Translations under genes and position numbers: made by a program
Notes under the pieces: model-generated
The model's input: only the letters and a program-made list of their open reading frames with translations
What the model was told of the DNA's origin: nothing
Databases searched by the model: none
Source: Butyrivibrio sp.
GTDB taxonomy: Bacteria; Bacillota; Clostridia; Lachnospirales; Lachnospiraceae
NCBI RefSeq assembly: GCF_017635265.1
Contig: NZ_JAGBLU010000069.1
Coordinates: forward strand, 1 to 61,556
Length of the DNA stretch: 61,556 nucleotides
Direction of reading: 5' to 3'
In this document: piece by piece, positions 1 through 61,556 of the stretch
Position numbering within the stretch: position 1 is the first letter of the stretch
Layout of the letters: each line of letters begins with the position of its first letter

Positions 1-1
1 C

Positions 2-61
2 CTCCTTTATGCCGGAGTAGCATATGTGGATGAACTATTGGATGGTACCATTATGAATTAG
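2..61 (+). pseudogene. C-terminal end of an unidentified reading frame, cut by the window edge
   Basis: An open frame enters from the left edge and ends at a TAG at 59-61, giving the last 19 residues, LLYAGVAYVDELLDGTIMN. It is too short to assign to a family. The stop codon sits inside or beside the first copy of a TTAGTAA(A/C)TTCCA repeat, so the frame may be the end of a transposase gene next to the terminal repeats of an insertion element, but this is only inference from position. It may be the tail of an intact gene rather than a broken one. Confidence 0.3.
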
Positions 62-128
62 TAAATTCCACCACAATGTTTGGAATTAGTAACTTCCATG
101 GCTGCCTTAAGAGGGGTGGAAGTTAGTA
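58..128. repeat. Three copies of a 14-15 bp motif, possible mobile-element terminus
   Basis: Two direct copies of TTAGTAA(A/C)TTCCA lie at 58-72 and 86-100, and a third copy in inverted orientation (GGTGGAAGTTAGTA) lies at 115-128. Multiple short terminal repeats like these are seen at the ends of IS21-type elements. No transposase can be confirmed here, so the assignment is tentative. The rest of 129-180 shows only AT-rich sequence. Confidence 0.35.
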
Positions 129-191
129 TTACAATTCACTAAAATACTGAATTTTTTATGTATTTTCCCTTTTTTTTACTAAAGTTTATGA

Positions 192-253
192 TATACTATA
201 TTCTGACTTAAGTTGCGGGTTTATGCGATTTGAGATTGTGAAAAAATGCACAA
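192..253 (+). promoter_or_regulatory. Promoter -10 and downstream Rex/Crp-like operator for the decarboxylase operon
   Basis: A good -10 hexamer, TATACT, is at 192-197; the -35 region is T-rich and not clear. About 35 bp downstream lies an 18-bp dyad, TTGTGAAAAAATGCACAA (236-253). Its half-sites TTGTGA/GCACAA match the Rex redox-repressor consensus TTGTGAAN4TTCACAA with one mismatch, and also resemble a Crp/Fnr-family site. A site downstream of the predicted start of transcription would suit repression by a roadblock. The regulator itself is not in the window. Confidence 0.45.
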
Positions 254-308
254 TAGTCAAATAACATAGTTGCACACATTCACATAAAATTTATTGGAGG
301 TTAAACAA

Positions 309-1739
309 ATGAGTAGTTCTTCACAAGCGAGTCAAAGAATAAACGCTTTGCTCGACGAAAACAGTTTCGTTGAAATTGGCGGCCTTGTGACAGCCAGAAA
401 CACAGATTTCAATCTGAAACAGGAAGAAACACCATCTGATGGAGTGGTTACAGGATATGGTGTTATCGACGGAAATCTTGTATACGTTTACAGTCAGGAT
501 GCGTCTGTACTTGGCGGATCAATTGGCGAGATGCATGCAAAAAAGATTGTTCGCCTGTATGAGCTGGCTATTAAGACAGGTTCACCTGTGATCGGTCTTA
601 TTGATTCAGCCGGACTTCGTCTTCAGGAGGCAACAGATGCACTTAATGCATTTGGAGAAATTTATCTTAAGCAGGTGGAGGCTTCCGGAGTTGTTCCACA
701 GATCACAGCTATTTTTGGAACATGTGGCGGAGGACTTGCTTTGATTCCTTCAATCACTGACTTCACATTTATGGAAGCAGATAAGGCTAAGCTTTTTGTT
801 AATTCTCCTAACGTACTTGCAGGAAATTACAAAGAGAAATGCGATACATCAGCTGCTAAATGGCAGGCTACTGAAGTTGGCAATGTAGATGTTGTTTGTG
901 ATGAAGCATCTATCTATGCTCAGATCAGAGAGCTTGTTTCAATTCTTCCATCTAACAATGAAGATGGCGATTCCTATCAGGAGTGCTCAGATGATCTTAA
1001 CAGAGCATGTGAGAATCTTGACGGAGCAGCTGCAGATCCTGTACTTGTTGCAGCGCAGATTTCAGATAACGGACTCTTCTTTGAGACAAAGAGAGATTAT
1101 GCAAAAGAGATGGTTACAGGATTCATCAGACTTAATGGTGCAACCGTAGGCCTTGTTGGTAACCGTACAGCAATTTTTGATGAAAATGGTAAAGAGGCAG
1201 AGAAGTTTGCGGATAAGCTTACAGCTCATGCATGTGAGAAGGCGGCTGAGTTTGTTAACTTCTGCGATGCTTTTGATCTTCCTGTTCTTACACTTACAAA
1301 CGCAACAGGCTTTGGCTCATCAAAGTGTGATGAGAGACATGTTGCCAAGGCTGCCGGAAAGCTTGTATATGCACTTGCTAACGCTACAGTACCTAAGGTT
1401 AATCTTGTTACAGGAAAGGCATTCGGAAGTGCTTACGTTATTATGAATTCAAAGGCAATCGGTGCTGATGTTACTATCAGCTGGCCTGATACACAGATAG
1501 GCACAATGGATGCAAATCTTGCAGCCAGGATTATGTGTGATGGCAAGGATGCTGAGACTGTATCAAAGACTGCTCTTGATTATGCACAGCTTCAGAACAA
1601 TGTTAAGAGTGCTGCAGCAAGAGGATATGTTGATGAAATCATTGAGCCTGCTGATACAAGAAAGTATGTTATAGGCGCATTCGAGATGCTTTTTACAAAA
1701 AGGGATGAGCGTCCTGCTAAGAAACACGGCACAGTTTAA
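309..1739 (+). CDS. mmdA: Biotin-dependent carboxyltransferase, MmdA/12S-like subunit
   Basis: This 476-residue protein belongs to the acyl-CoA carboxyltransferase family (methylmalonyl-CoA decarboxylase alpha, transcarboxylase 12S, propionyl-CoA carboxylase beta). It moves a carboxyl group between an acyl-CoA and carboxybiotin. The two crotonase-like halves are visible: an N-terminal half with YSQDASVLGGSIGE (about 61-74) and the oxyanion-hole stretch FGTCGGGLALIPS (about 136-148), and a C-terminal half with TGFGSS and VTGKAFGSAYVIMNSKAIGAD. The ATG at 309 is chosen because GGAGG lies 10 nt upstream; an in-frame TTG at 294 lies before that site. It is somewhat shorter than the usual 500-520 residues. 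It leads an operon with OadG-, biotin carrier-, OadB- and OadA-like genes. The acyl-CoA substrate cannot be told from sequence alone; methylmalonyl-CoA is the family-based guess. Confidence 0.85.
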   Translation: MSSSSQASQRINALLDENSFVEIGGLVTARNTDFNLKQEETPSDGVVTGYGVIDGNLVYVYSQDASVLGGSIGEMHAKKIVRLYELAIKTGSPVIGLIDSAGLRLQEATDALNAFGEIYLKQVEASGVVPQITAIFGTCGGGLALIPSITDFTFMEADKAKLFVNSPNVLAGNYKEKCDTSAAKWQATEVGNVDVVCDEASIYAQIRELVSILPSNNEDGDSYQECSDDLNRACENLDGAAADPVLVAAQISDNGLFFETKRDYAKEMVTGFIRLNGATVGLVGNRTAIFDENGKEAEKFADKLTAHACEKAAEFVNFCDAFDLPVLTLTNATGFGSSKCDERHVAKAAGKLVYALANATVPKVNLVTGKAFGSAYVIMNSKAIGADVTISWPDTQIGTMDANLAARIMCDGKDAETVSKTALDYAQLQNNVKSAAARGYVDEIIEPADTRKYVIGAFEMLFTKRDERPAKKHGTV

Positions 1740-1756
1740 TGAAGGGAGCACTCAAA

Positions 1757-2629
1757 ATGAAGAGTAAATTTTTAGTTTTGGGAGTTGTTCTTAGCTGCTT
1801 TCTTAGTTTGACTGCCTGCGGAGAGACTACTGCTACAAAGACAATAGACAGTAGCAAGTATCCCGCTGAAATGTTTAATGAGTCTTCTATTGCCTCATAT
1901 ATGAATAATTTAGAAGATCAGAATTTTGAAAGTTGGTATGCACAGGGCATTACTCCTGACAATTTTGAAGAAAATCTTTATGTTGCACTTGCCATGAAGT
2001 TCAGAACTGAAACCTCAAACGGTATGGAGGTCAGAGTTCTTGATGGTGTTGATGAAGATTTTTACAATGCGGTAAAATCAGGCTATACAAGCTGGTACAA
2101 GGCTCTTGATGATATCGGATACACAAGTGATGCTACACTTGCTGATGATCTTTATATCTCTGATGTGAATTATTACATCAATGATGATGAGCAGCTTGTA
2201 ATTGATGCAACGCTTCAGGGTACAAAACATTCTGCATTGTTCCAGGTTTATATGAACAATGAGACTATGGCTACTGATATGGGCGTTACAGTTAATAAGT
2301 CAAACGCTGAGAAGCTTGAGAATGCCGGACTTAATACACTTCTTGGTATGGGAATGGCTTTCGCAGTACTTATTATCATTTCACTTATTATTTCTCTTTT
2401 CCCTATGTTTATTGGTGGAAATAAGAAAAAGAAGACTAATGATAAAGAAGCAGCAAAGGAAGCTATGGATAATACAATCAGCCAGATAGCTGAAAAAGAA
2501 GATTTAGCTTCTGATGCTGAACTTGTGGCAGTTATTGCAGCTGCTATTGCAGCTTATGAAGGAAGTGCAAGTACAGATGGCTTCCAGGTTAGATCAATCA
2601 GAAAAGTAAACAAAAATTGGAAAAGATAA
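1757..2629 (+). CDS. OadG-like gamma subunit fused to a lipoprotein-type N-terminal domain
   Basis: This is a 290-residue membrane protein. It starts with a lipoprotein signal (LSLTACGE, lipid-modified Cys about residue 21), followed by an extracytoplasmic domain of about 165 residues. A single membrane segment sits at about 194-220 (LLGMGMAFAVLIIISLIISLF), then a charged cytoplasmic tail. The membrane segment and the tail, with ELVAVIAAAIAAYEG and GFQVRSIRKV, match the small gamma subunit (OadG) of Na+-pumping oxaloacetate/methylmalonyl-CoA decarboxylases, which holds the complex at the membrane. Standard OadG is only about 80-100 residues, so the lipoprotein domain is an addition. The ATG at 1757 has a GGGAG site; the ATG at 1739 overlaps the stop of the previous gene and has none. 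The next gene starts 12 bp downstream. Confidence 0.75.
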   Translation: MKSKFLVLGVVLSCFLSLTACGETTATKTIDSSKYPAEMFNESSIASYMNNLEDQNFESWYAQGITPDNFEENLYVALAMKFRTETSNGMEVRVLDGVDEDFYNAVKSGYTSWYKALDDIGYTSDATLADDLYISDVNYYINDDEQLVIDATLQGTKHSALFQVYMNNETMATDMGVTVNKSNAEKLENAGLNTLLGMGMAFAVLIIISLIISLFPMFIGGNKKKKTNDKEAAKEAMDNTISQIAEKEDLASDAELVAVIAAAIAAYEGSASTDGFQVRSIRKVNKNWKR

Positions 2630-2641
2630 GGAGTATACACA

Positions 2642-3004
2642 ATGAAGAACTATACAATAACCGTTAACGGAAACGTATATGATGTAACAGTAGAAGAAGG
2701 CGCAGGTTCAGGAGCAGCTCCTGTAGCAGCTGCAGCTCCTGCAGTTAAGGCTCCTGCAGCTCCGGTTAAGAAGGCAAGTGCCGGTGCAGGTTCAATCAAG
2801 GTTGAAGCCGGTGCAGCAGGAAAAGTTCTTAAGATCAATGCAAATGTTGGACAGGCTGTAAAGAAAGGCGATACAGTTGTTACTATTGAGTCAATGAAGA
2901 TGGAGATTCCTATGGTTGCTCCTTCAGACGGAACAGTAGCAAGCATTGATGTAGCAGCCGGTGATTCAGTTGAGGCCGGAACAGTTCTTGCAACTCTTAA
3001 CTAA
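2642..3004 (+). CDS. Biotin carboxyl carrier protein of the decarboxylase complex
   Basis: This 120-residue protein is the mobile biotin carrier (1.3S/MmdC-like). After a short N-terminal strand (MKNYTITVNGNVYDV) comes a flexible Ala/Pro-rich linker (about residues 25-48), which lets the domain swing. The biotinyl domain follows, with the biotinylation motif ESMKM; Lys86 is the expected attachment site. The stop TAA is followed by 53 bp and then oadB. Because the OadA-like protein of this operon has no biotin domain of its own, this carrier most likely serves both carboxyltransferase subunits and the membrane decarboxylase. Confidence 0.92.
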   Translation: MKNYTITVNGNVYDVTVEEGAGSGAAPVAAAAPAVKAPAAPVKKASAGAGSIKVEAGAAGKVLKINANVGQAVKKGDTVVTIESMKMEIPMVAPSDGTVASIDVAAGDSVEAGTVLATLN

Positions 3005-3057
3005 TTTTTGTCAGAGAATAATATGTTGTTTTATTAAAACAGAAATGAGGATAAAAA

Positions 3058-4200
3058 ATGGATTACGTCGTTAATACATTATCTAATCTCTGGCAGCAAA
3101 CTGCATTTACCACAATGACTCCCGGCAACTATATCATGGTTGTTGTGGCGTTGGTGTTTATGTATCTTGCAATAGCTAAGGGATTTGAGCCTTTACTTTT
3201 GGTACCGATTTCATTTGGTATGCTTCTTGTTAATATCTATCCGGATATTATGGCAGAGCCTGCAAATGGTGCAGCCGGCGGACTTTTACATTATTTCTAT
3301 ATCCTGGATGAATATGCAATTCTTCCTTCACTGATATTCCTTGGTGTTGGAGCGATGACAGACTTTGGACCACTTATTGCCAACCCTATCAGCTTCCTTA
3401 TGGGAGCAGGTGCTCAGTTTGGTATTTTCTCTGCTTATTTCATGGCTATTTTCTTTGGCTTTAATGATCAGCAGGCTGCAGCAGTATCTATTATCGGTGG
3501 TGCAGATGGCCCTACTTCAATCTTCCTTGCAAGTAAGCTTCATCAGACTTCAATCTTAGGACCTATTGCCGTTGCTGCTTATTCATACATGGCTTTGGTA
3601 CCTATGATTCAGCCACCTATTATGAAGGCCCTTACTACAGACAAAGAGAGAAAGATCAGAATGTCTCAGCTTCGTGAAGTATCAAAGCTTGAAAAGATCC
3701 TTTTCCCTATCATCGTTACTATCGTAGTAAGCATGATTCTTCCAACTACAGCGCCTCTTATCGGTATGCTTATGCTGGGTAACCTCTTTAGAGAGTCAGG
3801 AGTTGTTCGTCAGCTTCAGGAAACAGCTTCTAATGCACTTATGTATATCGTAGTTATCCTTCTTGGTACATCAGTAGGTGCTACAACAAGTGCTGAGGCT
3901 TTCCTTAACACAACAACTCTTATCATAGTAGTACTTGGACTTATAGCATTTGCTTTTGGTACAGCAGCCGGATGTCTTTTAGGAAAACTTCTTTGCTTTG
4001 TTACAAAGGGCAAGATTAATCCTCTCATAGGATCAGCCGGAGTTTCTGCGGTTCCTATGGCTGCACGTGTATCACAGAAGGTTGGTGCAGAATATGATCC
4101 TTCCAACTTCCTTCTTATGCATGCTATGGGACCTAATGTAGCCGGTGTTATCGGTACAGCCGTAGTTGCAGGAACATTTATGGCAGTCTTCGGAGTATAA
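3058..4200 (+). CDS. oadB: Na+-pumping decarboxylase, beta subunit (OadB/MmdB/GcdB type)
   Basis: This 380-residue polytopic membrane protein is the carboxybiotin decarboxylase of the complex. It releases CO2 from carboxybiotin and uses the energy to export Na+. It has about nine hydrophobic segments and the family signature [10 protein letters not shown] at about 147-156, where Asp150 corresponds to the essential membrane aspartate. Further conserved stretches are MTDFGPL and, near the end, [19 protein letters not shown]. Length and motifs are typical, with no sign of truncation. The start has a moderate site (GAGG about 9 nt upstream). A 68-bp spacer separates it from oadA. Confidence 0.93.
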
Positions 4201-4233
4201 GTGATATAAAGACGAAAGTCATGCACATATCAC
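4201..4233 (+). repeat. Small inverted repeat between oadB and oadA
   Basis: GTGATAT (4201-4207) and ATATCAC (4227-4233) form a 7-bp stem with a 19-nt loop directly behind the oadB stop codon. There is no U-run immediately after the stem, so it is not a convincing terminator. It could protect or process the mRNA between the two genes. Confidence 0.35.
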
Positions 4234-4268
4234 GATTTTTATGACAATTAGAAAGGATGTATATAGAT

Positions 4269-5681
4269 ATGGCAGAATTAGAGAAAAAACCAGTTCGTAT
4301 CAATGAGACTGTTCTGCGTGATGCTCATCAGTCACTTATTGCAACAAGAATGCCTACAGAGGTTATGTTGCCTATCATTGATACAATGGATAAGGTTGGA
4401 TATAACGCAGTTGAGTGCTGGGGCGGTGCTACATTTGACGCCTGCATGAGATTCCTTAAAGAGGATCCATGGGAGAGACTTCGTAAGCTTCGTAATGGCT
4501 TTAAGAATACAAAGCTTCAGATGCTCCTTAGAGGACAGAACATTCTTGGATATAAGCATTATCCGGATGATGTTGTAGAGTATTTCGTTCAGAAGTCTAT
4601 AGCGAACGGTATTGATATCATCAGAATCTTTGACTGTCTTAATGACCTTAGAAACCTTGAGGCTTCAGTTAAGGCTTGTAAGAAAGAGGGCGGACATGCT
4701 CAGATTGCCCTTGCTTATACACTTGGTGATGCCTATACAGAAGAGTATTGGATGAGCATTGCCAAAGATATTGAGTCAATGGGAGCAGATTCAATCTGCA
4801 TTAAGGATATGGCCGGACTTCTTCTTCCTTATGAGGCTGAGAAGCTCGTTAAGGCACTTAAGAGTGCTACAAGCCTTCCTATAGACCTCCATACACACTA
4901 TACTTCAGGTGTTGCCAGCATGACATACATGAAGGCTGCTGAAGCAGGTGTTGACATTATTGACTGTGCTATTTCTCCATTTGCTCTTGGAACATCACAG
5001 CCTGCTACAGAAGTTATGGTAGAAGCATTCAAGGGACAGCCTTTTGAGACCGGTCTTGATCAGAAGCTTCTTGCCAAGATTGCAGATCACTTCAGACCTT
5101 ACAGAGAAGAATGCCTTGCAAGTGGACTTATGGATCCTAAGGTTCTTGGTGTTAACATCAAGACACTTATGTATCAGGTTCCAGGTGGAATGCTTTCAAA
5201 CATGGTTTCACAGCTTAAAGAACAGAATGCCAGCGACAAATATGACACAGTGCTTGAGGAAATCCCACGTGTTCGTAAAGATTTTGGTGAGCCGCCTCTT
5301 GTTACTCCATCATCACAGATCGTTGGAACTCAGGCTGTAATGAATGTTCTTATGGGCGAAAGATATAAGGTTGCTACAGACCAGACCAAGGATCTTCTTG
5401 CAGGTGAATATGGTAAGACAATTAAGCCGTTTAATCCTGAAGTACAGAAGAAGATCATTGGTGACAGAGAAGTTATTACATGCAGACCTGCAGATAAGCT
5501 TGAACCGGGACTTCAGAAGTTCGAAAAAGAGGTTGCACAGTGGAAACAGCAGGATGAGGATACTCTTTCTTATGCATTGTTCCCGCAGGTTGCTACAGAT
5601 TTCTTCAAATATCGTCTTGCTCAGCAGGAAAAAGTTGATGTTACGGCTGCTGATACCAAGAATGGAGCTTATCCGGTATAA
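4269..5681 (+). CDS. oadA: Oxaloacetate decarboxylase alpha / pyruvate carboxylase B-type carboxyltransferase, without biotin domain
   Basis: This 470-residue protein carries the HMGL-like TIM barrel and the PYC/OADA domain of 5S-type carboxyltransferases, which move CO2 between oxaloacetate/pyruvate and biotin. Visible signatures are ETVLRDAHQSL and WGGATFDACMRFL near the start, LLRGQNILGYKHYPDD, and the metal-binding LHTHYTSGVASM (HxH) at about residues 207-218. The protein ends after the PYC/OADA domain and has no MKM biotin motif, so it must use the separate carrier at 2642-3004. The ATG at 4269 is preferred, as AGGA lies 11 nt upstream; the ATG at 4257 overlaps that site. A strong terminator follows the gene. 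Confidence 0.9.
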   Translation: MAELEKKPVRINETVLRDAHQSLIATRMPTEVMLPIIDTMDKVGYNAVECWGGATFDACMRFLKEDPWERLRKLRNGFKNTKLQMLLRGQNILGYKHYPDDVVEYFVQKSIANGIDIIRIFDCLNDLRNLEASVKACKKEGGHAQIALAYTLGDAYTEEYWMSIAKDIESMGADSICIKDMAGLLLPYEAEKLVKALKSATSLPIDLHTHYTSGVASMTYMKAAEAGVDIIDCAISPFALGTSQPATEVMVEAFKGQPFETGLDQKLLAKIADHFRPYREECLASGLMDPKVLGVNIKTLMYQVPGGMLSNMVSQLKEQNASDKYDTVLEEIPRVRKDFGEPPLVTPSSQIVGTQAVMNVLMGERYKVATDQTKDLLAGEYGKTIKPFNPEVQKKIIGDREVITCRPADKLEPGLQKFEKEVAQWKQQDEDTLSYALFPQVATDFFKYRLAQQEKVDVTAADTKNGAYPV

Positions 5682-5688
5682 ATAAATT

Positions 5689-5736
5689 AAAAAAGATGAA
5701 ATTTTGTTATGAAAAATACAAAATTTCATCTTTTTT
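5689..5736 (+). terminator. Rho-independent terminator of the decarboxylase operon
   Basis: An 18-bp perfect stem runs from AAAAAAGATGAAATTTTG (5689-5706) to its complement (5719-5736), with a 12-nt loop. A U-run ends the right arm, and an A-run at the left arm makes it potentially bidirectional. Confidence 0.9.
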
Positions 5737-5772
5737 AATTCTTTTGCATGATTCATTTTATTCTGCTTATGT

Positions 5773-5785
5773 TAAAATATAACTA
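5773..5785 (+). promoter_or_regulatory. -10 element very close to the glgX start codon
   Basis: TAAAAT at 5773-5778 is a good -10 hexamer; upstream hexamers such as ATTCAT are only weak -35 candidates. If it is used, transcription would begin at about 5785, the A of the proposed ATG, giving a leaderless message. No Shine-Dalgarno sequence is visible in front of this ATG. Confidence 0.35.
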
Positions 5786-7962
5786 TGAATGAGTACAGAC
5801 GTCACAGACAAATAAGAAAAGTAGTTGAAATAGGAGAGCGTCAGGTAAGAGAACTTAGGAAGTCAGATCTGGGAAGACAGATGCTGGCTTTAGACGAGTG
5901 CAATGGATTCAGAATAAGACCCGGTTTTTATAACATGAACGGCGCGACAATGCTGGCTGATGGTGTGAACTTTACCGTATACTCCAAAGGCGCAACTTCA
6001 ATTACTTTGCTTTTATACAAAAGAGGTGAATCATCTCCTTTTGCACAACTTCCGTTTCCAAAGAGCTATCGTATTGGAAATGTTTATTCAATGATAGTTT
6101 TTGGGTTGGACATAGAGAATCTGGAGTATTGTTATAGCGTAGATGGACCGTGGAATCCAGAGAAAGGTCTTTTGTTTAATAAAAACCATATTCTTCTGGA
6201 TCCATATGCCAAGGCTGTTACCGGGCAAAGAATATGGGGACAGAGTCCCAATAAGGACGGTTCATACAGAGCAAGGATTGTAAGAGATAATTTTGAGTGG
6301 AACGATACAAACAGTTTATGTACTCCTATGAGCGACACGGTTATCTATGAGATGCATGTTCGCGGGTTTACGATGGATCCTTCTTCAGGAGTAAAGTGCA
6401 GAGGAACATTTGAGGGCATTAAGGAAAAAGCTGAGTACCTTAGAAAACTTGGTATTACAGCTGTTGAGCTTATGCCTATATTTGAGTTTGATGAAACCAG
6501 AGATAAACGTGTAGTAAACGGAAAGACTCTTCTTGATTATTGGGGATATAATACCATAAGCTTTTTTGCCCCAAATACCAGTTATGCTTCGGAAAGAGAA
6601 TATAACAAAGAAGGCGTTGAGCTTAAACATATGATTAAAGAGCTTAAGGATAACGGAATAGAAGTTATCCTTGATGTTGTATTTAATCATACTGCAGAGG
6701 GCAATGAAAATGGTCCATTTATCTCTTTTAAAGGTTTTGACAATAATATCTATTATCTTTTAACACCCTATGGACAGTACTACAATTTTAGCGGCTGTGG
6801 CAATACCATGAACTGTAACCATCCTATGGTTCAGGAGCTTATTGTTGAATGCCTTCGTTACTGGGCCATAGAATACAGGGTTGACGGCTTTAGATTTGAT
6901 CTTGCAAGTATCCTTGGGAGAGATCAGGATGGTTCTCCTATGGAGAGACCACCTTTGATCCAAAGACTCGCATATGACCCGATTTTGGGCAATGTTAAGC
7001 TGATAGCTGAGGCCTGGGATGCCGGAGGAATGTATCAGGTTGGTAATTTCCCTGCATGGAAGAGATGGGCTGAATGGAACGGAAGATATAGGGATGATAT
7101 AAGGTCATTCCTCAAGGGGGATATATGGGCTGCTCCCGATGCAATAAAGAGAATTACGGGATCAATGGATATGTACGGCGGATCATATTTGGGATATGAT
7201 TCTTCTGTCAACTTTATAACCTGTCACGACGGGTTTACTCTTTATGACCTGTATTCATATAACGGTAAACATAACGAAGATAATGGGTGGAATAACACTG
7301 ACGGTGCCAATGATAACAGAAGCTGGAACTGTGGTGCAGAAGGTGAGACAGACGACCAGGGGATAATGGACCTTAGATTCAGGATGATGCGAAATGCCAT
7401 AACGGTTCTTATGTGCAGTCGTGGTACACCTATGATCTATGCAGGAGACGAGTTTGGTAATACACAGTTTGGCAATAATAATGCATATTGTCAGGACAAT
7501 GAAATATCATGGCTCAACTGGGATCTGTTAAAGAAAAATAAGGAATACTTTGATTTTTACAGAAATATGATCCAGTTTAGGAGAAAGCATCCTGCTATCA
7601 GAAAGGATCTATCACCTTCCCATTCAGGCTATCCCTATATAAGTGTTCATACCGAGAACCCTGACAATGGCAATATTACAAAGGATTCCAAGGTTATCTG
7701 TATAAGATACGCCGGTTTTTCAAGTAAAAAAAATCACGATGATATCGTTTATGTGGCGATAAATGCCTATTGGGAAGATATTCAGATAATGCTTCCAAAT
7801 CCTCCGGAAGGAGCGTATTGGTCACTTTGTGTAGATACAGGAGATGAAAGTGGCAAGCATTTTTATAACAGACCGAAACCTCTTACCTGGAGAAATAAGA
7901 CTTTAAAAGCCAGAAGTGTAAGTGTATTTATTGTTTCTTTTGGAGCGGAGTATGGCAGCTAA
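5785..7962 (+). CDS. glgX: Glycogen debranching enzyme / isoamylase-type GH13 (GlgX-like)
   Basis: This 725-residue cytoplasmic enzyme would cleave alpha-1,6 branches in glycogen or imported branched glucans. It has an N-terminal CBM48-like domain (about 40-170), a GH13 barrel and a C-terminal beta domain. GH13 regions are visible: DVVFNHTAEG (region I), GFRFDLAS with the nucleophile Asp (II), LIAEAWDAGG with the acid/base Glu (III) and FITCHDGFTLYD (IV). The sequence is complete. The start is uncertain: ATG 5785 has no ribosome-binding site and lies about 7 nt behind a -10 box. The next in-frame Met (residue 33, MLALDECNG) has a weak GGGAAG site. The following gene overlaps the end by 11 bp. 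Confidence 0.88.
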   Translation: MNEYRRHRQIRKVVEIGERQVRELRKSDLGRQMLALDECNGFRIRPGFYNMNGATMLADGVNFTVYSKGATSITLLLYKRGESSPFAQLPFPKSYRIGNVYSMIVFGLDIENLEYCYSVDGPWNPEKGLLFNKNHILLDPYAKAVTGQRIWGQSPNKDGSYRARIVRDNFEWNDTNSLCTPMSDTVIYEMHVRGFTMDPSSGVKCRGTFEGIKEKAEYLRKLGITAVELMPIFEFDETRDKRVVNGKTLLDYWGYNTISFFAPNTSYASEREYNKEGVELKHMIKELKDNGIEVILDVVFNHTAEGNENGPFISFKGFDNNIYYLLTPYGQYYNFSGCGNTMNCNHPMVQELIVECLRYWAIEYRVDGFRFDLASILGRDQDGSPMERPPLIQRLAYDPILGNVKLIAEAWDAGGMYQVGNFPAWKRWAEWNGRYRDDIRSFLKGDIWAAPDAIKRITGSMDMYGGSYLGYDSSVNFITCHDGFTLYDLYSYNGKHNEDNGWNNTDGANDNRSWNCGAEGETDDQGIMDLRFRMMRNAITVLMCSRGTPMIYAGDEFGNTQFGNNNAYCQDNEISWLNWDLLKKNKEYFDFYRNMIQFRRKHPAIRKDLSPSHSGYPYISVHTENPDNGNITKDSKVICIRYAGFSSKKNHDDIVYVAINAYWEDIQIMLPNPPEGAYWSLCVDTGDESGKHFYNRPKPLTWRNKTLKARSVSVFIVSFGAEYGS

Positions 7963-8551
7963 TGAAGGAAATAAGCATAATTATATAGTTGGCGGCTTTG
8001 AATTTCTGACAGAAGAAGATGCTGAAAAGGCCGCCATGGATTTATCTAAAATAAAAGTTTTAGAGACTAAAGTTAATACAAGCAAGCCGGATTATATGCT
8101 TGCGGTATATCAAAAGGCTATTGAAAGTAAGATTTTTAAAACCCCTTTGGGCTGGAGATATTTAACAGATCTTAGGGAAAAGCTTCTTTCAAGTGGAGTT
8201 GGAGAGCAGAATTTAATCCCCATTCCGCTTGAAATTCCTATGAACAAGCCCTCATCGCTTAATAAGCCATCTTCAAAACAAAATAAGAGTGAAGATAAGC
8301 CCAAAAAGGAATTTCGAAGTATTTTTTCAATTACACTTAACGTAATCCTTATAATTGTGGTAATCTTAATGTTTGTAATAGCTTCTACCAGTGAAAGTGA
8401 TAATATTATTAATTACAAAAGAAATATCACAAACCGTTATTCTGCATGGGACGAAGAACTAAAGGAACGTGAGAAAGCGGTACGAGAAGCAGAAAAAAGG
8501 CTTGGCATTACTGATACTAAAGGGTATGATGAGGGTGATGGAAGCGACTGA
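7952..8551 (+). CDS. Conserved-looking single-pass membrane protein of unknown function
   Basis: This 199-residue protein is not one I recognise. The ATG at 7952 has GGAG just upstream and overlaps the end of glgX by 11 bp. The N-terminal half (about 1-95) is soluble and mixed alpha/beta, with YIVGGFEFLTEEDAEKAA near the start. A Lys/Ser/Pro-rich linker (about 96-115) leads to one membrane segment (about 121-142, ITLNVILIIVVILMFVIAS). The charged, probably coiled-coil tail (EELKEREKAVREAEKRLG) would lie outside if the N-terminus is cytoplasmic. It sits 18 bp before a two-component system and may be cotranscribed with it. Function unknown. Confidence 0.7.
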   Translation: MAANEGNKHNYIVGGFEFLTEEDAEKAAMDLSKIKVLETKVNTSKPDYMLAVYQKAIESKIFKTPLGWRYLTDLREKLLSSGVGEQNLIPIPLEIPMNKPSSLNKPSSKQNKSEDKPKKEFRSIFSITLNVILIIVVILMFVIASTSESDNIINYKRNITNRYSAWDEELKEREKAVREAEKRLGITDTKGYDEGDGSD

Positions 8552-8569
8552 TTTAGGAGGACTAGTTAG

Positions 8570-9247
8570 ATGGACGATCTTAAAATACTTGTAGTTGATG
8601 ATGAGAGTAGAATGCGTAAGCTTGTCAAAGACTTTTTAATAAAAGACGGATATATAGTTTTAGAGGCAGGAGACGGACAACAGGCTTTGGACATGTTCTA
8701 TGAGGATAAGGATATTGCACTTATTATTCTTGATGTAATGATGCCTAAGCGCGATGGATGGGAGGTTTGCAGAGAAATCAGAACCAATTCCAAGGTTCCG
8801 ATCATAATGCTTACAGCTAAATCTGAGGAAAGGGATGAACTTTTAGGATTTGAACTTGGAGTTGATGAATATATATCAAAACCTTTCAGCCCCAAAATCC
8901 TTGCTGCAAGAGTCTCTGCAATCCTTAGACGTACTAATCAGGCTGCTAATAATCAGGTTATGGAGCTTGGAGGAATTACAGTTAATAAGGTGGCACATAG
9001 TGTATTTGTGGATGGCAAAGAAATTGAGCTCAGCTATAAGGAATTTGAACTGTTGTCATTCTTTTTCGAAAACAAGGGAGTAGCTCTTTCGAGAGAAAAG
9101 ATTCTTAATAATGTTTGGAATTATGATTATTTTGGAGATGCCCGTACAATTGACACCCATGTAAAAAAACTTCGTGGGAAGCTCGGATCTAAAGGCGATA
9201 TGATAAAGACTATATGGGGAATGGGGTATAAATTTGAGGAAAACTGA
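8570..9247 (+). CDS. OmpR/PhoB-family response regulator
   Basis: This 225-residue protein has a receiver domain (about 1-117) followed by a winged-helix DNA-binding domain (about 127-223). Receiver residues are clear: the acidic pair in VVDDES, the phospho-acceptor Asp in IILDVMMPKRDGW, Thr in MLTAKSEE and Lys in ISKPFSP. The C-terminal domain ends in the usual RTIDTHVKKLRGKL...IKTIWGMGYKFE. It overlaps the histidine kinase gene by 14 bp, so the two form a cognate pair. The signal is unknown. The neighbouring lipoprotein at 10769 is a possible partner or target. Confidence 0.93.
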   Translation: MDDLKILVVDDESRMRKLVKDFLIKDGYIVLEAGDGQQALDMFYEDKDIALIILDVMMPKRDGWEVCREIRTNSKVPIIMLTAKSEERDELLGFELGVDEYISKPFSPKILAARVSAILRRTNQAANNQVMELGGITVNKVAHSVFVDGKEIELSYKEFELLSFFFENKGVALSREKILNNVWNYDYFGDARTIDTHVKKLRGKLGSKGDMIKTIWGMGYKFEEN

Positions 9248-10745
9248 TGAGTCTATAAGCCGGGCGAAGACGCATTCCATTAGATTCGAAATCAGTTCCG
9301 CATTTATATTTACACTCATAATGGCTTTTGGATTTTGCCTTGTGATCAATCTTTTTTTTATGGAGCAGTTTTATGTTCAGAATAAAAGAGAAGCAATCAT
9401 TCAGGCTTACAGGAGCATTGCACAGGCTATTAGTGACGGAGATATCACATCTGAAGAGTTTGATGTGGAGATCACTCATATTTGTGAGAGATACAATATT
9501 GAGATGATTGTTCTTGATGCTGATTCGCTTACGATTAAATCCTCTGCCAATAATGCAGAGCAGTTAACCAAGATTCTATGGGATAACATACTTGATTCGG
9601 ATAATGTGTTAGAAGATAAAGAGATAATCGATATAGGAGAAGGATATACGCTGCAGATTGAGAAAGATCGTGCAACAGGACGAAAATATCTGGAAATGTG
9701 GGGCGTAGTAGGAGCGGGAAATCTTATTCTGGTTCGCTCAACAATGGAAAGTATCAAGGATAGCGTATCAATTTCCAATACTTTTATGGCTTATGTAGGA
9801 GTAATTGCTATTGTAGTTGGTTCAATCGTAATCCTTTATATTTCCAAAAAGGTTACAGATCCTATCAAACGCCTTTATCTTATTTCCGATAAGATGAAAA
9901 ATCTCAACTTTGAGGCAAAGTATGAGAATACCGAGAACTATAACAACGAAATTGATATTCTCGGTCAAAATATGAATGAACTTTCTGAGACTCTTGAACA
10001 GACAATCAAAGAGCTTAAGAATGCCAATATTGCTTTGAAGCAGGATATTGCTCAAAAGGAAGAAGTTGATGAGATGCGTAAAGAGTTCCTTTCCAATGTA
10101 TCGCATGAACTTAAAACGCCTATTGCGCTTATTCAGGGATATGCAGAGGGACTTAAAGAGGGCATAAATGATGACCCCGAAAGCAGGAGTTTTTATTGTG
10201 AAGTAATCATGGATGAAGCATCCAAGATGAATATAATGGTAAAAAAACTTCTTACACTTAATCAACTGGAATTTGGCAATGAAAAAGCCAATATGGATAG
10301 ATTCGATATAGTTGAGCTGGTAAGAAACTATCTTAAATCTGCCGAACTTTTGGCAAACCAGAAGGAAGTTACCGTAAAGTTTGATGCAGAGGATCCTTTG
10401 TTTGTATGGGGCGATGAATTTAAGATTGAGGAAGTGCTTCAGAACTATTACAGTAATGCCCTTAATCATATCGATGGAGAGAAAATCATCGAGATTAAGA
10501 TAGTTAAGCTTGATAATCATGCCAGAGTTTCAGTATTTAATACCGGAAAGCCTATACCCAAAGAAAGCATAGGACATATATGGGAGAAATTTTACAAAGT
10601 AGATAAGGCAAGGACCAGAGAGTATGGGGGAAGCGGTGTAGGTCTTTCTATTGTAAAAGCCATTATGGAGGGCATGAATCAGGCATACGGTGTTATTAAC
10701 TATGACAATGGCGTAGAGTTTTACTTTGAACTGGATACTGAATAA
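9234..10745 (+). CDS. Membrane sensor histidine kinase paired with the OmpR-type regulator
   Basis: This 503-residue protein has one membrane segment at about 20-43, an extracytoplasmic sensor domain of about 140 residues, and a second membrane segment at about 183-204. A HAMP linker (TDPIKRLYLISDKMKNL), a coiled coil, the HisKA box FLSNVSHELKTPIALIQGYAEG with the phospho-accepting His, and a HATPase domain with GGSGVGLSIVKAIM follow. The ATG is inside the end of the response regulator gene, implying coupled translation. The sensor domain shows no motif that would name the stimulus. Confidence 0.92.
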   Translation: MRKTDESISRAKTHSIRFEISSAFIFTLIMAFGFCLVINLFFMEQFYVQNKREAIIQAYRSIAQAISDGDITSEEFDVEITHICERYNIEMIVLDADSLTIKSSANNAEQLTKILWDNILDSDNVLEDKEIIDIGEGYTLQIEKDRATGRKYLEMWGVVGAGNLILVRSTMESIKDSVSISNTFMAYVGVIAIVVGSIVILYISKKVTDPIKRLYLISDKMKNLNFEAKYENTENYNNEIDILGQNMNELSETLEQTIKELKNANIALKQDIAQKEEVDEMRKEFLSNVSHELKTPIALIQGYAEGLKEGINDDPESRSFYCEVIMDEASKMNIMVKKLLTLNQLEFGNEKANMDRFDIVELVRNYLKSAELLANQKEVTVKFDAEDPLFVWGDEFKIEEVLQNYYSNALNHIDGEKIIEIKIVKLDNHARVSVFNTGKPIPKESIGHIWEKFYKVDKARTREYGGSGVGLSIVKAIMEGMNQAYGVINYDNGVEFYFELDTE

Positions 10746-10768
10746 AAACGGTTTATGAGGGTGCTATT

Positions 10769-11650
10769 ATGAAGGGTAAAAGAAATGTATTACTTTCGGT
10801 TGTTATGATTGCTGCTTTACTTCTCTCAGGATGTGGAGAGACATTTCCTGATCTTACGGAAGATGAGTACAAACAGACTGTTGAGTTTGCTGTGGGTCTT
10901 TTGATGAAGTATTCAAATAACGACAAAGAAAAGCTGGTCTATGTTAATGCTAAAGAAGTTCAGAAAGAACGGGATAAAGAGGCCAGAAAGGCAGCACAGG
11001 AGGAAAAACAGGAAAGTACTGATACAACTAAAAAGCAGTCTGTGCCGGCAAAGGTTGAGGTTAGTTCTGAAGCTTCTTATGAACAAAGCGCTTCACATGA
11101 GCAGCCGGAGATTCCTGAAAATCCTTCTGCTTTTATGTCGGATGATGGAACGACCGCAAGCAGTGAAGCTTCGACATTAGAAGATGCCGGGGGAGCTGAA
11201 AGTACTGAAAGCAATAACACCAATGCAATTGTTTTATCCTCTGAAGAGACTCAGGAGATAGAAAGTGATATTTTCCTTTCATATCAGGGCTATTCTATTT
11301 CCAGCACTTATCCCGAAAGTTCAAAAAGCTATGTCGTAAATGCCGATAAAGGAAAAAAACTTCTTGTTCTCAGATTTGATCTGTATAACGCATCAGGCTC
11401 TACTCAAAAGATTAATATGATAAATCAAAATCTGCTATTTCAGATTTTACTTAATGGAGAGAATATTGGATATTCTTCCGTAACTTTCTTACCCAATGAC
11501 CTGTCATCATTTATTGGTGAAATCGAGTCTAAAGCCCATGAAAGTCTGGTTGTTTTAACTCAGATTAGTGAAGAGGATGCTTCACAGGTTTCGTCTATTG
11601 GAATGATAGTAAGCATGGATGGCAATGAGCAGGAAGTAATACTTAAGTAA
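10769..11650 (+). CDS. Lipoprotein of unknown function with a low-complexity linker
   Basis: This is a 293-residue predicted lipoprotein with lipobox LLLSGCGE (Cys at about residue 22). A conserved-looking helical stretch (TEDEYKQTVEFAVGLLMKYSNNDKEKL) precedes a Glu/Lys- then Ser/Glu-rich linker (about 70-155). The C-terminal domain (about 165-293) is beta-rich and resembles the DUF4352/immunoglobulin-like extracellular domains of Firmicutes (KKLLVLRFDLYNASGSTQKINM). It begins 24 bp behind the histidine kinase and may belong to the same transcript. Exact function unknown. Confidence 0.75.
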   Translation: MKGKRNVLLSVVMIAALLLSGCGETFPDLTEDEYKQTVEFAVGLLMKYSNNDKEKLVYVNAKEVQKERDKEARKAAQEEKQESTDTTKKQSVPAKVEVSSEASYEQSASHEQPEIPENPSAFMSDDGTTASSEASTLEDAGGAESTESNNTNAIVLSSEETQEIESDIFLSYQGYSISSTYPESSKSYVVNADKGKKLLVLRFDLYNASGSTQKINMINQNLLFQILLNGENIGYSSVTFLPNDLSSFIGEIESKAHESLVVLTQISEEDASQVSSIGMIVSMDGNEQEVILK

Positions 11651-11661
11651 GCAGGAATTGC

Positions 11662-11691
11662 TTGTCAGATTACTTGTTGTTGATATATACT
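11662..11691 (+). promoter_or_regulatory. Promoter upstream of gpmI
   Basis: TTGTCA at 11662-11667 and TATACT at 11686-11691 are separated by 18 bp, a near-consensus housekeeping promoter. It predicts a 5' leader of about 60 nt before the gpmI ATG. Confidence 0.55.
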
Positions 11692-11757
11692 ATCCAAGGA
11701 ATTATAAAGCTTTTTTATTGTATTTAACGTGTTATACGTGGAATGGAGGATATATAA

Positions 11758-13305
11758 ATGAGAGGTTCTAAACCAACAGTTCTTTTGATCCTTGATGGAT
11801 ACGGACTTAATGATAATCCGGAGGGAAATGCTATTGCAATGGCTAAGACTCCTGTAATGGATGGTCTTATGAAAGATTATCCTTTTGTAAAGGGATATGC
11901 TTCAGGCCTTGCTGTAGGTCTTCCTGACGGACAGATGGGTAACTCAGAGGTTGGACATATGAATATGGGTGCCGGTCGTATTGTTTATCAGGAACTTACC
12001 AGAATTACAAAGTCAATAGAAGATGGCGATTTCTTCACCAACGAGGGTCTTATGGCAGCGATTAATAACTGCAAAGAGAAGAATTCTGCACTTCATATGT
12101 ACGGACTTGTTTCTGATGGCGGCGTACACAGCCATATTACACATATTTACGGACTTTTAGAGCTTGCCAAGAAAAACGGACTTGATAAGGTGTATGTTCA
12201 CTGCTTCCTTGATGGAAGAGATACTCCGCCTGAAAGCGGAATTGATTTCGTTGCTCAGCTTGAAAACAAGATGAAAGAACTTGGTGTAGGTCAGATTGCT
12301 TCTATTTCAGGTCGTTATTATGCAATGGACAGAGATAATAACTATGATCGTGTAGAAGTTGCTTATAATGCTATTACAAAGGGTGAGGGCAATAAAGCAA
12401 ACAGCGCTCATGAGTGCATGGAGCAGTCTTATAAGGACGGCAAGACTGATGAGTTTGTTATCCCTACAGTTATTATGAAAAACGGTGCTCCTGTTGCAAC
12501 TGTAAAGGATGGAGATTCTATTATTTTCTATAACTTCCGTCCTGACAGAGCAAGAGAAATTACACATTGTTTCTGTGATGATGACTTTGATAAGTTTAAC
12601 AGAGGAAAACGTCTTGATGTTACCTATGTTTGCTTTACAGACTATGATCCTCTTATTCCCAACAAAGAAGTTGCATTTAAGAAGGTGCTCTTAAACAACA
12701 CATTTGGTGAGTGGCTTGCTGCAAAGGGAATGAAGCAGGCTCGTATCGCTGAAACTGAGAAGTATGCTCATGTTACATTCTTCTTTAACGGCGGCGTAGA
12801 GCAGCCAAACGAGGGTGAGGACAGAGTACTTGTTAACAGCCCTAAAGATGTTCCTACATATGACCTTAAACCTCAGATGAGTGCTCCGGAAGTTTGCGAT
12901 AAAATTCTTGATGCTATTAATTCTCAGAAATATGACGTTATAATTGCAAACTTTGCAAATCCTGATATGGTTGGACATACAGGTGTTATTCCTGCAGCTG
13001 TACAGGCTATTGAGACAGTTGATGAATGTGTTGGTAAGATTGTTGATGCTGTAAAGGCAACAAATGGAACAATGTTCATCTGCGCTGACCACGGTAATGC
13101 GGATATGATGATTGATTATGAGACAGGAGAGCCTTGGACAGCTCATACAACAAATCCTGTTCCGTTTATCCTTGTGAACTATGATGAGGCATACACACTC
13201 AGAGAAAACGGTTGCCTTGCAGATATTATTCCTACACTTATCGAGTGCATGGGAGAACAGCAGCCTGAGGAAATGACCGGAAAGTCTCTTCTTATCAAGA
13301 AATAA
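11758..13305 (+). CDS. gpmI: 2,3-bisphosphoglycerate-independent phosphoglycerate mutase
   Basis: This 515-residue glycolytic enzyme converts 3- to 2-phosphoglycerate using two metal ions. The alkaline-phosphatase-type fold is visible: metal site LLILDGYGLN near the N-terminus, the phosphoserine loop MGNSEVGHMNMGAGR (about 61-75), the inserted phosphotransferase domain with SDGGVHSH and FLDGRDTPP, and the second metal cluster NFANPDMVGHTG plus CADHGNADMM. The length is normal. A GGAGG site lies 9 nt before the ATG. secG follows, and the gpmI-secG-rnr-smpB-ssrA order is familiar in Firmicutes. Confidence 0.97.
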   Translation: MRGSKPTVLLILDGYGLNDNPEGNAIAMAKTPVMDGLMKDYPFVKGYASGLAVGLPDGQMGNSEVGHMNMGAGRIVYQELTRITKSIEDGDFFTNEGLMAAINNCKEKNSALHMYGLVSDGGVHSHITHIYGLLELAKKNGLDKVYVHCFLDGRDTPPESGIDFVAQLENKMKELGVGQIASISGRYYAMDRDNNYDRVEVAYNAITKGEGNKANSAHECMEQSYKDGKTDEFVIPTVIMKNGAPVATVKDGDSIIFYNFRPDRAREITHCFCDDDFDKFNRGKRLDVTYVCFTDYDPLIPNKEVAFKKVLLNNTFGEWLAAKGMKQARIAETEKYAHVTFFFNGGVEQPNEGEDRVLVNSPKDVPTYDLKPQMSAPEVCDKILDAINSQKYDVIIANFANPDMVGHTGVIPAAVQAIETVDECVGKIVDAVKATNGTMFICADHGNADMMIDYETGEPWTAHTTNPVPFILVNYDEAYTLRENGCLADIIPTLIECMGEQQPEEMTGKSLLIKK

Positions 13306-13416
13306 GACTGTATTGTTTGACGATATTGCATAAATATGATAAAGTTATACGTGCTTGTGACTTTAGCATTATAAGCGATTACTATTTTTATAGAGGTACT
13401 GGGAGGAAAGTTTTTC

Positions 13417-13659
13417 GTGAGTGCTTTAGATTATGTTTTTGGTGTAATATTTATTATTGTATGTGCCGCATTGGTAGTTCTTGTACTTGCACAGGAAGGT
13501 AAGAATCAGGGGCTTGGAGCAATTCAGGGAACAGTAGAGAATACATATTGGAGTAAGAACAAGGGACGTTCAAGAGAAGGCATTCTTAAGAAAGTTACAG
13601 TTGTTTTATCACTTTTATTTGTCGTATTTAGCATTATTCTCAACATGAATTTGTTCTGA
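13417..13659 (+). CDS. secG: Preprotein translocase subunit SecG
   Basis: This small protein of 80 residues starts with GTG at 13417, supported by GGAGG 8 nt upstream. It has two membrane segments (about 4-24 and 57-77) joined by a cytoplasmic loop with QGLGAIQGTVENTYWSKNKGRSREGILKK, the conserved SecG pattern. It assists SecYEG-mediated export. A strong terminator follows. Confidence 0.9.
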   Translation: MSALDYVFGVIFIIVCAALVVLVLAQEGKNQGLGAIQGTVENTYWSKNKGRSREGILKKVTVVLSLLFVVFSIILNMNLF

Positions 13660-13678
13660 TTATTATGTTTCTATCTAA

Positions 13679-13707
13679 GGCACTCTAGAAATAGAGTGCC
13701 TTTTTTT
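13679..13707 (+). terminator. Rho-independent terminator after secG
   Basis: A perfect 9-bp stem GGCACTCTA/TAGAGTGCC with a GAAA tetraloop is followed by seven T (13701-13707). Confidence 0.95.
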
Positions 13708-13823
13708 GAGCAGAGCACTTAGCGAGGTAATATCGAGCTTAGTGCGAGCCATGGGTGAACACTTGACGAGGCTAATTCGAGTCTAGTTAGAATCCCAGAG
13801 CAGAGCACTTAGCAGAGAGGCTT
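13708..13823 (+). repeat. Tandem hairpin repeat with two and a half copies between secG and rnr
   Basis: Copy 1 forms GCACTTAGC (13715-13723) / GCTTAGTGC (13737-13745). Copy 2 forms CACTTGAC (13760-13767) / GTCTAGTT (13781-13788). Both carry a T-T mismatch at the same place and similar loops (GAGGTAATATCGA, GAGGCTAATTCGA). The lower stem differs by compensating changes (AGC/GCT against GAC/GTC), which suggests the RNA structure is selected. A half copy repeats GAGCAGAGCACTTAGC exactly (13708-13723 and 13798-13813). The AGAGAGG that serves as rnr ribosome-binding site lies directly behind this half copy. Confidence 0.6.
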
Positions 13824-13830
13824 TTATTTT

Positions 13831-16239
13831 ATGAGCAGGCAAAAAAAGATAAAAAGAGTTGAAGAAAGCATATTTGGCGCTTCAAAAAAGAAAAACAAAA
13901 ATTATATAGTGGGTCAGTTTGTGGCCAATCCCAGGGGCTTTGGATTTGTTGAAGTTGAAGGAATGGATGAAGACATATTCATTCCCGAAGAGTATGTCCA
14001 CGGGGCTTTTCATGCTGATACTGTGGAGGTGGAGATATTGCCGGAAACCACAGGAAAAAGGAAGGAAGGCCGCATAAGGAATATACTCATTCGTGGTATG
14101 GAAGAACTTGTAGGTACATATCAGGGTGAAAAAAACTTTGGTTTTGTTATTCCGGATAATTCAAAGGTATTACAGGATATTTTTATACCAATTGAGCATC
14201 ATGGCAGTGCTGTGACCGGAGACAAAGTAGTAGTTACCATAACCGATTATGGCAATCAGGCTCTTCACAAGAAACCTGAAGGCAAGGTAAAAGAAGTAAT
14301 AGGAAATATCAACGATCCCGGAGTGGATATCCTTTCAATAGTAAAAAATTATGATATACCGTCGGAATTTCCTGAAAAAGTCATAAATCAGGCTAACAGG
14401 TGTCCTGACCATATCAGCGAGGCTGATATGTACGGAAGAGAAGATTTAAGGGATACCTTGATGGTCACTATTGATGGTGAGGATGCCAAGGACCTTGATG
14501 ATGCGGTAAGTCTTTTTATTGACGATAAGGGGTTGTATCATTTAGGCGTACATATAGCAGATGTTACCAACTATGTTCAGGAGAGTTCTGCTCTTGACAG
14601 AGAAGCTTTAAAACGTGGGACAAGTGTTTATCTTGTTGACAGAGTAATACCAATGCTTCCGCATAGACTTTCAAACGGAATCTGCTCTTTGAATCACGGA
14701 GAAGACAGACTTGCACTAAGCTGTCTTATGACTATAGATAAGGGTGGCAATGTGGTGGATCACGATATTGTAGAGTCTGTTATAAATGTAAACGAGCGCA
14801 TGTCTTATACAAGCGTTGCCAAGATACTTGAAGACAAAGACGAGAAGGAAATAGACAGGTACAGAGAACTTGTTCCAATGTTTGAGGATATGGCTGAGCT
14901 TTCAGGAATTCTTAGAAAGAAGAGAGAAGTCAGAGGAGCAATAGATTTTGATTTTGCTGAAACAAAGATAATACTTGATGAAGAAGGCAATCCTGTAGAT
15001 ATAGTTCCGCATGAAAGAAATACAGCTACAAAGCTGATAGAGGATTTTATGCTGGCTGCCAATCAGACAGTTGCCGAACATTTTTTCTTTTTACAAAGTC
15101 CTTTTGTTTATCGAATCCATGAGCAGCCTGATCCGGAAAAGATAAGTTCTCTGGCTGCATTTGTAAATAATCTGGGATACCACATAAGAACCAGACGTGA
15201 TGAAGGAATAAGACCTAAAGAACTGCAAAAGCTTCTTAAAGGCATCGAGGGAACAAAAGAAGAGGCGGTCATCAGCAGAATGACTTTGCGTAGCATGATG
15301 CAGGCAAAGTACAGCACCGAGTGTACGGGGCATTTTGGACTTGCATTTGATTACTATTGCCATTTTACCTCTCCTATCAGAAGATATCCGGATTTGCAGA
15401 TCCACAGGATAATCAAAGATCACATAAGAGGCAGAATGACTGCGGCAAAAGCTTCTCACTATGAAGAAATTCTTGATGAAGTAGCAAAGCATTCATCCGA
15501 GACCGAAAGAAGAGCAGAGGAAGCTGAAAGAGAAACAGATAAGCTTAAAAAAGCCCAGTATATGGAAAATCATATCGGTGAACGTTTTGAGGGGATTATT
15601 TCCGGTGTGACGGCATGGGGATTATTTGTAGAGCTTGACAATTCCTGTGAGGGAATGGTAAGGGCAGCTTCCATGAGCGATGATTTCTATATTTATGATG
15701 AAGGAAACATGCGACTTGTAGGAGAGAGGACTCATAAAGAGTATACTCTTGGTCAGAAAGTGCTTATCAAAGTAACAGGTGCCGACAGACTCACTAAGGC
15801 TATAGATTTTAAGCTTGTTTTATCTGAAGATGAAGAAGACGAGTTTGACTATGATGGATACGAAGAGGTTCCAAAGGCAAGAAAAATAGCAAATGACAGA
15901 GCAAACAAGGTCAGAAAGCTTTCAGAGAAAGCAAAAGAGGAACAGGAGTATACAGAAGCTTTTGAAGATCGGATGCCGGGCGGAAGACTCGTTGAATATA
16001 ACGGGGAAATGATTGACCTTAGTGAATATGAGCCCGATTCCGTGACGGGTCAGTTCAGGAAAAAACATAAATCAGGTAAAGATAAAACTTCCGCTAAGAA
16101 AAAGAACTCATTAAATAAGGGTGAAAGCAAGTCTTTAAGGAAGGTTTATAAGGTTCATAAATATAAGAAGTCTGCTACAAGCAAGGCGGCACGAAGTGCC
16201 CAGGGAAAGGGAAGAAAAAAGAATGGCAGAAGAAAATAA
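13831..16239 (+). CDS. rnr: Ribonuclease R with a long basic C-terminal tail
   Basis: This 802-residue 3'-5' exoribonuclease degrades structured RNA and acts with tmRNA on stalled messages. Two cold-shock-like RNA-binding domains (about 25-150) are followed by the RNB catalytic domain with the acidic cluster in [16 protein letters not shown]. An S1 domain (about 580-665, [21 protein letters not shown]) and a Lys/Arg-rich tail (about 690-802) complete it. The tail makes it longer than the usual 700-770 residues and probably adds RNA or ribosome binding. ATG 13831 has AGAGAGG 10 nt upstream, next to the repeat. The gene overlaps smpB by 17 bp, fitting a shared role in ribosome rescue. Confidence 0.95.
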
Positions 16240-16693
16240 GGCAAGAAAGCTTGTTGCAAACAACAAGAAAGCATATCACGACTACTTCATTGAAGAAAAG
16301 TACGAGGCAGGAATAGAACTGTTTGGAACTGAAGTAAAGTCAATAAGGCAGGGAAAATGCAGTATTAAAGAGGCCTGGATCAGTATTGACAAGGGAGAAG
16401 CTTTCATAATGGGCATGAATATCAGTCCATACGAGAAGGGAAATATTTTTAACAAGGATCCTCTTCGGGTTAAGAGGCTTCTTTTACACAAGGCTGAGAT
16501 CAGGAAACTTGATCAACAGAAAATGGTCCAGGGTTATACGCTGGTTCCTCTTGAAGTCTATTTTAAAAACGGGAAAGTAAAAGTAGAACTGGGCCTTGCA
16601 AAGGGTAAAAAACTTTACGACAAGCGCGCTGATATGGCCAAAAAGGATCAGCAGCGAGAAGCTGAAAAAGAGTTCAAAGTGAAATTTAAGTAA
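16223..16693 (+). CDS. smpB: SsrA-binding protein SmpB
   Basis: This 156-residue protein binds the tRNA-like domain of tmRNA and mimics the codon-anticodon end in the decoding site of stalled ribosomes. Family signatures are [29 protein letters not shown] and [15 protein letters not shown]; the basic C-terminal tail ([13 protein letters not shown]) is intact. The ATG at 16223 (MAEENKAR) is preferred over an upstream in-frame ATG at 16196 because of the family start and a purine-rich site. It lies inside the end of rnr and directly before ssrA. Confidence 0.95.
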
Positions 16694-16712
16694 AACAATG
16701 GCCGCAAGTATA

Positions 16713-16751
16713 TTGATTTTATCTGTGCTTACCGATATAATGGGTAAGCAC
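16713..16751 (+). promoter_or_regulatory. ssrA promoter with an inverted repeat centred on the -10 box
   Basis: TTGATT (16713-16718), a 17-bp spacer and TATAAT (16736-16741) form a strong promoter, starting transcription near 16748. A perfect 9-bp inverted repeat GTGCTTACC (16725-16733) / GGTAAGCAC (16743-16751) brackets the -10 box with a 9-nt gap. It could be an operator for a repressor or a hairpin at the end of the smpB message. Confidence 0.65.
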
Positions 16752-16761
16752 AACTAAATAA

Positions 16762-17114
16762 GGGTTAGTAAAGGTTTCGACAGGGATTTTGAAGCTGGAG
16801 AAGCTATCCGCAGGATGGTGCGTCAAACCTCAAATTAAAATTAAACGCTAACGATAATTTAGCAATCGCTGCCTAAGTGCAGCCCGTCAGCCTAAGTGCA
16901 CCTACACATTTAGTAACTGGCGTCAAAATTTGTAGGAAACGACATAGCTGAGGCTTCGCAGTTATGGACGTATTATGAAGCTACCGATTAATTACAGTTG
17001 CCTATTACCGTGGTTGAAAGGGAACGGGAATGCAGAATTCCGAAATAACAGGCTATGATAGTAGAAGGACAGGGGATGAATTTTTGGACAGGGGTTCGAC
17101 TCCCCTCTAATCCA
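16762..17114 (+). ncRNA. ssrA: Transfer-messenger RNA (tmRNA)
   Basis: The RNA rescues stalled ribosomes. The 5' end GGGTTAG (16762-16768) pairs with CTAATCC (17107-17113) as acceptor stem; A17114 is the discriminator and CCA is not encoded. The T arm GGGGTTCGACTCCCC is at the 3' end, and the conserved AAAGGTTTCGACAGGG follows the acceptor. The tag reading frame ends at TAA 16874-16876 and encodes a peptide ending NANDNLAIAA (from 16844), with upstream codons KLKL; the exact resume codon is not certain. Pseudoknot-rich sequence fills the middle. It lies directly after smpB. Confidence 0.97.
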
Positions 17115-17121
17115 TTTTTAG

Positions 17122-17153
17122 AGAACTACCATTGATTTATGGTAGTTCTTTTT
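17122..17153 (+). terminator. Terminator of ssrA
   Basis: A perfect 11-bp stem AGAACTACCAT/ATGGTAGTTCT with a 6-nt loop is followed by a T-run (17149-17153). Confidence 0.93.
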
Positions 17154-17195
17154 ATATAGTATAAAATATGATTTAGCAAGTTAAAGGGGAAAATT

Positions 17196-17990
17196 ATGAG
17201 TGTCAGCAAAAAAAGAATAGTAGTTAAAGTTGGAACATCAACAATTACAAACAGTGAAGGAAATGTGGATATAAGGTCTTTGGATCATTTGTGCAGAGCG
17301 CTGTCCGGGGTTGAAAATTTAGGATATGACCTGGTGCTTGTCTCATCGGGAGCCATTGCAGTCGGAGCCGGAAAAATGCGACTTCCGCAAAAACCAAAGG
17401 AAATAAGAATGAAGCAGGCAGCTGCGGCGGTTGGACAGACTGAGCTCATGCATCTGTATGACAAATTTTTTGGTGAATACGGAAGAATGGTGGGGCAGAT
17501 TCTTCTTGATAATGAGGATATAGCAGATCCAATAAGAAGCAAGAACCTAAAGAATACTTTTGATGCCCTTTTAGAGAATCACATTATTCCTATCGTCAAT
17601 GAAAATGACTCTGTCAGCCATGCAGAGATTGAGTCGGAGAAAAAGCTCTTTTCCGATAATGATATGTTGTCTGCTTTTGTTGCAGCATTTTGTAACGCAA
17701 GTAAGCTCATCATTTTTTCTGATATAGACGGTCTCTATGATGGAAATCCGAGTACTAATCCTGATGCCAGGCTTATAAGTCGTGTTGAAGAAATCACAGA
17801 TGAATTAAAAGGAATTGCCTCCGGCTCAGGGTCAAATCGCGGAACAGGCGGGATGATAACAAAGCTTGATGCAGCTGAATATGCTACAAACCATGGGATT
17901 GATGTGATCATAACGAATGGAAAAAATCCCGAAAAGCTCTATGATGTTATTGAGAAAAAAATTGTCGGAACATTGTTTGTGGCTAAGTGA
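17196..17990 (+). CDS. proB: Glutamate 5-kinase (short form without PUA domain)
   Basis: This 264-residue enzyme phosphorylates glutamate, the first step of proline synthesis. The amino-acid kinase fold shows VVKVGTSTITN at the N-terminus, LVSSGAIAVGAGKM, NENDSVSHAEIE and FSDIDGLYDGNP, and the lysine region GTGGMITKLDAAEYA. It stops after the kinase domain; many relatives carry a C-terminal PUA domain of about 100 residues, but short forms are natural. AAAGGGG precedes the ATG. The partner proA is not adjacent but lies at 57918, an unusual separation. Confidence 0.94.
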   Translation: MSVSKKRIVVKVGTSTITNSEGNVDIRSLDHLCRALSGVENLGYDLVLVSSGAIAVGAGKMRLPQKPKEIRMKQAAAAVGQTELMHLYDKFFGEYGRMVGQILLDNEDIADPIRSKNLKNTFDALLENHIIPIVNENDSVSHAEIESEKKLFSDNDMLSAFVAAFCNASKLIIFSDIDGLYDGNPSTNPDARLISRVEEITDELKGIASGSGSNRGTGGMITKLDAAEYATNHGIDVIITNGKNPEKLYDVIEKKIVGTLFVAK

Positions 17991-18026
17991 TTTGCCGTAT
18001 TTATGCGCTTTTTTAATTTCCATGAT

Positions 18027-18055
18027 TTGACATCACAAGGTTTTGATGTTATTTT
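18027..18055 (+). promoter_or_regulatory. Promoter of the cobalamin operon
   Basis: A consensus TTGACA (18027-18032), a 17-bp spacer and TATTTT (18050-18055) predict a transcription start near 18062, which coincides with the 5' edge of the riboswitch. Confidence 0.7.
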
Positions 18056-18059
18056 TGTC

Positions 18060-18183
18060 AATGCAAACGGTGTGGTCAGGATGGATTCTCCGGTGCCACT
18101 TAATAGGGAATGAAGTGAGATTCTTCAGCAGTGCCGCTACTGTGATGGGCATAGTGCCCAAGCCAGATACCTGCCTTTGCATT
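18060..18183 (+). ncRNA. Cobalamin (B12) riboswitch
   Basis: The closing stem P1 is AATGCAAA (18060-18067) / TTTGCATT (18176-18183). The B12 box AGCCAGATACCTGCC is at 18161-18175, and conserved core segments GGTGCCACT and GCAGTGCCGCTACTGTGATG are present. No terminator follows. A small hairpin, TTTCTT/AAGAAA (18194-18213), lies directly before the GTGAGG ribosome-binding site of btuF, so control is probably at translation. It should repress the whole uptake and salvage operon when cobalamin is plentiful. Confidence 0.95.
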
Positions 18184-18227
18184 AATCACAAAATTTCTTC
18201 GTGAACAAAGAAAGTGAGGACAAAATT

Positions 18228-19316
18228 ATGAAAAAGAAAATCTTATCTTTAGTCATGGCCGTAGCCATGATGTCTACTTTGGCTGTGGGCTGCGGAAACA
18301 GCGCATCTACACAACAATCTTCAGAAACAGTTACAGAAGAATCTTCCGTTTCTGTAAGTGAAGCATCAAATAATCAGGCTGAATCTAATGAAACAGAAGA
18401 AGCTTTGGCAAAACCGACTACTGACAGAAGTGGTAATGAGGTAACAATCCCGGATGAAGTAAATTCAATAGTTTCAATGGCTCCTTCAACAACACAGATA
18501 CTTATAGACCTCGGTCTTGCAGACAAAATAGTGGCTTGTGATACGTACTCATATGCAAGCTATTCTGATTCCTTAAAGTCTGATATTGCACAGTTTGACA
18601 TGATGACTCCTGATCAGGAGCAGATTATTGCCCTTGGTGCAGATGTGGTATTTACAACCGGTATGAGCGCAAGCCATGGCGAAGATGTATTTGCGTCTGT
18701 AAAAGAGGCAGGGGTATGTGTTCTTGATATACCAAGCAGTGCAAGTCTTAACGATATAAAAGAGGATATAAAGTTTATTGGTGCCGCTACAGCTACAAGT
18801 GATATAGCTGATAAGCTAGTTGCTGATATGGAAAGTTCGATTGAAGAAATTTCAAAAATAGCAGCTACAATTCCCGAAGAGGAAAAAAAGACGGTTCTTT
18901 TTGAGCTCTTTACACCATCAGCTGATTCACCGACGATTTATACATGCGGATCCAATACTTATATCAATGAGATGATCAGCCTTATAGGTGCTGTAAATGT
19001 TGCAGGACAGGAAGAGTCTCAGTGGCCTGCTCTTACAGAAGAAGCAGCAGTTGCAATGGATCCACAGGTTATATTAACTGCTGATATGTATACTGATGAT
19101 GTTATAAATGTACTACTTTCAATGAGCGGCTGGGAAAATGTTTCTGCTATCAAAGAGGCTCGTGTTTACCAGATTGATAACGATACGGTAAACAGACCAA
19201 ACCATCACGTAGTAAGTGCCATGATTGAAATGGCTAAATATATTTATCCCGACTACTATGAGACAGTTGTTGATCCGTTTGAAAGTGAAGTAAATGAGGA
19301 GAAGCCCGCTGCATAA
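18228..19316 (+). CDS. btuF: Cobalamin/corrinoid ABC transporter substrate-binding lipoprotein
   Basis: This 362-residue lipoprotein (lipobox TLAVGCGN, Cys about 22) belongs to the class III (BtuF/FhuD) binding proteins: two lobes joined by a long helix, with DRSGNEVTIPDEVNSIVSMAPSTTQILIDLGLADKIVACDTYS at the start of the ligand domain. A Ser/Glu-rich spacer links it to the lipid anchor. ATG 18228 has GAGG 9 nt upstream; a GTG at 18201 is less likely. The riboswitch in front and the cob genes behind specify corrinoids as ligand. Siderophore-type ligands are possible for the family but not supported by this setting. Confidence 0.9.
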   Translation: MKKKILSLVMAVAMMSTLAVGCGNSASTQQSSETVTEESSVSVSEASNNQAESNETEEALAKPTTDRSGNEVTIPDEVNSIVSMAPSTTQILIDLGLADKIVACDTYSYASYSDSLKSDIAQFDMMTPDQEQIIALGADVVFTTGMSASHGEDVFASVKEAGVCVLDIPSSASLNDIKEDIKFIGAATATSDIADKLVADMESSIEEISKIAATIPEEEKKTVLFELFTPSADSPTIYTCGSNTYINEMISLIGAVNVAGQEESQWPALTEEAAVAMDPQVILTADMYTDDVINVLLSMSGWENVSAIKEARVYQIDNDTVNRPNHHVVSAMIEMAKYIYPDYYETVVDPFESEVNEEKPAA

Positions 19317-19318
19317 CA

Positions 19319-20338
19319 ATGAAAAAAGAGCTTAAGATAATTATTTCCATAATAATTTCAATAATTGTACTGATTCTTAGTGTGGGGGTGGGAAGTGTGT
19401 ATATTCCTGCTACTGATATTGTTTCAGTTATTCTAAATAAGCTCTTTAATGTTTCTTTACCTCAGAGTATTGAGGATTCATATATCTCAATACTCTGGGA
19501 TATAAGAATGCCAAGAGCCTTTACGGCATTCTTTGTCGGAGCTGCCCTTTCCGTAAGCGGAGTAGTGATCCAGTCTATCTTACAAAATCCGTTGGCATCC
19601 TCATACACTTTAGGTGTATCTTCAGGCGCATCACTGGGAGCAGCCATTGTTATTACATCCGGAATAACGAGTATGGTTTTGGGATTTTTTTTATTGCCAC
19701 TGGCCGGATTTGCAGCAGGACTTCTTACAGTATTTCTCGTGATAGCTGTTTCTGAAAAACTTGATCAGAATATGGGCAATCATACTATTATTCTATTTGG
19801 AATGGTTTTTTCCTTATTTGTAAATGCTATTTTAACGATTATAAGTGCTATGAACAGTGAACATATGCAAAGACTGATTTTATGGCAGATGGGGTCTTTC
19901 TCGGGAAGAAGATGGATCCATGTGCTTATTTTGAGTATATGTGCAGTGCTTGGAACACTTGTTATTATTTTCTTTGTCAGGGAACTTGATATCATGACCT
20001 TTGGAGACGAAGGAGCAATGAGTATCGGTGTTGAGACTAAAAAGACAAAGATCATACTGCTTGTTTTGGCAACTTTTTTGACTGGAGCAGCTGTGTGCTT
20101 TTCAGGAATAATCGGATTTGTTGATCTTACAATTCCGCATATTACAAGGCGTCTGTTCGGGTCAAAACATAAATATGTGATTCCTATGTCATTTGTTTTA
20201 GGGGGCGCATTTATGTCTTTTGCCGATATGATTTCCAGAACCATAATGGCTCCCAGAGAGATTCCCGTAGGAGCAATAACTGCCCTTGTCGGCGCACCGT
20301 TTTTTGCATATGTATATTTCAGAGGTAAGAGGGCATAA
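19319..20338 (+). CDS. btuC: Cobalamin ABC transporter permease
   Basis: This 339-residue FecCD/BtuC-family permease has about ten hydrophobic segments. Signatures include DIRMPRAFTAFFVGAALSVSGVVIQSILQNPLASSYTLGVSSGASLGAA and, near the end, FSGIIGFVDLTIPHITRRLFGSKHKYVIPMS. The last is the cytoplasmic loop that contacts the ATPase. It starts 3 bp after btuF and ends directly before btuD, so the three form a complete importer. Confidence 0.94.
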   Translation: MKKELKIIISIIISIIVLILSVGVGSVYIPATDIVSVILNKLFNVSLPQSIEDSYISILWDIRMPRAFTAFFVGAALSVSGVVIQSILQNPLASSYTLGVSSGASLGAAIVITSGITSMVLGFFLLPLAGFAAGLLTVFLVIAVSEKLDQNMGNHTIILFGMVFSLFVNAILTIISAMNSEHMQRLILWQMGSFSGRRWIHVLILSICAVLGTLVIIFFVRELDIMTFGDEGAMSIGVETKKTKIILLVLATFLTGAAVCFSGIIGFVDLTIPHITRRLFGSKHKYVIPMSFVLGGAFMSFADMISRTIMAPREIPVGAITALVGAPFFAYVYFRGKRA

Positions 20339-21112
20339 ATGCTGATTGAATGTAAAAATCTAATCTGTGGCTATGATAAAAATCCTTTGGATAACCCTGT
20401 AATCAAAGATATTTCTTTTTCTGTCAGGGAAGGAGAAAGCGTTGCTATTCTGGGAGCCAATGGATGTGGTAAGACTACGCTTATAAGAGCTATATGCGGA
20501 ATGCTTCCATATGCAGGAAACGTTCATGTAGATGGCAGGGAAGTCAGAACCATGAAAAGAAAAGACATAGCAGGAAAGCTTTCTGTACTTATGCAGTTTT
20601 CTAATGTCTATTTTTCATATACCGTTGAAGAAACAGTAATGCTTGGCAGATACCTGTATTCAAAAAATATATTTGGCCTTCCGGGTATTAAAGACAGGGA
20701 AATTGTAAATAGATGCCTTAATCAATACGGACTTGATCATGAAAGAGACAGACAGATCAGTCAACTTTCAGGAGGGCAGCTTCAGAGAGTATTTCTTGCA
20801 AGAACAATGGCACAGGATACAGATATTATAGTTTTGGATGAACCGACAAATCATTTGGATATTAAGTATCAGTCAGAGTTTTTGACGTACCTGTCCGATT
20901 GGAAAAATGAGGATAAAAAGCATACTTTGATTGGAGTTTTTCATGATATTAATATTGCAATCGAAGCTGCTGATAAGCTTATTCTTTTAAAAGACGGGGA
21001 AATTCTGGCAGATGGAAGTAAGGCTGAAATAATAAGTAGTGAATTTCTCAGGAAGACGTTTGATATTGATGTAAAAGAGTACATGAAAAAACAATACTCT
21101 CACTGGATATAA
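20339..21112 (+). CDS. btuD: Cobalamin ABC transporter ATPase
   Basis: This 257-residue ATPase energises the BtuC importer. It has Walker A GANGCGKTT (about 39-47), the Q-loop at LMQFSNVYFSYTVEETV, the signature LSGGQLQRVFLARTMAQ, Walker B IIVLDEPTNHLD and the switch His in GVFHDINIA. The start abuts the end of btuC without a gap. All catalytic motifs are intact. Confidence 0.95.
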   Translation: MLIECKNLICGYDKNPLDNPVIKDISFSVREGESVAILGANGCGKTTLIRAICGMLPYAGNVHVDGREVRTMKRKDIAGKLSVLMQFSNVYFSYTVEETVMLGRYLYSKNIFGLPGIKDREIVNRCLNQYGLDHERDRQISQLSGGQLQRVFLARTMAQDTDIIVLDEPTNHLDIKYQSEFLTYLSDWKNEDKKHTLIGVFHDINIAIEAADKLILLKDGEILADGSKAEIISSEFLRKTFDIDVKEYMKKQYSHWI

Positions 21113-21122
21113 AGGTTTGGCA

Positions 21123-22190
21123 ATGAAGGATAATAATGATTACCATCACGGTGGAGAACTTAATAGAAGAGATATTATAGACTTAAGCGTTAATATAAAC
21201 AATTTTTGCAAAGTGCCTAAGTTATCTGATGAAGAAATTATGAGGGCAACTGCATTTTATCCTGACAGGGAAAGTAAGGAGCTTACAAAATGTATTTCAA
21301 AAAGAAGTGGAGTGTGCGCCGGTAATATAATCGTAGGAAATGGTGCATCTGAAATCATTACACTTTCTGCTTTTTGCCTTGGAATATCAGCTGCTCTTAT
21401 TGTTGAGCCGACCTTCTCAGGTTATGAGAGGGCTTTAAATGCGGCGGGAGTCAATATCAGCTATTGTTATCTTTTTGAAAAAGATGATTTTATTTTTGGG
21501 AATAGTCAGATTGAGGCTATAGAGAAGTTTTTAAGAGAATATGGACATGACAGTGGATGCGCGGTTTATATCTGTAATCCTAACAATCCAACCGGAGCTT
21601 GCATTGCAAAAAGTGTGTTAAAGCGTGTCCTTGATATATGTCGTGAAGCAAAAGCAAAGCTTGTTATTGACGAATCTTTTGTTGATTTTACAAGTGATAT
21701 AAAAAAAGTAAGCATGGCTTCATTTGTAGAAGATTACCCGAATCTTTTTATCATAAGGTCTTTTACCAAGATATATTCAATCCCCGGAATAAGGCTGGGA
21801 TACGGAATGTGTTCTGACAAGGATATAGTTGGGAAAATCAGGCTGATGCAACCGGAGTGGAGCGTATCGGGGGTTGCGCAGGTTGTTGGAAAAAAGCTTT
21901 TAAGTAATGATGCATATCTTCAGGATACAATCTCTTTTATTCAAAGGGAAAAGACTTATCTTACAGATGGTTTATCTGATATGGGGATTAAGGTGTATCC
22001 TTCTGATACGAATTATATTTTGACGAGAATAAAAACAAAGTCTGACTTTCATAAGCTATTATTGGATAATGGCTTGTACTTACGAAACTGTGACAATTTT
22101 TTGGGATTATCAGGTGAATACTTTAGGATAGCTATAGGCAGTCATTCGGATAATGAGAAATTATTGGAGATATTTGAAAAGCTGCTTTGA
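21123..22190 (+). CDS. cobD: Threonine-phosphate decarboxylase, CobD-like
   Basis: This 355-residue fold-type I PLP enzyme would make (R)-1-amino-2-propanol phosphate, the linker of the cobalamin nucleotide loop. It has the CobD-type opening YHHGGELNRRDIIDLSVNIN, the NPNNPTG motif, DESFVDF and the PLP lysine region IIRSFTKIYSIPGIRLGYG. ATG 21123 has AAAGG 7 nt upstream and is preferred over the TTG at 21117. HisC-type histidinol-phosphate aminotransferases look similar, but the opening motif and the operon favour CobD. Confidence 0.88.
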   Translation: MKDNNDYHHGGELNRRDIIDLSVNINNFCKVPKLSDEEIMRATAFYPDRESKELTKCISKRSGVCAGNIIVGNGASEIITLSAFCLGISAALIVEPTFSGYERALNAAGVNISYCYLFEKDDFIFGNSQIEAIEKFLREYGHDSGCAVYICNPNNPTGACIAKSVLKRVLDICREAKAKLVIDESFVDFTSDIKKVSMASFVEDYPNLFIIRSFTKIYSIPGIRLGYGMCSDKDIVGKIRLMQPEWSVSGVAQVVGKKLLSNDAYLQDTISFIQREKTYLTDGLSDMGIKVYPSDTNYILTRIKTKSDFHKLLLDNGLYLRNCDNFLGLSGEYFRIAIGSHSDNEKLLEIFEKLL

Positions 22191-22202
22191 GGTGATAGAG
22201 CT

Positions 22203-23300
22203 TTGGATAGAGAAAAAGAGCTGTTTGACATAATTAATGCAATAGAAGAGACGGATAAAACAAAATCTGATGAGGCTGAAAAATATATTGATAGTTTGAT
22301 AAAGCCTCCGAGGAGTCTTGGAAAGCTTGAAAAAATTGCAATTTCACTGGCGGGAATTACAAAAAAAATCAAGAATAACATTGATAAAAAGAGAATTGTA
22401 GTTCTTTGTGCGGACAATGGCGTTGTTTCGGAAGGGGTATCATCTGCACCTGTATCGGTAACTTTAAGTCAGGCAGTAAACATGACCAGGAAAATTACCG
22501 GTATGAGCTCAATGGCAGAGCATTTTGGCATAGAGACAGAAATTGTAGATGTGGGGATTTCTTCGGACTATAATTGCCCGGAGATTCTTGACAGAAGAAT
22601 AAGAGAAGGAACAGGAAATATTGCTGTTACAAGAGCTCTTGAAAGAGAAGAAGTGATAAGGGCTATTCTGACAGGTGTAGAGTGTGCAGACAGGGCAAAG
22701 TCTGATGGAGTGGATATTTTGGGTGTCGGAGAGATGGGAATTGGAAATACCACCACAAGTGCCGCGGTTTTAGCTGCTATTTCGGGATTGGCAGCTTTTG
22801 ACGTTGTCGGAAGAGGCGGAGGCCTTACTGATGAAGCTTTTGAAAAAAAGAAAAATGTTGTCGATAAGGCTCTTTTTCGATTTAAAAATGAATGCAATAG
22901 TACAAAAGATATAATAGAAATTCTCGGACATCTTGGAGGTCTGGATATTGCCGCAATGTGCGGAGTCTTTTTAGGTGCTGCCAAAAACAGGATACCTGTT
23001 GTGATTGACGGATATATATCTATTGTTGCAGCTCTTTGCGCAACAAAATTAAATGAAAGGGTAAGTGCATACCTTTTCCCTTCTCACAAGTCTAAAGAAA
23101 ACGGATACAAAGTAGCTTCCAAACTAATGAAGATGGAACCCTGGCTTGATCTTGATATGGGCCTTGGTGAGGGGAGCGGCTGCGTTTTGGCTTTTCAGGT
23201 AATTGAGGCTGCATGTGCTTTTACCAATAACATGGCGACCTTTAAAGATGGCGGTATTTGTGATGATTATCTAAAAGATATAAGAAAACAGGAGAGATAA
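22203..23300 (+). CDS. cobT: Nicotinate-nucleotide--dimethylbenzimidazole phosphoribosyltransferase
   Basis: This 365-residue enzyme activates the lower-ligand base as alpha-ribazole phosphate. Signatures are SLIKPPRSLGKLEKIA, VLCADNGVVSEGVS, GVGEMGIGNTTTSAAV and, near the end, LDLDMGLGEGSG with the catalytic Glu. Translation starts at TTG 22203 with GAGGTG 7 nt upstream. No 5,6-dimethylbenzimidazole synthesis genes lie nearby, so the base is probably scavenged or another benzimidazole/purine. Confidence 0.94.
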   Translation: MDREKELFDIINAIEETDKTKSDEAEKYIDSLIKPPRSLGKLEKIAISLAGITKKIKNNIDKKRIVVLCADNGVVSEGVSSAPVSVTLSQAVNMTRKITGMSSMAEHFGIETEIVDVGISSDYNCPEILDRRIREGTGNIAVTRALEREEVIRAILTGVECADRAKSDGVDILGVGEMGIGNTTTSAAVLAAISGLAAFDVVGRGGGLTDEAFEKKKNVVDKALFRFKNECNSTKDIIEILGHLGGLDIAAMCGVFLGAAKNRIPVVIDGYISIVAALCATKLNERVSAYLFPSHKSKENGYKVASKLMKMEPWLDLDMGLGEGSGCVLAFQVIEAACAFTNNMATFKDGGICDDYLKDIRKQER

Positions 23301-23302
23301 AA

Positions 23303-24229
23303 TTGCTCGTACTCATAACCGGTGGCTGCAAAAACGGAAAGTCATCCAAGGCCGAGAAAATGGCATATGAATTATCAAAAGGGCAGAATCTATATTATCT
23401 TGCAACTATGATTCCATCTGACACAGAAGATGAGGAAAGAATAAAAAAACATATTGGAAGCAGACAAAATATGCCCTTTACAACAATTGAAAAAGGTAGA
23501 GATGTCTTAGAGGCTACTGACCTTATCCCTGAAAATGCAACGGTTCTTTTAGATAGTCTGACAGCTCTTTTATCCAACGAGATGTTCAAAATATCCGAAA
23601 ATGGTGATTTTAAATTTTGCGGGGATGCAGACCAAAAGGTATATAGTGACGTTTGCCATCTTGGAAGCCATATTACAAACCTTATTATTGTCAGCGATTA
23701 TATTCAAAGCGATTTTGGTCAGTATGACGGTTATACAGACAGGTTCAGAGAAGGACTTGCATTTTTGGAATACAGGTTAAGTCTTGTTTCTGATAAAGCT
23801 ATTGAAGTGGTGGCAGGGAAAGAAATGGATATTAAACAAAAAAATAATCCCGATAATGAAACTCAAAAAGAAAGAGTACTTGTAATTGGAGGAGCTTATC
23901 AGGGAAAAAGAAATTTTGTGACAAAAAAATTTGGAATCAGTCCAAAAGATATTTATGTTTGTGATGAGAATACTGCTGAAATTCCCAAAGGATACAGGTG
24001 CTATGAACATGTTGAGAAATATGTTTTATCCTGTGTAAAAAAAGATTCTGTTCCGGTACAGGAATTTGAAAAAGGAACGATTATAATTTTTGATGATATT
24101 TTTTGCGGAGTGGTACCAATTGATGAGCTTATAAGGCGCTATAGGGAAGCGGCAGGCAGATTTGTGCAGCAATTGGCAGATGGGGCGGATGTTTACAGAG
24201 TCTTTTGCGGGAGAGGAATCAAACTATGA
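23303..24229 (+). CDS. cobU: Adenosylcobinamide kinase/guanylyltransferase with a second, degenerate CobU-like domain
   Basis: This 308-residue protein starts at TTG 23303 (GGAGAG upstream). Residues 1 to about 178 are a full CobU: P-loop ITGGCKNGKSSKAE, YLATMIPSDTEDEERIKKHI with the His expected to accept GMP, VLLDSLTALLSNEMF, and YTDRFREGLAFLEYRLSLVSDKAIEVVAG. From about residue 190 a second unit begins with VLVIGGAYQGKRNFV, a P-loop-like strand, and ends FDDIFCGVVPIDELIRRYREAAGRFVQQLADGADVYRVFCGRGIKL, matching the end of CobU. It is shorter (about 120 residues) and lacks the His segment. It may be regulatory or structural. Confidence 0.88.
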   Translation: MLVLITGGCKNGKSSKAEKMAYELSKGQNLYYLATMIPSDTEDEERIKKHIGSRQNMPFTTIEKGRDVLEATDLIPENATVLLDSLTALLSNEMFKISENGDFKFCGDADQKVYSDVCHLGSHITNLIIVSDYIQSDFGQYDGYTDRFREGLAFLEYRLSLVSDKAIEVVAGKEMDIKQKNNPDNETQKERVLVIGGAYQGKRNFVTKKFGISPKDIYVCDENTAEIPKGYRCYEHVEKYVLSCVKKDSVPVQEFEKGTIIIFDDIFCGVVPIDELIRRYREAAGRFVQQLADGADVYRVFCGRGIKL

Positions 24230-25005
24230 ATATTCTAAAGTCTGTTGCAATAGCATTTTCAATGTATTCCAGAATTCCCATGCCCTTATTTGAATGGAAA
24301 AAGGAAAATATGAAGTATAGTATATGCTTTTTTCCGTTTGTGGGGCTTGTTATTGCACTTATTATGTCCGGCGCTTATTTTCTTTTTGATGCATTCTTTG
24401 AAAGTATTCCATATGTAGCCAGAACTTTATTTATTTTGGTTGTTCCTATTATTATTTCAGGAGGTATACATTTAGACGGCTACATGGATACCTGCGATGC
24501 ATTAAGCTCATTCAGGGATAGAGAAAAGAGGCTTGAAATCTTAAGCGATCCCCATATAGGAGCTTTTGCAGTAATAAGACTGCTGGTTTACGGATGTCTT
24601 TTTTTTGCTGCGGCTCTTTGTATTATCAGCTATGGTCTTAAGCCCGGTGTGTTTTTTTCCTGGACTCTTATTTTTTTCTTTTCCCGAATACTTTCAGGAA
24701 TAGCAGTTGTCAGTTTTAAATGTGCTAAAAGTGAGGGTACGCTTTATACATTTGCAAACGGTGCCGAAAAAACAAAATGCAGAATTGCACTTGTAATCGA
24801 AGGTGTCATCTGTGTTTTCTTAATGATTTATTTTGGAAAAACAGCAGGATTATTTGAATCTCTTATTTCATTTATTGCGTTTATATATTATTATCATATG
24901 TCGGGAAAGAAATTTGGAGGGATAACGGGAGATCTTGCCGGTTTTTTTGTCTGCATCTGTGAATTGTGCGCAGGTATTGGATTTGTGGTGTATATGACTG
25001 TTTAA
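24226..25005 (+). CDS. cobS: Adenosylcobinamide-GDP ribazoletransferase (cobalamin synthase)
   Basis: This 259-residue integral membrane enzyme joins AdoCbi-GDP and alpha-ribazole (phosphate), the last step of the nucleotide loop. Visible are AIAFSMYSRIPMP at the start, GIHLDGYMDTCDALSS with the metal-binding acidic residues, and IGAFAVIRLLVYG, plus a C-terminal GGITGDLAGFFVCICEL. ATG 24226 lies inside the cobU stop region (4-bp overlap). Confidence 0.93.
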   Translation: MNILKSVAIAFSMYSRIPMPLFEWKKENMKYSICFFPFVGLVIALIMSGAYFLFDAFFESIPYVARTLFILVVPIIISGGIHLDGYMDTCDALSSFRDREKRLEILSDPHIGAFAVIRLLVYGCLFFAAALCIISYGLKPGVFFSWTLIFFFSRILSGIAVVSFKCAKSEGTLYTFANGAEKTKCRIALVIEGVICVFLMIYFGKTAGLFESLISFIAFIYYYHMSGKKFGGITGDLAGFFVCICELCAGIGFVVYMTV

Positions 25006-25049
25006 AACTGAAATTTTGCTAATGATTAGGTTTTGGTGAGGGATATAAT

Positions 25050-26024
25050 GTGGGAATAATATACAGGGATGTGTTGGTTTCTTTTTTGATAGGGATATGT
25101 ATTGATTATATTCTGGGTGATCCCAAATGGCTTTATCATCCTGTTCAGGCTATAGGAGCTCTGATTGTATTTTTGGAGAGAAGACTACTTAAACCCGGTG
25201 ATTCTGACAGGATAAAAAGAGCTAAAGGAGCGATTCTTGCTTTAACAGTAATTTTGATAACCGGTATTATTACGTTTGTGATAAACTGGACTGCGTTCTA
25301 TATAGACCGTTTAATTGGAATTACAGTAATGAGTATTTTGTCTGCTTTTACTATTGCAGGTAAAAGTCTCAAAGATGCTGCTATGGATGTATATGTTCCT
25401 TTGGCTGATGAGCCAAAGGATGTAGAGATGGCCAGAAAAGCAGTTTCAATGATAGTTGGCAGGGATACAAAAAGCCTTGATGAAGAAGGAATTATCAGGG
25501 CTACAGTTGAAACGGTAGCCGAAAATACTAATGATGGTGTGATCTGTCCAATGTTTTATCTGATTTTGGGAGGCCCCACGCTGGCTTTTATCTACAAGGC
25601 AGTCAGTACGATGGATTCAATGATAGGCTATAAAAACGATAAGTATAGTTATTTTGGAACAGCTGCCGCAAAAATGGATGATGTATTAGCATTTATTCCC
25701 GCCCGGATAAGCGCTGTTTTAATGATCTTTTCATCACTTCTTATGGGCTATGATCCGTTTGGTGCTTTCAGAATATGGAAAAGAGACAGATATAAGCATG
25801 AAAGTCCCAATTCAGCTCATTGCGAGAGTGTGGTGGCGGGAGCGCTTGGACTAAGACTTGCAGGTCCGACATCATACTTTGGAAAGGTTAAGGATAAACC
25901 ATATATTGGAGATGATATCAAAAAGATTGATATAGAGGATATATTAAGGAGTATAAAACTTATGCAGTGTACTGCATTTATTTTTGCACTTATCTGTCTT
26001 TTTGTTTATCTTGGCAGCAGATAA
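25050..26024 (+). CDS. cbiB: Adenosylcobinamide-phosphate synthase
   Basis: This 324-residue membrane protein attaches the aminopropanol (phosphate) linker to adenosylcobyric acid. Conserved parts are IDYILGDPKWLYHPVQAIG, AVSMIVGRDTKSLDEEGIIRATVETVAENTNDGVICPMFY, TMDSMIGYKNDKY, and APAN-like SPNSAHCESVVAGALGLRLAG. Start GTG 25050 has GAGG upstream. Its presence with CobD implies that the cell can take in cobyric acid-type intermediates, not only cobinamide. Confidence 0.93.
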   Translation: MGIIYRDVLVSFLIGICIDYILGDPKWLYHPVQAIGALIVFLERRLLKPGDSDRIKRAKGAILALTVILITGIITFVINWTAFYIDRLIGITVMSILSAFTIAGKSLKDAAMDVYVPLADEPKDVEMARKAVSMIVGRDTKSLDEEGIIRATVETVAENTNDGVICPMFYLILGGPTLAFIYKAVSTMDSMIGYKNDKYSYFGTAAAKMDDVLAFIPARISAVLMIFSSLLMGYDPFGAFRIWKRDRYKHESPNSAHCESVVAGALGLRLAGPTSYFGKVKDKPYIGDDIKKIDIEDILRSIKLMQCTAFIFALICLFVYLGSR

Positions 26025-26041
26025 AGAATAGAGGGAATTAA

Positions 26042-26824
26042 ATGATTTTATTTTTTGATATTGATGGAACACTATGGGACTATAGAAACGTTATAAGAGA
26101 AAAGACGAGATTTGCAATAAGAAAAGCCAGAGAAAACGGACATAAATGCTTTATTAATACCGGAAGATCAAGGGGCTTTGTTACGAATAAAGAACTTTTG
26201 TCGATTGGTTTTGACGGAATTGTGTCTGCCTGTGGGACTATGGTGGAATATAACGGTGAAGTTATATTTAATCGACTTATTCCAAAAGAGGATGCAGTAA
26301 GGACTATAGAAACTGTTAGAAAACATGGCTTTCTTCCGATTTTGGAGGGACCAAAGTTTCTGTATATGGAAAAGTCAGATTTTGAAGGCGATATGTATGG
26401 CGAAAAAGTCATGCAGGAGATGGGAGAAAATTTAAGAGGGATCAGTGATAATTGGGGAAAATGGGAAATCAATAAACTTTCCTGTGCCACCAATGTATCT
26501 AAAGAAGAACGTAATGCATGCTTTAAAGAGCTTCTTGACACATACAGCTGCATAATTCATAGCGATTCTGTAGCAGAGATGGTTCCAAAGGGATTTGATA
26601 AAGGCACCGGTATAAGGAAAGTCTGTGAACTTTTAGGGGAGGATGTTAAGAATACATTTTCTTTTGGAGATAGTATCAATGACAAGGAAATGCTTATAGC
26701 TGCCGGATGCGGAGTTGCGATGGGTGGAACCTTTCATGACCTTTCGGATTATGCCGATTATATTACACTTCCGCTGGATGAAGACGGAATTTATCACGCT
26801 ATGGAGCACTTTGAACTAATATAG
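26042..26824 (+). CDS. HAD-superfamily phosphatase, Cof type (IIB)
   Basis: This 260-residue hydrolase has all HAD motifs: FFDIDGTLWD (nucleophile Asp and acid Asp), INTGRSRGF (motif II Thr), a Lys near AEMVPKGFDKGTGI (motif III) and SFGDSINDKEM (motif IV). The C2B cap lies between. It starts 17 bp behind cbiB and may be cotranscribed. Cof-type enzymes usually act on sugar phosphates or pyridoxal phosphate. The operon contains no alpha-ribazole phosphatase, and this enzyme could fill that step; that is inference only. Confidence 0.82.
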   Translation: MILFFDIDGTLWDYRNVIREKTRFAIRKARENGHKCFINTGRSRGFVTNKELLSIGFDGIVSACGTMVEYNGEVIFNRLIPKEDAVRTIETVRKHGFLPILEGPKFLYMEKSDFEGDMYGEKVMQEMGENLRGISDNWGKWEINKLSCATNVSKEERNACFKELLDTYSCIIHSDSVAEMVPKGFDKGTGIRKVCELLGEDVKNTFSFGDSINDKEMLIAAGCGVAMGGTFHDLSDYADYITLPLDEDGIYHAMEHFELI

Positions 26825-26827
26825 GAT

Positions 26828-26856
26828 TTGATATTTTGAGTTATATCGTTTATTAT
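26828..26856 (+). promoter_or_regulatory. Promoter of glmS
   Basis: TTGATA (26828-26833), a 17-bp spacer and TATTAT (26851-26856) make a near-consensus promoter. The leader to the ATG at 26890 is about 28 nt, too short to hold a glmS ribozyme. Confidence 0.55.
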
Positions 26857-26889
26857 ATTTAAGATATTCTCATAAGAAAGGGACAAATT

Positions 26890-28758
26890 ATGTGCGGAAT
26901 TGTTGGATTTATAGGAAAGCATCAGGCAGCTCCTATTTTGCTTGAAGGCCTTTCAAAATTGGAGTATAGAGGTTACGATTCAGCAGGAATTGCTGTTCGC
27001 GACGGTTCAAATAAAGCTGAGGTTGTTAAGGCAGTAGGCAGACTTAAAAACCTTGAAGAAAAAACAGATAATGGGCAGAGTGTTGTTGGATGCTGTGGTA
27101 TCGGTCATACAAGATGGGCAACACATGGTGGTCCTTCACAGGTTAATGCCCATCCTCATGTTTCAGGAAATTGTAGCGGTTCAGCATCAGGTACTGTTGA
27201 GTCGGAAGTAGTCGGTGTACACAATGGTATTATTGAGAATTACCAGGAATTAAAGGAAAAGCTTTTAAAGAACGGATATGAATTTTATAGTGACACTGAT
27301 ACTGAAGTTGCTATAAAGCTTGTAGATTATTACTACAAAAAGTATAAGGTTGGACCGATTGATGCTCTTGCTAAGACTATGGTGAGAGTGCGTGGGTCAT
27401 ATGCTCTTGAGGTAATGTTTGCGGATTATCCGGATGAAATCTATGTTGCAAGAAAAGACAGCCCTATGATTATAGGTGTTGCAGGAGATGAGACATTTGT
27501 TGCTTCAGATGTCCCGGCCATTCTTAATCATACAAAGAATGTTTATTACATCGGTAACAATGAGATGGCAAGACTTCTTCCCGGAAAGGCTGAATTCTAT
27601 GACCTTAACGGTGATTTGATTGAGAAGGAGATGGTAGAGATCAAGTTCTCTGCCGAGGCTGCTGAGAGAGGTGGATTTGAGCACTTCATGATGAAGGAAA
27701 TCCATGAACAGCCAACTGCCATTAAGAATACAATAAATTCTCTTTTAACAAACGGCAAAGTAGATTTATCTAAGTTTGATATGGATGAAGAGACAATTAA
27801 GTCTATCTCTGCGATTACTATTGTTGCCTGCGGAAGTGCGTGGCATGTGGGAATGGCAGCGCAGTATGTTATTGAGGACATTGCAGGTATACCTGTAAGG
27901 GTTGAGCTTGCTTCTGAATTTAGATACAGAGGGCCTTTACTTGGTGAGAATCATCTTGTTATTGTTATTTCTCAGTCAGGTGAGACGGCTGATACATTGG
28001 CGGCTCTTCGTGAGGCAAAAGAAAGAGGAGTTAAGACTCTTGCAATTGTCAATGTGGTTGGATCTTCAATTGCCAGAGAAGCGGACTATGTGATTTATAC
28101 AGTTGCAGGACCCGAGATATCTGTTGCAACAACCAAGGCATATAGCTGTCAGCTTGTGGTTTCTTATCTTCTTGCCCTTGAGTTTGCTTCTGTTCGCGGA
28201 TGTATTGATGAGAAAACATATGATAATTACATTTCAGAAATCTCAAGGATTCCTGAATGTATTCAGAAGATTCTTGATGATAAAGAAAGACTTCAGTGGT
28301 TTGCTGCAAAGATTGCCAATTCAAAGGACATTTTCTTTATCGGAAGGGGAATTGACTATGCAATAGGTCTTGAGGGAAGCCTTAAGATGAAGGAAATATC
28401 ATATATCCATTCTGAAGCTTATGCTGCAGGTGAGCTTAAGCACGGAACTATAAGCCTTATTGAGGATGGAACACTTGTAATAGGTATTCTTTGTCAGGAT
28501 AATCTTTATGAGAAGACCATTTCTAATATGGTTGAGTGTAAGAGCAGAGGAGCTTATCTTATGGGGCTTGCTCCATATGGCAGATATGAGATAGAGGATA
28601 CAGCAGACTTTGTAACATATGTACCCAAGATGGACAAACACTTTATCGGGTCACTTGCTGTAGTACCGCTTCAGTTATTGGGATATTATGTATCTGTTGC
28701 AAGAGGTCTTGATGTTGATAAGCCAAGAAACCTTGCAAAGAGTGTTACAGTAGAATAA
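26890..28758 (+). CDS. glmS: Glutamine--fructose-6-phosphate aminotransferase (isomerizing)
   Basis: This 622-residue enzyme makes glucosamine 6-phosphate for the cell wall. The glutaminase half begins with the N-terminal nucleophile Cys2 (MCGIVGFIG) and has GHTRWATHG. Two SIS domains follow, with CGSAWHVG, SQSGETADT and the C-terminal DKPRNLAKSVTVE. A short Gly/Ser-rich insertion of roughly 10-12 residues sits between NAHPHVS and VHNGIIENY (about residues 91-103), where most relatives have a tight turn; it explains the length above the usual 600-610. The rest is regular. No glmS ribozyme precedes it. Confidence 0.97.
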   Translation: MCGIVGFIGKHQAAPILLEGLSKLEYRGYDSAGIAVRDGSNKAEVVKAVGRLKNLEEKTDNGQSVVGCCGIGHTRWATHGGPSQVNAHPHVSGNCSGSASGTVESEVVGVHNGIIENYQELKEKLLKNGYEFYSDTDTEVAIKLVDYYYKKYKVGPIDALAKTMVRVRGSYALEVMFADYPDEIYVARKDSPMIIGVAGDETFVASDVPAILNHTKNVYYIGNNEMARLLPGKAEFYDLNGDLIEKEMVEIKFSAEAAERGGFEHFMMKEIHEQPTAIKNTINSLLTNGKVDLSKFDMDEETIKSISAITIVACGSAWHVGMAAQYVIEDIAGIPVRVELASEFRYRGPLLGENHLVIVISQSGETADTLAALREAKERGVKTLAIVNVVGSSIAREADYVIYTVAGPEISVATTKAYSCQLVVSYLLALEFASVRGCIDEKTYDNYISEISRIPECIQKILDDKERLQWFAAKIANSKDIFFIGRGIDYAIGLEGSLKMKEISYIHSEAYAAGELKHGTISLIEDGTLVIGILCQDNLYEKTISNMVECKSRGAYLMGLAPYGRYEIEDTADFVTYVPKMDKHFIGSLAVVPLQLLGYYVSVARGLDVDKPRNLAKSVTVE

Positions 28759-28769
28759 CGTGAACTAAA

Positions 28770-28822
28770 AAAATAAGCTTGAAACAAAACTTTAAAATCA
28801 GGTTTTGATTCAAGCTTATTTT
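28770..28822. terminator. Bidirectional terminator between glmS and the opposite-strand gene
   Basis: AAAATAAGCTTGAA-A-CAAAAC (left) pairs with GTTTTG-A-TTCAAGCTTATTTT (right) over about 20 bp with one A-A mismatch; the loop is at 791-801 of the 28 kb block. T-runs occur on both strands (stronger on the minus strand), fitting convergent genes. Its left arm shares AATAAGC(A/T)TGAAACAA with the loop at 39211. Confidence 0.85.
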
Positions 28823-28835
28823 GTATTCTTTGTTA

Positions 28836-29408
28836 TCAATCGATGTTTTCGTGATACTTGTCGTAAATCTCGGTCAGATATGTTTTTACAATCTGAATAT
28901 TGGCCATTTTGCGAAGCTCTGCATTGCCCATCATAACAGAAATCTCATCTGCAAGAAGGAGCATGTTGTAGATTGCAAGCTTAAACTCATCACGTGTAAG
29001 CTCATCTATGTTGATGCTCATAAGAGGTGAGCCAAGCTTCATGGTAATGTTTTCATCAGCAATTCCTGTTGACATCATATGAGTCTCGAGATCAAAGCTT
29101 ACGTAAAGAATGAGATTTTCTTTTTCGTGTTTTTTCAGAGTTTCAGGATTTTGATGAGATGTTTCCATCCACTCATAGAGGTCTGCTTCATCAGGATTAA
29201 GAAGATATTTGGTGAGATCCTCTTTGTGCTTTTCAATGTATTGCATATATTTGCTGGCATTAGGACCGGTATAAGCAAGTTCTACCTTGACACCGTTATC
29301 GGTCTTTACTAATCTGCATTTGGTTGCAACTTCTTTAATCTTTAAAGATGTATCGGTATTGCTGACTATTTTAAATGTGCCGGTTTCAGCTTCCTGTCTA
29401 AATTCCAT
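28836..29408 (-). CDS. Conserved-looking hypothetical protein, 190 residues
   Basis: I do not recognise this family. It is one of only two minus-strand genes. A GGAGAA site precedes its ATG (29408), and it is convergent with glmS and divergent from ftsK, so it has its own transcript. No signal peptide or membrane segment is visible. The N-terminal half is beta-rich (TFKIVSNTDTSLKIKEVATKCRL), the C-terminal half helical (EFKLAIYNMLLLADEISVMMGNAEL ... VKTYLTEIYDKYHENID). The composition is that of a soluble acidic protein; codon use resembles its neighbours. Function unknown. Confidence 0.75.
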   Translation of the reverse strand: MEFRQEAETGTFKIVSNTDTSLKIKEVATKCRLVKTDNGVKVELAYTGPNASKYMQYIEKHKEDLTKYLLNPDEADLYEWMETSHQNPETLKKHEKENLILYVSFDLETHMMSTGIADENITMKLGSPLMSINIDELTRDEFKLAIYNMLLLADEISVMMGNAELRKMANIQIVKTYLTEIYDKYHENID

Positions 29409-29513
29409 TTTATTCTCCTATTCATTGGTGCGTTTTAAATCAGTAGTTAGTATAGCATAAACCCACTAAAAATGATATACTATTAAGAGTTTTGTAGGGA
29501 GTAAAGGAATTAT

Positions 29514-32393
29514 ATGACACAACAGGCTAAGGGGAGAAAACAGTCTAAAAAATCCGGTACAAGGAGTTCTTCAAGAAGTAGGAACACTCGGAATGTGCGA
29601 AGGCAGGAAGAGGAGTTTGATTATTCACTTAAGAGTGAACTTATTGTAATTCTAGTTATAGCTCTGACGATTTTCCTATTTTTATGTAATTTTGGAATAT
29701 GTGGAGATTTTGGTAATGCGGTAAGCTCCATTTTATTTGGACTTTTTGGCATAACAGCTTACGTGGCGCCGCTGGTTATACTTGGTGCTGTGGCAATCGG
29801 AATTGCCAATTTTGGCTCAAGTGCTTCAGTCAGAAAGATAGTATCCGGAGTAGTAATATTTTTTGTTATAGGTATTATTGCTGAACTTATTACCGGAAGG
29901 CCACAGACATTAACTAAATATGATATTGCATATATTTATAGTCAGGCCAGCACAGGAAAGAATGGTGGTGGCTTTTTTGCAGGCTCTTTGGCATATATTA
30001 TCTATAAATATCTGTCTTTTGCCGGAACAGCGCTTCTTCTTTTGGTAATTGGAATTGCCAGCATAGTGGTGTTCACAGAGCAGTCTTTTGTAGGAGGGCT
30101 TAGAAAGGGCGGAAGAAAGATAATTGAACGCACAAAAGAAGATGCCGCAAATTATAGGGATTATGCTGAACGCCGCCGTGAAAAAATGGAGCATAGACGT
30201 GCTGAAATAGAGGAAGAAAGGCGCCTTGCTCTGGAGCAGAAAGAGGATGAAAAAATCCTGAGAATGGAAAAAAATGTTCGCGGAGTTATGCTTGAGACTG
30301 ATCTTAAGGATGAGGATAATGAAAAAGAAGATAAATCCCCTGAGATCAGAGTTCATGATGAAACAGACATGACACCAAAGAACGTATTCATTCCCGATGA
30401 AGATGATTTTCATGATGATATTCATGAGATTACACTTAATAAGAACGATATCAGAACGGAAGTAGAACCTGATGGGCAGAGAGTGCTTGTCACAGACCCG
30501 GTTATACATGGCATGGGATTTGATGAAGATGCCATTGAGATCAATGAAGAAGCGGATATCAGAGAGGTTAATTATGAGCCTGTAACGGAGCATCTGATAA
30601 AAGCGGTATCTGAACATGAAGACGATAGTGAACAGGAATCGTTTGAAAATGTTAATTCAGGAAAACTTGTTGCAACACCTGCTCCTTGTGAGGATGAAGA
30701 GGATATACTCCCTGATGTTCCGATACATGCGGAGGATATTGGCAATGGCATGAACGGAGAATATTCAATACATGCTCAGGATCATATTTCGATGAGTAAA
30801 AATGCTTCTACCAGAATTGATTCATCTGCAGGAGGTTCAACGCACTCTGTTATAAATGCCCCCGGTCCTGTTACTACCAGTCCCGGAATGGAAAAACAGA
30901 TTGAAGAACACAAGAAGTCAATTTCCAGGAAATATGTATTTCCACCGGTCTCTCTTTTGGAAAAAGGAACAAAGAATAAGAACTCAGATTCTGCAAGACA
31001 GCTAAAAGAAACAGCTTTAAAACTGCAGGAGACACTAAAGACATTTGGTGTAAACGTTACTGTTACCGATATCAGTCAGGGACCAGCAGTAACCAGATTT
31101 GAACTTCAACCCGAGGCGGGAGTCCGTGTCAATAAAATCGTTGGACTTGCTGATGATATAAAAATGAATCTTGCAGCCCGGGACATTCGTATTGAGGCAC
31201 CTATCCCCGGAAAGGCTGCAGTTGGTATTGAGGTTCCCAACAAGGAAAATCAGGCTGTTGCTTTTAGAGATCTTATTGAGTCCAAAGAATATAAAGAGTT
31301 TTCTTCAAAGCTTGCTTTTGCAGTAGGTAAGGATATCGCAGGTAAGACCGTTGTTACTGATATAGCCAAGATGCCGCATCTTCTTATTGCAGGCGCAACA
31401 GGTTCCGGTAAATCGGTTTGTATCAATACCATAATTATGAGCCTTATTTATAAGGCAAAGCCTGAAGAAGTTCAGATGATAATGATTGATCCCAAAATTG
31501 TTGAACTTAGTGTTTACAATGGCATTCCCCATCTTATGATCCCTGTTGTGACGGATCCTAAGAAGGCTGCAGCAGCACTTAACTGGGCAGTTGCAGAAAT
31601 GACAAACAGATATAAAAAATTTGCAGATTCCGGAGTAAGAGATCTTAAAGGATATAATAAAATTGCTGAAGGATGCACAGATGGAAGCATGTCTGTTATG
31701 CCTCAGATTGTGGTTATTGTAGATGAGCTTGCGGATCTTATGATGGTATCTGCCAATGAGGTTGAAGATGCGATATGCAGACTTACACAGCTTGCAAGAG
31801 CTGCGGGCATTCATCTGATTATTGCAACACAGAGACCTTCAGTTGACGTCATTACAGGACTTATTAAAGCTAATATGCCAAGCAGAGTTGCCTTTGCAGT
31901 TTCAAGTGGTGTGGATTCCAGAACCATTCTTGATATAAACGGAGCTGAAAAGCTTCTTGGAAAGGGTGATATGCTCTTTTATCCTCAAGGATATACTAAA
32001 CCTGCAAGAGTGCAGGGAGCCTTTGTGTCCGATAAAGAGGTGCAGGCTGTTACGGACTTCCTAAGGAATCAGGGAATTGAGACAGGCTATGGTGATGAAA
32101 TTGAAATGCAGATAAACAGTTTGCAGAGTCAGTCTGTTGGATCTAACGGAGCATCAGGCGATCCGTTCTCCGATAGAGATGAGTACTTCGCTGCGGCAGG
32201 CGAAATAATTATAGAAAAAGAAAAAGCTTCAATCGGAATGCTTCAAAGAGTATTCAAGATTGGTTTCAACAGAGCTGCAAGGATCATGGATCAGCTTTGT
32301 GAAGCCGGAGTTGTAGGCGACGAAGAAGGAACCAAGCCCAGAAAAGTACTTATGACAAAAGAACAGTTTGAAGAGTTATTAGGAGGAGAGTAA
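29514..32393 (+). CDS. ftsK: DNA translocase FtsK/SpoIIIE
   Basis: This 959-residue protein pumps DNA at the division septum. Four membrane segments lie at about 45-190, then a long acidic linker (about 200-470), the alpha domain, and the RecA-like motor with Walker [15 protein letters not shown] and Walker [15 protein letters not shown]-terminal gamma winged helix ([28 protein letters not shown]) recognises chromosome-orienting sequences. A -10 box TATACT (29476-29481) lies upstream; the ribosome-binding site is GTAAAGGAAT. Its stop overlaps the fhs start. Confidence 0.95.
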
Positions 32394-34069
32394 TGGCTGT
32401 TAAAAGTGATATTGAAATCGCACAGGAAGCAAAAATGCTTCATATCAGGGATGTTGCTGCAAAACTGGGTGTTTTGGAGGATGACCTTGAGTATTATGGC
32501 AAGTATAAGGCTAAGCTGTCAGAAGAGTATTTGGCGAAGGTAAAGTCAAATAAAAAAGGCAAGCTTGTTCTTGTAACTGCTATCAACCCTACTCCGGCAG
32601 GCGAGGGAAAAACAACAACCAGCGTAGGACTTGGTGATGCTCTTAACAGATTGGGACACAAAACAGTAATTGCTCTCAGAGAGCCTTCACTTGGACCTTG
32701 TTTTGGTATAAAAGGTGGCGCTGCCGGCGGCGGATATGCCCAGGTTGTGCCAATGGAGGATTTAAATCTTCATTTTACCGGCGATTTTCATGCTATCACT
32801 TCTGCCAATAACCTTTTAGCAGCTCTTTTGGATAATCATATTCAGCAGGGCAATGAACTTGGAATTGATACAAGGCAGATAATATGGAAAAGAGCTGAAG
32901 ATATGAATGACAGAGCTCTCAGAAATATTGTTGTTGGACTTGGTGCAAAGGCTGACGGAGTACCGAGAGAAGATCATTTTGTTATTACAGTTGCGTCTGA
33001 GATTATGGCTATTTTGTGCCTTGCAAGTGATATGGATGACCTTAAAAAGAGATTGGCTAAAATTATTGTAGCCTATAATTTTAAGGGAGAACCTGTTACA
33101 GCAGGTGATCTTCACGCTGTAGGCTCAATGGCAGCTCTTTTAAAAGATGCAATAAAGCCTAATCTTGTTCAAACACTTGAGCATACTCCTGTAATTGTTC
33201 ATGGCGGCCCTTTTGCAAACATAGCTCACGGATGTAATTCTGTAAGAGCTACCAAGACAGCGCTTGGGCTTGCAGATATAACTGTTACCGAGGCAGGATT
33301 TGGAGCTGATCTTGGAGCAGAGAAGTTCCTTGATATTAAATGTCGTATTGCGGGCCTTAAACCTGATGCGGTTGTTCTTGTTGCAACTATCAGGGCTTTA
33401 AAATATAACGGCGGTGTACCCAAGGCTGAACTTGGTACGGAAAACCTTGATGCTCTTAAGAAGGGAATAGTCAACCTTGAGAAACATATTGAGAATATCC
33501 AGCAATACGGTGTTCCTGTAGTTGTTACTCTTAATTCTTTCCTTACTGATACAGAGGCAGAAACAGAATATGTAAAAGAGTTTTGTGAGGAAAGAGGATG
33601 TAAGTTTGCACTTTCGGAAGTATGGGCCAAAGGCGGAGAAGGCGGAGAAGCTCTTGCTAAAGAAGTTATTGATACTTTGAATACCAGACCGTCAAATTAT
33701 GCTCCGCTTTACAGTGATGAGTTGTCTCTTAAAGAGAAAATTGAAACCGTTGCAAGAAAAATATATGGAGCGGACGGCGTTAATTTCACTCCGGCGGCAC
33801 TTAAACAGCTTGCAAAGATTGAGGATATGGGCTTTAAGGAACTTCCTGTGTGTATGGCCAAAACACAGTATTCTCTTTCTGATGATCCAACACTTTTGGG
33901 AAGACCGACCAATTACAATATAACTGTAAGAGAAGCTTATGTTTCTGCAGGAGCAGGCTTTGTGGTTGCTCTTACAGGAGCAATCGTTACTATGCCGGGA
34001 CTTCCTAAACATCCTGCAGCTTACGATATTGATGTTGATCTAAGCGGAAGAATAACAGGATTGTTCTGA
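32393..34069 (+). CDS. fhs: Formate--tetrahydrofolate ligase
   Basis: This 558-residue enzyme makes 10-formyl-THF from formate, ATP and THF. Conserved elements are the ATP loop [71 protein letters not shown] and the C-terminal [10 protein letters not shown]. The ATG overlaps the ftsK stop, with GGAGGAG upstream. Length is typical. folD follows within 52 bp, so these two supply C1 units for purines, methionine and serine/glycine exchange. Confidence 0.97.
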
Positions 34070-34120
34070 TAAAACGACTTGATAGTATTAACCTGAGTTT
34101 ATATCTAAGAGAGGATCAAA

Positions 34121-34981
34121 ATGGCAGCAAAAATTATTGATGGAAAGCTCATTTCAAGCCAAATCAAGGATGAGTTAAAAGAAAAAACGGCTCTTTTAAA
34201 AGAAAAGGGGATCACTGTAACTTTGGCAGTAATACTTGTTGGTGAAGACCCGGCATCACAGGTTTATGTACGAAATAAGAAAAGAGCCTGCGAGTATATT
34301 GGTTATAATTCACTATCTTATGAACTTCCTGCTGAAACATCTCAGGAGGAATTGCTTAAACTGATAGCTGAATTAAACAGCAGGAAAGATGTAGACGGAA
34401 TTCTGGTACAGATGCCATTACCGGGGCATATTGATGAAAAAACAGTTATTGACGCTATTGATCCTTCAAAAGATGTGGATGGCTTTCATCCTATGAATGT
34501 CGGAGCATTGTGTATAGGTGAAAAGGGCTTTGTATCATGTACGCCTGCGGGAGTTATACAGCTTTTGAAACGTGGATGTGAGAATTTTGATATTGCCGGA
34601 AAAGAGTGTGTGATTGTTGGAAGATCCAATATTGTCGGTAAGCCTATGGCTCTTTTGATGCTAAGAGAGAATGCAACCGTTACAATTGCCCATTCTAAGA
34701 CAAAGAATCTTGAAGAAGTATGTAAAAGAGCTGATATATTGATTGCTGCTGTCGGTAAGGCCGGTGTGATTACAGCAGATCATGTTAAAGATGGCGCTGT
34801 TGTTATTGATGTAGGTATAAATAGAAATGAAGAAGGTAAGCTTTGCGGTGATGTCAGATATGATGAAGTAGCTGGGAAAGCATACGCAATTACTCCGGTG
34901 CCGGGGGGAGTTGGACCTATGACAATAGCAATGCTTATGAACAACTGTTATGAAGCGGCTTTGATGCATATGAATCAATAA
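34121..34981 (+). CDS. folD: Methylenetetrahydrofolate dehydrogenase/cyclohydrolase
   Basis: This 286-residue bifunctional enzyme interconverts 5,10-methylene- and 10-formyl-THF. Motifs are VGEDPASQVYVRNKKRACEYIG with the catalytic Lys, VDGILVQMPLPGHID, DPSKDVDGFHPMNVG, the nucleotide-binding VIVGRSNIVGKPMALLML and the C-terminal PVPGGVGPMTIAML. Length and motifs are normal. Confidence 0.97.
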   Translation: MAAKIIDGKLISSQIKDELKEKTALLKEKGITVTLAVILVGEDPASQVYVRNKKRACEYIGYNSLSYELPAETSQEELLKLIAELNSRKDVDGILVQMPLPGHIDEKTVIDAIDPSKDVDGFHPMNVGALCIGEKGFVSCTPAGVIQLLKRGCENFDIAGKECVIVGRSNIVGKPMALLMLRENATVTIAHSKTKNLEEVCKRADILIAAVGKAGVITADHVKDGAVVIDVGINRNEEGKLCGDVRYDEVAGKAYAITPVPGGVGPMTIAMLMNNCYEAALMHMNQ

Positions 34982-34996
34982 AGAGAAAGAACGCCT

Positions 34997-36439
34997 ATGA
35001 TTTGTCCTAAGTGTGGCAAAGAAATTCCTGAGGGACATTTGTACTGTGATGAATGTGGTACTGAAATAAATTTTGTCCCGGAATTTGAGCCGGAAGTAGA
35101 AAACAAAATAAAGGAAAGCCTGACAGGACTGGCAAATGAGCTTTCGAAAGATGAGAAGCTATGGCTTGAGAGAAAAAAGAAAGTAAAAGCTTTTTTTTCT
35201 TCTGTATGGGATAAAAGGATAATTATACTGACGGTTTTTACTTGCGTAGCTTTGATAACATGTCTTTTGATTACTTTTGCAGGCTATAACAGTAAGTCTG
35301 CAAGGTATTATCTAAGACTTGCTGCGGATGCCAAAAATTCAGGAAACATGGATCAGGCAATAGAGTATTTGATCCGGGGGAATAAAGAATATCCCGAAAA
35401 TTCCGATATAATTTTCAGGTTGTCGGATTATTATCTGGAAGTCGGCAAAAACGCTGAAGCAGCTGACACTCTTAAGATAATTACGGCATCTGCTTCTTTT
35501 TCTGATGAAAAGAGGCTCTCAGCTTATGAAGGAATAATCTCTATTTACAGGCAGGAAGGGGAGTATCGGGCGATTACTTCTCTTTTGACGGAAGAAGATA
35601 ATGAAGTTACAAGGTCACTTCGTGATAAATATATTCCGGAGGAGCCTGATATGATTCCTCTTTCAGGAACCTACGATGGCGTGATAAACATAGAGCTTAA
35701 TGGTGCTGAAGGCTGTAGTATCTATTACACTGTTAATGGGGACGATCCGAATAATGGCAGTATTTTTTATGAAAATGCCATAGTATTGGACGAAGCCGGT
35801 GAATATGATATTAAAGCTGTATGTGTCAATGAGTATGGATTATACAGTGAAATTGTTCAGCAAAGTTATGTTGTTGAAGAGGGGGCTCCGGCTGCTCCCG
35901 AAATCATGGAACCAAGTGGCGAATATAACCAGAACACAATGATTGTAGCAGTTGCAGAAGCCGGTAGTACTATTTTTTATACAACAGACGGTTCTGATCC
36001 GACAGTTGAATCCAAACAGTATATATCGCCGATAACTATGCCTGTGGGAACTTCTGTATTTAAATTTATTGCATTTAATCAAGAAGGCGAGAGCAGTGAA
36101 ATTGTTGAAAGGCAGTATCATCTGATTTACACCAGACTTGTTTCCACTGAACAGGCTGTTAACAGTATAGTGAGTACTTTGGTGCGTCTTGACATTCTTT
36201 TGGATTCTACAGGAAAAGTCAGAGGGCAGGATGGACATAACGAGTATATTTACGATTCGGTTATAGAGATACAGGGTGCCGGAGAATACTACGTGGTAAT
36301 TGAAAATCATGTAGCCAATGACGGAACTGTAACGCCGACAGGGCTTATGTACGCTGTTAATACTCATGATGGTTCAGTTAACAGGTTGGGCTATGATTCA
36401 AGCGGAAAGTATACACTTATTACTATTTCTAACAGGTAG
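34997..36439 (+). CDS. Zinc-ribbon, single-pass membrane protein with TPR and two Fn3-associated repeats
   Basis: This 480-residue protein begins with a zinc ribbon (CPKCGKEIPEGHLYCDECG) that would be cytoplasmic. A membrane segment follows at about 74-95 (IIILTVFTCVALITCLLITFAGY). Outside are TPR-like helices (about 100-215), then two copies of a CHB_HEX_C/Fn3-associated fold (SGTYDGVINIELN...IYYTVNGDDP, and SGEYNQNTMIVAV...IFYTTDGSDP), each about 80 residues. A C-terminal domain (about 380-480) is not recognised. It could sense or bind wall material; the function is unknown. Confidence 0.75.
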   Translation: MICPKCGKEIPEGHLYCDECGTEINFVPEFEPEVENKIKESLTGLANELSKDEKLWLERKKKVKAFFSSVWDKRIIILTVFTCVALITCLLITFAGYNSKSARYYLRLAADAKNSGNMDQAIEYLIRGNKEYPENSDIIFRLSDYYLEVGKNAEAADTLKIITASASFSDEKRLSAYEGIISIYRQEGEYRAITSLLTEEDNEVTRSLRDKYIPEEPDMIPLSGTYDGVINIELNGAEGCSIYYTVNGDDPNNGSIFYENAIVLDEAGEYDIKAVCVNEYGLYSEIVQQSYVVEEGAPAAPEIMEPSGEYNQNTMIVAVAEAGSTIFYTTDGSDPTVESKQYISPITMPVGTSVFKFIAFNQEGESSEIVERQYHLIYTRLVSTEQAVNSIVSTLVRLDILLDSTGKVRGQDGHNEYIYDSVIEIQGAGEYYVVIENHVANDGTVTPTGLMYAVNTHDGSVNRLGYDSSGKYTLITISNR

Positions 36440-36472
36440 GCGTTTTAACACTTTACCAATTTAAATTACTAA

Positions 36473-36501
36473 TTGCATTTTTTATTTGTTTATCTTATTA
36501 T
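36473..36501 (+). promoter_or_regulatory. Promoter of nfnAB
   Basis: TTGCAT (36473-36478), exactly 17 bp, and TATTAT (36496-36501) form a plausible promoter, leaving a leader of about 28 nt with AGGAGG before the ATG at 36536. Confidence 0.55.
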
Positions 36502-36535
36502 TTATGCTATGTATAGTTATTATAGGAGGAAGACT

Positions 36536-37411
36536 ATGTTTAAGATTTTAGAGGCAAATGAGCTGGCTACAAATATCTTTCAAATGATAGTAGAGGCTCC
36601 GCGTGTGGCTGATGCATGTTTACCTGGTCAGTTTCTTATTATTCGTGTTGATGATGAAGGTGAGAGAATTCCTCTTACTATTTGCGATTACAACAGGGAA
36701 AAGGGTACTGTTGAAATAGTGGTTCAGGCTATAGGTGCAGAGACATATAAGCTTTCTAAACTTAAGGCCGGTGATGAACTTGCGGATGTGGTTGGTCCAC
36801 TTGGAAAGCCATCTGATCTCTGCGAAATGAGCGTGGAAGAACTTAAGAAAAAGAAAATTGTCTTTATTGCCGGTGGAGTTGGAACAGCTCCTGTTTATCC
36901 TCAGGCGAAGTATCTTAAAGAACTTGGCGTTGATTGCGATGTTATTATCGGGGCAAAGACCAAAGATCTTGTTATTCTCGAGGATAGGTTTAAAGAGGTA
37001 TGTAATCTTCACATTACTACTGATGATGGTTCATATGGAAGAAGCGGAATGGTAACAAAAGCACTTCAGGATCTTTGGGATGAAGGCAATAAATATGATC
37101 ATTGTGTTGCAATTGGACCTATGATCATGATGAAGTTTGTATGTAAGCTCACACAGGAACTTGGAATTCCGACTGTTGTCAGTATGAATCCTATAATGGT
37201 TGACGGCACGGGGATGTGTGGTGCATGTCGTTTGACGGTAGGTGGAAAGGTTCAGTTTGCCTGCGTTGATGGTCCGGAATTTGATGGACATAAGGTTGAT
37301 TTTGATCAGGCTATGAATCGTATGAAACTCTATAAAACTGAAGAGGGAAGACTTTTCCTTAAGGCTCAGGAAGGTGACACTCATCACGGCGGATGCGGAA
37401 ACTGTGAATGA
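36536..37411 (+). CDS. nfnA: NADH-dependent ferredoxin:NADP+ oxidoreductase, small subunit (NfnA/SudB)
   Basis: This 291-residue flavoprotein carries FAD and a [2Fe-2S] cluster and takes part in electron bifurcation between NADH, NADPH and ferredoxin. Visible are the FAD-binding beta-barrel (RIPLTICDYN), the pyridine-nucleotide region VFIAGGVGTAPVYPQAKYL and the cluster loop DGTGMCGACRLTVGGKVQFACVDGP. Its C-terminus ends HHGGCGNCE. ATG 36536 has AGGAGG; an upstream in-frame ATG would add hydrophobic residues with no family match. Related subunits serve dihydroorotate dehydrogenase (PyrK) and glutamate synthase, but the partner gene fits Nfn. Confidence 0.9.
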   Translation: MFKILEANELATNIFQMIVEAPRVADACLPGQFLIIRVDDEGERIPLTICDYNREKGTVEIVVQAIGAETYKLSKLKAGDELADVVGPLGKPSDLCEMSVEELKKKKIVFIAGGVGTAPVYPQAKYLKELGVDCDVIIGAKTKDLVILEDRFKEVCNLHITTDDGSYGRSGMVTKALQDLWDEGNKYDHCVAIGPMIMMKFVCKLTQELGIPTVVSMNPIMVDGTGMCGACRLTVGGKVQFACVDGPEFDGHKVDFDQAMNRMKLYKTEEGRLFLKAQEGDTHHGGCGNCE

Positions 37412-37476
37412 TATGGATGATATAGGGACGAAAAGTCAGGCAATCCGTGTATCATATTAAAAAAGGAGATTTTGAA

Positions 37477-38859
37477 ATGGATGGTTTTGTTAGAGTTCCT
37501 GTAAGAGAACAGGATGCAAAAGTGCGTGCTACCAATTTTGAGGAAGTATGCCTTGGATATAATAAAGAAGAAGCTGAAAAAGAAGCACTAAGATGCCTTA
37601 ATTGCAAGAACCCGCAGTGTGTTCAGGGGTGTCCTGTGTCAATTGATATTCCGGGATTTATTTCTAAGGTTAAAACCGGGGATGTTGAGGGAGCTTATCA
37701 GACAATCAGTAAGTCCAGCGCTCTTCCTGCTGTCTGTGGGCGTGTTTGTCCTCAGGAAAGTCAGTGTGAAGGCAAGTGTATCAGAGGAATAAAGGGCGAT
37801 GCTGTATCAATCGGAAAACTTGAGAGATATGTTGCTGATACTGCAAGAGAGCTTGGAATAAAGCCGGAAGGAGCAAAAGAAAAGAAAGGTAAAAAGGTTG
37901 CTGTTATCGGATCAGGCCCTTCAGGACTTACATGTGCCGGTGATCTTGCCAAGATGGGATATGATGTAACAATCTTTGAAGCCCTTCACGAGGCAGGTGG
38001 AGTTTTGGTTTATGGTATTCCTGAATTCCGTCTTCCAAAGACTGCCGTTGTTAAGAAAGAAATTGAAAACGTTAAGTCTCTTGGTGTAAAGCTTGAGACT
38101 GACGTTGTTATTGGAAAATCAGTAACAATAGATGAACTTATGGAGAAGGAAGGTTTTGAAGCTGTATTCATCGGTTCAGGAGCTGGACTTCCAAGATTTA
38201 TGAACATCCCGGGTGAGCAGGCAATGGGTGTGTTCTCAGCCAATGAGTTCCTTACAAGAAGCAACCTCATGAAAGCATTTGATGAGAATTCAAGAACACC
38301 TATTATGAGACCTAAAAAATGTGTCGTTGTTGGTGGTGGTAACGTGGCAATGGATGCAGCCAGAACAGCACTTCGTCTCGGAGCAGAGGTTCATGTAGTA
38401 TATCGTCGTGGTGAAGAAGAACTTCCTGCCAGAAAAGAGGAAGTTGGACACGCTAAAGAAGAAGGTATCATTTTTGACCTTCTTACAAATCCTGTTGAAA
38501 TCCATGCTGATGAGAACGGATGGGTAAAGGGTATTACATGTATTCGTATGGAGCTTGGAGAACCTGATGAATCCGGAAGAAGGAGTCCTGTTGAAGTTCC
38601 GGGATCTGAATTTGAAATTGAGTGTGATGCGGTTATCATGTCACTTGGTACATCACCTAATCCGCTTATTTCATCAACAACTCAGGGACTTGAAGTTAAT
38701 CGCAGAAAATGTATTGTTGCACAGGAAGATAATGGTCAGACTTCTAAACCGGGTGTTTTTGCAGGTGGTGATGCTGTAACAGGTGCAGCAACAGTAATAC
38801 TTGCAATGGGTGCAGGTAAAGCCGCAGCCAAGGGCATCGACGAATATCTCTCCAAATAA
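37477..38859 (+). CDS. nfnB: NADH-dependent ferredoxin:NADP+ oxidoreductase, large subunit (NfnB), GltD-like
   Basis: This 460-residue subunit has an N-terminal region with two [4Fe-4S]-type Cys groups (RCLNCKNPQCVQGCP and CGRVCPQESQCEGKC) followed by two nucleotide-binding domains: VAVIGSGPSGLTCAGDLAKMGY for FAD and VVVGGGNVAMDAARTALRLG for NADPH. The C-terminus has GVFAGGDAVTGAATVILAMGAGK. ATG 37477 has AAAGGAG. It could be annotated as glutamate synthase small chain, but the absence of a large GltB subunit and the adjacent NfnA point to the bifurcating Nfn complex. Confidence 0.9.
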   Translation: MDGFVRVPVREQDAKVRATNFEEVCLGYNKEEAEKEALRCLNCKNPQCVQGCPVSIDIPGFISKVKTGDVEGAYQTISKSSALPAVCGRVCPQESQCEGKCIRGIKGDAVSIGKLERYVADTARELGIKPEGAKEKKGKKVAVIGSGPSGLTCAGDLAKMGYDVTIFEALHEAGGVLVYGIPEFRLPKTAVVKKEIENVKSLGVKLETDVVIGKSVTIDELMEKEGFEAVFIGSGAGLPRFMNIPGEQAMGVFSANEFLTRSNLMKAFDENSRTPIMRPKKCVVVGGGNVAMDAARTALRLGAEVHVVYRRGEEELPARKEEVGHAKEEGIIFDLLTNPVEIHADENGWVKGITCIRMELGEPDESGRRSPVEVPGSEFEIECDAVIMSLGTSPNPLISSTTQGLEVNRRKCIVAQEDNGQTSKPGVFAGGDAVTGAATVILAMGAGKAAAKGIDEYLSK

Positions 38860-38884
38860 TATACTTTCTTGCGAGAGTCAAAAT

Positions 38885-39076
38885 AAAATCCATTTTTACC
38901 CATAGCTTTGTCCAGAGCTCGGGTAGTATTCGCAAAGAGACAGTAAATTCAAAATAAGAGCCTCATTTCCTTTCATGCTTATTCAAAACAGAAAATGAGG
39001 CTCTTATTTTTTATTAACAGTCTCTATTGCTCATACTAAATCGCTCTATCCAAAGCTATGGGCAAAAATGGATTTT
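38885..39076. repeat. Palindromic element A with central terminator
   Basis: Outer arms of 26 nt (38885-38910 and 39051-39076) match as inverted repeats with one mismatch. The middle arms of 40 nt on each side still match imperfectly. The centre is a terminator (38951-39014): stem AATAAGAGCCTCATTT / AAATGAGGCTCTTATT, followed by a T-run. The loop carries TTTCATGCTTATTCA (38971-38985), the exact complement of the loop in element B. Confidence 0.75.
38951..39014 (+). terminator. Terminator of nfnAB, centre of palindrome A
   Basis: A 16-bp perfect stem (38953-38968 / 38993-39008) with a 24-nt loop is followed by TTATTTTTTATT. The A-rich left side would let it work in both directions. Confidence 0.88.
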
Positions 39077-39115
39077 TCTATTTACTGCTAAGATAGAACT
39101 ATTTAAAGCAGAATA

Positions 39116-39315
39116 GCAGATGTTGTGGAAGTTTAGAGATAGTTATGTGAACGATTTATTTTGAAATGATGATAAATGGATATAAATAAACCCACAAAAG
39201 ACTTGTGCTCTGAATAAGCATGAAACAAGGCTTTTGTGGGTGTTTTATGTCCAATTTATCACATTGAAAAATACCGGAGTGAACATAACTATCTCTAAAC
39301 TTCCACATCATCTGC
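39116..39315. repeat. Palindromic element B with central hairpin
   Basis: Outer arms of 32 nt (39116-39147 and 39284-39315) are inverted repeats with one mismatch; the next about 40 nt on each side still pair imperfectly. The centre is a hairpin ACCCACAAAAG (39190-39200) / CTTTTGTGGGT (39231-39241), extended by CTTGT/ACAAG. Its loop has TGAATAAGCATGAAA (39211-39225), the reverse complement of the loop in element A. Confidence 0.75.
39190..39246 (+). terminator. Hairpin and possible terminator at the centre of palindrome B
   Basis: An 11-bp stem plus a 5-bp inner stem across one mismatch is followed by GTTTTATG, only a short T-run. Termination is plausible but weaker than at element A. Confidence 0.55.
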
Positions 39316-39349
39316 GGTCGTTTACAAGAAAGTATAGATTCCGAATAGG

Positions 39350-39378
39350 TTGGGAAGATTGGCGTTTTATGTTATAAT
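39350..39378 (+). promoter_or_regulatory. Promoter of the MORN-protein gene
   Basis: TTGGGA (39350-39355), exactly 17 bp, and a perfect TATAAT (39373-39378). The predicted start is about 22 nt before the ATG at 39407, with a TTGGAGA ribosome-binding site between. Confidence 0.65.
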
Positions 39379-39406
39379 TGTATGGATTGCGGATTGGAGA
39401 ATAATT

Positions 39407-40441
39407 ATGGATAGAAATGAAAAAATCAAGATTGCGATTACTTCAGGAATTGTTGCTGTAATACTACTTCTTTTGGTGCTTTTTATAGCATTGTCAGGGA
39501 AAAAAGAAAGTGATGAAAAACTGCTGAATGATAATATAAATGAGTATGCAAGTGTAGAATCTTCCGGAGATTTAAATGCATCTTCCGGGAATCTTGTATC
39601 AGCAGAAGCTTCAAGCAGTAACAGCATAGATGAAGCGGTTACGGATGAAAGTAGTGATGATAGCAGTAAAGAAAGTACTTTAGAAAGTACAGCAGGGTCT
39701 TTGGATATTTCAGGAAACAGTCTTTATACTACAAAGGCTGCTGTACTTAAAAATGTATATAATGGACTGGCTATCGATATAAATGCGCAGCTTCAGGAAA
39801 TGTATACATATTGGTCCGATAACAACACGGAAGCTGTCAGAGATTTGGCTCACCTTGAGAGATTCGAGGCTATGTCATATAAGCTTTCAGGTACTAATGA
39901 TTTTTATTACTATGGAGAAACCAATTCTTCAGGACAGCCTGAAGGTACAGGACTGGCAGTATATGGGGATGATCAGTACTATTTTGGACAGTGGAAAAAT
40001 GGAAAGAGAAGCGGTACCGGAACATGGATTAATTTTTATCCGGAATATAGTAATTATGTTGTAACGGAGCATTTGTACACCGGCGAGTGGGTTGAAGATC
40101 TTCCATGTGGTGAAGGCCAGGAGCATTATGACTATAATCTTGAAAAAATGAATGGGGATGATTACTACGTTCAAAATGCAATTGGAACTTTCGATAAAGC
40201 GCTTTATAACGGTAGCATGTATATTATTCTCATAGATAGAGATGGTAATATAAGTGAATGGTCAGGTAACTGTGAGCAGGGAACATGGAAGCAGGTTGTA
40301 AATACACATCTTGATAAAGATGGAAAGATTCCTGTTTTACAGAACAATGAAGACGAAAAAGACTTTATTTATATGACAGAAGAAGGAACAAAAGACAATC
40401 TGATCACCGGAATAATTACAGGTGGGAAAAAGGTAAATTAA
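39407..40441 (+). CDS. Membrane-anchored MORN-repeat protein of unknown function
   Basis: This 344-residue protein has an N-terminal membrane anchor (about 9-31, TSGIVAVILLLLVLFIAL), then a Ser-rich low-complexity stretch (about 45-105) typical of wall-spanning linkers. Three MORN-like repeats follow: YYGETNSSGQPEGTGLAVYGD, YYFGQWKNGKRSGTGTWIN and LYTGEWVEDLPCGEGQEHYDY, written here as separate units. MORN repeats bind lipids or act as rigid extensions. It has its own promoter and stands behind the palindrome region. rlmH starts 6 bp after it. Confidence 0.75.
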   Translation: MDRNEKIKIAITSGIVAVILLLLVLFIALSGKKESDEKLLNDNINEYASVESSGDLNASSGNLVSAEASSSNSIDEAVTDESSDDSSKESTLESTAGSLDISGNSLYTTKAAVLKNVYNGLAIDINAQLQEMYTYWSDNNTEAVRDLAHLERFEAMSYKLSGTNDFYYYGETNSSGQPEGTGLAVYGDDQYYFGQWKNGKRSGTGTWINFYPEYSNYVVTEHLYTGEWVEDLPCGEGQEHYDYNLEKMNGDDYYVQNAIGTFDKALYNGSMYIILIDRDGNISEWSGNCEQGTWKQVVNTHLDKDGKIPVLQNNEDEKDFIYMTEEGTKDNLITGIITGGKKVN

Positions 40442-40446
40442 AAGTA

Positions 40447-40929
40447 TTGATTAAGATATCTATTATTTGTGTCGGAAAAATAAAAGAGAAATACTGGAAT
40501 GACGCTATTGCAGAGTATTCCAAAAGGTTATCAAGATATTGCAGGTTAAGCATTATCGAAGTAGCCGATGAAAAAACTCCTGATAATGCGCCGGCTGCAA
40601 TAGAAGAGCAAATCAAGGAAAAAGAAGGCAAAAGAATCCTAAAGAATATTGATCAGGGAGCTTTTGTTTGTGCACTGGCCATAAATGGCAGGAAGTTCAC
40701 ATCCGAAAGTTTCTCTGAATTTTTAAACGAGCAGGGAATAAAAGGAATTAGTCATATTCAGTTTATTATTGGTGGATCTTTAGGTCTTCATAAAAGCGTT
40801 CTTGATTGTGCAGATGAGTATATCAGTTTTTCGGATATGACATTCCCACATCAGATGATGAGAGTGATTTTATTGGAACAGATATATAGGGGATACAAAA
40901 TTATAAGCGGGGAACCGTATCATAAATAA
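40447..40929 (+). CDS. rlmH: 23S rRNA (pseudouridine1915-N3)-methyltransferase RlmH
   Basis: This 160-residue SPOUT methyltransferase methylates pseudouridine 1915 in helix 69. It shows MIKISIICVGKIKEKYWNDAIAEY at the start, the SAM-knot region IGGSLGLHKSVLDCAD and the C-terminal FPHQMMRVILLEQIYRGYKI with GEPYHK. Translation begins at TTG 40447, 6 bp behind the preceding stop. The ribosome-binding site is weak (AAAGG), so translation may depend on the gene before it. Confidence 0.94.
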   Translation: MIKISIICVGKIKEKYWNDAIAEYSKRLSRYCRLSIIEVADEKTPDNAPAAIEEQIKEKEGKRILKNIDQGAFVCALAINGRKFTSESFSEFLNEQGIKGISHIQFIIGGSLGLHKSVLDCADEYISFSDMTFPHQMMRVILLEQIYRGYKIISGEPYHK

Positions 40930-40953
40930 TTAACGTAATTTGGGGAAGTTTAT

Positions 40954-41988
40954 ATGAGTGAAATAACAGAACTTAGGCTCTCGCTTACTGCAGAAGATGA
41001 GAGAGGAATATTTGGGGAAAATGACAGCTATATCCGCAAGATTGAGGACAGTTTTAGAGTTGAGATCATAGATCGAAACGGTGAGCTTCATATTATCGGT
41101 GATAAAGATGGCGCGGATAAAGCAGCCAGCATAATAAGAGAACTTGTTCAGCTCTATAGAAGGGGCGGTGGAATTGAGGAACAGTCAATCAATTATGCTA
41201 TCAATTTAAAAGAAGAGGAAAAATTATCCAAGGCTTATAAAAACGAAAATGTGCTGGTAGACATTGATAAGGATGTAATATGTCATACTATATCCGGTAA
41301 ACCGATTAAACCAAAGACACTGGGACAAAAAAAATACATAGATGCAATCAGGAATAAAATGATTGTATTTGGTCTTGGACCTGCCGGAACAGGAAAAACT
41401 TATCTTGCAATGGCTATGGCTATTACAGCTTTTCAAAGGGAAGAGGTAAGCCGCATTATTTTGACCAGACCAGCGATTGAGGCCGGAGAAAAACTTGGTT
41501 TTTTGCCGGGAGATCTTCAGAGCAAAGTGGATCCATATTTAAGACCTTTATATGATGCGCTTTATCAGATAATGGGTACAGAAAATTTTATCAAGAATAT
41601 GGAAAAAGGATTAATTGAGGTAGCTCCGCTTGCTTACATGAGAGGAAGGACTTTGGACAATGCTTTTATTATTCTTGACGAAGCCCAGAATACTACTCCT
41701 GCTCAGATGAAAATGTTTCTTACAAGAATTGGTTTTGGTTCTAAGGTTATTATTACCGGTGATGCCAGTCAGAAGGATTTATCGCCTGATGTAAAGTCCG
41801 GTCTTGACGTGGCTCAAAGCGTACTTAAGGGAATAGACGACATTGAGTTTTGCACTTTGACAAGTAATGATGTTGTAAGACATCCTCTTGTCCAGAAAAT
41901 TGTAAAAGCATATGAGGATTATGAGAAAAAAGCTTTAAACAAGCAGAAAGTCAAGTCAATTAAAAAACTGGAAAAGGCGCACAGGTAA
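40954..41988 (+). CDS. phoH: PhoH-family ATPase
   Basis: This 344-residue protein has an N-terminal KH-like region (about 10-75) and a P-loop ATPase domain with GLGPAGTGKTYLAMAMAI, TRPAIEAGEKLGFLPGDLQSKVDPYLRPLYDAL and the Walker B region FIILDEAQNTTPAQMKMFLTRIG. PhoH proteins are linked to RNA metabolism and, in Firmicutes, sit with a PgpH-type HD protein and ybeY, as here. The next gene overlaps its stop by one base. Confidence 0.95.
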   Translation: MSEITELRLSLTAEDERGIFGENDSYIRKIEDSFRVEIIDRNGELHIIGDKDGADKAASIIRELVQLYRRGGGIEEQSINYAINLKEEEKLSKAYKNENVLVDIDKDVICHTISGKPIKPKTLGQKKYIDAIRNKMIVFGLGPAGTGKTYLAMAMAITAFQREEVSRIILTRPAIEAGEKLGFLPGDLQSKVDPYLRPLYDALYQIMGTENFIKNMEKGLIEVAPLAYMRGRTLDNAFIILDEAQNTTPAQMKMFLTRIGFGSKVIITGDASQKDLSPDVKSGLDVAQSVLKGIDDIEFCTLTSNDVVRHPLVQKIVKAYEDYEKKALNKQKVKSIKKLEKAHR

Positions 41989-43202
41989 TGGATAAAAAAG
42001 GGCTATCCTTTGATAAAATAAAAATTTTATATGCAGTACTTTTTTTGGTTACCGGTATAGGAGTCGGGGGATTTTCTTTTGTTCTTGGAAAGAGCTATGA
42101 AGCAATACTACGAAATATAGTTGTTGCTTTCATTATTTCAGGAACAATTATTTTTATGCTTTTAGATGCATCATCGAGAGGAAAAGAGGGCTTTTCTTAT
42201 GATAACTATGAAAAAAGAAACAGATTCATAGTTGTCTATATTGTTTTTTTGGTGCTTTCATGTGTTTTTTCTTTAATTCCCAATCAATTTTGGCCATATT
42301 TGTCTATATTTGTAATACTTGCTCTTTTTTCAAACAGTGAGATAGGTATGATATCAGGAACATGCTTTGTTATGTTATCTGTAATGCTAGAGGAAAATGG
42401 AAGTCTGGGTGAACTTTTTATGTATGTGCTTGCAGGTGCCGTAGCAATTTCGATGTTCAGAGACCTTAAGGAAGATACTAAAATTGCATTTCCTACTTTT
42501 ATTTCTTTGATGATGCAGGCTGTTTTACTCGTTGCATTTAATGTGTTGTTCTTAAACAGAACTTTGGGAATAAAAATCCTGATTTTACCAATTCTTAATG
42601 TGATGCTTAATCTTCTTATTCTGTTGATTTTTCTGAATATGTTTGGTGTTTATGTCATCAGAAAATCAAATGATATGTATATGGAGATAAATGACGCTGA
42701 GTTTTCACTTTTAAAGGAACTTAAGGATAAGAATCAGGATGAATACTTCCTGGCGATACATACGGCGTATCTGGCTGAGAGAATTGCTATGGGACTTGGA
42801 TTTAATGCAAGGGCTGTAAAAACCTGTTCATATTATCATAGGATTGGTATTATAGATGGCAAGATGGATTGGGATGATGTTTCCCACTATTATTCAGAGA
42901 ATAATTTTCCGCTGGAGGCAATTGACTTTCTCAAGGAATATATGGTTCCTTCAAAGTCTGTGCCCAGATCCAAAGAATCATTGACAGTTCAGTTATCAGA
43001 GACAGTTATATCTTCGATAATGTATCTTTTGAAAAAAGATCCAAACGCCAATATAAACTATGATCAGCTGATAGACGGGATAATCGACAAAAGAATTGAT
43101 AATGGTGAATTGAATGAGTATGAGGTGACATTTAGAGAACTTCATGAAATGAGAAAAATCCTAAAAAAGGAGAAGTTATACTATGGTTTTTTACGTAGAT
43201 AA
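41988..43202 (+). CDS. Shortened PgpH/YqfF-like membrane protein with a degenerate HD domain
   Basis: This 404-residue protein occupies the place of PgpH (7TM-HD c-di-AMP phosphodiesterase) between phoH and ybeY. About seven to eight hydrophobic segments fill residues 1-235. The C-terminal part matches PgpH in pattern: HTAYLAERIAMGLGFNARAVKTCSYYHRIGIIDGKM, and at the end IIDKRIDNGELNEYEVTFRELHEMRKIL. The catalytic HD pair is lost (YYHRIG in place of YYHDIG), and the later His residues and the HHGT-type motif are missing. The large extracellular domain of about 300 residues is also absent. It is probably inactive as a phosphodiesterase and may bind c-di-AMP or act in a complex. Confidence 0.75.
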   Translation: MDKKGLSFDKIKILYAVLFLVTGIGVGGFSFVLGKSYEAILRNIVVAFIISGTIIFMLLDASSRGKEGFSYDNYEKRNRFIVVYIVFLVLSCVFSLIPNQFWPYLSIFVILALFSNSEIGMISGTCFVMLSVMLEENGSLGELFMYVLAGAVAISMFRDLKEDTKIAFPTFISLMMQAVLLVAFNVLFLNRTLGIKILILPILNVMLNLLILLIFLNMFGVYVIRKSNDMYMEINDAEFSLLKELKDKNQDEYFLAIHTAYLAERIAMGLGFNARAVKTCSYYHRIGIIDGKMDWDDVSHYYSENNFPLEAIDFLKEYMVPSKSVPRSKESLTVQLSETVISSIMYLLKKDPNANINYDQLIDGIIDKRIDNGELNEYEVTFRELHEMRKILKKEKLYYGFLRR

Positions 43203-43686
43203 TGAAGTAGAAGCTGAGTTTGATTTTGATATAGAGCAGGTGGCAACTTTGGTTGCTTCTAAAGTTTTAGAGAAAGAAAATTGTGGTCACGAGGTTGAAA
43301 TAAGTCTTATTATTACTAATGATGAAGGCATTAGGGAAATGAACAATGAGTTTAGAGAAATAGACAGACCAACTGATGTACTATCTTTTCCTAATGTCAG
43401 TTACGATACCCCCGGTGATTTTTCTGTTATTGATGGTAAGCAGCAGATTGATCTTTTAAATCCTGATTCCGGTAACATTATGTTTGGGGACATTGTTATC
43501 AATGAGAATAGGGTAAGAGAGCAGGCTAAAGAGTATGGTCATAGCGAAAAAAGAGAATTTGCGTTTTTAGTTGCTCATAGCATGCTTCATTTATGCGGCT
43601 ATGATCATATGGAGGAGAATGAAGCCAAGGTGATGGAAAAAAAGCAAAGTGATGTACTTGAGGAACTGGGTATTACCAGAGGCTAG
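43183..43686 (+). CDS. ybeY: Endoribonuclease YbeY (rRNA maturation)
   Basis: This 167-residue metalloprotein helps process 16S rRNA and control ribosome quality. The zinc motif HSMLHLCGYDH (about 136-146) is intact, and REIDRPTDVLSFP and FGDIVI are the family's other conserved parts. ATG 43183 has GGAG 9 nt upstream and lies in the last 20 bp of the preceding gene, so the genes are translationally linked. Confidence 0.94.
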   Translation: MVFYVDNEVEAEFDFDIEQVATLVASKVLEKENCGHEVEISLIITNDEGIREMNNEFREIDRPTDVLSFPNVSYDTPGDFSVIDGKQQIDLLNPDSGNIMFGDIVINENRVREQAKEYGHSEKREFAFLVAHSMLHLCGYDHMEENEAKVMEKKQSDVLEELGITRG

Positions 43687-43703
43687 TTTTAGGGAGCAGA
43701 AGT

Positions 43704-45344
43704 ATGAAACAGTATTTTGAGGAAAAAAGAATCAGACCGGATATAATAACCTCCATGTTTTTTGTATCTGTTTTGATAATGATGCTATATGAGATAATTA
43801 CCTTGCGAATATATGGCGATAAAGGAGCAGGTTTTGTAGCCGGACCTATTGCTGTTTTTTATATTCTATATCTTTCTTTTGTTCTGGCTGTACAGAAGTC
43901 CGTTTGGATAATGGTAAGACTGCGGGCCAGAAGATCGCAGTATTTAAATGCAGAAGCCAACATGGTGCGTTCTTTTCGGATTTTTGCAATCGCAGGAGTG
44001 CTGACCTTTATTGTGCTGGTTTTAAGTAGTTTCTTTTGCTCTGAATATTTGTTTGGATCTTCGAGATCATGGTTCCATTGCATAATAGTTGCTGTTTGTG
44101 CAATTTTTTTATCCATTCAGGGTGTTTTAAGAGGCTACCTTCAGGGGATTGGATACACAAAGCCGATTGTAATTTCAGATATTCTGATCGCGTTATTTTC
44201 TTTTGTTAGCGGAACCATTATTTCTGCAATACTGTATAACTACGGACTTAAGGTGAATAATCTGTTCCATATCAGTGAGCTTAGCAGTGTATATGGTTCA
44301 ACCGGAATGATGATAGGAATTCTGATTGGAGTTATTGCAGGATTTATTCAGATAGTAGTTAGTTTCACACTTAGAAAAAATGAGATAAAAGAGTTTGTTA
44401 AACAAGGTGCACCGAGGTATTTGGATAATAAGAATGATGTGCTTGTTACAGTCAGATCGATTGTTCTTTTATACATCACTCCGGCGCTTGTAATCCTTTT
44501 TGATATTGTCTTTTATGTAATCCATCAAAAGAATCTGGGAACAGAGAATGACTTTGTGCTTAATTACGGAGTTTATACAGGTCGGGTTTTGAGCCTTATA
44601 TCTATACTGATCATTCTTTGTATTATTCCTTTTGTAAAAACCTGGAACAGGGTAATGGCTCGTATTGAAAGGGATGAGCTGACCGGTGCAAAAGACAGAC
44701 TTCGCATGCTTTCGCATAGCTTTTTTGCCTTGTCTTTACCTGTTGCTGTATTTACTTTTGTAATGGCAAAGACTATTGAGATTGCAGTCTTTGGTAAGAA
44801 CAATGATCTGTCTAATTATCTGATCGAAATTGGAAGTCTTTTGATTGTTTTAGCGCCTATTGCCGTATTTTTTTCATGGCTGTTAAATCATATGGGAAAG
44901 GCTGTGCTGGCACTTGTTTCAATACTCCTTTCCTGGGCTCTTCATGTGGCTATGATGGTTGTTTTTGTAGTGGTTGCAGGAATTGGGGTATATGGTATTT
45001 TGATATCATTACTTTTAGCTTTTGCATTATATGATGTTTTATGTTTTTTGCTTTTGGGTAAAATGCTCAAATACAGACAAAAGCTTATAAGATCTGTCGG
45101 AGTTCCGCTTCTTTGTTCTGCTATTTCAGGACTTTTGGCATTTATTATAAATGTAATATTCCTCAATCTCATAGGAGATATACTTACATTGATCATAGCG
45201 CTGATTCTATATTATGTGCTTTATATGGTGCTCATGATCATTTTGAGAGGAATTACCGCAAAGGAAATAGCAAGTGTTCCATTGGGAAAAGTGTTTATGA
45301 TGCTTGCAGGTAATTTGGGAAGAACAGGTAGCTTAGAGGATTAA
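43704..45344 (+). CDS. MOP-superfamily flippase, polysaccharide/lipid II type (SpoVB/MurJ-like)
   Basis: This 546-residue membrane protein has about 14 hydrophobic segments. A family-like helix pair with GVLRGYLQGIGYTKP and a C-terminal polysaccharide-biosynthesis region are visible. It would flip lipid-linked wall or polysaccharide precursors. The substrate cannot be assigned. The N-terminal 30 residues are charged and cytoplasmic. It ends 2 bp before the next gene. Confidence 0.8.
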   Translation: MKQYFEEKRIRPDIITSMFFVSVLIMMLYEIITLRIYGDKGAGFVAGPIAVFYILYLSFVLAVQKSVWIMVRLRARRSQYLNAEANMVRSFRIFAIAGVLTFIVLVLSSFFCSEYLFGSSRSWFHCIIVAVCAIFLSIQGVLRGYLQGIGYTKPIVISDILIALFSFVSGTIISAILYNYGLKVNNLFHISELSSVYGSTGMMIGILIGVIAGFIQIVVSFTLRKNEIKEFVKQGAPRYLDNKNDVLVTVRSIVLLYITPALVILFDIVFYVIHQKNLGTENDFVLNYGVYTGRVLSLISILIILCIIPFVKTWNRVMARIERDELTGAKDRLRMLSHSFFALSLPVAVFTFVMAKTIEIAVFGKNNDLSNYLIEIGSLLIVLAPIAVFFSWLLNHMGKAVLALVSILLSWALHVAMMVVFVVVAGIGVYGILISLLLAFALYDVLCFLLLGKMLKYRQKLIRSVGVPLLCSAISGLLAFIINVIFLNLIGDILTLIIALILYYVLYMVLMIILRGITAKEIASVPLGKVFMMLAGNLGRTGSLED

Positions 45345-45346
45345 AA

Positions 45347-46579
45347 TTGGATAGAAATATAATTGTTGCAGGTGGCGGCGCAGCCGGAATGTGCGCAGCT
45401 ATCTATGCTGCCAGGAATGGCGCAAAGGTTACTATAATAGAAAAAAACAAAGAACTTGGCAAAAAACTTTCAATGACCGGAAATGGACGATGCAACATTT
45501 CGAATTTAAACATGTCCGAGAGAATGTACAATAGCGCCTCAGAGAAGCGAATGAAGCAATGGCTTTCTGTATATGGTGTTTTGGATGTTATCAGTTTTTT
45601 CAAGTCTCTTGGAATAGTTGTAAAAAGTGAAGACGGATATCTTTATCCTTTATCCGGACAGGCAGGTAGTGTTGTTGCTGCCTTTGAGAATGAGATAAAA
45701 CGACTTGGTATTGAAGTATTATTTGGTCTGCAGCTTAAAGGCATTGAGCCTTTTTCTAAGGGAGAGCAAAAGAAATATCGCGTTCTTACAAATAGTGATG
45801 AATATGTTGCTGACAGGGTTATTATTGCCACAGGCTCTTTGTCCGGTCCCAAGACTACAATGTCTACCGGGGATGGATATTTTATCTGCAAGAAGCTGGG
45901 GATGCATATAAAAGATACTTACCCGGCTCTTGTTGGTTTTAAAGCTGATCCTGAAGAGATAATGCCTGAGGCAGGAGTAAGGTGTCAGGCTGAAATATCT
46001 TTTTTACTTGGAACAGAAGTGGTTGCCAAAGAATATGGTGAACTTCAGCTGACAAAAGACGGTATTTCCGGGATTCCTGTCATGCAGGCCAGTAGCAGGG
46101 TTGTTAAGTTTCTTGCAGAAAAAAAGCCAATCGTTGCATCTATAAATTTTTTCCCGGATTATGATGAAGAAGATTATATTGCGTTGGAAAAAGAAATGCT
46201 AAGGCTTCGGGATGACAGGACACTTTCAGATTTCTTAACAGGTTATTTTAACAGTAATGTTACAGATATGATAATAAGAAAGATGAAAATGGGAAGAACC
46301 ATGAAAATGAAGAATATTTCCGAGAGTATGGTTCTCAGTATTCTTGATAATTACAGGAATTATCGGATGAAGCTTGATTCCGACTACGGTTATCAGCAAT
46401 CGCAGGTAACAACAGGAGGTGTAAGTCTTGGTGACGTGAGAGATGACATGACTTTTGTTCTGCATGATGGGATATTTGTTGTTGGGGAACTTTTAGATGT
46501 AGATGGAAGGTGTGGAGGATACAATCTCCAGTGGGCATGGACTTCCGGTAGCATAGCAGGGACAGTGGCTTCGCTGTGA
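45347..46579 (+). CDS. HI0933/YhiN-family FAD-dependent protein
   Basis: This 410-residue flavoprotein starts at TTG 45347, GAGGA upstream. It has the Rossmann signature IIVAGGGAAGMCAAIYAARNGAKVTIIEKN, the family motif MTGNGRCNISN, and VATGSLSGP-like IIATGSLSGPKTTMSTGDGY. The C-terminus has GGVSLGDV and VVGELLDVDGRCGGYNLQWAWTSG, typical of COG2081. The biochemical role of this family is not well established; a reductase activity on double bonds is known for some members. Confidence 0.88.
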   Translation: MDRNIIVAGGGAAGMCAAIYAARNGAKVTIIEKNKELGKKLSMTGNGRCNISNLNMSERMYNSASEKRMKQWLSVYGVLDVISFFKSLGIVVKSEDGYLYPLSGQAGSVVAAFENEIKRLGIEVLFGLQLKGIEPFSKGEQKKYRVLTNSDEYVADRVIIATGSLSGPKTTMSTGDGYFICKKLGMHIKDTYPALVGFKADPEEIMPEAGVRCQAEISFLLGTEVVAKEYGELQLTKDGISGIPVMQASSRVVKFLAEKKPIVASINFFPDYDEEDYIALEKEMLRLRDDRTLSDFLTGYFNSNVTDMIIRKMKMGRTMKMKNISESMVLSILDNYRNYRMKLDSDYGYQQSQVTTGGVSLGDVRDDMTFVLHDGIFVVGELLDVDGRCGGYNLQWAWTSGSIAGTVASL

Positions 46580-46609
46580 GGGAACTTTTTAGTTTTGATT
46601 ACGCAGTTA

Positions 46610-46758
46610 GTTTGGGTTTTGTAAGTTTATAATCGTTTTGGGGACGTTTTCACTCCATCGTGCTTCGTAGCGGTACTAACGACCTGGAAAACAGGTCGTA
46701 AGTGCCGACGAGCACGAAGGCTCCCAAAACTGCTTATAAATCTTACAAAACTCCAAAC
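46610..46758. repeat. Long palindromic element C upstream of an FAD-protein gene
   Basis: Almost the whole 149-bp segment folds back on itself. Outer arms GTTTGGGTTTTGTAAG (46610-46625) and CTTACAAAACTCCAAAC (46742-46758) pair with one gap. Next come TTTATAA/TTATAAA and GTTTTGGG/CCCAAAAC, then CGTGCT/AGCACG, GGTACT/AGTGCC with a G-U pair, and a perfect inner stem ACGACCTG/CAGGTCGT (46679-46686 / 46692-46699) closed by GAAAA. No T-run follows. It ends 18 bp before the ATG of the next gene. Confidence 0.72.
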
Positions 46759-46776
46759 CGCATAGGTATAGGTAAA

Positions 46777-48477
46777 ATGATAAGAATAAATCAGATAAAG
46801 GTTTTACATGATGAGAGCAAATCCTACGATTATGACTCGATATACACGTTGATGAAGAGTAAGTCTTTAAAGATTTTACGGATTGCTGAAAAAAATATTG
46901 AGAAAATAGAAATAATAAGGCATTCGATTGATGCAAGGAAGAAGCCAGAGATATATCACATATTTATGGTGAATATTCAGGTAAATGGTGTTAGTGAAGC
47001 GGTAGTTGTTAAGAAGTGCAGAGATAATAATATATCTGTTGTTTCACCGGTGAAATATGAGTTTCCTTATGAACTTGACGAAGAAAAAGCTAATAAAACA
47101 AGTGAAGACAATAAAAACAAGGTTGAGAAGGAATTTTGTCGTCCGGTTATTATTGGTGCCGGACCTGCCGGGCTTTTTTGCGGTTACATGCTTGCAATGC
47201 ATGGATTTAAGCCTCTGATTTTTGAGAGAGGATCAGATGTTGATAAGAGAACTGAACTTGTTGAACATTTCTGGGAGAGCGGAGAACTTGATGAACACTC
47301 AAATGTTCAGTTTGGAGAAGGAGGAGCAGGTACCTTTTCTGACGGTAAGCTTAATACCATGGTCAAGGACAAAGACGGAAGAGGAAGAAAAGCGCTGGAA
47401 ATCTTTGTTAAAAACGGTGCACCGATTGATATTTTATATGATGCCAAGCCGCATATCGGAACAGATATACTTAGAAAAGTAGTAAAGAATATGCGTAATT
47501 ATATTATAAATCTTGGCGGAGAGGTACGTTTTGATTCTCAGGTAGATGATATTGAAATATCAAAAGATGGGAGAGTAAAGGCAGTTAAAGTAGGCACGGA
47601 AAAAATCCCATGCACAGAAGTTGTTCTTGCCATAGGACACAGTGCAAGAGATACATTTTATATGCTTAAAGACAGAAAAGTTGAAATGAATCCAAAGCCC
47701 TTTGCTGTTGGTTTTAGAGTAGAACATCCTCAGAAGCTTATAAATTTTTCCCAATATGGAATTGCAGAACCAAAGGCATTAAGTCCCGCACCCTACAAAC
47801 TGACAACTACAACTGACTCGGGAAGAGGCGTGTATTCTTTCTGTATGTGTCCGGGAGGATATGTTGTTAATGCTTCTTCTGAAAAGGAGCGACTTGCTGT
47901 TAACGGAATGAGCTATTCAAAACGTGACAGCAAGAACGCAAATTCTGCTATAATTATTACTGTAGATCCCAAAGATTTTGGCTCTGATGATGTTTTGTCC
48001 GGTGTTGAATTCCAAAGAAACCTTGAAGAAAAAGCTTTTAGAATTGGAAATGGTAAGATTCCGGTTGAGTATTATGGGGATTTTAAGGCTTCTGTCTCAG
48101 GTAAAGAAAACAGCTTGCAGGATGATGAGGATATTTTTGGACTTAATGGAAATTTACCTTCAATGAAGGGGGATTATGTATTTGCAGATGTTCACGAAAT
48201 CCTTCCAGATGATCTGAATAATGCCTTTGTTCAGGGAATGGAAAAATTCGGAAAAATGATAAAAGGATACAATAGTGATTTTGCCCTTTGTTCAGGCGTA
48301 GAATCCAGAACATCCTCACCTGTCAGGATAAATCGCAATGAGATTGGACAGTCATGTAATGTGGAGGGACTGTTTCCCTGCGGAGAAGGCGCAGGCTACG
48401 CAGGAGGCATCATGTCAGCTGCTATGGACGGGATGAAAATAGCTGAATTTGTAGCAAGGAGGATATGTGAAAAATGA
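46777..48477 (+). CDS. FAD-dependent dehydrogenase of the COG2509 type
   Basis: This 566-residue protein has an N-terminal domain of about 125 residues (MIRINQIKVLHDESKSYD) followed by a GxGxxG FAD fold (PVIIGAGPAGLFCGYMLAMHGFKPLIFERG). Other conserved motifs are HSNVQFGEGGAGTFSDGKLNT, AIGHSARDTF, FCMCPGGYVVNASSE and the C-terminal FPCGEGAGYAGGIMSAAMDGMKIAE. The reaction is unknown. ATG 46777 gives the family's usual start; an ATG at 46702 would place the start inside palindrome C. A weak AGGT lies just before the ATG. Confidence 0.85.
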   Translation: MIRINQIKVLHDESKSYDYDSIYTLMKSKSLKILRIAEKNIEKIEIIRHSIDARKKPEIYHIFMVNIQVNGVSEAVVVKKCRDNNISVVSPVKYEFPYELDEEKANKTSEDNKNKVEKEFCRPVIIGAGPAGLFCGYMLAMHGFKPLIFERGSDVDKRTELVEHFWESGELDEHSNVQFGEGGAGTFSDGKLNTMVKDKDGRGRKALEIFVKNGAPIDILYDAKPHIGTDILRKVVKNMRNYIINLGGEVRFDSQVDDIEISKDGRVKAVKVGTEKIPCTEVVLAIGHSARDTFYMLKDRKVEMNPKPFAVGFRVEHPQKLINFSQYGIAEPKALSPAPYKLTTTTDSGRGVYSFCMCPGGYVVNASSEKERLAVNGMSYSKRDSKNANSAIIITVDPKDFGSDDVLSGVEFQRNLEEKAFRIGNGKIPVEYYGDFKASVSGKENSLQDDEDIFGLNGNLPSMKGDYVFADVHEILPDDLNNAFVQGMEKFGKMIKGYNSDFALCSGVESRTSSPVRINRNEIGQSCNVEGLFPCGEGAGYAGGIMSAAMDGMKIAEFVARRICEK

Positions 48478-49055
48478 AAAAAGAAAAGTATTTTGGTACT
48501 AAGCAGATAGCTATTACTGCAATTCTTTTGGCTATCTGTATCGTAAGTCAGGTATTTAAGAACTTGAGTGTCTTTATTACAGGACCTGTTATAAATGCGT
48601 GTCTTGTACTGGCAGTAGCACTTGTTAATCTTCCGTGTGCAATTATTTTATCTGTTATAACTCCTCTTACAGCTTATTTCATAGCTGCTTCACCTGTTAT
48701 GACAGCGGTACCCGGTATACTTCTTCTTATTATGCTTGGTAACATTGTTTTAGTAGTTTCGACCTATTTCCTTTTAAGAAAAGATTTTTCTGAATTCAAA
48801 CCGGAGTTAATGTATAGCCTGAAATCTGCAGTTAAAGCTATAATATGTGCTCTTTTAAAAGCTGTATTTATGGGTGTTACTATTTCTTTATGGCTTTTGC
48901 CTACATTTATTCCTGCTGAATCACCGCTTAGAAATAAAATGCCGGTATTTCAATATACGTTCTCTGTAGTTCAATTTATTACAGCTTTGATTGGCTTTGT
49001 ATATTTCTTTATTATATTTGTGGCAGTAAAACAGTATGCAAAAAGAAACAATTGA
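48474..49055 (+). CDS. ECF transporter S-component-like membrane protein
   Basis: This 193-residue protein has about five to six hydrophobic segments in the pattern of ECF-type substrate-binding (S) components, beginning TKQIAITAILLAICIVSQVF. It overlaps the FAD protein gene by 4 bp and the cyclo-ligase gene by 20 bp. The folate enzyme next to it makes a folate-related substrate imaginable, but the sequence does not show it. No energising module genes are nearby; these are often shared. Confidence 0.6.
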   Translation: MKKEKYFGTKQIAITAILLAICIVSQVFKNLSVFITGPVINACLVLAVALVNLPCAIILSVITPLTAYFIAASPVMTAVPGILLLIMLGNIVLVVSTYFLLRKDFSEFKPELMYSLKSAVKAIICALLKAVFMGVTISLWLLPTFIPAESPLRNKMPVFQYTFSVVQFITALIGFVYFFIIFVAVKQYAKRNN

Positions 49056-49608
49056 TAAAAAAGACAGGATAAGAAAAGAAGTTTTAAAACGCAGAAATGA
49101 TCTGTCGTCTGATAAGATCAGTGAAAAAAGCAGACTTATTTTTGAAAAGCTTTTGGGTTTGCCTGAGTATATAGAGGCTTCATCAATTCTCATATACGCT
49201 TCCATGAAAAGTGAAGTGCTCACTGATGATATTATTGTTTCTGCGCTTGATAACGGGAAAAAAATATATTGCCCCAAATGCATAGATACAGATAATGGTC
49301 GTATGGTTTTTATCAGGATTCATGGCATTTCAGATCTTAAGTCAGGATATAAAGGAATCAGAGAACCTGAGTATAGGGATGAGTCTGAAGTTTTCAAGGC
49401 ATCCGATGAAAATGTTTTGGTTATTGTCCCCGGGGTAGCCTTTGACAGATCTGGAAATAGAATTGGCTATAAAGGAGGCTATTATGACAGGTTCCTTTCA
49501 AACAATCCGGAGCTTAAGACATTAGCCTTTGCTTTTGAGGAACAGCTGGTAGAAGAAATACCTGTTGAGGATCATGATATTCCCGTGCAAAAAGTTCTAT
49601 ATGCATAA
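49036..49608 (+). CDS. 5-formyltetrahydrofolate cyclo-ligase
   Basis: This 190-residue enzyme converts 5-formyl-THF to methenyl-THF with ATP. It has KDRIRKEVLKRRNDLS at the start, ILIYASMKSEVLTDDII, VPGVAFDRSGNRIGYKGGYYDRFL (ATP/folate loop) and VEDHDIPVQKVL at the end. All are in the family's order and length. The ATG lies within the end of the ECF-like gene. Confidence 0.92.
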   Translation: MQKETIDKKDRIRKEVLKRRNDLSSDKISEKSRLIFEKLLGLPEYIEASSILIYASMKSEVLTDDIIVSALDNGKKIYCPKCIDTDNGRMVFIRIHGISDLKSGYKGIREPEYRDESEVFKASDENVLVIVPGVAFDRSGNRIGYKGGYYDRFLSNNPELKTLAFAFEEQLVEEIPVEDHDIPVQKVLYA

Positions 49609-49614
49609 AAACAT

Positions 49615-49645
49615 AAGCCTTTCGCAAAATAGTGCGAAAGGCTTT
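49615..49645. terminator. Bidirectional terminator between convergent genes
   Basis: AAGCCTTTCGC / GCGAAAGGCTT (11 bp) with an 8-nt loop lies between the cyclo-ligase and the HD-GYP gene. T-runs occur on both sides, and the right edge touches the stop codon of the minus-strand gene. Confidence 0.85.
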
Positions 49646-50681
49646 AAATTTGTAATCTCTCTTCATTGTCTTTTTCACGCATTTCATAATTTGTATCTTC
49701 ATCAATCATTTGAAGCATTATATCAGCAAAGAAAGGATCAAACTGCGAGCCTTTTCCTTTTTCAATTTCTGAACGTACTTTTTCCTGTGGCATACCCCTT
49801 CTGTAGCTTCTGTTACTGGTCATAGCGTCATAGGAGTCTGCAACTGCAATTATGCGAGCTTCCTCAGGAATTTTGTCGCCTGCAAGACCTTCAGGATAGC
49901 CCTTGCCATCATATCTTTCGTGATGCCACCTTGCGCCGATAGTAAGTTCGGGCATTTCCTTAATGTTCTTTAGAATCCTGGAACCTTTTTCAGGATGCAT
50001 CTTGATTATTCCGTACTCGGCATCATCAAGCTTTCCTTCTTTGTTTATAATGGCATCAGGAACACCTATTTTTCCAACATCATGTAAAAGACCAGTAATA
50101 TAGATTCTCTGCTGCATATCATCATCGTATCCGGCTCTTCTTGCGATTTCCCTTGAGTATTCAGCAACTCTTACCGAATGACCGTTTGTATATGTGTCTT
50201 TTGCATCTATAGCAGCAGCCAGACTCTTTACAATACCCAAAAAAAGCTGCTCATTTTCTTTAGTCTTTTTCTTAACCTCAGTAGTAAGTTCATTTTGCAA
50301 AGTAATCAGTTCAATGCATCTTGTTACCCTGAGAGTCAGTATTTCAGGGACAAAAGGTTTTTTGATAAAATCCATGGCTCCAAGCTCTAAAGCTTTAGTT
50401 TCAATGAATCTGTTATCTTCAGCGGTAAGAAATATAACAGGAATCTCTTTTTTGCCGAGCCTCTTTTCTTTTTCCCTAAGAGCAGTGAGAGTTTCAAAAC
50501 CATCCATTTCAGGCATTACAACATCAAGGAGTATCAGGTCTGCTGATTGCACCTCAATAAAATCCAGAAGAACCTTTCCGGATGTCATAGGAACTGCTTT
50601 CATATCAGCACTTATAAGAATGTTTCGTATTGCAGCTATCATTGATGGATCGTCATCCACAACTACAATTTTGTAAGGCAT
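49644..50681 (-). CDS. Response regulator with HD-GYP domain (cyclic-dinucleotide phosphodiesterase type)
   Basis: This 345-residue protein has a receiver domain (about 1-120; VVDDDPSM, LILLDVVMPEMDGFE with the phospho-Asp, FLTAEDN, KKPF) and an HD-GYP domain (about 150-330; GHSVRVAEYSREIARRAGY, HDVGKIGVPDAIINKEGKL, HPEKGSRILKNI, RWHHERYDGKGYPEGL). All metal-binding residues and the GYP motif are present, so it should hydrolyse c-di-GMP or a related molecule. It is transcribed alone on the minus strand with a GGAG site. No histidine kinase partner is next to it. Confidence 0.93.
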   Translation of the reverse strand: MPYKIVVVDDDPSMIAAIRNILISADMKAVPMTSGKVLLDFIEVQSADLILLDVVMPEMDGFETLTALREKEKRLGKKEIPVIFLTAEDNRFIETKALELGAMDFIKKPFVPEILTLRVTRCIELITLQNELTTEVKKKTKENEQLFLGIVKSLAAAIDAKDTYTNGHSVRVAEYSREIARRAGYDDDMQQRIYITGLLHDVGKIGVPDAIINKEGKLDDAEYGIIKMHPEKGSRILKNIKEMPELTIGARWHHERYDGKGYPEGLAGDKIPEEARIIAVADSYDAMTSNRSYRRGMPQEKVRSEIEKGKGSQFDPFFADIMLQMIDEDTNYEMREKDNEERLQI

Positions 50682-50851
50682 TATGAACTCCTTGATAAAT
50701 GCATTTACCGTACCATCTCGTTTTATGATAACATTTTATCTTTATAGCGAGTATAAAGAGTTTGTAAAAAAAATCAAAACTAGATTTTAGTTATTTTGAA
50801 TTTTACAAAAAGAATTTTGAATATTTCATTTTTTAGGTGAGTCTCTTTTTT

Positions 50852-50897
50852 TATAATGAATACTGTAATAAGTACATGAGTTTCCTGATTGGAAACT
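50852..50897 (+). promoter_or_regulatory. Promoter -10 and palindrome upstream of the sugar ABC operon
   Basis: A perfect TATAAT lies at 50852-50857, with a poor, T-rich -35. A 7-bp inverted repeat AGTTTCC (50879-50885) / GGAAACT (50891-50897) with a 5-bp gap lies downstream of the predicted start, in the untranslated leader. It may be an operator or a leader hairpin. The AraC-type regulator at 55918 is the natural candidate for control of this operon. Confidence 0.5.
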
Positions 50898-50922
50898 ATT
50901 TAGAGAAGGGAAGGGAATATTT

Positions 50923-52287
50923 ATGAAAAAGAAAATTTTAAGTTCTCTTTTGTGTGCTACAGTTGCAGCCACAACAATTATTGGTTGCGGTCAGAGTGCG
51001 CAAGAGACAAGCGAGTCAACAACCAATGCTACTGCAGAAGTTTCTGCTACAGAAGCAACATCTGAAGAAGCTAAAACAGAGGAAACGACTTCAAGTGATT
51101 CGGGAGAAAAGGTTACACTTTCAATCTATACTCAGTATGCAGATGATGATACAAAGGTTCCGTATGATTATGCTGTAGAGCAGCTTAAAGAAGCTTTTCC
51201 AAATGTTGAACTCAACCTTATTGTTCAGGCACAGGACGATGGGCAGACACTTAAAACTCTTGCAGCAACAGGGCAGTTACCTGATATATATCAGGCCAGC
51301 ACAGATATAATCAATACATTCCGTGAATCCAATCAGATCATGGTATTAAATGATGTAGCACAGTCTACAGGATTCCTTGATAAGCTTTATGAGGCCAACA
51401 AAGATCTTGCTTATGCCGAGGACGGAAATATATATGCATTCCCATTTTCAGGACAGGAATATGTTCTATGGTATTACAACAAGGCTCTTTTTGAAGAAAA
51501 TGGTCTTGAGATTCCACAGACATATGATGATTTAAAGAACTGCATCGAGGTATTTAAATCCAAGGGCATTACACCTCTTGCTCTTTTCGGACAGGAAGGA
51601 TGGAACACAGCAGCTGCTTATGACGTAGTTGCAACACGATATACAGAGGGTGGAATCAAGGCTCTTGATGAAGGCACAGCCAGCATTACTGATGAAGCAT
51701 ATGCATCTGCTGCCAAGACACTTGAGGAGCTGGTAGCGGCAGGTCTTTTCCAGGATTCAGCTACAACAACAAATTATGATCAGGCTTCTGAAATGTTCCT
51801 TTCAGGAAATGCCGCTATGTTTATAAATGGTCAGTGGTACATTGAGGATGCTACAAGCGCACTTGGCGAGAATGTAGATTGGATGTTCTATCCGGCAGCT
51901 GATGAGGCATCTTACGAAGCTGGTAAGAGCGTATTTTCCGGCGGTGGTTCAGCTTCAGGATTTGCTGTAAATCCTGATTCCGAGAATGCAGAGCTTGCTG
52001 CAGAAGTAGCAGAGTTTATCACAGAAAAGTACTGCGAAGCAAAGGTTATGTACAGACACAATCCTTTAGTTGCTCTTGATACAGGAAAAGAGCCTGATTC
52101 AGAGTACCCTGCTATGATGAAAAAGCTTTCGGATACACTTCCTACAATTACAGCAACAACTAAGTTTACATGGGGACTTACAAATTCTACATTTAACGAT
52201 GGAATTCAGTCAGAGTCACAGGGACTTGTTTCCGGACAGTTCACGGCAGAAGAGTTCATTGCAGATATGACAGATATCATGGAGTGA
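50923..52287 (+). CDS. Sugar ABC transporter substrate-binding lipoprotein
   Basis: This 454-residue lipoprotein (lipobox TTIIGCGQ, Cys about 22) belongs to the extracellular solute-binding family 1 of carbohydrate uptake transporters. A Thr/Glu/Ser linker (about 25-60) precedes the two-lobe domain with LPDIYQASTDIINTF, YAFPFSGQEYVLWYYNKALFEENGLEIPQTYDDL and MFLSGNAAMFINGQWYIED. A GGGAAGGGAA site precedes the ATG. With two permeases downstream and a YesMN-like system it forms a sugar/oligosaccharide importer; the sugar is not known. No ATPase gene is in the operon; a shared MsmK-like ATPase is expected. Confidence 0.92.
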   Translation: MKKKILSSLLCATVAATTIIGCGQSAQETSESTTNATAEVSATEATSEEAKTEETTSSDSGEKVTLSIYTQYADDDTKVPYDYAVEQLKEAFPNVELNLIVQAQDDGQTLKTLAATGQLPDIYQASTDIINTFRESNQIMVLNDVAQSTGFLDKLYEANKDLAYAEDGNIYAFPFSGQEYVLWYYNKALFEENGLEIPQTYDDLKNCIEVFKSKGITPLALFGQEGWNTAAAYDVVATRYTEGGIKALDEGTASITDEAYASAAKTLEELVAAGLFQDSATTTNYDQASEMFLSGNAAMFINGQWYIEDATSALGENVDWMFYPAADEASYEAGKSVFSGGGSASGFAVNPDSENAELAAEVAEFITEKYCEAKVMYRHNPLVALDTGKEPDSEYPAMMKKLSDTLPTITATTKFTWGLTNSTFNDGIQSESQGLVSGQFTAEEFIADMTDIME

Positions 52288-52317
52288 TATAGGCTTTAAC
52301 AGATACATAATAGTTAC

Positions 52318-52341
52318 CTGGCGGCTCTATGTGGCCGCCAG
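52318..52341 (+). promoter_or_regulatory. Stem-loop between binding-protein and permease genes
   Basis: CTGGCGGC / GCCGCCAG forms an 8-bp GC-rich stem with an 8-nt loop and no T-run. Such stem-loops often protect the upstream message so that binding protein is made in excess over permease. Confidence 0.65.
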
Positions 52342-52364
52342 ATTTATTGAAAAGGAACAATACC

Positions 52365-53285
52365 ATGAAAAAATACATGGGCAACAAGCTTGCCATATTC
52401 TTATTTGTACTTCCGGCACTTGCTATATTCTTGATTTTTGATTTTTTTCCGATCATTCAGGTTTTTGCATATAGTTTCACTGACTGGAATGGTCTTACAA
52501 CACCGAATTTTCTGGGTCTGAAAAATTATATTGACCTGTTTAATGATAGAGTTTTTTACACTTCCAACAGAAATCAGCTTATATTTGCGATTGTAATTAC
52601 TGTATATCAGATGCTTTTCGCAACAATATTTGCCATAACAATTTCTGACAAGAAAATGAAAGGAAGAAAGTTTTTAAGAGTAGCTTACTTTATTCCTGTA
52701 ATTCTTTCCGTAACAGTAGTATGTCAGCTTTGGAGCGCTATTTTAAGTGGACAGGGGCTTCTTAACAAGCTCTTTGAAGCATTTGGCTCTGACTATACTC
52801 AGAACTGGTTGGGTGACAGATATAAAGCAATTTACGTAATTGCCTTCGTAAATGCCTGGCAGTGGATGGGATATCAGTTTGCACTTATAGTTGCGGGAAT
52901 TAAGTCTATACCGGCGGATTACTATGAAGCAGCTAAAATTGATGGCTGTTCTAATGTTAAGGCTCACATGAAGATAACAATTCCGCTATTGGCTGAGACA
53001 TATAAGTTCTGTCTGATCATTTCGCTTACAGGTGGCATCAAGGCGTTTACTGAAATGAATATTTTGACAGGCGGCGGACCGAATAAGTCTACATTTACAC
53101 TTACATATATGATGTACAATGCTGCATTTAAGAAGTCTGATTATGGATATGGTCTTGCTTCAGCATCAATAATGGTCATTGAATGTATGCTTGTTATGCT
53201 TGTTATCAATTTTATATTCAGAGAAAAAAATCAGCTTAAAGAGGAAGAAAAATCAAAAAAGAGGAGGCTGTCATATGGAAACTAA
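52365..53285 (+). CDS. Sugar ABC transporter permease, MalF type
   Basis: This 306-residue permease has six hydrophobic segments and the EAA loop YYEAAKIDGCSNVKAHMKITIPLL, which contacts the ATPase. ATG 52365 has AAAGGAAC upstream; earlier in-frame ATG 52329 lies within the stem-loop and is unlikely. Its end overlaps the next permease by 11 bp. Confidence 0.93.
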   Translation: MKKYMGNKLAIFLFVLPALAIFLIFDFFPIIQVFAYSFTDWNGLTTPNFLGLKNYIDLFNDRVFYTSNRNQLIFAIVITVYQMLFATIFAITISDKKMKGRKFLRVAYFIPVILSVTVVCQLWSAILSGQGLLNKLFEAFGSDYTQNWLGDRYKAIYVIAFVNAWQWMGYQFALIVAGIKSIPADYYEAAKIDGCSNVKAHMKITIPLLAETYKFCLIISLTGGIKAFTEMNILTGGGPNKSTFTLTYMMYNAAFKKSDYGYGLASASIMVIECMLVMLVINFIFREKNQLKEEEKSKKRRLSYGN

Positions 53286-54114
53286 AAAAGGTATCCTTCA
53301 TAAAATATTTATAGTATTTTGCTGGATATATGCAGCTTTTTCACTATATCCTCTTATCTGGATGTTATTTTATTCATTTAAGACAAACCAGGAGATATTT
53401 GTAACAAATCCCTTTGGATTTCCATGGCCGCTTCATTATGAAAACTACATAACTGCGTGGACTAAATATGATGTTCCTCTTTACTTTTTGAACTCACTTC
53501 TGGTATCTATTGGGACAGTAGTTATCACAATCTTTTGTGCGTTGCTATTTTCCTATGCAACAAGTAGAATGATTTGGAGAGGCAGAACTTTTACAAGACT
53601 GTTTTTAGGACTTGGTATGTTTATTCCTGTTCAGGCTATAATGATTCCTGTAGTAAAGGTGGTTCAGAAATTTAACCTCATGGGAACCAGATGGTCACTG
53701 ATTTTTCCTTACATCGCTATAAACCTTGCTTTTGCATGCATGGTTTATTACGGATTTTTCAAGGGAATACCTCTTGAACTTGAAGAAGCTGCCTGCATGG
53801 ACGGAGCAAATATCTACCAGACTTTCTTTAGAATCATAGAACCTCTTGTAAGACCTGCAACAGTTACGCTGGTTATTTATATATTCTTAAATGCATGGAA
53901 TGAGTTCATTCTTGCCAACGTTGTTGTTGGAAGTATACCGGGCCTTAAGACATTACCACTTGGAGTTTTATTCTTCCAGGGTGAATTTACAACTGATTGG
54001 GGCGGAATGGGTGCTACAATGGTTATAGCATCTTTCCCTGCAATAATTGTTTATTCGATTTTCTCTGAGCAGGTTGAAAGCGCAATGACAATTGGAGGAG
54101 CAGTTAAAGGATAA
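53275..54114 (+). CDS. Sugar ABC transporter permease, MalG type
   Basis: This 279-residue permease has six hydrophobic segments and the EAA loop LELEEAACMDGANIYQTFFRIIEPL. ATG 53275 has GGAGG 8 nt upstream. It completes the heterodimeric membrane channel with the preceding gene; the sensor kinase starts 3 bp later. Confidence 0.93.
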   Translation: METKKGILHKIFIVFCWIYAAFSLYPLIWMLFYSFKTNQEIFVTNPFGFPWPLHYENYITAWTKYDVPLYFLNSLLVSIGTVVITIFCALLFSYATSRMIWRGRTFTRLFLGLGMFIPVQAIMIPVVKVVQKFNLMGTRWSLIFPYIAINLAFACMVYYGFFKGIPLELEEAACMDGANIYQTFFRIIEPLVRPATVTLVIYIFLNAWNEFILANVVVGSIPGLKTLPLGVLFFQGEFTTDWGGMGATMVIASFPAIIVYSIFSEQVESAMTIGGAVKG

Positions 54115-54116
54115 TT

Positions 54117-55916
54117 TTGAATATGACATTAAAGGACATGGAGAGGCAACATTCCGACAGGAAATTATCCGGCAAGGATAAAGCCCGCAACATGTCAATA
54201 AAATACAAAATAGCATCAATGACAGTCGTAGTAGCACTAATTCCAATAGTGCTACTTACTGTTTTGATGCTTATTTTTTATAACAGGGCTATTATGCAGA
54301 GGGCAGAGAAACAGATAGAAGAGAATATAAGGATTATGTCCGACAGGATTTCTTCTGTTCTTAAAAACGGTGAACTCTGTTCCAATAATCTGACTATTGA
54401 ATTCAGTAATTTTTATAATGACAGAGTAATGAAACAGGTCACAAGGGATGCAAGGATAACATCGCAGCTGTCACAATCACTATTAATATACAATGGCATT
54501 TCGTCAATTGTTTTTATGGACGCTGATGGAAGATTTTATTCCAGCGATCCTGCCCTTGAGAGCATAAAAGAAGAAATAAAAAGCTCTGAATATGTAGCTT
54601 CATTGAATAATATGGGTGGTAAGACTGTAATGATGGACCCGACCATTAATATTATGAATCGTGAAGACAAAGAGATAGTTACCATGGGAAAGCATGTGAT
54701 TAACATAGTTACCGGAAGTCCTATTGGATATCTTTTTATAAATATGGATAAGGACTATCTGATTGAGTCATCACAGAGCGAAATAAGCTATTACTTCTTA
54801 TACGATACTAATGGGAATTGCATTTCTGAAAGATTAAGAACCGAGCCTATCTATTCTGATAATGATTTTTTAAGAGGTCTTTTTACCGGAACCGCTGAAG
54901 TCTTAAAATATGACGGTGAAACTTATCTGATGGCAAAAGATGAGATTGAAGAGTTTAAATGGACCATTGTGGGCATCACCAATCTCAACAGGTTTAATGT
55001 TACAGGCAGAGATCTGAGATTTATTCTTTTAACTACAGGATCTATTTCCGCAGTTCTTTTGCTCTTATCTGTTATCTTTTCTACCAATATCATAACAAGA
55101 CCACTTAAGATCCTTCACGATGGTGCCGAGCAGATTGCTGAGGGCGACATGAGCTACAGGTTCAGATTTAAGACCAGGGATGAGATAGGAAGACTTGGCA
55201 GGATATTTAACTACATGACTCAAAGAAACTTAGAGCTTATTAAACAGGTTGATGAAGAAGCAAAAAAGAAAAGGGAATATGAGCTTTCGCTTATTCAAGA
55301 ACAGGTTAAGCCTCATTTTCTTTATAACACGCTGGATATAATAATAATGCTCATAGAAATGAACCGGTCAAAAGAGGCAGCCAGAGTTACTCAAAAGCTT
55401 GCTAATTATTATAAGAATTCGCTTTCCGGAAGTGAGGAAATAGTAAGTATTGAACGTGAGATTCAAATAACCAGAGATTATCTTAATCTTCAGACTATGC
55501 GATATGGCGATAAGTTTAAATACAGCTTTGATATACCGGCTTCGCTCTATGCAACAAGTATACCCAAGATGACCTTGCAGCCCCTTATTGAAAATGCGAT
55601 TTATCATGGACTTAAATATAAAGAGGACTGGGGAAGTATCGAAATTTCAGGAGAAAGAAAGGATGGGCTTATTCTTCTTTTTGTGAGGGACGATGGAGTT
55701 GGTATAGATAGTGACAAGCTTTTATCCATGCAGGAAAAATTAAAAAAGAATGAGATACCGGAAGATGCTGAAAGAAAGCATTTTGGAGTGTATAGTGTAG
55801 ATCACAGATTGCGCCTTTACTTTGGAGATGAATACGGCCTTAACGTAGATAGTATCAGGGGCGTTGGAACTACTTTTACTATCAGTATTCCTGATGGTAA
55901 CGAAAGAGGTAAATAG
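54117..55916 (+). CDS. YesM-like sensor histidine kinase
   Basis: This 599-residue kinase has membrane segments at about 31-53 and 300-324 around a large extracellular Cache-like sensor domain. HAMP (RPLKILHDGAEQIAEGDMSYRF), the His_kinase box QEQVKPHFLYNTLDIIIMLIEMNR (His phospho-acceptor) and a HATPase domain with PLIENAIYHGLKY and DDGVGI follow. Start is TTG 54117 or ATG 54123; AAAGGA fits either. It follows the sugar permeases and precedes its regulator, so it likely senses the sugar or its binding protein. Confidence 0.92.
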   Translation: MNMTLKDMERQHSDRKLSGKDKARNMSIKYKIASMTVVVALIPIVLLTVLMLIFYNRAIMQRAEKQIEENIRIMSDRISSVLKNGELCSNNLTIEFSNFYNDRVMKQVTRDARITSQLSQSLLIYNGISSIVFMDADGRFYSSDPALESIKEEIKSSEYVASLNNMGGKTVMMDPTINIMNREDKEIVTMGKHVINIVTGSPIGYLFINMDKDYLIESSQSEISYYFLYDTNGNCISERLRTEPIYSDNDFLRGLFTGTAEVLKYDGETYLMAKDEIEEFKWTIVGITNLNRFNVTGRDLRFILLTTGSISAVLLLLSVIFSTNIITRPLKILHDGAEQIAEGDMSYRFRFKTRDEIGRLGRIFNYMTQRNLELIKQVDEEAKKKREYELSLIQEQVKPHFLYNTLDIIIMLIEMNRSKEAARVTQKLANYYKNSLSGSEEIVSIEREIQITRDYLNLQTMRYGDKFKYSFDIPASLYATSIPKMTLQPLIENAIYHGLKYKEDWGSIEISGERKDGLILLFVRDDGVGIDSDKLLSMQEKLKKNEIPEDAERKHFGVYSVDHRLRLYFGDEYGLNVDSIRGVGTTFTISIPDGNERGK

Positions 55917-55917
55917 T

Positions 55918-57477
55918 TTGAATAAGATAATGATTGTTGATGATATGCCTATTTTTCTGGAGTATTTAAGAGGGTGTATTGATTGGAATGCATATGGCTT
56001 TGAGATATGCTGTGAGGCACACGACGGGAGAGATGCTCTTGAAAAAATGGAAGAGTATCTTCCGGATGTGGTTTTGACAGATATAACGATGCCCTATTTA
56101 AATGGATTGGAACTTTCCGAAAGAATTATAAAAGACTATCCGGATACTTCAGTTGTGCTGATAACCGGCAATAATGAATTTGAATATGCAAGAAAAGCAG
56201 TAAAAATAGGAGTATGTGACTATATTGTAAAGCCTTTTGAAAAAGAAGAACTGATACTTAGTCTTTTAAAACTTCAGGATAATATCGGCAAAGCCGTAGA
56301 AATTTCTTTGAAGGATGACTATGCTCTTACCGATGAGCTTAAATCACTGATATATGCAGGTATTTCTGACGGAGAAAACGGAAAGGCAATTGAAGAAAAG
56401 ATTTTTGGATGGGGAAGCGGTGCCGGATTTTTACTTGGACTATTAAAGTTCGATGATAACGTCAATAACAACAGTTCCAGAGAAGAAATTATGAACTGGG
56501 CCGGATTTATCGCAAAAATGCTTGGTGACAAACTGGAAATCAATGGTGAAATAAAACTGTTTAATGATTTTGAAAATAGCATTGTAATTCTAATGCGCTT
56601 TAATAAAGCTGAAGATATCAACAGTTTTAAGGGCTATGAATTTACAGACATTATTGATATTGTCAAAAATCAGTTGGGGTTTGATATTTCGATTGCACTA
56701 TCAAAGGCATCTGAAATAAAAGACATTCGAAAGGCCTATGAAAAAGCAATCAGTGCAATAATGGTAAAAGGTTATGGGAAGTTTTTAGATCTTAGAAACG
56801 AAACAAGACCTCCGGTTTTTTCTTCAATTGATGCGATTCTAAGGCTTAATAAAGACATAGAGAATCTTTTGGATGAAGATGTCGGAAATGTTATCAATTC
56901 CATGTGGCAGCATATAAAAGAGGACAAACAGGCGGAAAACGGTCCCGGGATTTCCGATATGAATATATTAAGCAGTGCAATCAGCGTCCTTATGACAAAT
57001 ATTATAAATTCCGGATTTTCAATTGAAAAAATATATGGAGATGGTTTTTCTCCTGAGGCTTTTTTTTCAGGTTCAATAAGTCCTGATGAGATGAAAGATA
57101 AGGTTATTTATCTTTTTAAAAAAAGAATAGAGTTTGAGAAAAACAAAAACAAGTCAAAATCAAGGGATGTTGCTCTTTCTGCCAAGGAATATATTGAAAA
57201 CAACTATAAAAACAGCGAACTGACAATAACCGATATTTCTGAAGAATTATGCGTAAACCAGACCTATCTTAGAAAAATGTTTAAAAGTGAGATGGATATG
57301 ACTCTTTCAGAATACATTACTCAGGTAAGAATGCAGGAGGCAAAAAGGCTGATTACCATGACGGATGAAAAGCTTTCATTGGTTGCTGAAGAAGTGGGAT
57401 TTAGCGATGTGAGTTATTTTTCCAATGTTTTTAAAAAATATTATGGAATTTCCCCTCGTAGTATGAGCAAAGAGTAG
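55918..57477 (+). CDS. YesN/AraC-type response regulator
   Basis: This 519-residue regulator starts at TTG 55918 (GAGGT 8 nt upstream; the stop of the kinase is one base before). The receiver (about 1-120: IVDDMP, VVLTDITMPYLNGLE, VLITGNNEFEYA, IVKPF) is followed by a long middle region of about 290 residues and a C-terminal AraC-type double helix-turn-helix (about 420-519: ISEELCVNQTYLRKMFKSEMDMTLSEYITQVRMQEAKRL and VAEEVGFSDVSYFSNVFKKYYGISP). It should control the sugar operon. Confidence 0.93.
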   Translation: MNKIMIVDDMPIFLEYLRGCIDWNAYGFEICCEAHDGRDALEKMEEYLPDVVLTDITMPYLNGLELSERIIKDYPDTSVVLITGNNEFEYARKAVKIGVCDYIVKPFEKEELILSLLKLQDNIGKAVEISLKDDYALTDELKSLIYAGISDGENGKAIEEKIFGWGSGAGFLLGLLKFDDNVNNNSSREEIMNWAGFIAKMLGDKLEINGEIKLFNDFENSIVILMRFNKAEDINSFKGYEFTDIIDIVKNQLGFDISIALSKASEIKDIRKAYEKAISAIMVKGYGKFLDLRNETRPPVFSSIDAILRLNKDIENLLDEDVGNVINSMWQHIKEDKQAENGPGISDMNILSSAISVLMTNIINSGFSIEKIYGDGFSPEAFFSGSISPDEMKDKVIYLFKKRIEFEKNKNKSKSRDVALSAKEYIENNYKNSELTITDISEELCVNQTYLRKMFKSEMDMTLSEYITQVRMQEAKRLITMTDEKLSLVAEEVGFSDVSYFSNVFKKYYGISPRSMSKE

Positions 57478-57546
57478 TGTATTTTAGGGCTTTTGTGGTA
57501 TTATTTAAAATAAGAAAAAATGCTTTTGCAGCATAAGGAGGATATC

Positions 57547-57900
57547 ATGAAAAACATACTTATTGTTGATGATTCAACTGTTTCAAGAAGAATTCTTAAG
57601 AATATGTTTGAAGCTGTAGGACACACAGTAGTAGGTGAGGCGTTAAATGGTAAAGAGGGATATGATCTTTATGTTAAGCTTTCACCGGATGTGGTTACCA
57701 TGGATATTACAATGCCGGAGATGAACGGACTCGATGCTCTTAAGCATATCAAAGAACATGATCCTGATGCCAAAGTCATCATACTTTCAGCTGCAGGACA
57801 GCAGGAAAAGAAAGAAGAAGCACAAAAACTGGGGGCAACTGAATTTATTACCAAGCCCTATGAAAAAAGGACAATACTTGAAGCAGTAGAAAGATGCTAA
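57547..57900 (+). CDS. Stand-alone CheY-like receiver protein
   Basis: This 117-residue single-domain response regulator has the acidic pair in LIVDDSTVSRRIL, the phospho-Asp in VVTMDITMPEMNGLDAL, LSAAG and the Lys in TKPYEKRTI. There is no output domain. AAGGAGG lies 5 nt before the ATG 57547. It is separated by 69 bp from the YesN gene and sits 17 bp before proA. It might bind flagellar or kinase partners; no chemotaxis genes are in this window. Confidence 0.88.
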   Translation: MKNILIVDDSTVSRRILKNMFEAVGHTVVGEALNGKEGYDLYVKLSPDVVTMDITMPEMNGLDALKHIKEHDPDAKVIILSAAGQQEKKEEAQKLGATEFITKPYEKRTILEAVERC

Positions 57901-57917
57901 ACACTTAGGAGGAGTAA

Positions 57918-59162
57918 ATGGAGCTACTTGATATTTGCAAAAATGCGAAAGCGGCAAGAATAGACATGCTAAAGCTTTCGACAGGGGAGAAAAATGACGC
58001 GCTTTTAGCTGTTGCAAAAGGGCTTCTTGCGGATAGCGACAAAATTCTTGATGCAAACAGAAAAGACTATGAAAATGGTCAGAAAAACGGAATGCATCAG
58101 GGACTTTTAGACAGATTGAAGTTAGACGAAAAAAGAATTGAAGCCATGGCTGACGGGATAAGGCAGGTGGCTGAATTAGAAGATCCAATCGGACAGGAAA
58201 TTGAGCATTTTGTAAGACCCAATGGCCTTAAAATAAAGAAAGTCAGAGTACCTTTGGGAGTTGTGGGAATTATCTATGAATCAAGACCTAATGTCACAGC
58301 CGACGCTTTTGCACTTACATTTAAGTCCGGTAATGTAGCAATACTTAAAGGCGGAAGTGATGCTATTAACAGTAATATAGCAATTACAAACTCCATAAGA
58401 AATACTTTAAAGGGATTAAATATTGTAGCTGATGCTATTCAGCTGATTGAAAATACAGACAGACAGGTTACTACAGACTTCATGAAAATGAATGACTATG
58501 TAGATGTTCTCATTCCAAGAGGAAGCGCCGGGCTTATAAGAGCAGTTGTTGAAAATTCAAATATTCCGGTTATTGAAACCGGTACAGGTAATTGCCATAT
58601 TTATGTTGATAAAGATGCAGATTTTGAGAAAGCCATCCCAATCATTATCAATGCCAAAACTCAGAGAATCGGTGTATGTAATGCGGCTGAATCACTGATT
58701 GTGCATGAAGATATTAAAAATGACTTCCTTCCATTATTTGAAAAGGCAATGAAGGAACACTCTGTTGAGATTCGTGCAGACAGAGAAAGCAAGGCACTTA
58801 TGCCACTTGCAATAGATGCGACAGAAGATGATTTTGGGCGAGAGTATCTTGATTATATTATTTCGGTCAAAACGGTGAAAAATGTTGATGAAGCTATAGC
58901 CCACATTAATAAATACGGCACGGGGCATTCAGAGGCAATAATCACAGAAAACAAAGAGAATGCAGATAGATTTTTAGCCCTTGTTGATGCTGCATGTGTT
59001 TACGTTAACGCATCAACAAGATTTACTGACGGTTTTGAATTTGGATTTGGAGCAGAAATTGGCATCAGTACGCAAAAACTTCATGCGAGAGGGCCAATGG
59101 GATTAAAAGAACTTACCTCCTACAAGTACCAGATTTGCGGAAATGGTCAGACTAGAGTATAA
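57918..59162 (+). CDS. proA: Glutamate-5-semialdehyde dehydrogenase (gamma-glutamyl phosphate reductase)
   Basis: This 414-residue enzyme reduces gamma-glutamyl phosphate, the second step of proline synthesis. Signatures are VRVPLGVVGIIYESRPNVTADAFAL, LKGGSDAINSN, IPRGSAGLIRAV, VIETGTGNCHIYVDKDAD, AKTQRIGVCNAAESL with the catalytic Cys, and the end with ASTRFTDGFEFGFGAEIGIST. The AGGAGG site is clear. proB lies about 40 kb upstream. Confidence 0.97.
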   Translation: MELLDICKNAKAARIDMLKLSTGEKNDALLAVAKGLLADSDKILDANRKDYENGQKNGMHQGLLDRLKLDEKRIEAMADGIRQVAELEDPIGQEIEHFVRPNGLKIKKVRVPLGVVGIIYESRPNVTADAFALTFKSGNVAILKGGSDAINSNIAITNSIRNTLKGLNIVADAIQLIENTDRQVTTDFMKMNDYVDVLIPRGSAGLIRAVVENSNIPVIETGTGNCHIYVDKDADFEKAIPIIINAKTQRIGVCNAAESLIVHEDIKNDFLPLFEKAMKEHSVEIRADRESKALMPLAIDATEDDFGREYLDYIISVKTVKNVDEAIAHINKYGTGHSEAIITENKENADRFLALVDAACVYVNASTRFTDGFEFGFGAEIGISTQKLHARGPMGLKELTSYKYQICGNGQTRV

Positions 59163-59186
59163 GGCATGTAAAGGGACAAGTATTTT

Positions 59187-60314
59187 ATGTTACATGGTAA
59201 TGAAGAAATATTAGAGGCAAAAAAACATATTGTTGAAGTTGCAAAAGAACTTTATGAAATTGGTTTATTGGTAAGAACCTGGGGGAATGTCAGTCAGAGA
59301 ATTGATGAAAAGAGTTTTTTGATCACACCAAGTGGAATTGAGTATGAAGATCTTACACCTGATATGGTGGTGGCAGTTAATATAGATGATCTTTCATATG
59401 ATGGTGATATTATTCCATCAAACGAAAAAGCTGTACATGCTGTGTGTTACAGAGAAAGAACTGACGTGGATTTTATTGTACATACACATCAGGTATATGC
59501 ATCATGCGTAGGAACGCTTGGCATGAAAAAGGTCTTTTCATATCTGGACGATGTAGATGTTCTAATCCCTGTTGCTGCATTTGCGCTTCCCGGAACAAAT
59601 CAGCTGGTTGAAAATGTCAGAAAGTGCATAAAAAAATATCCCGATTTGAATGGTTTTATTATGGCCAACCACGGGGCTTTGTTTTTAGGCAAGAATTCTA
59701 AAGAGGCAATTTATGAAGCCGAAAAAATGGAAGTTGCCTGCAACAACTTTCTTATAGATGTATGCAAGACAGATATAAAGCATGGTGTGGAATTTGGCTT
59801 CAACTCCCATCTTGAAGACGGAAAAATAGTTTATGACATACCGGACACACCGGTAAGAGTCAGACACATTCATGAGTCAATATATGCCAAGAGAAAAGAT
59901 ATAAAATACATTATTCATAATAAATCCGAAGCAGTTATGACTGTTTCCAGGAGAGCAAATCATATGAGACCGCTTTTATATGATTTTGCTCAGCTTATCG
60001 GGATAAGTGTCAAGGTTCCGAGTAATGAGCATGGTAAGGATGGATTGAGCTATCACAATATTAAAAAGAACGTGAATGTTGTTTTTTCTTTGTATGATGG
60101 TGCATATTGTCTGGGAGCAACTTACAGCGACGCTATGGATGTAGCTGATGTCCTTGATAAGGGGTGTATAGCTCATGTTGCGGTGATGCGTCATGGAGAA
60201 GGGCATTATTTGTCATTATGGGAATGCTATAAGATGAACAGATTCTATAGAAGGTCCTATTCAAAGCTTGCTGCTACAGCAAAAAAAGATAAAAAGGAGC
60301 TGCTTAAAAAATGA
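59187..60314 (+). CDS. Class II aldolase/adducin family protein with two domains, the second degenerate
   Basis: This 375-residue protein has a complete N-terminal class II aldolase domain (about 1-190): RTWGNVSQRID, TPSGIEYEDL, the zinc ligands VHTHQVYAS and a third His in MANHGALFLG. Residues about 205-375 look like a second copy (IHESIYAKRKDIKYIIHNKSEAVMTV ... VNVVFSLYDGAYCLGATYSDA) without these ligands. It may act on a sugar phosphate such as fuculose- or ribulose-phosphate, or another hydroxy-aldehyde. The next gene overlaps its stop by 4 bp. Confidence 0.8.
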   Translation: MLHGNEEILEAKKHIVEVAKELYEIGLLVRTWGNVSQRIDEKSFLITPSGIEYEDLTPDMVVAVNIDDLSYDGDIIPSNEKAVHAVCYRERTDVDFIVHTHQVYASCVGTLGMKKVFSYLDDVDVLIPVAAFALPGTNQLVENVRKCIKKYPDLNGFIMANHGALFLGKNSKEAIYEAEKMEVACNNFLIDVCKTDIKHGVEFGFNSHLEDGKIVYDIPDTPVRVRHIHESIYAKRKDIKYIIHNKSEAVMTVSRRANHMRPLLYDFAQLIGISVKVPSNEHGKDGLSYHNIKKNVNVVFSLYDGAYCLGATYSDAMDVADVLDKGCIAHVAVMRHGEGHYLSLWECYKMNRFYRRSYSKLAATAKKDKKELLKK

Positions 60315-61381
60315 TCAAAAAGCCAAATTCAATAAAACCGGGAAATACAATAGGGATCACGGCTCCTTCTTTTGGAGCTGCAACAGAGCCCTATAGTGTT
60401 CTTATAGATATTGCCATAAAAAATCTGCAGGACAGAGGTTATAAAATTCTTGAGGGAAAAACATCAAGAATGGGTGACGGTAAGGGTATAAGCACTGATC
60501 CTATGGTTACAAGTGCCGAGCTTATGCAGTTTTATAAGGATGATAGTATTGATGCCATTATTTCTGCCGGTGGCGGAGAGTTGATGAATGAAACTATTAC
60601 CCATGTAGATTTTGATGAGCTTAGAAACTGTAAGCCTAAGTGGTTTATAGGATATTCTGATAATACAAATTTTATTTTTCCGCTTGTAACTATTTCAAGG
60701 ACTATGGGAATCTATGGGCCTTGTATCAATGGATATGGAAAAAATTGGGAAGATACTGAAAAAGATGCATTTGCCTTGCTTGAAGGGACAAAGACTGAAT
60801 TTAAGGGATATGATATGTATGCCTATAATGATGAGCCGTCGGATCCGGAAGAAGCAATAGATTATGATAAGCTCATGAATTATAACCTCAATATGAAAAA
60901 AGTATTGAAAAGCTTTGATTGTTCATCGATGAGGGCTGTGCAGGTGGATGAATCCGTCAATCTTTCCTGTAAAGGAATACTGCTTGGCGGGTGCCTTGAT
61001 ATTTTGACAAATATCTGCGGAACGAGGTTTGACAGGGTAAAAGGATTTAAAGAAGAATATAAGGATATTATCTGGGTGATGGAAGCGTGCGATTTAAGTG
61101 TTATGGCTTACAGGCGAGCTCTTTGGAACTTAAGAGAGGCCGGATGGTTTGATGGAGCAAAAGGCTTTATCATCGGAAGAGCACGTGGTGCAAGAGGCGG
61201 CGAGTTTACAGGAGTTAATGAATATAATGCCGTTACTGATATGCTGGAATGTTTTGGAGCACCAATCATTATGGATGCAGACATTGGACACATTTCTCCA
61301 ATGCTTCCTGTTGTAATGGGAGCTGAAGCAACTGTATCAGCCATGGGAAATGATTTAAGTCTTATTTATACATCTCTTTAA
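60311..61381 (+). CDS. LD-carboxypeptidase / MccF-like peptidase (S66 family)
   Basis: This 356-residue serine peptidase starts at ATG 60311 (AAAAAGGAG upstream). The triad is visible: the nucleophile Ser in WFIGYSDNT, Glu in WVMEACDLS and His in DADIGHISPMLP. Members either cut tetrapeptide ends of cell-wall peptides or confer self-immunity to microcin C-like peptide nucleotides (MccF). It is followed by a strong terminator. The two alternatives cannot be separated from sequence alone. Confidence 0.88.
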   Translation: MIKKPNSIKPGNTIGITAPSFGAATEPYSVLIDIAIKNLQDRGYKILEGKTSRMGDGKGISTDPMVTSAELMQFYKDDSIDAIISAGGGELMNETITHVDFDELRNCKPKWFIGYSDNTNFIFPLVTISRTMGIYGPCINGYGKNWEDTEKDAFALLEGTKTEFKGYDMYAYNDEPSDPEEAIDYDKLMNYNLNMKKVLKSFDCSSMRAVQVDESVNLSCKGILLGGCLDILTNICGTRFDRVKGFKEEYKDIIWVMEACDLSVMAYRRALWNLREAGWFDGAKGFIIGRARGARGGEFTGVNEYNAVTDMLECFGAPIIMDADIGHISPMLPVVMGAEATVSAMGNDLSLIYTSL

Positions 61382-61391
61382 AAATATCGCA

Positions 61392-61412
61392 GGGAGCGGT
61401 TTTGCCGCTCCC
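61392..61412 (+). terminator. Terminator stem behind the S66 peptidase
   Basis: GGGAGCGG / CCGCTCCC with a TTTTG loop forms a strong 8-bp GC-rich stem. The expected T-run after it is poor (TGTATTCAGTTT), which fits the intron having inserted near or into the tail. Confidence 0.85.
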
Positions 61413-61420
61413 TGTATTCA

Positions 61421-61556
61421 GTTTGCGCGCCATGGGCGCGCTCTAACGGGTGTAAGTCCCAAACACACCCAGATAGTGGGAAGTGTATAGCCGAACAGCA
61501 AGGGTGTCCATCGTGAGGTGGAATCTGAAGGAAGCTGTAAGCAAATCTCTGGTCCG
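61421..61556 (+). mobile_element. 5' part of a group II intron, cut by the window edge
   Basis: The sequence after the terminator has the hallmarks of domain I of a bacterial group II intron: a perfect hairpin GCGCGCC ATG GGCGCGC at 61425-61441, then CTAACGGGTGTAAGTCCC, ATAGCCGAACAGCAAGGGTGTCCATCGTGAGGTGGAATCTGAAGGAAGCTG and CAAATCTCTGGTCCG (written here as separate recognisable blocks). I recognise these from Firmicutes introns. The precise 5' splice site is unclear, since a GUGYG start is not obvious. The intron-encoded protein and the 3' end lie outside the window. Confidence 0.8.

Follow-up and report, generated by a model that had tools for sequence, protein, structure and literature searches.

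ERIC, Correia, RUP and other palindromic repeats or MITEs are non-coding, intergenic sequences of at least 100 bp that can fold, some of them bounded by short terminal inverted repeats, and the ERIC, Correia and RUP families keep one sequence. Invertons are invertible elements located between short inverted repeats. REPs and REPINs are described, in the portions of the literature cited here, as dispersed and extragenic, with singlets occurring too (PMC3116915; PMC8266576), and REPINs in particular as inverted doublets that are located at gene ends and show compensatory changes (PMC3116915). The main text of a catalogue of GTAG- and CGTC-tagged repeats names no Butyrivibrio, Firmicutes or Clostridia (PMC3733652).

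Here we describe a 477 bp unit (38860-39336) in a 61,556 nt stretch of Butyrivibrio DNA, which was analysed as a whole and is called the window below. The unit contains two palindromes (modules A and B), two 15-mers and an enclosing inverted repeat. This A/B unit resembles REPINs and BIMEs, as far as the cited portions characterize them, in being a dispersed, extragenic, inverted doublet with compensatory stem changes, and in occurring also as single modules. Unlike REPINs, its module has a conserved 20 nt apical loop and a conserved internal loop, and between species the unit can face either way at one and the same site. Compared with ERIC, Correia and RUP as described above, the Butyrivibrio stems are swapped for other complementary stems while the loops remain constant. 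The module shares with bidirectional intrinsic terminators the succession of A-rich tract, stem-loop and T-rich tract, the position after stop codons and the convergent neighboring genes, but the very large size of its conserved loop, the long outer arms and the dispersal as a repeat family set it apart from them, and its termination is predicted. As in invertons, about 475 bp lie between 12 bp inverted repeats and both orientations occur at the same site; in contrast to invertons, the unit occupies many loci per genome, its inversion is so far seen between species only (in assemblies), and neither a recombinase gene was found nor a promoter switch shown for it. Our best reading is a REPIN/BIME-like mobile palindrome of a new and much larger type. 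With a probability of roughly 0.6, the window unit represents a single copy of an interspersed palindromic element of Butyrivibrio, which is non-coding, still mobile or was so recently, and works as a bidirectional terminator. The A/B unit settles just after genes, probably as a mobile two-way transcription stop signal.

One hairpin module in two orientations

Inverted-repeat and motif searches recovered both palindromes and the opposite-strand 15-mers reported in the initial annotation (Table 1). The enclosing inverted repeat, given there as 11 bp, is present and measures 12 bp. Besides the unit, only two smaller inverted repeats were found in the window in a scan for arms of at least 26 nt lying up to 400 nt apart. 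With up to two mismatches allowed, the 15-mer has three sites in the window against 0.48 expected, and three were reached in 0 of 100 shuffles. No ORF of at least 60 aa lies inside the unit, and a 63 aa frame overlaps its left edge. Downstream, a promoter-like site overlaps the leftover arm of the native terminator; relatives have similar letters there by eye, and the promoter scan overall was at chance (4 found, 4.1 expected).

Table 1. Features of the A/B unit and its borders (positions in the window)
Feature	Position	Strand	Remarks
Stop codon of upstream gene	38857-38859	+	unit begins at the adjoining base
Left terminal inverted repeat (A-end), TATACTTTCTTG	38860-38871	+	also in other copies
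Hairpin module A, about 190 nt	38885-39076	+ (motif strand)	inverted-repeat search
Match of covariance model R1 in module A	38904-39062	+	145.1 bits; sequence is part of the R1 training set
Module A outer arms, 34 nt	38885-38918/39043-39076		88% complementary; single mismatch in the outer 26 nt (by eye)
Module A inner arms	38936-38971/38990-39025
Module A central stem, 5′ side, GAGCCTCATTTCC	38958-38970	+	compensated in other copies
Module A conserved apical loop	38971-38990	+
15-mer, exact	38971-38985	+
Module A central stem, 3′ side, then T-rich tract	38991-39013	+	terminator-like
Hairpin module B, about 200 nt	39116-39315	- (motif strand)	inverted-repeat search
Match of covariance model R1 in module B	39133-39293	-	139.4 bits; sequence is part of the R1 training set
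Module B outer arms, 33 nt	39116-39148/39283-39315		97% complementary
Module B inner arms	39170-39206/39225-39261
Module B conserved apical loop	39206-39225	-	module A motif on the opposite strand
15-mer, exact	39211-39225	-
Right terminal inverted repeat (B-end), CAAGAAAGTATA on +	39325-39336	-
Right arm of native terminator, left over, GAATAGGTTGGGAAGATTGGCG	39343-39364	+
Promoter-like site, TTGGGA-17-TATAAT, TG before second hexamer	39350-39378	+	precedes downstream gene

The arms of A and B had been taken as unrelated, which is true of the stem letters and fails at the level of structure, where A corresponds to the same module as the reverse complement of B. A on the plus strand and B on the minus strand are inverted variants of one hairpin module, whose loops are conserved and whose stems are variable yet complementary. 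When the loops are placed in one orientation, A, the reverse complement of B and further variants have a common plan that consists of an outer stem, a conserved internal loop, a middle stem, a central stem and the apical loop. The internal loop reads CTCGG-TATYTTTCG on the 5′ side and CTCAAGATAAATCG or close to it on the 3′ side, the middle stem harbors an invariant GA/TC step, the central stem lies between conserved A-rich and T-rich tracts, and the apical loop is TTTCATGCTTATTCARARCA. It is the inverted arrangement of the modules that makes the A and B loops complementary.

The arms covary in relatives. RNAalifold predicted 42 pairs in a 16-sequence alignment from four genomes (the source genome, P18, AE2015 and P6B7), and 36 of the 42 had changed on both sides. 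The covariation score was 0.752, compared with 0.201 in shuffled alignments (0 of 500 shuffles) and 0.105-0.183 when slid, and paired cells amounted to 89.8%, compared with 58.1% shuffled and 35-44% slid. Among the 18 non-training matches printed whole, 12 carry the 14 nt loop core TTTCATGTTATTCA. The outer arms of distant modules are often locus-specific, yet complementary over long stretches. Three single modules of other species (L182, L187 and L192) have near-perfect, very long arms with predicted folds down to -135 kcal/mol. No Rfam family matched at its gathering score over the window unit or in the loci of 20 relatives; below the cut-off there were generic long-hairpin models only, the best being MIR869 (37.5 bits against a cut-off of 330). 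A full-text literature search, with most subscription papers outside its coverage, found no published description of this element family.

Stem mismatches were counted on the motif strand in 96 of 111 modules, the other 15 being left out for a poor fit to the loop pattern. Transition mismatches comprised 257 G·T and 233 A·C, a rough tally in which the conserved internal-loop mismatches are counted in; the numbers were 156 and 163 in the A/B/C types and 101 and 70 in other species. As G·T and A·C are balanced, pairing is not visibly selected in one RNA strand only, and strand-specific RNA selection was ruled against on this near-balance. The balance agrees with a function at the DNA level or in both strands, or with stems that template switching maintains in the absence of selection. 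Nine pairs of close orthologues were compared, a tenth pair (L178/L185, 61% identical) having been excluded as non-orthologous. Single changes broke 33 base pairs, turned 16 into G·U and 4 into another Watson-Crick pair, and double changes gave 7 Watson-Crick and 2 broken pairs, breakage outweighing compensation among the changed pairs. Stems are thus loosely kept between close orthologues, so that their upkeep would be slow, by selection or by template switching.

Dispersal in the genus and position relative to genes

A 485 bp stretch was found near full length at five places of its own genome including itself (91-100% identity), hence in four further copies, along with many partial matches, several of which are cut by contig ends. 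P18 (G012) has eight near-full copies with 81-94% identity, one of them starting at query position 105, and the A/B unit is repeated in the source genome, P18, AE2015 and Su6. The loop is far more frequent than a control pattern. Its extended 20-mer, with one mismatch allowed, occurs 23 times in the source genome against 0 for a reversed-pattern control, and 25, 20 and 8 times in P18, AE2015 and Su6 against 0, 0 and 1 control hits, respectively. The same pattern was found in 5 of 78 other Butyrivibrio genomes. A scan of an 84,980-species collection returned 45 stretches, of which 36 belong to Butyrivibrio, and no long complementary arms were seen by eye in the other nine.

Of 79 Butyrivibrio genomes, 46 gave a match to covariance model R1 at E ≤ 0.001 and 33 gave none; leaving aside the four genomes that gave training sequences, 42 of 75 had a match. 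There were up to 34 matches per genome, which may include weaker opposite-strand matches of the same palindrome, and the matches listed correspond to 24 distinct module places in the source genome and 25 in P18. Across 250 family genomes, about one per genus, scanned with strict filters and 11 candidates scored per genome, good matches were confined to the two Butyrivibrio, and G248 gave one weak partial match (E 8.6e-5). A loop-pattern search of 397 family genomes yielded 0 hits; it is silent on absence outside the genus because the module carrier G031 was missed as well, and the covariance scan is the better evidence on this point. The viral contigs, phages and plasmids searched contained no match to the element.

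We then compared the insertion sites. The gene orthologous to that at the window site is present in 74 of the 79 genus genomes, and 30 loci were compared, 29 of them from other genomes. None of these 29 has a strong module at the site, L240 showing a weak partial one (E 7e-5). In Su6, AE2015 and P18, the stop codon is followed by the native terminator AATCTTCCC...GGGAAGATT, the left arm of which is missing from the window and only the right arm kept. The unit has replaced the left arm there, and the site has also lost sequence. A link of the window unit to termination, as suggested in the initial annotation, is plausible in that part of the native terminator has given way to the unit. At the window-equivalent site of P18, a different repeat is inserted. 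For two other insertions (L005 and L002), the module was absent from all 16 loci with matching flanks, and other repeat families are present at the L005 site in Su6, AE2015 and P18. Dispersed copies, genus-wide modules and element-free sites in relatives thus support the earlier proposal of a mobile palindromic family that shares a conserved loop. Neither outcome that would have refuted it, a 15-mer at chance frequency or arms without complementarity in relatives, was observed: the loop exceeds its control by far, and the arms covary.

The hairpin modules are located directly 3′ of stop codons, mostly between convergent genes. After removal of repeated contexts, 42 of 71 hairpin-bearing gaps were convergent, compared with 6 in the internal control, which comprised the 105 remaining gaps of these loci (Fisher p 3e-15), and 1 of 71 was divergent compared with 19 of 105 (p 4e-4); genes were called with a simple ORF rule in fetched loci rather than whole genomes. 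The 98 modules flanked by genes on both sides, a tally that counts both modules of a unit, lie in 58 convergent, 36 tandem and 4 divergent gaps. Modules occur in either orientation relative to the preceding gene.

The position after genes, together with the balanced mismatches, the weak short-term constraint on pairs and the long locus-specific arms, is also what would be expected of ordinary terminators whose palindromes stayed perfect solely through template switching during replication, with functionless loops and no mobility. We consider this account unlikely, as it leaves unexplained why one set of apical and internal loops is seen again and again in the genus, and near-identical units at unrelated loci together with empty sites indicate dispersal.

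In all 22 module pairs less than 700 bp apart, which we read as about seven independent arrangements, the motif strand is plus and then minus. The loops are identical, hence fully complementary, in 8 of the 22 pairs, and differ by one or two mismatches in 11 of the 19 that could be compared position by position. Only L139 among the mismatched pairs could represent a double loop change. Among the 94 modules with at least 900 bp of flank on each side, 53 have no partner within 900 bp. These numbers bear on the second proposal of the initial annotation, a structured RNA switch between nfnAB and the downstream MORN/rlmH genes, in which the A and B loops would kiss and control read-through from nfnAB. 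Such a switch would agree with the perfect 15 nt complementarity in the window, with the fully complementary pairs and with the strong covariation. The mismatched pairs and the partnerless modules speak against it as the main function, on which ground it was discarded; the occurrence of modules in both orientations relative to genes, the lack of a clear G·U preference on the motif strand and the 29 other loci without the unit at the window site likewise make it very improbable.

Orientation at orthologous sites

Flank comparison and printed junctions revealed seven flank sites with an A/B unit in at least two of four species. The end facing a given flank was opposite (A versus B) in 12 of 16 species comparisons, as counted by hand: 4 of 6 at site I, 2 of 3 at II, 1 of 1 at W, 2 of 3 at III and 1 of 1 each at IV, V and VI. 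Both flanks match at sites II, III, IV and VI. The A modules found at site II in P18 and Su6 are mutually nearest (0.034; the next at least 0.087), and the orientation is opposite. In-place inversion would be the simplest account of this site, which makes it the best case. At site I, the source-genome copy is of its own type, at a distance of 0.034 to copies in its own genome and 0.20-0.22 to the orthologues, and thus replacement or re-insertion also occurs. By sequence distance alone, sites I, III, IV, V, VI and W could be explained alike by inversion or by replacement with another copy.

In the source genome, the 340 aa gene beside the unit of site W (L009) is the far-side gene of site II in P18 and Su6. 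Sites II and W are linked by this gene, so flanks have also been exchanged at a unit; adding the flank common to the two sites would give one more opposite and one more same comparison. The start of the same 340 aa gene adjoins the unit in L009, L134 and L123 (source genome, Su6 and P18, respectively), and the other flank differs in the source genome, which marks a rearrangement whose breakpoint lies at the unit. An IS end beside the unit in these three loci was ruled out, the 340 aa gene being located there.

A hybrid unit at site VII, left out of the 16 comparisons, faces the same way in AE2015 and Su6, and single modules were judged by eye to have the same orientation in nine orthologous pairs. 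The orientation differences may result from flipping between the terminal repeats, or from re-insertion or replacement at the same site, and sites II, III and VI are concrete loci for checking flipping.

Mobilization and predicted termination

Some traits of the unit are those of a classical MITE, that is, an internally deleted DNA transposon whose transposase acts on the short terminal repeats, with the palindromes as passengers. It has short terminal inverted repeats, is non-coding and is dispersed in near-identical copies. Of the 11 copies in which both ends are present, 5 have TA on either side when the repeat is read as TACTTTCTTG, which is compatible with a TA target duplication, and the second small repeat family described below has similar ends. 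The same 11 copies show no longer or constant duplication (no flanking direct duplication exceeds 3 bp), and in several of them the ends extend as inverted repeats by up to 8 bp. Eight of 30 loci matching the ends were read by eye with 1.5 kb flanks in a genome 88% complete; they were copies, remnants or unrelated sequence, and no full-length relative with a transposase was among them. Moreover, among the flanks printed, other species have modules without these ends, and the module structure is conserved far past the ends. We thus regard the MITE account as rather unlikely. No transposase or recombinase tied to the element was found in the loci examined.

The inverted doublets, gene-end location and compensatory changes would also suit a true REPIN or BIME mobilized by a Y1 (HUH) transposase of the REP-associated kind (RAYT), and by our reading 6 of the 14 genomes searched contain long Y1 frames (220-285 aa), either one or two each. 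However, none of 30 Y1 loci (of 63 Y1 places; 13 genomes) had a module at E < 0.01 within flanks of at most 1.5 kb, shorter near contig ends, and two 16-bit module matches had an E of 0.098; RAYT mobilization was rejected on this lack of linkage. The module-rich genomes G012 and G073 have no long Y1, and G021, which is 83% complete, has no Y1 at all. GTAG precedes the R1 match within 50 nt in only 20 of 108 modules and CGTC in only 7, the exact palindrome foot not being placed in this count, and a conserved tag of either kind is lacking. The modules are 160-200 nt long instead of 20-50 nt. The A/B element is not classed as a REPIN because no linked Y1 and no conserved tag were seen and the module is several times larger, and mobilization by a RAYT seems quite doubtful.

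We favor the mobile bidirectional terminator, and a mechanism can be outlined for it. Several results count against this reading: no linked transposase or recombinase and no flanking direct duplication above 3 bp were seen, the window site lost sequence, the consensus terminator scan was negative, the mismatches are balanced, and broken pairs prevail between close orthologues. Each module is a predicted bidirectional intrinsic terminator or mRNA 3′ end, by way of its central stem and A-rich and T-rich tracts. This role is suggested by the conserved stem and tracts and by the loss of the native terminator in the window. The loop is about 20 nt, which is too large for the consensus terminator scan, and that scan found no terminator over the unit. 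Termination by the unit would make insertion after genes tolerable and leave the native terminator free to decay, as in the window. The conserved loops, for their part, may be the recognition part for a trans-acting factor that binds the hairpin as DNA or RNA; such a factor, which we propose because the loops are conserved, would fix the loop letters and let the stems drift under compensation. The complementarity of the A and B loops would be a by-product of the inverted arrangement, as in REPINs and BIMEs, and not the function.

If this is right, part of the terminators of a major rumen genus come from a dispersing repeat, which replaces native terminators and changes orientation between species. 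The module itself is unusually large for a nucleic-acid motif, covaries strongly and has no Rfam match, and it points to a putative hairpin-specific binding or recombining factor. More speculatively, and as a possibility that we hold only tentatively, the elements could form a new class of structure-encoded mobile DNA, in which long hairpins would be known by their apical and internal loops to a putative trans recombinase, inserted in inverted pairs at gene ends and flipped in place. Butyrivibrio genomes would then harbor a population of two-way terminators able to move and to invert, with stems evolving freely under compensation.

Other repeats and RNAs were met in the same loci. A second small structured repeat family of about 170 bp, GAAATCCGCA..TGCGGATTTCGTGAGAA followed by TCATCGACGAAGTCGAT, was seen in 11 distinct stretches (L044, L047, L011, L024, L069, L079, L051, L038, L287, L228 and L269), 8 of which directly abut an A/B unit end or remnant; its ends are similar to those of the unit (TTCTTG). 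A third, larger structured repeat has GACGGTGAGGATGATGGGAACAGTA and a second GGAACAGTAG (L285, L294, L110, L048, L079, L122 and others). L285, the sole locus scanned, gave a sub-threshold Rfam match only. In Su6 and AE2015, this repeat occupies the site of the source genome's A/B unit at L005. The window also contains a cobalamin riboswitch (18050-18192) and a tmRNA (16762-17117), both above the Rfam gathering score, and the start of a group II intron (RF02001) at its edge (61507-61556).
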